Under the pieces are notes generated by a model that searched no databases, had not been told where the DNA came from, and saw only the letters and a list, made by a program, of their open reading frames with translations. Of a stretch of DNA of 24,667 nucleotides, positions 1 to 24,667 are shown one piece after another. The stretch covers positions 1 through 24,667 of the IMG/VR virus record IMGVR_UViG_3300006104_000070, one strand, 5' to 3'. Each line of letters opens with the position of its first letter. The stretch's first letter is position 1. Made by a program: the position numbers and the translations under genes. The DNA is from a virus.

Positions 1-1
1 A

Positions 2-316
2 GAAAGAATATCAGAAGCGTTAAAAGGTAAAACAAAATCAGAAGAGCATAGAAAAAAATTAAGCGAAGCTGGTAAAGGTAAAACTCCTTGGAATAAAGGC
101 AAGACAGGTGTTCAAAAAGGCTCCAGATTAGGAGTAGAAGTAAGTGCCGAAACCCGTGCTAAAATGTGTGCCGCACAAAAAGGTAAAGTAATGTCGGACT
201 TGCAAAAAGAGAAAATAAGTGCTACACTTAAAGGTAGAAAGATGTCAGACAAAACTAAAAGAAAGATGTCAGAAGCAAGAAAAAAATTATGGGAACAAAA
301 ACGAAATGAAAAGTAA
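2..316 (+). CDS. NUMOD3-repeat protein, 3' end of a probable homing endonuclease (partial)
   Basis: The reading frame is open from the left edge and ends in TAA at 314-316, so only the last 104 residues are present. They are very Lys-rich and repeat the pattern 'SEALKGKTKSEEHRKKLSEA', 'GKTPWNKGK', 'SATLKGRKMSDKTKRKMSEA'. This is the NUMOD3 (nuclease-associated modular DNA-binding) motif, typically found downstream of a GIY-YIG nuclease domain in phage homing endonucleases of the Seg/I-TevI type. The nuclease domain itself would lie left of the window and is not seen. The stop codon overlaps the start of the dpdA-like gene, so the element sits directly against the modification genes. The C-terminal DNA-binding role is confident; the nuclease type is inferred. 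Confidence 0.8.
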   Translation, partial: ERISEALKGKTKSEEHRKKLSEAGKGKTPWNKGKTGVQKGSRLGVEVSAETRAKMCAAQKGKVMSDLQKEKISATLKGRKMSDKTKRKMSEARKKLWEQKRNEK

Positions 317-1877
317 ACCACCAGTAGATTTAAGTGTATTGAATAAGGATTATGCCTGCTATTTGCCAGCTATTAGCTCTTTCTATAGCACTTATGTTGC
401 CAAACAGAGATTAGAAAAGTTTGTACCCGATGATCGTATTCCTGCGGGATTTGATCGAGGTATTGAAGGTATGAACTTTTTAAATCCCGAAGAAGGATAC
501 TTCTATTACAAATATAGTTTATATTCTGCAGGTCATGCTCAATTAGATTTAACAAAAAGTCAAACACAAGACAGCATGATTCAACAACGTGATCGTGCTA
601 ACACAATGATGTTAGGCGATTCAGGCGGATTCCAGATTGGTAAAGGTGTTTTGAAATTTGATTGGTTAGATTTTGAAGGGCCCAAGGCTAACTATGTTCG
701 TCAACAGATTTTAGATTGGTTGGAACAAACCGCTGATTGGTCAATGATGCTGGACGTTCCTACTTGGGCATGTGATGAAAATCATACACACAAGACTGGA
801 CTAAAAACATTTGATGATTGTTTGGATAAGACTCGTTTCAATAACGATTATTTCCTAGTTAACCGCCAAGGTAAGACCAAGTTCCTAAATGTTTTACAAG
901 GTAGCGATTGGGAAACTGCTGAAAAATGGTATCAAGGCGTAAAAGAATTTAGCGATCCTAATGGTCCTTACGAGGGCAAGGAAGCCGAAGGTTGGGCATT
1001 CGGTGGTGCTAATATGTGTAAGATGGATATTGCTCTTAAACGTCTAATGACATTAAGAGAAGATGGTTTGCTAAAAGGCAAAAACTGGATCCACTTTTTG
1101 GGTACAGCACAGTTAGATTGGGCTTGCTATCTAACATCTATTCAACGACAAATAAGGAAACATATCAATGAAGAAATTACCATATCTTTTGACTGCGCCT
1201 CACCGTTTGTCGCAACAGCCTACGGACTTGTCTACACAAACTCGCAACATACCACAAAGCGGTGGAGTGTTGCTATGGAAAAAGCACCAGATAACAAGTC
1301 ACTTGCCGAATCAGACATTCCATTCCCGTGGGAAAGTGAATTCGGCCGCAGGCTGACCATGGGCGATATTTGTCATTATGCACCTGGCATGTTAAACAAG
1401 ATTGGCAAAGAAGGTCGTACAAGTTGGGATAGTTTTAGCTACGCCCTTATGATGGGTCATAATGTATATCAACACATTGTTGCTGTACAACGTGCTAATC
1501 ATCTAATGGATGTTGAACGTGCTAAACATAAACCCGACTGGCGTCATTGGAAGAAGTTAGATTCTAAAAATATCAACAGCGATGAATATAGTGAATGGGT
1601 TCCACGTAGTATTTTGTATTTCGATCGTTTTGTAGAAGAACTTTTTAATACAAAAACTAAAGACGAAGCATTTGCTATGATTGATAAAGGTATTGGATTT
1701 TTACGTAGTTTGGAAGGTTCTAGACTACGTGGAGGCCCTGCCCAAAATACATTTAACAACTTTTTTGAAATAGATGTTCCAGTGATTGATAAAACTGTAT
1801 CAGAAATTTTTGCTATGCCAGAGTTAGACGAAAGCAAGTTAGATGATTTGGAAAATAAGTTTAACGAAGATCTATGA
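306..1877 (+). CDS. dpdA: DpdA-like DNA guanine transglycosylase (TGT family)
   Basis: This 523-aa protein of the tRNA-guanine transglycosylase superfamily probably exchanges guanine in phage DNA for a 7-deazaguanine base. TGT landmarks appear in order: DSGGFQ (residues 105-110, substrate-pocket Asp), VLQGS (196-200, like the VQGS loop), FGGAN (232-236), HFLG (263-266, like the YLMG strand) and FDCASPF (295-301), whose Asp296 matches the TGT nucleophile. The canonical CxCxxC zinc site of tRNA TGTs is not visible; only one Cys (356) follows the nucleophile. ATG at 306 is preferred to upstream in-frame starts because it overlaps the preceding stop by the usual few bases and has GGGA at 291-294. 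Neighbouring QueD-like and QueE-like genes support a DNA-modifying DpdA rather than a tRNA enzyme. I cannot assign the DpdA subfamily from sequence alone. Confidence 0.85.
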   Translation: MKSKPPVDLSVLNKDYACYLPAISSFYSTYVAKQRLEKFVPDDRIPAGFDRGIEGMNFLNPEEGYFYYKYSLYSAGHAQLDLTKSQTQDSMIQQRDRANTMMLGDSGGFQIGKGVLKFDWLDFEGPKANYVRQQILDWLEQTADWSMMLDVPTWACDENHTHKTGLKTFDDCLDKTRFNNDYFLVNRQGKTKFLNVLQGSDWETAEKWYQGVKEFSDPNGPYEGKEAEGWAFGGANMCKMDIALKRLMTLREDGLLKGKNWIHFLGTAQLDWACYLTSIQRQIRKHINEEITISFDCASPFVATAYGLVYTNSQHTTKRWSVAMEKAPDNKSLAESDIPFPWESEFGRRLTMGDICHYAPGMLNKIGKEGRTSWDSFSYALMMGHNVYQHIVAVQRANHLMDVERAKHKPDWRHWKKLDSKNINSDEYSEWVPRSILYFDRFVEELFNTKTKDEAFAMIDKGIGFLRSLEGSRLRGGPAQNTFNNFFEIDVPVIDKTVSEIFAMPELDESKLDDLENKFNEDL

Positions 1878-1894
1878 TTTGGTAATATTTAATC

Positions 1895-1923
1895 TTGCGT
1901 AAAACTTTATTAGATTGTATACT
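1895..1923 (+). promoter_or_regulatory. Possible sigma70-like promoter driving a leaderless transcript
   Basis: TTGCGT (1895-1900), a 17-base spacer and TATACT (1918-1923) lie in the 52-base gap after the dpdA-like gene. The -35 is only half consensus, but the -10 and spacing are good. The predicted start of transcription, about 7 bases past the -10, falls on the ATG at 1930, and no Shine-Dalgarno sequence precedes that ATG. If used, it would give a leaderless mRNA. Confidence 0.35.
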
Positions 1924-1929
1924 TATAGC

Positions 1930-2469
1930 ATGAAACGAAACTATACATCAGGCGAACATACCGATGTTCAGTTCTTTACAGGAACTGAAATTGAGCATAC
2001 GCCTGCATTTGGATTAGAAACCTTGTTTGTTACAGGCGTACAGCCTATCGATAAGATAGAAAGTATTCTTGTAGACAGCAATTCTTGGCTAGACACATCT
2101 AAGCATATTAAGCATATCTTCTTTGGTGCTAATCACAGTTTTCATCCTAGTTCTTTTGAAGAGTGGCAAAATTGGGAAAGTATGATTCAGTACTTTTTAG
2201 ATCAAGATTATTTTTGCAGTCTTGATATTCCAGTTGCACTAGCAGAAGAGTTTTTAGATAACGGATTAAACGAATATAATAACTTTATTCCACAAATTCG
2301 TGTTCCAATCCCGTATATCGGTTTGTGGAATTATAATACAATGATTAAGATCGACGATAAAGATTTTAATGCAACCAATCCCGGTGTGTGGTCACACAGT
2401 CTACACTCACTGAAGGATCGTAGTAAGTTTACAGACTGGTCTCAATATAGTAAGGACAAAACATTATGA
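1930..2469 (+). CDS. Conserved phage protein of unknown function in the deazaguanine cluster
   Basis: This 179-aa soluble protein has no membrane segment or signal peptide. I do not recognise its domain. It begins 'MKRNYTSGEHTDVQFFTGTE' and contains the stretch 'HIFFGANHSF' followed by an aromatic, acidic middle (EEWQNWESMIQYF). ATG 1930 is preferred to the in-frame TTG at 1915. Its stop overlaps the next start as ATGA (2466-2469), so it is translationally coupled to the 59-aa and QueD-like genes. Its place directly between the DpdA-like and QueD-like genes suggests a part in making, guiding or inserting the modified base, but nothing in the sequence shows a reaction. Confidence 0.7.
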   Translation: MKRNYTSGEHTDVQFFTGTEIEHTPAFGLETLFVTGVQPIDKIESILVDSNSWLDTSKHIKHIFFGANHSFHPSSFEEWQNWESMIQYFLDQDYFCSLDIPVALAEEFLDNGLNEYNNFIPQIRVPIPYIGLWNYNTMIKIDDKDFNATNPGVWSHSLHSLKDRSKFTDWSQYSKDKTL

Positions 2470-2645
2470 TTACAACTAAGGTTACTAAGGGTGCTCCAAA
2501 GCCGGATGTAGAAGAACGCTTGTTTAAAGTACTCGAAGGCATTGACTGGAAGCTGTGGGAAATCTATAATATGATGAAAGATAACCTTCCATCAAAACCC
2601 ACAACTGCTAGTCAAAAAGTTGTTAAGAAACCGTCAGCAGAATGA
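2466..2645 (+). CDS. Small 59-aa protein coupled to QueD-like gene
   Basis: This short gene is easy to miss. It starts at ATG 2466, overlapping the previous stop (ATGA), and stops with TGA at 2643-2645, overlapping the next start (ATG 2642). Both overlaps are of the 4-base kind used throughout this gene string, the main reason to believe it. The protein begins 'MITTKVTKGAPKPDVEERLF', has a central amphipathic, Trp-containing stretch (IDWKLWEIYNMMKD) likely to be a helix, and ends in a basic, Pro/Lys-rich tail. It has no recognised domain and could be a small partner or regulator of the flanking enzymes. Confidence 0.6.
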   Translation: MITTKVTKGAPKPDVEERLFKVLEGIDWKLWEIYNMMKDNLPSKPTTASQKVVKKPSAE

Positions 2646-3013
2646 CAACTAGCACTTATATCAAAGTTCGAACAGAATTCGAAGGATTTCATTTTTATCC
2701 TAACGCAGGATTGATCGATCCTCGTATCGAATTCTTAGAACATGAACATCGCCATATGTTCAAGGTTGAAGTTAAAATCTCTGTCACGCATTTGGATCGT
2801 GAACTAGAGTTCTTCCTTGTTAAATGGGCACTACAAGATTTTATCAAAGCAGGCAATCAGAATCATAAATCCTGCGAAATGATAGCAACAGATATTTTGC
2901 AAAACCATCTTATTCCCACATACGGAGAACGATATTACGAAGTTGTGGTTTCTGAAGATGGTGAGTCAGATGGTATTGTAGAATATACTCCACTTATTTC
3001 ATTAACCTCCTAA
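2642..3013 (+). CDS. QueD-like (6-pyruvoyl-tetrahydropterin synthase fold) protein lacking the catalytic Cys
   Basis: The 123 residues fit the T-fold of QueD/PTPS (about 120 aa). The zinc triad is visible: His17 in FEGFH (as in QueD 'FEAAH') and His36/His38 in HRH followed by MFKVEVKI (as in QueD HGH-SFMVRLEI). SCEMIATDIL (77-86) matches the conserved TSExLA helix, and VVVSED (101-106) matches the strand carrying the pterin-anchoring Glu. Two features of real 6-carboxytetrahydropterin synthase are missing: the catalytic Cys four residues before the first H of HGH is Leu32, and the LDHxxLN segment is absent. It is therefore probably not a normal QueD. A QueD paralogue of this sort (DpdL) has been proposed to decarboxylate 7-carboxy-7-deazaguanine in phages; this is a candidate, on inference. 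It overlaps the 59-aa gene by 4 bases. Confidence 0.7.
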   Translation: MTTSTYIKVRTEFEGFHFYPNAGLIDPRIEFLEHEHRHMFKVEVKISVTHLDRELEFFLVKWALQDFIKAGNQNHKSCEMIATDILQNHLIPTYGERYYEVVVSEDGESDGIVEYTPLISLTS

Positions 3014-3032
3014 ACTAAAGGAAAAACACACC

Positions 3033-3257
3033 ATGGCTAATATCCCTGCCTATATCCAAAAAACTCTTAAGATGAAACCCGAAGTTACACGGGTGTTCGA
3101 TGACTTGGATCGGTGGCTTGACCACTGCCGTTTCAACCTTATTAAGTATGACGAAAAGGATCTGTATCGCAGTCCCGACTATCGTCGTTATCAACAAGAG
3201 CAAGAGTACTTGGAGCGTAAGGCACGCCGAGAAGCACGAGCACGTCAGGAAGCGTAA
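3033..3257 (+). CDS. Small charged protein, unknown function
   Basis: This 74-aa protein is preceded by an AAAGGA ribosome-binding site (3017-3022) about 10 bases before ATG 3033. Its stop shares bases with the next start (TAATG at 3255-3259), coupling it to the glycosyltransferase gene. The N-terminal part (IPAYIQKTLKMKPEVTRVFDDLDRWLDHC) looks helical. The C-terminal third is a strongly basic, Arg/Glu-rich helix (YLERKARREARARQEA) that could bind nucleic acid or a partner. No family is recognised. Good RBS and tight packing support it as a real gene. Confidence 0.7.
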   Translation: MANIPAYIQKTLKMKPEVTRVFDDLDRWLDHCRFNLIKYDEKDLYRSPDYRRYQQEQEYLERKARREARARQEA

Positions 3258-4351
3258 TGGCAAATGTATTCATCGTCGATATAGAGGCGGTGGAGAGTAG
3301 GTACACGGGACAATGGCAGTCTCATGTACCTTATCTACTTGCAAAGGAAGATCACAATGTTCAAATTATCTCTGGTCCTACGGACATTCCTAGTGCCACT
3401 ACTCCTGGCGCCTTTCTTAATTTTGGCGGCACTAATATCTACAAGTCTGCTCAAGTTGAACAGATTAGTCGTTTATTTTGCTCCGGAGCAGTTAAGCCTG
3501 GCGATCATTTTTTGTTTACTGACGCTTGGCATCCTGGCATTATAAACTTAAAATACATGAGTGAGCTGTTGCAGATTCCTGTAACAACACACGGCTTATG
3601 GCATGCGGGCAGTTATGATCCTCAAGACTTCTTAGGACGCCTTGTTGGCGATAAACCTTGGGTTAGACACGCTGAAAAGAGTTTTTACCATGCGTTTGAT
3701 CACAACTATTTTGCCACAGACTTCCATGTAAGAATGTTCTTTAATAATCTACTACACGATTATCCTAGTGAGAATCCTTGGCATGATGAGGACTTCGAAC
3801 GTCGATACGAAAGTGGTAAAATTGTTCGTACAGGCTGGCCTATGGAGTATATGGACACACTACTGAGCGGTGATGGTCCTTATCAAAAGGATGACTTAAT
3901 CTTGTTCCCACATCGTATTGCTCCAGAAAAGCAAGTGGAGATTTTCCGTGACCTAGCCAAGTACTTACCACAATATGAATTTGTTGTTTGTCAAGATCAA
4001 CCTCTGACCAAGCATGAATATCATCGATTGTTAAAACGTGCTAAGATTGTGTTCAGTGCTAATCTACAGGAAACACTGGGCATTAGTTGCTACGAAGGTG
4101 CTATGGTAGATGCTATCCCTATGGTGCCAGATCGACTATCATATACAGAAATGTATTACAGCGGATTCAAGTACCCTAGTGAGTGGACAGAAAGTTTTGA
4201 AGCCTATGAAACCCACAGACAAGAACTATGTGCCTTAATCATTCAAACTATGAATTTTTATAATCAACAGGTGCCGCAGGTTAAGAAACAGGCACAGGAC
4301 TTAACTGAACATTTTTTTAGTGCAACTAACTTATTGAAAAATTTAAAATGA
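3257..4351 (+). CDS. GT-B type glycosyltransferase
   Basis: This 364-aa protein has the C-terminal signature of GT-B/GT4-like enzymes. Arg220 and Lys225 (FPHRIAPEK) sit in the usual R-x4-K nucleotide-sugar diphosphate site. An E-x7-E motif runs from Glu272 to Glu280 (ETLGISCYEG), followed by a VDAIPMVPD loop matching the usual 'ACGxPVV' segment. The N-terminal half (MANVFIVDIEAVESRYTGQW, later HGLWHAGSYDP) would be the acceptor domain. Donor sugar and acceptor are not evident. It is joined by TAATG and ATGA overlaps to neighbours inside a deazaguanine cluster, so the acceptor may be a modified DNA base, as T4 glucosyltransferases act on hydroxymethylcytosine. A virion protein, host surface polymer or small molecule are alternatives. 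Confidence 0.75.
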   Translation: MANVFIVDIEAVESRYTGQWQSHVPYLLAKEDHNVQIISGPTDIPSATTPGAFLNFGGTNIYKSAQVEQISRLFCSGAVKPGDHFLFTDAWHPGIINLKYMSELLQIPVTTHGLWHAGSYDPQDFLGRLVGDKPWVRHAEKSFYHAFDHNYFATDFHVRMFFNNLLHDYPSENPWHDEDFERRYESGKIVRTGWPMEYMDTLLSGDGPYQKDDLILFPHRIAPEKQVEIFRDLAKYLPQYEFVVCQDQPLTKHEYHRLLKRAKIVFSANLQETLGISCYEGAMVDAIPMVPDRLSYTEMYYSGFKYPSEWTESFEAYETHRQELCALIIQTMNFYNQQVPQVKKQAQDLTEHFFSATNLLKNLK

Positions 4352-4809
4352 AATTCCTTTTAAACTTCTTGGATAAAATTGGTCGTCGACGTATTATTAT
4401 GGATCGAGAAGAAAATGAACCATATCTAGAACGCTATTATGTTTTCCTTAAAGATCGTAAAGCATTTCCGTTCAATATCTTTATCCACAAGTTTTTAAAG
4501 AGTGACCCCGATGATGTTCACGATCACCCATGGCCCTATGCCACACTTATTCTGCGTGGCGGTTACTATGAATGGGTACCCGAGTTTAATAGCCTAGGAG
4601 AAAAAATTGGAGAAATTCGTCATTGGCGTGGCCCTGGTCATTTTCGTATTTGCAAACCTACTTCATACCATCGCATTGAATTGGATCCCAATGTAACAGC
4701 ATGGACTTGTTTTATGCCTGGGCCACAACGGCGGGAGTGGGGATTTTTAGTCAACAACAAGTGGATTCATAATGAACAATACCTTACAGATCGAGCAAAA
4801 AATGGATAA
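4348..4809 (+). CDS. Cupin-like metal-binding protein
   Basis: This 153-aa protein contains a cupin-like double-stranded beta-helix pattern: HDH (His58, His60) in DPDDVHDHPWP, a hydrophobic strand ending in a Gly turn (TLILRGGYYEW), and a second motif PTSYHRIEL with His108. These three His residues would bind a metal such as Fe(II); the Glu of the classic first cupin motif is not evident. Small cupin proteins of this form are common in large aquatic phages and mostly uncharacterised. It starts with an ATGA overlap on the glycosyltransferase gene and overlaps the MazG-like gene at its end. An oxygenase, an isomerase such as a nucleotide-sugar epimerase, or a binding protein are all possible. 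The sugar-isomerase idea would suit the neighbouring glycosyltransferase. Confidence 0.6.
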   Translation: MKFLLNFLDKIGRRRIIMDREENEPYLERYYVFLKDRKAFPFNIFIHKFLKSDPDDVHDHPWPYATLILRGGYYEWVPEFNSLGEKIGEIRHWRGPGHFRICKPTSYHRIELDPNVTAWTCFMPGPQRREWGFLVNNKWIHNEQYLTDRAKNG

Positions 4810-5080
4810 GAGAACCAAAGAAGTAATGGACATTCTACAAGAAGAATGTGCAGAAGTAATCCAAGCTATTAGTAAAATTAGTCGCTTCGGCCTAAATAAT
4901 TTCAAGCCTGGCAAACCAAAAACAAACAAAGAACACCTAGAAGAAGAGTTAGGCGATGTACTCGCAATGATTGACATTCTACATGAGTTGGATGTAATAT
5001 CATATCATAACTTAAAAGCCGCTACTGCTGCTAAAAAAGAAAAACTAAAGAAATGGTCTAATATATATGAGCAAGATTAA
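4772..5080 (+). CDS. MazG-like nucleotide pyrophosphohydrolase
   Basis: This 102-aa all-alpha NTP-PPase-type protein has the metal-binding motifs EExxE (Glu24, Glu25, Glu28 in QEECAEVI) and ExxD (Glu59, Asp62 in EEELGDVLAMIDIL). MazG-like enzymes split (d)NTPs into NMP and pyrophosphate. In phages they are thought to tune nucleotide pools or the alarmone response. Start is uncertain: ATG 4772 lies well inside the cupin gene, whereas ATG 4802 would give a more usual 8-base overlap and a protein 10 residues shorter; both keep all motifs. The 3' end overlaps the start of the QueE-like gene by 14 bases. In a base-modification cluster it might remove unmodified or unwanted nucleotides, but that is inference. 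Confidence 0.8.
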   Translation: MNNTLQIEQKMDKRTKEVMDILQEECAEVIQAISKISRFGLNNFKPGKPKTNKEHLEEELGDVLAMIDILHELDVISYHNLKAATAAKKEKLKKWSNIYEQD

Positions 5081-5924
5081 AATCGCAGAATTATTTTACA
5101 GCATTCAGGGAGAAGGAAGATATATGGGGGTACCGTCAATCTTCTTAAGAACTTTTGGTTGCAATTTTACCTGCGACGGTTTTGGCATGCCACTTGGAGA
5201 GAAAAGCCAAGAAAGGCACGATATTGCCCGGGTGGCGCATTTTTATAACAAATACGAAGAACTTCCATTGGTAAATTCTGGGTGCGACTCATACGCCTCC
5301 TGGATGCCTGATTTTAAAGATCTAAGCCCAATGCTCACAACTGATGCTATTGCGGATCGTATTATGGAAATTCTCCCACATGGAGAATGGCGGGATGAAC
5401 ATTTGGTAATCACAGGCGGAGAGCCATTGCTGGGTTGGCAAAAGCAATATCCGGATTTGTTAGATCATCCTAAGATGTCTAATTTGAGAGAAATTACTTT
5501 TGAAACTAACGGCACAATGAGGCTAACGAAAGAATTCAAAGAATATCTACATACATGGAAATATCATCAAGATAAAGACTTTGGTCGCGAAATTACATTT
5601 AATGTCAGTGCAAAATTACCAGCAAGCGGCGAGCCATGGGAGGATGCAATAAAACCCGATCGTGTTTGCGAGTATGAAGAATACGGTACAGCATATTTGA
5701 AATTAGTAGTATCAACAGAAGAGGACATTAAAGATGCAGAACGAGCAGTTGACGAATTTAGAGCGGCAGGTTTTAAAGGTCACGTATACCTTATGCCTGT
5801 CGGCGGTGTTGAGTCTGTTTATAATCTCAATGCTCGATCCGTTGCCATTGCCGCAATGAAGCGAGGGTGGCGTTATAGTGATCGTCTACAAGTGCCATTG
5901 TTCAAAAACGAGTGGGGGACTTAA
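5067..5924 (+). CDS. queE: QueE-like radical SAM 7-carboxy-7-deazaguanine synthase
   Basis: This 285-aa protein has clear QueE features: EIF/ELF-YSIQGEG (residues 8-17) with GVPSIFLRTFGCNFTC, TGGEPLL (116-122, SAM-binding GGE), FETNGT (145-150) and VSAKLPASGE (180-189). QueE rearranges 6-carboxytetrahydropterin to 7-carboxy-7-deazaguanine using SAM, an [4Fe-4S] cluster and Mg2+. The cluster motif is unusual. Cys32 and Cys36 form Cx3C, but the expected third Cys two residues later is replaced (CDGFGMP). GCDSY with Cys73, which resembles the 'xxCDSxxxW' end of the normal motif, comes after an insertion of about 35 residues. The motif thus reads Cx3Cx36C. The protein is longer than typical QueE (about 210-245 aa). 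It is coupled to the MazG-like gene upstream and by TAATG to the next gene. Confidence 0.88.
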   Translation: MSKIKIAELFYSIQGEGRYMGVPSIFLRTFGCNFTCDGFGMPLGEKSQERHDIARVAHFYNKYEELPLVNSGCDSYASWMPDFKDLSPMLTTDAIADRIMEILPHGEWRDEHLVITGGEPLLGWQKQYPDLLDHPKMSNLREITFETNGTMRLTKEFKEYLHTWKYHQDKDFGREITFNVSAKLPASGEPWEDAIKPDRVCEYEEYGTAYLKLVVSTEEDIKDAERAVDEFRAAGFKGHVYLMPVGGVESVYNLNARSVAIAAMKRGWRYSDRLQVPLFKNEWGT

Positions 5925-6172
5925 TGGCCGAACCGTTGCTGGCTCCAAAGTTTCTAAAGGTGTATATGTTGTTAAAACAATCACCTAACTTCTATCTGTA
6001 TCCTACAGGTACGGCTAGTCCTGGCGGCGGAGCGACTGGGTTTTATTTTACTCGAGAGGAAGCAGAAAAATATAGAACAATGGAACTACTGGTTGCTAGT
6101 GCTACCGATAGTAAAGACAAGTTCCATATATTTGAGTTAGATATTCCAAATCCGGCATACGAAGGCAAATGA
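5924..6172 (+). CDS. Small conserved phage protein, unknown function
   Basis: This 82-aa protein starts at ATG 5924, sharing bases with the queE-like stop (TAATG), with a strong purine-rich GGGGGA (5914-5919) placed just upstream. An in-frame GTG at 5912 is less likely. The sequence (KVYMLLKQSPNFYLYPTGTA, a Gly-rich turn SPGGGATGFYF, then TREEAEKYRTMELL and FHIFELDIPNP) suggests a small alpha/beta fold. No known domain or catalytic motif is recognised. It is coupled to the next gene by an ATGA overlap. Confidence 0.7.
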   Translation: MAEPLLAPKFLKVYMLLKQSPNFYLYPTGTASPGGGATGFYFTREEAEKYRTMELLVASATDSKDKFHIFELDIPNPAYEGK

Positions 6173-6405
6173 TGTTTGGTAAGAATTATAATGATACAAC
6201 ATCAGATGACCTATGGTTTTACAAAACCGCAAGTGTTGAATACAAATTTGCAGTTTTTCCTAAACGCTGTGCTTTAACAGGAAAAAGAATTTGGTTAGAA
6301 CGGGGCTATAAATTTACCAAAATGATTACTGGCCCAGGTGATCCTATATACCTATATAGGTGGCACAACAAACACGAACATTTAATTTGGCAATTAAAAA
6401 GGTAA
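6169..6405 (+). CDS. Small conserved phage protein, unknown function
   Basis: This 78-aa basic, aromatic-rich protein has a core 'FPKRCALTGKRIWLERGYKF' followed by TGPGDPIYLYRWHNKHEHLIW. I believe this pattern recurs in small proteins of large tailed phages, but no function is known to me. A single Cys (Cys34) and three His residues near the C terminus do not make a complete zinc motif. Two consecutive ATG codons (6169, 6172) could start it; the first overlaps the previous stop as ATGA. Confidence 0.65.
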   Translation: MMFGKNYNDTTSDDLWFYKTASVEYKFAVFPKRCALTGKRIWLERGYKFTKMITGPGDPIYLYRWHNKHEHLIWQLKR

Positions 6406-6408
6406 ACT

Positions 6409-6843
6409 ATGAGAAATTTTATTAAAAAAGCATTGGGCTTAGATAAACTAGAAGAAGAAGCTCAAGCTGCAAGAAAATATGCAGAAGAAATGGCTAATAA
6501 GATTAAGGAAACTGAATCCAAGTTAGCCGAAGCAACCAAACCTACTAAGACTCCAAAAGAGATTGCTACAGAAAATAAAGAACCGTGGGTATCTGTAGTC
6601 GAAACCCATGTAGGCAAAGATAATGCTCGCAACGGTTTCTTTGAACTTGACTGGAATGAATACTTTGTGTTACAATTACGTGCTGACGGATATTTAGGCG
6701 AAGATGAAGAAGCCGTTGTTGACGAATGGTTTACTGAACTTTGTCGTAATGTTGCAGGCGAAGAGGGTATCGATATGACACGCAGATCTAGTGGATCTGT
6801 TACTCGTACGCTACGTGATGATGGTAAAACGGAAGTTTCTTAA
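6409..6843 (+). CDS. Conserved phage protein with N-terminal coiled coil
   Basis: This 144-aa protein has AAAAGG (about 6397-6402) ahead of ATG 6409. Residues about 10-45 are Ala/Glu/Lys-rich with heptad-like spacing (LEEEAQAARKYAEEMANKIK), a likely coiled coil, followed by a Pro/Thr/Lys linker. The C-terminal domain is the conserved part: PWVSVVETHV, NGFFELDWNEYFVLQLRADG, then an acidic helix (EDEEAVVDEWFTELCRNV) and RSSGSVTRTL. Proteins with this C-terminal domain occur in many large phages without known function. TAATG couples it to the exonuclease gene, which may point to a replication or repair setting. Confidence 0.7.
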   Translation: MRNFIKKALGLDKLEEEAQAARKYAEEMANKIKETESKLAEATKPTKTPKEIATENKEPWVSVVETHVGKDNARNGFFELDWNEYFVLQLRADGYLGEDEEAVVDEWFTELCRNVAGEEGIDMTRRSSGSVTRTLRDDGKTEVS

Positions 6844-7832
6844 TGAACAAAACATACATTCTAGTAGATACAGCAAATACATTTTTTAGAGCACGACATG
6901 TTATTAGGGGAGACCTTAATGACAAGATTGGTATGAGTATTCATACAGTGCTTGGCAGTGTTCGTAAAGCATGGAAGGACTTTAAAGGTGACCATGTGGT
7001 ATTCTGTTTAGAAGGTCGCTCGTGGCGTAAAAGTTTTTATACTCCTTATAAGGCACAACGAGCAGAAGGTCGTGCCGCAATGAATCCCAGAGAACAAGAA
7101 GAAGAACGTGTATTTTGGGAAACCTTTGACCAGTTCAAAGATTTTATCACTACGAAAACCAATACAACTGTACTACAACATCCGCAACTCGAAGCAGATG
7201 ATTTGATTGCAGGTTTCATACAGGCACATCCCGACGATAACCACGTGATTATTTCAACAGATGGAGATTTTGCACAGCTGATTGCTCCAAATGTTCGACA
7301 ATATAACGGTGTAATGGAAATCACTACAACACACGAAGGATATTTCGATGCTAAAGGCAAGCGTGTTATTGATAAAAAAACTAAAGAGGAAAAGCCTGCA
7401 CCAGACCCCAAGTGGTTACTTTTCGAGAAGTGTATGCGAGGAGATACCTCAGACAACGTCTTTTCTGCTTATCCGGGAGTTCGTACTAAAGGAACAAAGA
7501 ATAAAGTTGGTCTCCAGGAGGCCTATGCCGATCGAAATACCAAAGGATACTCTTGGAACAATCTCATGCTCCAGCGCTGGACTGACCACGAAGGTGTCGA
7601 ACACCGTGTGTTAGACGATTACAATCGTAATGTCACACTATGCGACTTGACAGCACAACCCGAAGATATTAAACTTTTGATTAAAGAAACAATCGATACA
7701 GCAACTACGGCAGAAAAAAATATTCCACAAGTTGGTATTCGATTATTAAAATTCTGCGCCGAGTTTGATATGGTCAAAGTAAGCGAACAAGTTCAAAGCT
7801 ACGCAGAACCATTAAATGCAAGGTATGTATAA
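6843..7832 (+). CDS. 5'-3' exonuclease / RNase H (FEN-PIN family)
   Basis: This 329-aa protein of the phage 5'-nuclease family (T4 RNase H, T5 exonuclease, PolA N-terminal domain) would remove RNA primers and process flaps at the replication fork. Acidic metal-site motifs are in order: VDTANTFFRAR with Asp9, a basic clamp SWRKSFYTPYKAQR, EADD (117-120), STDGDF (138-143) and RGDTSDNV (199-206), which leads into the helix-3-turn region (AYPGVRTKGTKNK). Length is close to T4 Rnh (305 aa). TAATG overlaps the preceding stop. With no ligase or polymerase in the window, its partners cannot be seen. Confidence 0.88.
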   Translation: MNKTYILVDTANTFFRARHVIRGDLNDKIGMSIHTVLGSVRKAWKDFKGDHVVFCLEGRSWRKSFYTPYKAQRAEGRAAMNPREQEEERVFWETFDQFKDFITTKTNTTVLQHPQLEADDLIAGFIQAHPDDNHVIISTDGDFAQLIAPNVRQYNGVMEITTTHEGYFDAKGKRVIDKKTKEEKPAPDPKWLLFEKCMRGDTSDNVFSAYPGVRTKGTKNKVGLQEAYADRNTKGYSWNNLMLQRWTDHEGVEHRVLDDYNRNVTLCDLTAQPEDIKLLIKETIDTATTAEKNIPQVGIRLLKFCAEFDMVKVSEQVQSYAEPLNARYV

Positions 7833-7834
7833 AA

Positions 7835-8323
7835 ATGTCAACAAATGCCAAAGTATTAATTCCCAACCAAGAATGGTTGATTAAATCCGGTAATAAAAAA
7901 ATCGGTAGTATCAGTAAGGTCAAAAAAGGTTATTTGGTATTACATCACGGTAAAGCCATACCTTTTAAAGATTTAACCGAAGTTAAAAATGCAGTGGGTA
8001 TTGCTTTATTTGAAGAAAGTATTAAAAAAGTAAAACGAGATATTCTAGAGCCAGTATCATATAGCATTTATGATTATCCGTGTAAGACTAAACCCTATGA
8101 ACCTTTATATAATGTTCAAAAGAAACTACCTTTATATACAAAACGTTCTAAAAGTAAAAGTCAGTTATGTGCAGGACATTATATTATTAAGTTTAGTAAA
8201 GGTTGGGTTAAATCGTTTTGCCCTAAACTAATTACTTTAGAGCGTTATCCATACTACGGACCTTTTAAAACTGAAGAAGAATTAAAAACGGTATTAATAA
8301 AAGAGATTAAATCAAATGAGTAA
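7835..8323 (+). CDS. Lys-rich protein, unknown function
   Basis: This 162-aa strongly basic protein contains many short beta-like segments (EWLIKSGNKKIGSISKVKKG, YLVLHHGKAIPF, YIIKFSKGWVKSFCPKL, RYPYYGPF). The two halves show a loosely similar 'WxxKSxxxK' plus 'F/Y-K-x-L-x-E-V/L-K' layout, so an internal duplication of a small beta domain is possible, but not certain by eye. No known family is recognised; nucleic-acid binding would suit the charge. It starts 2 bases after the exonuclease stop and overlaps the next gene by 8 bases. Confidence 0.65.
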   Translation: MSTNAKVLIPNQEWLIKSGNKKIGSISKVKKGYLVLHHGKAIPFKDLTEVKNAVGIALFEESIKKVKRDILEPVSYSIYDYPCKTKPYEPLYNVQKKLPLYTKRSKSKSQLCAGHYIIKFSKGWVKSFCPKLITLERYPYYGPFKTEEELKTVLIKEIKSNE

Positions 8324-8534
8324 TACAATAAACACATTACCAATCGAAGATTTTTTAAATAAAGCACGGATTGCTATTAAAAGTAATCAAAAAAATCTAG
8401 TGCTAAGTCTTAAAGAAGTAACTGATTTACAGAATAGTTTATCTTTGGTTATGACAAGATTAGCAGGCGGCCCTAATACCAGCGACGAAACTATTGTTAT
8501 TAAAATGGACGGTGGCGGTTTTAACAGTTTTTAA
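8316..8534 (+). CDS. Small 72-aa protein, unknown function
   Basis: ATG 8316 overlaps the end of the preceding gene. The predicted protein is mainly helical (IEDFLNKARIAIKSNQKNLV, LKEVTDLQNSLSLVMTRLA) and ends with a short glycine-bearing tail (IVIKMDGGGFNSF), an ending of the type seen in short phage accessory proteins. No domain is recognised. Its reality rests on packing between two genes and a helix-forming composition. Confidence 0.6.
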   Translation: MSNTINTLPIEDFLNKARIAIKSNQKNLVLSLKEVTDLQNSLSLVMTRLAGGPNTSDETIVIKMDGGGFNSF

Positions 8535-8562
8535 TAAATATATACGCACTTATGGAGCGTAT

Positions 8563-8862
8563 ATGAGCAGACCCAAGCCAACCATATTATTAGAACTAAC
8601 CAATAAAAAGACGTATAAAACAGAACAAGTTTTAGATGCTGAGGCTATTTGGGCTGTATTTTATCAAGACAAGCCTATTAATTTAAAAACTAGTAGTATT
8701 CTTGCACAGAAAATTGGTCCTAAATATAAAAAAGTATCATTTTCAAATGCCGGTCATGCCCATAATCTTGCTGAAAAACTTAATAAACAGTTTAATACTC
8801 AAGATTTTTCTGTCTATAAATTGGTTACTGGAGAAAAGTTAACCAATGACTCTGAAGATTGA
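8563..8862 (+). CDS. Small basic protein, unknown function
   Basis: ATG 8563 is chosen because GGAG (8554-8557) lies 5 bases upstream and because the 23 codons before it in the same frame overlap the previous gene. The 99-aa product begins 'MSRPKPTILLELTNKKTYKT' and continues with a DAEAIWAVFYQDKPINLK segment and a Lys-rich tail. The layout suggests a small alpha/beta protein; no family is recognised. Its end overlaps the start of the next gene by 17 bases. Confidence 0.65.
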   Translation: MSRPKPTILLELTNKKTYKTEQVLDAEAIWAVFYQDKPINLKTSSILAQKIGPKYKKVSFSNAGHAHNLAEKLNKQFNTQDFSVYKLVTGEKLTNDSED

Positions 8863-9229
8863 TATTACCCGATATATTGCAGAACAGTTTAATCTACCCA
8901 CGGATGAAAAATCCATTCGTAAGTTGTTACCACAATGGTGGTTTAACTATCGTAATAAAGAAAAGGGCGGGCTTAGATTAACTGACGAAGGGTTTGCTCG
9001 ATTAACTGCTCATATCAAAGCACATAAAGTTACATTAGATGAACCTGTAGAATATACTAATCAAGTTATTATTTGGTTAGATAATCTAATCGAAAGCCCT
9101 TGGTATATTACCAAAGATGAAATCTATGTATTTGATGAAAAAATGGCTATTCAGCTAGTGTTGTTTTCTGGCAACATTGTAAGATACAGTGCCGCTAAAG
9201 CAAAAAAACCAAAAACTCCATTGACTTAA
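8846..9229 (+). CDS. Conserved phage protein, unknown function
   Basis: This 127-aa protein begins 'MTLKIDITRYIAEQFNLPTD' and has a 'KLLPQWWFNYRNKEKGGLRL' segment followed by TDEGFARLTAH, reminiscent of small phage proteins with a winged or helix-turn-helix-like shape. A hydrophobic middle (YTNQVIIWLDNLIESPWYI) and a basic C terminus (AAKAKKPKTP) follow. I believe similar 'PQWWxNxRxKxxGGLRLT' proteins are found in many T4-like aquatic phages, with unknown function. It is the last gene before the promoter of the MoxR-like gene, whose -35 lies inside its final codons. Confidence 0.7.
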   Translation: MTLKIDITRYIAEQFNLPTDEKSIRKLLPQWWFNYRNKEKGGLRLTDEGFARLTAHIKAHKVTLDEPVEYTNQVIIWLDNLIESPWYITKDEIYVFDEKMAIQLVLFSGNIVRYSAAKAKKPKTPLT

Positions 9230-9249
9230 ACACAGATCTGCGTTACAAT
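9221..9249 (+). promoter_or_regulatory. Sigma70-like promoter for the MoxR-like ATPase gene
   Basis: TTGACT (9221-9226), a spacer of exactly 17 bases and TACAAT (9244-9249): five of six consensus bases in each box. The -35 lies in the last codons of the preceding gene. The predicted start near 9256 leaves a leader of about 54 bases before ATG 9310. The leader has short matching arms (CTGC at 9238-9241, GCAG at 9273-9276), too weak to call a riboswitch. Confidence 0.7.
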
Positions 9250-9309
9250 AGTTACATACTGAAGCAGAGTGCAACAGTAAAATATTTTTTTAACTTAAGA
9301 AAGTTGACT

Positions 9310-10389
9310 ATGGCAGAAAAGATCAGTTCAAATCGCACCGTTACGCCTAACGAAGCCAAGCGTAGTATCGAGAAGTGCGTTAAGATTCAACGCCCTGTAT
9401 TCATGTGGGGCCCTCCAGGCATTGGTAAATCCGATATTGTTAAACAGATTGGTGACAAACAAGGTCGAGAAGTTATCGACGTTCGGTTGAGCCTTTGGGA
9501 ACCCACTGACATTAAAGGTATTCCATACTTTGATGCCAATGCTAACACAATGAGTTGGGCTCCTCCTGCTGAATTGCCCACTGATCCTAACTCTACTGCT
9601 ATCCTGTTCTTGGACGAGTTGAACTCTGCGGCTCCTGCTACACAGGCAGCGGCTTTCCAGTTGGTTTTGAATCGCCGTGTTGGTACTTACAAGTTGCCAG
9701 ATGGTGTTAGTATTGTTGCCGCTGGTAACCGCGAAAGCGATAAAGGTGTTACTTATCGTATGCCTGCTCCGTTGGCTAACCGTTTCGTTCACTTAGAATT
9801 GAAGAGTGATTTTGAAGATTGGCAAGAATGGGCTGTTAACAACAAGGTTCACGAACAGGTTGTTGGCTATGTTGGCTTTGCTAAACAAGACTTGTATGAT
9901 TTTGATCCAAAATCTTCAAGCCGTGCGTTTGCTACTCCCCGTTCTTGGAGCTTTGTTAGCGACTTGCTAAAGGACGACGACTTGCCAGAAGGTACTTTGA
10001 CCGATTTGGTTGCTGGTGCTATTGGTGAAGGTCTTGCTGTTAAGTTCATGGCTCACCGTCGTGTTGCCAAACAAATGCCTAACCCAGCAGACATTTTGAA
10101 CGGCAAAGTTATTAAATGTGATATCAAAGAAATTTCTGCTATGTATTCTTTGACAGTGTCTATGTGTTACGAACTCCAAACCGCTAGCCAAAAGAAGGTT
10201 AAAGATTGGGACAAGATGGCAGATAACTTCTTCGGCTTCATGATGGACAATTTCCCAACTGAGTTGGTTGTGATGGGGGCCAAAGTGGCGCTCACGAACT
10301 ATCAATTGCCGTTTGATGCGTCTAAGTTAAAGAACTTTGATCGCTTCCACGACAAATACGGTAAGTTCATTATCCAGGCTATGGAATAA
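9310..10389 (+). CDS. MoxR-type AAA+ ATPase
   Basis: This 359-aa AAA+ protein has Walker A GPPGIGKS (34-41), Walker B LFLDE (99-103), sensor 1 AAGNRE (137-142) and a likely arginine finger in PAPLANRF (Arg158). The ATPase domain resembles the MoxR/dynein-related branch, whose members work with VWA-domain partners to remodel or insert metals into target complexes. The next gene encodes just such a partner. ATG 9310 is preferred to TTG 9304; the ribosome-binding site is weak (AAGAAAG). It is transcribed from its own promoter (9221-9249) and closed by an intrinsic terminator (10394-10413), so it forms a one-gene unit. The target in phage infection is unknown. Confidence 0.88.
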   Translation: MAEKISSNRTVTPNEAKRSIEKCVKIQRPVFMWGPPGIGKSDIVKQIGDKQGREVIDVRLSLWEPTDIKGIPYFDANANTMSWAPPAELPTDPNSTAILFLDELNSAAPATQAAAFQLVLNRRVGTYKLPDGVSIVAAGNRESDKGVTYRMPAPLANRFVHLELKSDFEDWQEWAVNNKVHEQVVGYVGFAKQDLYDFDPKSSSRAFATPRSWSFVSDLLKDDDLPEGTLTDLVAGAIGEGLAVKFMAHRRVAKQMPNPADILNGKVIKCDIKEISAMYSLTVSMCYELQTASQKKVKDWDKMADNFFGFMMDNFPTELVVMGAKVALTNYQLPFDASKLKNFDRFHDKYGKFIIQAME

Positions 10390-10393
10390 AATT

Positions 10394-10413
10394 GGGGCTT
10401 AGGCCCCTTTTTT
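10394..10413 (+). terminator. Intrinsic (Rho-independent) terminator
   Basis: GGGGC (10394-10398), loop TTAG and GCCCC (10403-10407) form a 5-bp all-GC stem, followed at once by six T (10408-10413). It lies 4 bases after the MoxR-like stop codon and 1 base before the -35 box of the next gene. Confidence 0.88.
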
Positions 10414-10414
10414 A

Positions 10415-10443
10415 TTGACAAACTAGATAAATTTTAGTATAAT
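10415..10443 (+). promoter_or_regulatory. Perfect-consensus sigma70 promoter
   Basis: TTGACA (10415-10420), a 17-base spacer and TATAAT (10438-10443) match the bacterial housekeeping consensus at all 12 positions with ideal spacing. Start of transcription should fall near 10450, giving a leader of about 15 bases that contains AGGAG (10455-10459) before ATG 10465. This should be a strong early promoter read by unmodified host RNA polymerase. Confidence 0.92.
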
Positions 10444-10464
10444 AGTATTTTAACAGGAGCAGTA

Positions 10465-11742
10465 ATGTCTACTCAAACTTCTACAGCAAATAAAAAACTA
10501 GCAAAAGCAGAACGTAAAGTATTTTCTGAATCGGAAAAAAACAAGATTGTTGAAAAACTTGTAACCGCTCGTATTGGTTTGTTGTTACGTCACCCATTCT
10601 TTGGCAACATGGCCACTCGTATGAAACTAATCGATGCCAGTGACTGGTGTAGTACTTTGGCTACAGATGGACGGAACTTCTATTACAGTAACGATTTTGT
10701 TAATAAATTAACTCCAAAAGAATGTGAATTTGGTTTTGCACACGAAGTACTACATAATGTGTTTGACCATTTGGGACGCCGCGATAATCGTGATGGTCAG
10801 TTGTCAAACATTGCCGCCGACTATGCTGTTAATCAAATCTTAAAAGACGAACGCATTGGAGAAGTTCCAAAAGATATTAAAATCTTCCAAGATAATAAGT
10901 ATCGTGGCTGGAGTTACGAACAGATCTATGATCACTTGTACGAAAATGCTGAAAAGATTTCTTGGGAAGAAATCGGTGAGTTGTTAGACGAACATTTGGA
11001 CGGTGATGGCGATGAAGAAAGTGACGGCGGCGATGGTAAAGAAGTTGACGGCGAGGGCAAGGGCAAAGGTCGTCCTAAACTAACTGAAGAAGAAAAGAAA
11101 AAGATCAAGGACGAAATCAAAGAAGCCATGGTAGCGGCAGCTCAAGCAGCCGGGGCCGGTCGTATTCCTGCCGGCGTTCAACGTTACATTACTGACTTTA
11201 CTGAACCCAAAATGGATTGGCGTCAAATGTTGCGTATGAACATCCAAAGTATCATTAAAAGCAACTTTAGTTTCCAACGTCCAAATCGTAAGAGCCAACA
11301 TTGCGGTGCCGTGTTGCCAGGTATGATGAACGAAGAAACTATCGATGTGTCAGTGGCAATCGATATGTCTGGTTCTATTAGCAACAAAATGGCACAAGAC
11401 TTCTTAGGTGAAGTTAAGGGCATTATGGAAGAATACAAAGACTTTAAACTAGACTTGTTCTGCTTCGACACTGAAGTTTATAACTATGTTAAGTTTACAG
11501 GCGACAATGCCGACGAGATCACGGATTATGAACCCAAAGGTGGTGGCGGTACTGACTTTGATGCTTGCTATAACTTTATGAAGGAAGAAGGCATTGAGCC
11601 AAAACGCTTCATTATGTTTACAGATGGTTATCCATGCGGTAGCTGGGGCGATGAGAACTACTGCGAAAGCCTGTTCATCATCCACGGTAATGATACTATC
11701 GTAGCGCCATTTGGTCAAACTGCTTACTACAAAGAAGATTAA
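10465..11742 (+). CDS. Metallopeptidase-like / VWA domain protein (MoxR partner)
   Basis: This 425-aa protein has two domains. The N-terminal part (about 25-165) carries HEVLH (93-97) followed by FDH, a zinc HExxH motif as in the putative metallopeptidase domain of DUF2201-type proteins. An acidic, Gly-rich linker (about 175-205) and a Lys/Glu helix follow. The C-terminal VWA domain (about 294-420) has a complete metal-ion-dependent adhesion site: DMSGS (Asp300, Ser302, Ser304), GGGTDF (Thr363) and FTDGYP (Asp387). Pairs of an AAA+ ATPase and such a protein occur in many bacteria and phages; the ATPase probably acts through the VWA domain. ATG 10465 follows a strong AGGAG. The substrate is unknown; whether the HExxH site is an active protease cannot be told. 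Confidence 0.87.
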   Translation: MSTQTSTANKKLAKAERKVFSESEKNKIVEKLVTARIGLLLRHPFFGNMATRMKLIDASDWCSTLATDGRNFYYSNDFVNKLTPKECEFGFAHEVLHNVFDHLGRRDNRDGQLSNIAADYAVNQILKDERIGEVPKDIKIFQDNKYRGWSYEQIYDHLYENAEKISWEEIGELLDEHLDGDGDEESDGGDGKEVDGEGKGKGRPKLTEEEKKKIKDEIKEAMVAAAQAAGAGRIPAGVQRYITDFTEPKMDWRQMLRMNIQSIIKSNFSFQRPNRKSQHCGAVLPGMMNEETIDVSVAIDMSGSISNKMAQDFLGEVKGIMEEYKDFKLDLFCFDTEVYNYVKFTGDNADEITDYEPKGGGGTDFDACYNFMKEEGIEPKRFIMFTDGYPCGSWGDENYCESLFIIHGNDTIVAPFGQTAYYKED

Positions 11743-11744
11743 GT

Positions 11745-12026
11745 ATGGCATTGGCTAGAGGTGAAGTAAACCCTTTAAGTGTGTTAGGAATAAGACAGTT
11801 AAGTTTCATTCCAGCACACTTTACCACCGTCAAAGTATCAAAGTTATGCGATATCAAATTGTTAGATCAGTGGATTACTTATAACTTAAATAGTAGGTAT
11901 ACTATTAAGAAATCTTTTGCCTTAGATAACAATAATAAAATATCTGAGGTAATAGAAGTTGGTATGGAAGATCCTATGGAACTCACAATGTTTTCCTTAG
12001 GGTGTCCACATATTCATAAAACATAA
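11745..12026 (+). CDS. Small protein, unknown function
   Basis: This 93-aa protein starts 2 bases after the VWA gene stop, so it is probably on the same transcript. It begins 'MALARGEVNPLSVLGIRQLS', with SFIPAHFTTVKVSK and LLDQWITYNLNSRYTIKKSF following; the end (SLGCPHIHKT) has one Cys and two His. The layout looks like a compact alpha/beta domain. No family is recognised. Conserved position after a MoxR-VWA pair would suggest a helper; this cannot be judged from one genome. Confidence 0.6.
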   Translation: MALARGEVNPLSVLGIRQLSFIPAHFTTVKVSKLCDIKLLDQWITYNLNSRYTIKKSFALDNNNKISEVIEVGMEDPMELTMFSLGCPHIHKT

Positions 12027-12038
12027 AGGAAAATAAAA

Positions 12039-12293
12039 ATGTCAGATGAAGCACAAGTAGCAAGCACAGCAGTTGGCGGAGATGCGCCAGTAGAACAACC
12101 ACAACAACCACAACTAAGCATTCAAGATTTACAAAATCTACGTGCAGTTGTTGATTTAGCAGTACGTCGCGGTGCATTTGGTGCCGCAGAAGCTACATCA
12201 GTTGGTCAAGTATTTGATCGTCTAAACACATTCTTGAATGCTGTTACTCCGGCTCAACAACCAGCTGATCAAACTGAAGCACCAACAGCCTAA
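12039..12293 (+). CDS. Small conserved phage protein, unknown function
   Basis: This 84-aa protein has a clear AAAGGA ribosome-binding site (12025-12030). The N terminus is Ala/Gln/Pro-rich and disordered (VEQPQQPQLS); the core is one helical segment, 'IQDLQNLRAVVDLAVRRGAF' followed by GAAEATSVGQVFDRLNTFL; the C terminus is again disordered and acidic. Short proteins with a 'DLxxLRxVVDxAxxRGAF' core are, as I recall, common in T4-like cyanophages and relatives next to the gene downstream here. Function is unknown; a small adaptor or regulator is likely. Confidence 0.7.
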   Translation: MSDEAQVASTAVGGDAPVEQPQQPQLSIQDLQNLRAVVDLAVRRGAFGAAEATSVGQVFDRLNTFLNAVTPAQQPADQTEAPTA

Positions 12294-12307
12294 TAAGAGG
12301 TAGCAAT

Positions 12308-12955
12308 ATGGCAAGAGAAATGAAACACGTGGGTAAAATGAAAAACAACGGGGCAAAAATCCTTGTTGCTTATCGCACATTACCCGGAGATGCAACTAGT
12401 GCGCTAGTTATCGGAACTAGCAGTTTGCCAGATACTTGGCATGATACTATTATGAGTATTGTACAAGATATTAGTGGACAACAAGCAAATGAACTAGCAG
12501 ACATTTTAGCTGTTCGTAAGTTTCCAGATGGTGAAAACATTCTAGCATCTTTACACAAAAGAGGTCTTCTTAAAAAGGTTCCGACCAACGGAGTTATCAT
12601 GACTCCTGCTACAAACGCTTCTATTCAGTTAGACGAGTTAAATGAACTGATTGCCCAACAAAAGGGCATCAGCATCGAAGACTTAGCGGTAACAGATGGC
12701 ACTCAAAAGAAAAAAACTGCTCCAAAAGATGATCCAACTCGTACAACAAGTTCTAGTGTAAACGCCGGTGAAGAAATCACCACTGCACCTGTTGTTACAG
12801 AATCTAAAAATGCTAGTCTAGAACTTACTCCTGCCGAAATGCGCTCACGTGCTGATGCATTGTTTAAACAAGCTCAAGTACTACGCAAACAAGCAGACGA
12901 AATTGATCCTCCAAAGAGCAAGAAGAAAAAAGAAGTAGAAACGGCTGCTGAATGA
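12308..12955 (+). CDS. Conserved phage protein ('MKHVGK' family), unknown function
   Basis: This 215-aa protein has GAGGT (12297-12301) ahead of ATG 12308. The N-terminal domain (about 1-110) begins 'MAREMKHVGKMKNNGAKILV' and includes YRTLPGDATSALVIGTSSLPD and LHKRGLLKKVPTNGVIMTP. I recall this domain from many T4-like marine phages, without an assigned function. The C-terminal half is low-complexity and charged, ending in a helix (ADALFKQAQVLRKQADEI) and a Lys-rich tail. It overlaps thyA by 4 bases (ATGA), which implies early or middle expression together with nucleotide metabolism. Confidence 0.7.
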   Translation: MAREMKHVGKMKNNGAKILVAYRTLPGDATSALVIGTSSLPDTWHDTIMSIVQDISGQQANELADILAVRKFPDGENILASLHKRGLLKKVPTNGVIMTPATNASIQLDELNELIAQQKGISIEDLAVTDGTQKKKTAPKDDPTRTTSSSVNAGEEITTAPVVTESKNASLELTPAEMRSRADALFKQAQVLRKQADEIDPPKSKKKKEVETAAE

Positions 12956-13836
12956 CACATCCAGAAAAAGTCTATCTAGACGCACTTAAAAACATTTTAG
13001 AAAACGGTGACGATCGTCCTGATCGTACAGGCACAGGCACCCGTAGTATATTTGGTCTTCAAATGCGTTTTGATTTAACAGAAGGCTTTCCAGCAGTTAC
13101 TACAAAGAAGCTGGCCTGGAGAGCTGTTGTTAGTGAACTACTTTGGTTTTTAGAAGGCAGTGGAGACGAACTACGCCTAAGAGAAATCTTACACGGTGAA
13201 CGTTATACTGAAAAGAAAACAATATGGTCTGATAATGCTAGTGCGCCTTATTGGACTAGTAAAAAACTTCAAAGACATTCCGGTGACTTAGGTAGAATCT
13301 ACGGAGTACAATGGCGCAAGTGGCGTAAGCCCTTGGTGCGTATCAACAAAGTTGTTTTACAAAATCATGACCAGTTGATCGAACTCATCAAAGGTATTAA
13401 AGAGGATCCATATAGTCGTAGACATATTATAACCGCATGGAATCCAGGTGAGTTAGATTTAATGGCTCTTCCGCCGTGTCATATCCTTGCTCAGTTCTAT
13501 GTTGCTAACGGTAAGTTAAGTTGCCAGATGTATCAACGTAGTGCCGATATGTTCTTAGGTGTACCATTTAATATTGCATCATATGCATTGTTTACACATA
13601 TGGCCGCTCAAGTTTGTAATCTGGAAGTTGGAGATTTGGTCATTACCATCGGTGATGCTCACATTTACAATAACCATTTTGATCAAGTTAAAGAGCAAAT
13701 AAGTCGTAAACCATTGCCCTTGCCTACATTAAAACTAAATCCAGAAGTAAATGTTATTATGGATTTTGAAATGAGTGATATTGAACTAGAAGGCTATGAA
13801 AGCCACGAAGCCATTAAGGCTCCAATGGCAGTTTAA
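12952..13836 (+). CDS. thyA: Thymidylate synthase
   Basis: This 294-aa ThyA-type enzyme methylates dUMP to dTMP with methylene-tetrahydrofolate. Visible signature residues: DRTGTGTRSIFG near the N terminus, substrate-phosphate arginines RR (156-157), catalytic Cys176 in LPPCHI, QRSADMFLGVPFNI (195-208, dUMP-binding Asp/Asn) and DAHIYNNH (235-242). Length is close to T4 Td (286 aa). It appears intact, with no intron and no frameshift, and all key residues present. It starts with ATGA on the previous stop, so it ends the plus-strand transcription unit. Its stop codon overlaps the stop of the convergent tail gene within TTTAAA. It would supply dTTP for phage replication. Confidence 0.97.
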   Translation: MTHPEKVYLDALKNILENGDDRPDRTGTGTRSIFGLQMRFDLTEGFPAVTTKKLAWRAVVSELLWFLEGSGDELRLREILHGERYTEKKTIWSDNASAPYWTSKKLQRHSGDLGRIYGVQWRKWRKPLVRINKVVLQNHDQLIELIKGIKEDPYSRRHIITAWNPGELDLMALPPCHILAQFYVANGKLSCQMYQRSADMFLGVPFNIASYALFTHMAAQVCNLEVGDLVITIGDAHIYNNHFDQVKEQISRKPLPLPTLKLNPEVNVIMDFEMSDIELEGYESHEAIKAPMAV

Positions 13837-15041
13837 ACTACAAGAACTTCAATAACCCCAAAGCCCTGTGAGTTACTTTGCAGGGCTTTTCCTATTACAG
13901 ATCCTTCAGATACCGATTTAGCCGCTGTAGCATATCCTGCATAGTCACTAGTAACTAAAAGATCACCTCTTTCAATATAGCCGTGAACTTTGCAAAGAAC
14001 ACGACCTTTTAAGGCAATTGCAGGGTGAGTTTCGTCATTTCCGGCGTCTTTATTCATTAAATAGGCAGGATTTGTAGACACTATACCCGCTACCCTTGTA
14101 TCAGCAAATTTAGTAGTAGTTGTAACTTCTTTTAGGCCGCCGATTACTAAAACGGTTCCAGGTTCATATATAGCATCAGCTTCGTAACGCTCTGCCAAGT
14201 CGGCATAGTAAGCGGCAGTGGCTGTAGCATTTAATACACCATTAGTATAGTTAAACGATGAGTTTACTACAGCATTAGATGCACCTGTAGCATTAGAAAC
14301 CATAGGGATATATAATGTTCCAGAAGGGGCGGCAGTGACATTCAACCCAGATGTTAATAGTGAGTGAGCCGCAGTACCCCATAACATATATCCAGATGTT
14401 GTCGATACTGTAGAAACTCCAGTTGCAGAATCTGCTCCAGGCAAGGTAATACCAGCTTTAACAACTGTAAATGTATTAGCAGAGCCTACGCCTAAATCAC
14501 TGCTCGGATATGTTGCAGGTACATAGTTAACATTGGATATTGCTAGTACATTTAAACCATCTACAAGCCCACGAATAGTTGCTTGATAAACAGATTGATT
14601 TGTTTGCTCAGGAGTAAATGACCACGAGCTGCCAGTTCCTTGATCAAATGGTCCGATAAACACAAATCCATTAGAAGTTTGATCATATACCGATAACTGT
14701 TGAGTAGATGTATTCCAAATCATATCTCCAGTTACAGGATTATTTGGAATAGTACTAGATCCACATACGCTCAAACTGGCAATACCTTTAAAGTTAGTAC
14801 CATCATAAGAAACATTTAACTGCTGAGTTTGATTATTAAACCATAGTTGTCCCTGTATTGGATTAGTTGGAGACACAGAGTTATTAAAGTTTTCTAATAG
14901 CCCAACGAAGTTTTCTTCTAAAGGTTGACCATATCCAGAAAAGTTTTTACCAACAAAGGTAAGGCTTGTAGTTTGATCTATTGTTGCATCTCGAACTGTT
15001 GTTAATACAGTACCGCTGGTTTTGGTTAAAATGTATGACAT
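13833..15041 (-). CDS. Tail fibre-like structural protein with conserved C-terminal domain
   Basis: This 402-aa protein begins 'MSYILTKTSGTVLTTVRDAT' and carries IDQTTSLTFVGKNFSGYGQ, then a 'PxxGQLWFNxxxxxLxVxxDG' repeat seen twice (GQLWFNNQTQQLNV, GDMIWNTSTQQLSVYD). The middle is Ser/Thr/Ala-rich beta-type sequence. The C-terminal 120 residues (YYADLAERYEADAIYEPGTV, VAGIVSTNPAYLMN, GRVLCKVHGYIERGDLLVTS, GSVIGKALQ, GVIEVLV) form a domain I recall at the ends of tail-fibre proteins of many aquatic T4-like phages. It is paralogous in its N-terminal part to the next gene upstream. No Shine-Dalgarno is obvious; ATG lies 4 bases after the previous stop, so translation is probably coupled. Role: virion fibre, perhaps host recognition. 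Confidence 0.8.
   Translation of the reverse strand: MSYILTKTSGTVLTTVRDATIDQTTSLTFVGKNFSGYGQPLEENFVGLLENFNNSVSPTNPIQGQLWFNNQTQQLNVSYDGTNFKGIASLSVCGSSTIPNNPVTGDMIWNTSTQQLSVYDQTSNGFVFIGPFDQGTGSSWSFTPEQTNQSVYQATIRGLVDGLNVLAISNVNYVPATYPSSDLGVGSANTFTVVKAGITLPGADSATGVSTVSTTSGYMLWGTAAHSLLTSGLNVTAAPSGTLYIPMVSNATGASNAVVNSSFNYTNGVLNATATAAYYADLAERYEADAIYEPGTVLVIGGLKEVTTTTKFADTRVAGIVSTNPAYLMNKDAGNDETHPAIALKGRVLCKVHGYIERGDLLVTSDYAGYATAAKSVSEGSVIGKALQSNSQGFGVIEVLVV
13860..13890 (+). terminator. Probable intrinsic terminator for the thyA transcript, inside a convergent gene
   Basis: AAAGCCCTG (13860-13868) and CAGGGCTTT (13881-13889) are exact inverted arms of 9 bp around a 12-base loop, with four T at 13887-13890 on the plus strand. 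It lies 24 bases past the thyA stop but within the last codons of the minus-strand tail gene. The T run is short, so strength is uncertain; on the minus strand no T run follows the stem. Confidence 0.6.
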
Positions 15042-15045
15042 AGTA

Positions 15046-15834
15046 TTATTGATATAAAGGTAAAAAGTACTGAGTTCCTGCTACAACTATTTTTAACCAA
15101 GACGAAGCTGTTGTGTTATTTGTAGGAGTTCCGCTAGTCGCAGCACCGATAGAAATAGAATTAACAGTTATCGAAGTAGCAGTTACATTGTTAGTAATGA
15201 CATTTGCAGAAGCTTGTATATTACCAATGATATTTAATCCCTGGGTAATAGTGTAGCTGGTTGTATTAAAAATGTTTACGCTTTGAGTTCCATTAACCGT
15301 AAACGAACTATTACTTAATGCACCTTTTACTACACCGTAGTTTTCTAATAAAGAAACTTGTTGATTTATCGGAGGACTGGTATTATTAAGAATAGGTAGT
15401 ATAGGTGTAATCAATCCAGTTGGTTGATTCATTGGATAGGTCGAAAGGGTAACAAAAGAACTTCCATTAAAGAAATTTATTGTTTGTGTGGCATTATTGC
15501 TATTATACCAAAAATCACCAGCGTTTAATCCAGCAGGTTGACTAGTACCAATAGTTGCTCCGCCGGCACTTATAAATGTACCCGAAGTAGCATCAAATAC
15601 TCTAAGTTTTTTATATGTTGTATCATACCACAATTGGCCGCCTAAAGGATTAGCGGGAGGGGAATAGTTAGGATTGGCAGAATTAGTTAATAATGTTACT
15701 AGGTTTTGATTATAGTATTGTCCGTAACCAGCATAATCTTTACCAACAAAAGTAACACTGGTAGATTGATCAATAGAGTCATCGGCTACTCTTACTAAAA
15801 CTGTGTTATTATTATTTAAAATTGTATATGCCAT
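15046..15834 (-). CDS. Tail fibre-like structural protein, paralogue of its neighbour
   Basis: This 262-aa protein begins 'MAYTILNNNNTVLVRVADDS', followed by IDQSTSVTFVGKDYAGYGQ, closely like the same region of the neighbouring 402-aa protein. Two copies of the 'GxxWYDxxxxxLxxFxG' repeat follow (GQLWYDTTYKKLRVFD, GDFWYNSNNATQTINFFNG). The C-terminal part is Asn/Thr/Ser-rich and beta-type, and lacks the 'AERYEAD...GVIEVLV' end domain of the neighbour. AAGGA (15842-15846) sits 7 bases before the start. The shared N terminus may attach both proteins to the same virion site, with different distal parts. Confidence 0.8.
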   Translation of the reverse strand: MAYTILNNNNTVLVRVADDSIDQSTSVTFVGKDYAGYGQYYNQNLVTLLTNSANPNYSPPANPLGGQLWYDTTYKKLRVFDATSGTFISAGGATIGTSQPAGLNAGDFWYNSNNATQTINFFNGSSFVTLSTYPMNQPTGLITPILPILNNTSPPINQQVSLLENYGVVKGALSNSSFTVNGTQSVNIFNTTSYTITQGLNIIGNIQASANVITNNVTATSITVNSISIGAATSGTPTNNTTASSWLKIVVAGTQYFLPLYQ

Positions 15835-15844
15835 TACACTATCC

Positions 15845-16480
15845 TTAAGAACTTAAACTCTGTACTCGGATGGTATAATCAATCTGAATCATTCGATTCA
15901 AACTTTTTTGCACAGGGTGAAAAATTACATGAGTTAACAACGGCCCAGTTCCAGGACCATTTGGACTATATGCTCTAAGACCAAGTTCGTCAAACACATA
16001 TGTACCATCGCTGTTAGTAGCATTGTCAAAGGCCATTTGGCCGTTGGGCTCACCAAAATCTAATAAACAACTAACTAAAACATCACTATAGAATGAGCCA
16101 GCGACATGTCTAACTTCCATAAAGTTTCTAGCAGGATCCAAGTCGTATGTTTGATTTGAATCAACTACTTTATAATAAGTTTGATTATATAGACCAGCAG
16201 TTGTACCAATAACGTTCGGTGTTAGGTATGTAATAATACCGGTATCGTCAACGCGAGTACCTCCATTACCAAATGCCATACCTTCGATCATTCCTCGGCC
16301 TTGGTTACTAACACTTTGTGCTAAACTTATACTAAAAGTTTCATAGTTAATAGCATTAGGCTTGTCAATAAACACTTGTCCGGTTTCTGGATTATAGATT
16401 TTAATATGCCCGCGAACAGCAATGTTTCCTTGTTCATTGGGTTTTTTTTCTGTGTTGGTATTCATTTGTTTTTGTTCCAT
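15845..16480 (-). CDS. Tail/baseplate-associated protein, unknown exact role
   Basis: This 211-aa protein contains GHIKIYNPETGQVFIDKPNA (an immunoglobulin-like or fibre-type start), then MAFGNGGTRVDDTGIITYLTPN and, near the end, VQKSLNRMIQIDYTIRVQSL. This 'FGNGGTxVDxxGxIxY' pattern is one I associate with tail proteins of large phages, but I cannot name a T4 counterpart. Two starts are possible: ATG 16480, with no ribosome-binding site, or ATG 16465 (protein 5 residues shorter), which has GGAA about 8 bases upstream. It lies 18 bases after the giant structural gene and just before the fibre paralogues. Confidence 0.7.
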   Translation of the reverse strand: MEQKQMNTNTEKKPNEQGNIAVRGHIKIYNPETGQVFIDKPNAINYETFSISLAQSVSNQGRGMIEGMAFGNGGTRVDDTGIITYLTPNVIGTTAGLYNQTYYKVVDSNQTYDLDPARNFMEVRHVAGSFYSDVLVSCLLDFGEPNGQMAFDNATNSDGTYVFDELGLRAYSPNGPGTGPLLTHVIFHPVQKSLNRMIQIDYTIRVQSLSS

Positions 16481-16485
16481 GATGA

Positions 16486-16493
16486 TATTTATG
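16486..16493 (-). promoter_or_regulatory. Possible T4-type late promoter
   Basis: On the minus strand the 18-base gap between the giant gene and the 211-aa gene holds CATAAATA, one mismatch from the T4 late promoter TATAAATA. Transcription would start near 16480, giving a short leader for the internal ATG at 16465, which has its own GGAA. One 8-base match in A/T-rich DNA is weak evidence. Confidence 0.3.
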
Positions 16494-16498
16494 CTAGT

Positions 16499-19400
16499 TT
16501 ATACGTTCCCTTTAATTGCATTTCCACTATAGAAATAAACATCAGGAAGTATAGCAGGCGCTTCTTGTAAGAACTGTGCTTCAAAACTTGTACTAGATGT
16601 TAGAGAAACAGTTGAAGTTCCTGCAGATACAACATCGTTCCAGCTAGAGGTTACACGTTTCATAACAATCGATAACAATGTTCCTGTGTTTAACTTAACT
16701 GTTGAAGTATTTAATGTTATCACTTGAGTACTAGTGTTAATAGTAAAATCAGGCGGTAGTTGACGTAATCCAGAATCAATTAATCCCAGTGTTGCAGTTA
16801 CTATATAACCTGTACCAGTTGACCAATAAATCAAGTTAGTACTTGTTACAAGGTAAGTTGTACCTGTAGATTTAACTGGAAGTCCTACATTGGTTGATGT
16901 AGTATAATCAATATTTACTTGCGATTGTCCTGATTTGTATACCCAAACAATACTAGTGTCAGTGGTAACATATGCAGGATTCGGAGTATATTGTAAATCA
17001 GTTGACAACCTAGAATACACATTAGTCAATGAAGATACTGTAGGGAATGTTCCAAGTATTTGAGATTCCAATATACTGTCATGTTGTACTGTTGTGTCTT
17101 GGTAATATGAAATATTTTTACGCAACGGATAACCGCCATAGTAAACTTGTATTTGATCTTTGGCTGCAATACTTGCAGTAGAGACAGAATATATTCTATT
17201 ACCGACAACAAAGGAACCTGTATAAGGATCAACTGGTAACGGTGATACCGAGGTTAGGAAAGAAATACCATCACATCTAATAACAGAAGCTGTTAAAGTA
17301 TTAATCCATCCAGTAATAGATGAAGATTTGATAGTATAGGTATTACTTAGAGCAGCATTAGTATATGTATTCTGTGCTAATACTGTTTCTTGATAAGCCT
17401 GTTCAGGTGCTATTGGAACAGTTTGATACACACCTTGATCTATTACACGAGTACCCAAAGTTGCTGTAGTAATAATACCTGTGCCACGGGCACCGCGTCT
17501 TAGTTGGCTTAAAACATTATTGCTATTTTCATAGAACTCTATTAATTCTCCTGAAATCAATACTGCACCCGGAGTATTTGTTCCAGGATCAGCAGGGCTT
17601 AATATTGTAGAATCTGCAACATGTATTTCTGTAGATGTTGTATACAACGGTTGTGTTAGGTATGTAGAGTTTTTATTAGACAGTCTTGTAAAAGATTCTT
17701 GTCCCAGAATATTTCTAAAATATCTGTAACCTAGAATGTTTTTATTAGAAGGACCGGCAATACTCATTATCACCACAGTACAATCTGAGGTAACATCGTA
17801 TGCATCACCAATAACAACAGTTAACTGATCAGACAACACTTGGAAATCAACGCCGCCTATTAACACTTGTTCTCCAGATCTACCTGTGTTAGATATTGGA
17901 TAGTTGATTGTAACCCAAACGTAATTTTGATCTAGAACAGGTCTATCTAAAATATATGTTCTATATGGATTTCCTTTAAACACTTGTGTTTCGATACCCA
18001 TAGAATCCTGATCAGTATAAGTTGTAATCTTATAATTTATATTAGTTCTTGTATACCAGTTTGGTGATAATACTAGTTTACCTTGCAAAGTTACAATATA
18101 ATCATAATCATAGGTCACTGAAGTTGAACTATTATAGTGATTTGCAAAGTTATTTGGCATATATGATTCAACCGCAATAACGTCACCGACATTAAAAGAT
18201 TTGGATATTGTTACATTGTTATTGTCAAAAGTAAAATCTGCACCTAATGCTATTTGAGAACCGTTTATATAAACATTAACGTTGTCTCCGTAGTTAACAT
18301 CTTTTACAAATGGGTTAAAGGCATCTTTGATTTGATATTGAGTAACACTAGTAGATGTCACTGTATAATAGGTAACACTTGGTGGTAATAATCTTATAGA
18401 AGTATTACTACCTATGTCCGATGCTTCTACTATTACCTGTGAGCTCGGAGGTCCAACATTTCCCGGAGGATTAGGAATATCTATTCCTGCAAAAGTGGGC
18501 TGATTTGGATCAAAAATTGCTTGGCCATTTACAGTTATATAGTTTACATTAACTTGATTAAAGTTAGTACCTACATTATCAAAGAACCAAGCCTGCAATG
18601 TATTTTCAATACCCAGTGGAAGATTATAAACAATAACAGATGCTCTGTTAGATGTTGTAGAAGCTGGAACAAGTTGATAGTACGGGCTAGGTATTATATT
18701 AGAAGAAAGTATTTGTCCATCTAATGTTACAAAGACTCCTGTAACTTCATCAAAACTACCTAAACTAACTGCTTGAGCGGTAGTAGTATTTGCTACTGTA
18801 TTAACTGTTACTCTATCAATGATTCCAGGAATAGCTGATGAGTTTGATCCAACACCAATAATAGTGTATGCCACAACACCGTCAGTGGGTTGTGGAGGAA
18901 TAACCAATGCAGAGTTTATCCAATCAATATTAAATGTATTAGATATATTTGTTACTGTTGAGTATGCAAACTCAGTACCATTAACTGCTACCACAATGCT
19001 TCCGATAGTAGTCGGAAGACTTGATAACGGGAATGTACAAGAAGTACCTGCTATGACATTTCCAGAACCGTTTACAATAGTAGGTGTAACATACCCTGCT
19101 TGAGTATAAACATCAATACCTAATGTATCTGCAACTACACCAGGAATAACTTCTTCAGGAGCATAGGCAGAACTTGTTGTTACAAATCCATATTCACCTT
19201 CGATGATTAAATCTGCAGGATCAACACCTAATGCATTTATTAAGTTTGTTCCTGACCATGTCGGATAAGGCTGAGATAAGTTTATATCGTAGGTACCAGA
19301 AAGATGACTAGGATTAATAAGACTATCAGGGCCGCCTACAATATTACCGTAGGGATTTACAAAACTCTTTCCTTCATATTGGCCGCCGATATGTGTTCTA

Positions 19401-22400
19401 GGATCATCAACTCCTACCATCAGTTGTTCAGTAGCAGTACCTGCCATACCCGCGGTCGGTGCATAGAAGTTTTGAATACGTTCTACGGCAGACATTAACG
19501 ATACACTCTTTTCGTAAGTGAACGTAACTACCGCACCTAATGCAGGAGCTTGATCAATATTTAAGAATACTAGTTTAGAATAGTGTTTGGTAAAACCATT
19601 ATAAGTTTCTTTATAATATCGAACGGTGTATTCGGTAGGCAATACGTACTCGCCAGTAACAGATAGATTCATTTTAAATCTATCAGCCTGTGCTACCCAA
19701 CTTAGGACGAATTCAGTACTAGCACCATCACCAATAAAAATATCTGTTACAGACAAACTGCCAATTTGATTTCTTGTAGAAATTCTGTCAAAGACCATAG
19801 TCTCAGTTATTTGTCGAACAGGATTTACAAACAAACTTTCTAAAGTAGGTACAGTAGAAGTAGTATATGTACCACTGTTTGACAAATATTGTGGATATAC
19901 CAACGACGATGTTGACACAGGAGTAGTAACAAATTTATTTGTTAATGTACTCCAATATGCAGGGAAATCAAAATCAGTAGTCAATGTTTGAGAAAACTCT
20001 GTATTACTAAAGTTAGTTGTAAAGTTTCTAACTTTTGTATGGTAGGGTTTTACTTCATTAATAAAATCTTCATAGTAAGAACTATCTTGTAACTTATAGA
20101 TAGGAGGCTGTGTCAACTGTCCCGCATAGTTAGTTACATCAATAAACGATGTTTTTAATATCCAATCAATAGCAGGCTGCTCTGAAACAGCATACTTCAT
20201 GGCCTTGAAGAATAGTTTATTCCAGTTGACTCTTAAATCATTGATAAACAAATCATCCTTTAAGGCAGTAAGAATAAATTGAATTTCCTTGTTAGGAGTT
20301 TGATCAAACAATGTTTGACTGTAACTATATGTTTGATTCCATCCAAATGCTAGATTCCATAAAGTATCTAAGAACTGAATAGTACCGTTTTGTATATAAC
20401 GAGTTAGATAGTTATTACCAAAATCACCAACAGTACCAGCAGGTGCTACTTCTAGAATAATATAGTTGCCGTCGCCTCGATTATTAACTTTGACATATTG
20501 CCCGGCAGATAGACTAACTTCAGCCAACTGATATAACTCGTCAACTGCAACAGTAATATCTCGATAAGCATCGTAAGAAGTAGACACCCAATCAACATGT
20601 TTCCAATATAATGGAGTGTTATAACTTTGTGTTCTTACTCTTACCCATTTACTATTTTGTAGTTCATATACTGCCCATCCGTTGTTAGAATCAGCATCAA
20701 CTAATACTGTAACAGTCGATGTACTTCCAACAAATACCGGATCCAACTCTGTAGCATCCTCGATTACGGTATATTGAGTAGGAAAAGGCTCAGCGGCGTT
20801 TAAGTTATTAAAACTGTAGTTGCTGGTAACTTGAACATCTATTAAAATGCTGTTGGCAAAATCTATAACATTACGCAATGCTTCAAATCTGTTGTTGAAT
20901 AATGTTTGTTGAGGTCTGATGCCAATACCAAACTTAGCTCTAGCTGACAGTTTTGGATCAGGAACAAGAGCACCTGTACTTGTACTATATCCAATAAAAC
21001 TATCAATCATTTTACGTTCTAACAGTCCGGGTGGTGTGCTTGTTTCTTTGCCGTCTGTCATTAACTGCCACTCTGTGTGACGAGGTATTTTACTGTTAGT
21101 ATTATCAATAGCAAAGTTTAGACTGATTTGATCAGATTTTAACTCAGTAGCAATATTAGCTAACATTATGGTATTTTTATCTATTATAGATGCAAACTGT
21201 AGGCCAGCAGCTAACGGGTTAGCAATATAAGAAGCTACATTCTGTGCGCTGGTTCTACGATCAGCTACATTAGGTATAGTTGCTTTATTCTTAACCCAGT
21301 AATAATAGGTATTAATAAAGCCACCTGTTGCAGAATCATATTCTTGTGTAACCGACAATGTACTGTTGTCAGGATATTTAGGTTGACCGCTAATACCTTT
21401 TGCAAGTCCCGAAGTTGTGTCGGCTTGAATAGCCCAATCACTTGGCAACAATGTAGATTTAACCCATTCGTATACATCAATACTAGCCCCAGGGAATAGT
21501 GTGTTCCAGTTGATTCTACGATATTCTAAATCACCTTGCTCATACCAGGTAAACTTGGCAGTACTTAAATCCCACCATAGTTGACCTACTTGATTGTCAA
21601 GCCAGTTTGATACATTATTAACATTTACTTTAGAATCACCGATGCTATATATAGCAGGATCACTTGCAACTTTATAAGTTAGTTCTTCCTCAGCAAGACC
21701 AACGATTTGACCTTTTAACGGATCCACATAGTCATAATAGTTAATAATATCATTAGATACTGTATCAACTAAACAAATCTTTTGAACACCCGAAGGTAAT
21801 ACAAAATCGTCTTGAACTCGTAACTGATTCCATCCTACCACTGCTGGGTCTATTGCAGTAAACTGATAGATTGCACTGGTAGCAGTACTTACTAGTTGTG
21901 TTGAACCGCCCGGAGCACCGACTAGTACAACACCGTTGTCTAATGAAACAGATGTTCCATAGTTAGTACCTGTTGTAATGTTTTCTTCTGCGTTGACTAG
22001 TTCTTCGCTATAGACAAATCGTGTACCTCTACGTGAATACAAATAAGCAGAGCCCGACATTATTTCAGATTCTGTAAATCTAGTTGTGTCTAAATCAAAG
22101 GTAGTTGTGTGTTCATCAAAATAAGTTACAACCGAAGTGTTTGTTCCTAATGCGGTAACAACCAAGGCATCAGCTTCTGATGTAAAATCCATAGCTATGC
22201 CAAAGTTCATTGTCGAACCTATTACTGGATTTATTAAGGTTGTATCTAATACATATGCATTATTTGTCAATGTATAAATGCACACAGCACCTATACTTCC
22301 ATCGTCATTGTTTAGATTAGGAGCACTTACAGCAAGATAATAGCCGTCTCGACTCATTGCCAAAGATTGGCCAAAGTTGGTTCCTGTTGCAAATGGAGAA

Positions 22401-24667
22401 GTGATTGTGCCTAATGAAGATAAACTACCGGTGTAATATCGAACTTGCCCTGTAGCCTGTGAGTAACCCGGAGCACCTATTGCTACCAAACTACCTGTAC
22501 TATTTGTAGCAATCGAAGTACCGAATAATGATCCCGAAGTGCCTGACACAGAACCCGAATAGACCGAGCTAACTGTGGCTGTAGATTTTACTGTATATGA
22601 GTGAACAGCACCATTACCTACCGGAGCTCCGACAAATAATAAACTTGTAATAGTACTCGTAGGTACTACTGATAAACTAGAACCAAATGCAGAACCCGAT
22701 GTAGAAGTAGTAATTGTTGCTAATAGTTTAGTTTGTATATAGGTATCTAACCCCGTGACTAAAACTTTTCCAGCATTATTATTTGCTCCCGGGGCTCCGG
22801 CAAAGATTAATCCGTAGGTAGAAGAACTAAAAGGTATAGGATTATATGCTACAGAATATCCATACAAGTTACCAGTACCAGCAGTATTATACATTTGGTA
22901 AAAGGAGATTGCTTGTAGTTTGTTGTTGTTAATCTCATATAAACCTACATTACCAGATACAAATCCTCCGACATTGGTTCCTGTATAATATGGAGAACCC
23001 ACTGCTAGTATCTTGCTACCTTTTGGTTTAGAAATACTATAACCAAGTCCTTCGTTTGAAATACTTGATATGCTTTTAACATCAGTATTGGTATAGTTTA
23101 ATACTTTTTCATAAACTGCCCAACCATTGTTGTCAGTTCCATTACCTGTATTAACCCATACTTTACTTCCGAGATTGTAACGATACAGAGTTTGGTCAAT
23201 AGGTAAGTTGTCAAATGTTTCAACTCTAATAGAGTCAAAAGTAAACAACATACCAGGGCTTGACGGATTATTAAAATCTATAGATCCTAGAGTGCTAGCA
23301 ACTGTAAACTCAGTGTTGCTTGGTATTTCCAAAATAGTATAAACTCCGTTAACTTCACTATTAAAGTTAACTACAGAAACTAACTGTCCCACAGATAAAG
23401 AATGTGTTCCGCTAGTTGTAAATGTTATTTGACTAAATGGTTGTGTGGCATTAACATCAATAATGTCAGCTGAGCGGAATGTATAACGCAATACATCCCA
23501 AGATCCATCTGGCTTAAATCCTAACCAGACAGTTGTACCATCATTAATAACATCGTTGTTGGCAATATCTAGTAAACTGCTAAAGTTGTAGGCTGTTGCA
23601 TCAACATCATCAAAACGCACATAACCTGCATGTAATAACTGTAGCGTAGCAGTAGATGTACTTGTTGCTACTGTAGGTAATGTGCCAGTTCCAATAGTTA
23701 GTTCATTAGGTGTAGCATAATATATTACACTATTACTTTCTTTTGGAACCGATTCGACAAAACTAATAATCTGTGGGTTCTCTACAAAGGTTCCTTCTTT
23801 TAACGGTACTTCAAATTCATTATAAGTTGTAAATGAGCCGTATTGTCCTACACGGAAAGCCCACTCTTCATTAAACTCTATTTTACTGTTTAAGTTTTGA
23901 ATAGTGGCTGCGGCTAACTTAATAATCGGATTTGCAGTGCCTTTTTCACGTATCATTCCCTGATAGAACTTATACTGACTGATTGGGTCACTGAATATAT
24001 TATTCAAATAAGGTCGTGGAGTATAACCAGTTAAATTTTGTGCAGCCTGTTGAATACTTGAATCAAAGTTATCAATATCTAAACTATAAAAATCGTTAAA
24101 CTGACTTACTTTGTAATCAAAGTTAGAAAATAAACCAGCTGTTGGTTTTGAACTTAATATATTCCATTGAGTATATACAAAGCTCTTAGTACCTGCTACA
24201 TTAGAGATAGCACTATAATATTGGCTATTGTATTTTACCACATCGCTGGCAAGATAGTTTGTAAATGGTTTCCATTCGACTACCTTAGCTTCATCATACA
24301 AAAATCCCGGAGCAAAGAAATCACCGTTCCAGTTGGCGGTTCTAAACCCTACTAGTTTCATTCTTGCTTGTCGTTCACCTGTTTCAATATCATAGATAAT
24401 ATCACCAAAAATATCTGTATTATCAAATACTATGGCATGTTCTTTTTGTATACAAAGCAATCTTGCAAAATAAATTCCTTCAACACTATTAATAACATTG
24501 ATTGTAAATTGCCCGCTTTGACGAGCAACAAATAAGTTATTTTGAGGGAATGGGGTACCGTCTGCCTTGGAAATACTATACTCATAGAAGTTATCAAATA
24601 TATTGTTAACTACCGAGTTTGTAGTTTGGAATGTTAGTTGGTCAGCAAAGGGACTCAATGTAATAAC
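16499..24667 (-). CDS. Giant virion structural (tail/baseplate) protein, 5' end outside window
   Basis: The frame is open to the right edge; the first codons seen read V-I-T-L-S-P, so the TTG at 24658 is just a Leu codon and the true start lies beyond the window. At least 2,722 residues are present. The protein is Ser/Thr/Asn-rich, beta-type, without Cys-rich or membrane segments. Recognisable parts: FG-GAP-like repeats (about residues 527-933, counting from the TTG at 24658); repeated 'NNGWAVYE' modules; a region with DWILKTSFIDV and YYEDFINEVKPYHTKVRNF; NPYGNIVGGPDS; APEEVIPGVVADTLGIDVYT; and a late LRRGARGTGI segment. Such giant proteins, with the 'EVKPYHTK' and 'PEExxPGxxxDTLxxxVYT' elements, are found in large T4-like aquatic phages and are assigned to the tail or baseplate. 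Exact position in the virion is unknown. Confidence 0.8.
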   Translation of the reverse strand, partial: VITLSPFADQLTFQTTNSVVNNIFDNFYEYSISKADGTPFPQNNLFVARQSGQFTINVINSVEGIYFARLLCIQKEHAIVFDNTDIFGDIIYDIETGERQARMKLVGFRTANWNGDFFAPGFLYDEAKVVEWKPFTNYLASDVVKYNSQYYSAISNVAGTKSFVYTQWNILSSKPTAGLFSNFDYKVSQFNDFYSLDIDNFDSSIQQAAQNLTGYTPRPYLNNIFSDPISQYKFYQGMIREKGTANPIIKLAAATIQNLNSKIEFNEEWAFRVGQYGSFTTYNEFEVPLKEGTFVENPQIISFVESVPKESNSVIYYATPNELTIGTGTLPTVATSTSTATLQLLHAGYVRFDDVDATAYNFSSLLDIANNDVINDGTTVWLGFKPDGSWDVLRYTFRSADIIDVNATQPFSQITFTTSGTHSLSVGQLVSVVNFNSEVNGVYTILEIPSNTEFTVASTLGSIDFNNPSSPGMLFTFDSIRVETFDNLPIDQTLYRYNLGSKVWVNTGNGTDNNGWAVYEKVLNYTNTDVKSISSISNEGLGYSISKPKGSKILAVGSPYYTGTNVGGFVSGNVGLYEINNNKLQAISFYQMYNTAGTGNLYGYSVAYNPIPFSSSTYGLIFAGAPGANNNAGKVLVTGLDTYIQTKLLATITTSTSGSAFGSSLSVVPTSTITSLLFVGAPVGNGAVHSYTVKSTATVSSVYSGSVSGTSGSLFGTSIATNSTGSLVAIGAPGYSQATGQVRYYTGSLSSLGTITSPFATGTNFGQSLAMSRDGYYLAVSAPNLNNDDGSIGAVCIYTLTNNAYVLDTTLINPVIGSTMNFGIAMDFTSEADALVVTALGTNTSVVTYFDEHTTTFDLDTTRFTESEIMSGSAYLYSRRGTRFVYSEELVNAEENITTGTNYGTSVSLDNGVVLVGAPGGSTQLVSTATSAIYQFTAIDPAVVGWNQLRVQDDFVLPSGVQKICLVDTVSNDIINYYDYVDPLKGQIVGLAEEELTYKVASDPAIYSIGDSKVNVNNVSNWLDNQVGQLWWDLSTAKFTWYEQGDLEYRRINWNTLFPGASIDVYEWVKSTLLPSDWAIQADTTSGLAKGISGQPKYPDNSTLSVTQEYDSATGGFINTYYYWVKNKATIPNVADRRTSAQNVASYIANPLAAGLQFASIIDKNTIMLANIATELKSDQISLNFAIDNTNSKIPRHTEWQLMTDGKETSTPPGLLERKMIDSFIGYSTSTGALVPDPKLSARAKFGIGIRPQQTLFNNRFEALRNVIDFANSILIDVQVTSNYSFNNLNAAEPFPTQYTVIEDATELDPVFVGSTSTVTVLVDADSNNGWAVYELQNSKWVRVRTQSYNTPLYWKHVDWVSTSYDAYRDITVAVDELYQLAEVSLSAGQYVKVNNRGDGNYIILEVAPAGTVGDFGNNYLTRYIQNGTIQFLDTLWNLAFGWNQTYSYSQTLFDQTPNKEIQFILTALKDDLFINDLRVNWNKLFFKAMKYAVSEQPAIDWILKTSFIDVTNYAGQLTQPPIYKLQDSSYYEDFINEVKPYHTKVRNFTTNFSNTEFSQTLTTDFDFPAYWSTLTNKFVTTPVSTSSLVYPQYLSNSGTYTTSTVPTLESLFVNPVRQITETMVFDRISTRNQIGSLSVTDIFIGDGASTEFVLSWVAQADRFKMNLSVTGEYVLPTEYTVRYYKETYNGFTKHYSKLVFLNIDQAPALGAVVTFTYEKSVSLMSAVERIQNFYAPTAGMAGTATEQLMVGVDDPRTHIGGQYEGKSFVNPYGNIVGGPDSLINPSHLSGTYDINLSQPYPTWSGTNLINALGVDPADLIIEGEYGFVTTSSAYAPEEVIPGVVADTLGIDVYTQAGYVTPTIVNGSGNVIAGTSCTFPLSSLPTTIGSIVVAVNGTEFAYSTVTNISNTFNIDWINSALVIPPQPTDGVVAYTIIGVGSNSSAIPGIIDRVTVNTVANTTTAQAVSLGSFDEVTGVFVTLDGQILSSNIIPSPYYQLVPASTTSNRASVIVYNLPLGIENTLQAWFFDNVGTNFNQVNVNYITVNGQAIFDPNQPTFAGIDIPNPPGNVGPPSSQVIVEASDIGSNTSIRLLPPSVTYYTVTSTSVTQYQIKDAFNPFVKDVNYGDNVNVYINGSQIALGADFTFDNNNVTISKSFNVGDVIAVESYMPNNFANHYNSSTSVTYDYDYIVTLQGKLVLSPNWYTRTNINYKITTYTDQDSMGIETQVFKGNPYRTYILDRPVLDQNYVWVTINYPISNTGRSGEQVLIGGVDFQVLSDQLTVVIGDAYDVTSDCTVVIMSIAGPSNKNILGYRYFRNILGQESFTRLSNKNSTYLTQPLYTTSTEIHVADSTILSPADPGTNTPGAVLISGELIEFYENSNNVLSQLRRGARGTGIITTATLGTRVIDQGVYQTVPIAPEQAYQETVLAQNTYTNAALSNTYTIKSSSITGWINTLTASVIRCDGISFLTSVSPLPVDPYTGSFVVGNRIYSVSTASIAAKDQIQVYYGGYPLRKNISYYQDTTVQHDSILESQILGTFPTVSSLTNVYSRLSTDLQYTPNPAYVTTDTSIVWVYKSGQSQVNIDYTTSTNVGLPVKSTGTTYLVTSTNLIYWSTGTGYIVTATLGLIDSGLRQLPPDFTINTSTQVITLNTSTVKLNTGTLLSIVMKRVTSSWNDVVSAGTSTVSLTSSTSFEAQFLQEAPAILPDVYFYSGNAIKGNV
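21860..23080 (-). repeat. Seven FG-GAP-like beta-propeller repeats within the giant structural protein
   Basis: Seven blades can be read by eye, each with an aromatic/Gly-Tyr/Phe-Gly start and an 'xVGAPxxxxxxGxVxxY' end: GLGYSISKPKGSKILAVGSP; LYGYSVAYNP with IFAGAPGANNNAGKV; AFGSSLSVVP with LFVGAPVGNGAVHSY; LFGTSIATNS with VAIGAPGYSQATGQVRYY; NFGQSLAMSR with LAVSAPNLNNDDGSIG; NFGIAMDFTS with a degenerate end (VVTALGTNTSVVTYF); and NYGTSVSLDN with VLVGAPGGSTQ. Seven repeats are the number in a closed integrin-type propeller. Such domains bind proteins or sugars and often calcium. Confidence 0.72.

Follow-up and report, generated by a model that had tools for sequence, protein, structure and literature searches.

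Introduction

FolE, QueD and QueE make 7-carboxy-7-deazaguanine (CDG), and QueC continues the pathway to preQ0 (PMC13329287; PMC6884629). QueC is common in phages (332 records). A second way of handling CDG has reportedly been proposed by Cui et al. 2023 (NAR 51:9214, doi 10.1093/nar/gkad657). This study is said to have detected both dDG and dCDG in the DNA of phages and to have given the name DpdL to a predicted decarboxylase of CDG. DpdL is said to be a QueD-related phage protein, to which CDG decarboxylation was assigned in dDG-containing phages. The title of that study stands in the reference list of PMC12783734.

Here we describe a DpdL-like protein from an uncultured viral contig (IMG/VR record IMGVR_UViG_3300006104_000070), whose whole analysed stretch of 24,667 nucleotides is called the window below. 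Like DpdL as it is reportedly described, the family of this protein is QueD-related, lacks the catalytic residues of QueD, and occurs with DpdA and QueE and without QueC. The window member differs from DpdL in its origin from an uncultured phage, in a DpdA that has no Pfam match and in a linked glycosyltransferase. By its reported features and gene setting, the family is very probably the DpdL of 2023, as the sequence-only reading had suggested; the window protein would then add a member to that family rather than be a protein of a new kind. What is new is the broad distribution of DpdL-like genes, the tightly linked glycosyltransferase and the copies on Magnetospirillum contigs.

Gene arrangement of the locus

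The window genes from DpdA to QueE lie close together or overlap, as listed here.

306 to 1877, plus strand: DpdA, a TGT-fold DNA guanine transglycosylase; 523 aa from the ATG at 306 (the listed ORF starts at GTG 219)
1930 to 2469, plus strand: conserved protein with an invariant KIDD...TNPGVW motif (KIDDxDFxATNPGVW), which travels with the DpdL-like gene and DpdA
2466 to 2645, plus strand: 59-aa ORF that overlaps the start of the DpdL-like gene; no family match
2642 to 3013, plus strand: DpdL-like protein, ATG start, 123 aa; QueD/T-fold, with the H17/H36/H38 triad, L32 at the catalytic-Cys site, and S77-C78-E79 and E105 conserved
3033 to 3257, plus strand: 74-aa ORF lying after the DpdL-like gene and before the glycosyltransferase; weak match to phrog_21183 (0.0096)
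3257 to 4351, plus strand: putative glycosyltransferase of the Glycos_transf_1 type; PF00534 in 11 of 43 relatives, the best at 0.0017
4348 to 4809, plus strand: cupin-like protein; phrog_4786 'cysteine dioxygenase' (6.5e-36), in 25 of 89 DpdL-like loci
4772 to 5080, plus strand: MazG-like nucleotide pyrophosphohydrolase; PF03819 (1.4e-7)
5067 to 5924, plus strand: QueE-like 7-carboxy-7-deazaguanine synthase, which makes CDG; phrog_2076 (8.9e-51)

The sequence-only reading had given the order as DpdA, DpdL-like gene and QueE. The order was correct, but the genes are not adjacent, as two ORFs intervene after DpdA and four before QueE. The AlphaFold model of DpdA (306-1877) had a pLDDT of 83 and 88 PDB matches at E≤0.001, with the best at 5e-8; the best 50 of the 88 were all tRNA-guanine transglycosylases. 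DSGGFQ and FDCASP motifs were largely invariant in DpdA of the window's type, and none of its 23 members matched PF01702 (TGT). Judged from the predicted structure, the window DpdA apparently belongs to a very diverged subfamily that is recognisable by fold only. The window QueE scored below the curated cut-offs of cellular QueE models. The family of the 1930-2469 protein was present in 61 of 89 DpdL-like loci and, among cultured phages, only in 11 Pseudomonas records and ACP17 (2 records), all of which carry the DpdL-like gene. By eye, positions 1-316 of the window, just upstream of dpdA, hold the tail of a homing-endonuclease-like ORF with NUMOD-type repeats.

Conserved residues and fold

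We collected 182 distinct relatives of the DpdL-like protein, 181 of them complete. H17, L32, H36, H38, R53, E56, S77, E79 and E105 were invariant in every complete row, and C78 was kept in 180 of 181. His17, His36 and His38 had been read as the QueD zinc ligands, Leu32 as the substitute for the catalytic Cys, and the LDHxxLN segment as missing. The alignment bore out all three claims: the three His and Leu32 never varied in the complete rows, and no Asp-His dyad was conserved, with 101 His and 48 Tyr at position H75 among the 182 sequences. The spacing L32-x3-H36-x-H38 equals the C-x3-H-G-H spacing of QueD, and the three-His site is predicted to bind metal. Since Leu32 is fixed across the relatives, loss of the catalytic Cys is a defining mark of the whole family. 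Beyond these positions, R53, E56, S77-C78-E79, R97 and E105-D106 were nearly as conserved as the His triad. In the alignment with QueD, E79 falls on the glutamate of PTxEN and E105 on the 'ET' glutamate that anchors the substrate.

The AlphaFold model had a pLDDT of 92.4 and a pTM of 0.83. Its top PDB match by Foldseek was E. coli QueD 4ntk (E 2.3e-4, probability 1.0, TM about 0.6-0.7), followed by other PTPS structures and a preQ0-binding (deazaguanine-binding) QueF-like enzyme. Searches of Pfam, NCBIfam and PDB sequences with the protein and its profile gave no significant relative, so fold and profile comparison carry the case for homology to QueD. The C-terminal half of the DpdL-like profile (SCE...ED) aligned with a phage QueD profile (P 2.8e-6), S77-C78-E79 to G-C-E and E105 to a conserved Glu, and this phage profile matched canonical QueD at 1.4e-16. 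Because the direct comparison of the DpdL-like profile with canonical QueD was not significant (P 0.05; P 0.13), the phage-type QueD is the bridge between the two. PF01242 (PTPS) did not match the window protein and reached 0.14 in one of 17 relatives, while control phage QueDs matched it at 1e-12 to 5e-20. The window protein matched phrog_17812 at 7e-20, as did all 17 members of the family alignment; this phrog is without a recorded function, and the function given below is supplied by inference. A match of the family to the Thoeris inhibitor Tad6 was weak (0.094) and was taken as chance.

The DpdL-like protein is a QueD-fold protein in which the residues for the metal and for anchoring the ring remain while the catalytic Cys and the Asp-His dyad are gone, much as the first reading had it: a QueD relative with its zinc site and without its catalytic residues. 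It shares with QueD (4ntk; PF01242) the fold, the three His ligands and the glutamates of the C-terminal half. It differs from QueD in Leu for the catalytic Cys, in the missing dyad, in the missing PF01242 match and in the presence of a separate QueD in most of the genomes.

The DpdL-like domain was also seen at the C-terminus of longer proteins (Bakedbeans, L003:7218-8369; MA9V-3, L090:6458-7339). The BFVD entries A0A6J5LEZ6 and A0A8S5V119 (459 and 300 aa; 'Alcohol dehydrogenase, N-terminal' and 'AAA domain protein') contain the fold as well. Separately, a short phage QueD type (L001:4241-4708, L086:2748-3224, L184, L192, L194) carries HCxxxHGY instead of HGH and lacks a His in the first strand; it must therefore use other metal ligands than canonical QueD.

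Distribution

By tblastn, DpdL-like relatives were found in 27 of 50,697 phage records. The matching gene was annotated hypothetical, and none of the 27 records carried the annotation DpdL. Relatives were also present in about 600 IMG/VR contigs (at least 596 confirmed) and at 18 loci of GTDB genomes.

Magnetospirillum contigs (L175:6835-10917; also L173, L176 and L178) carry glycosyltransferase, DpdL-like, DpdA and QueD genes, and on L173 and L175 the genes stand in this order. An integrase-like ORF lies near the deazaguanine genes of L175, and no obvious phage structural genes were seen within 16 kb on L173 and L175. These loci are possibly a bacterial or proviral deazaguanine island.

Place in the deazaguanine pathway

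Gene content was counted over 36 long records carrying the DpdL-like gene. QueE was present in 34, FolE in 31 and a separate PTPS/QueD in 25. DpdA was present in 28, 19 of them with the window's type and nine more found with a second alignment. QueF over cut-off and convincing QueC were each found in none of the 36, although many contigs may be fragments and gene absences are therefore soft for those contigs. Two QueC matches over cut-off were both partial. QueC-like matches in three records were set aside by reading the sequences: one looked NAD-synthetase-like, one was another PP-loop protein, and one was a divergent ORF that adjoins a nicotinate phosphoribosyltransferase-like gene. Two QueF matches below cut-off were dismissed, as both lie inside FolE genes. 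One viral contig of 224 kb (G014, record L116) had six DpdA-like matches.

The linkage was also examined from both sides. All 40 DpdA loci with at least 4.5 kb downstream carried the DpdL-like gene, these loci being mostly close relatives. A deazaguanine gene was found in all 89 DpdL-like loci with 5 kb on each side. At least three distinct types of DpdA accompanied the DpdL-like protein. A 97-kb contig with an identical DpdL-like protein and DpdA (G001) had QueE and gave no FolE and no PTPS match; either this contig is incomplete or the host supplies the phage with CPH4.

Vibrio phage 2.275.O offers a contrast. Its DpdA is of the window's type (31% identity), and the phage also has QueC, QueF, a PF02592 uptake transporter and FolE, but neither the DpdL-like gene nor the glycosyltransferase. 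With QueE and DpdA present, QueC and QueF absent, and this contrast, the DpdL-like protein is placed after QueE, in the slot of QueC, and we consider that place very likely. The phages of the QueC/QueF branch (CAjan with QueC, Vibrio phage 2.275.O with both) share the pathway position with it, that is, the handling of CDG before DpdA. They differ in that the DpdL-like protein is unrelated to QueC and QueF, and that the DpdL-like records examined held no convincing copy of either. The sequence-only interpretation is upheld in part: as to the QueD fold, the metal triad, the lost catalytic residues and a role in DNA 7-deazaguanine synthesis at a step from QueE to DpdA. As QueC and QueF are absent, CDG is the expected branch point, and where CDG is made without QueC, DpdA must insert CDG or a CDG derivative.

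Proposed function and alternatives

Our preferred reading, with a probability of roughly 0.6, is that the DpdL-like protein is a diverged, zinc-dependent QueD-fold enzyme that decarboxylates CDG to 7-deazaguanine in place of QueC. We infer the substrate from gene context, the decarboxylation from the chemistry and the proposal attributed to Cui et al. 2023, and with them the end product. CDG, the product of QueE, would be the substrate of the DpdL-like protein. As QueD and QueF do, it would grip the 2-amino-4-oxopyrimidine ring through glutamates, here E105 and E79; a T-fold pocket of this sort fits CDG as ligand. The 7-carboxylate would face the three-His metal site, which may hold or activate it, and one of the conserved acidic or basic groups (H50, R53, E56 or C78) may protonate C7 while CO2 departs, which would give 7-deazaguanine. 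DpdA would then swap guanine for 7-deazaguanine in phage DNA, leaving 2'-deoxy-7-deazaguanosine. Phages without QueC could also insert CDG itself, in which case the DpdL-like protein would have another job.

Decarboxylation leaves the near-constant glycosyltransferase neighbour unaccounted for. Genes of the 3257-4351 family were found in 82 of 89 DpdL-like loci and beside the DpdL-like gene and DpdA in Magnetospirillum. Among the 50,697 phage records, all 15 with a glycosyltransferase relative at 80% coverage or more also carried the DpdL-like gene. No such glycosyltransferase is present in CAjan and Vibrio 2.275.O, two phages of the QueC type. This pattern would suit a protein that acts on CDG, or on dCDG already inserted into DNA, and yields with the glycosyltransferase a further modified, possibly glycosylated, 7-deazaguanine. 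We think this rather unlikely, since seven DpdL-like phages (the phiST, Bakedbeans, RHph_I1_18, D479, MA9V-3, Ahp1 and Roos records) have no glycosyltransferase, so that it is not required, and 7-deazaguanine offers no obvious hydroxyl for glycosylation. The linked enzyme is possibly a DNA-base glycosyltransferase, and it may act on the same DNA base or on something else. Equally tentative is the idea that the DpdL-like protein and the glycosyltransferase, perhaps with the 1930-2469 protein, form a module making a new, sugar-bearing or otherwise hypermodified DNA 7-deazaguanine from CDG; the genes of its core (glycosyltransferase, DpdL-like gene and DpdA, with a QueD) are present on the Magnetospirillum contigs too.

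The protein might instead be a working, diverged QueD/PTPS that converts dihydroneopterin triphosphate to 6-carboxytetrahydropterin or another pterin, with C78 as a relocated catalytic Cys. The QueD fold, the metal site and the near-invariance of C78 agree with this, and 11 of the 36 records have no PTPS match, among them G002 (157 kb) and G004 (164 kb), both with QueE and DpdA. However, the separate canonical QueD of most genomes argues that the job of the DpdL-like protein differs from that of QueD. The Asp-His dyad, invariant in both phage QueD alignments, is lost with the catalytic Cys in every DpdL-like member. Phage QueDs, which retain both Cys and dyad, often have a Cys at the C78 position too, so C78 is no sign of a moved nucleophile. 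In the tree, a comparison that the sequence-only reading had called for, the DpdL-like proteins formed their own clade, separate from both QueD groups with support of 100/99; the branch is long and the tree therefore says little on which QueD is the parent. We regard pterin synthesis as improbable.

A non-catalytic accessory, that is, a CDG-binding or DpdA-assembly subunit on a QueD-like scaffold, is very improbable: T-folds do get reused for binding and the domain does end some longer proteins, but a metal triad and charged pocket residues that are invariant across very diverged phages are unusual for a scaffold, and the variety of co-occurring DpdA types makes a fixed DpdA interface unlikely.

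Significance

If CDG decarboxylation by the DpdL-like protein is true, phages would have two routes for CDG: QueC, which leads to preQ0, preQ1 and archaeosine-type bases, or removal of the carboxyl group by a reused QueD fold. The latter route would be widespread in uncultured and laboratory phages, including the P. aeruginosa phages PA5oct and Paride, in which the gene is annotated hypothetical. A decarboxylase on a pterin-synthase scaffold would also show plainly how an enzyme can be repurposed. With the linked glycosyltransferase, one more DNA base becomes a possibility open to test, and the cultured phages with a DpdL-like gene make the base in their DNA directly measurable.
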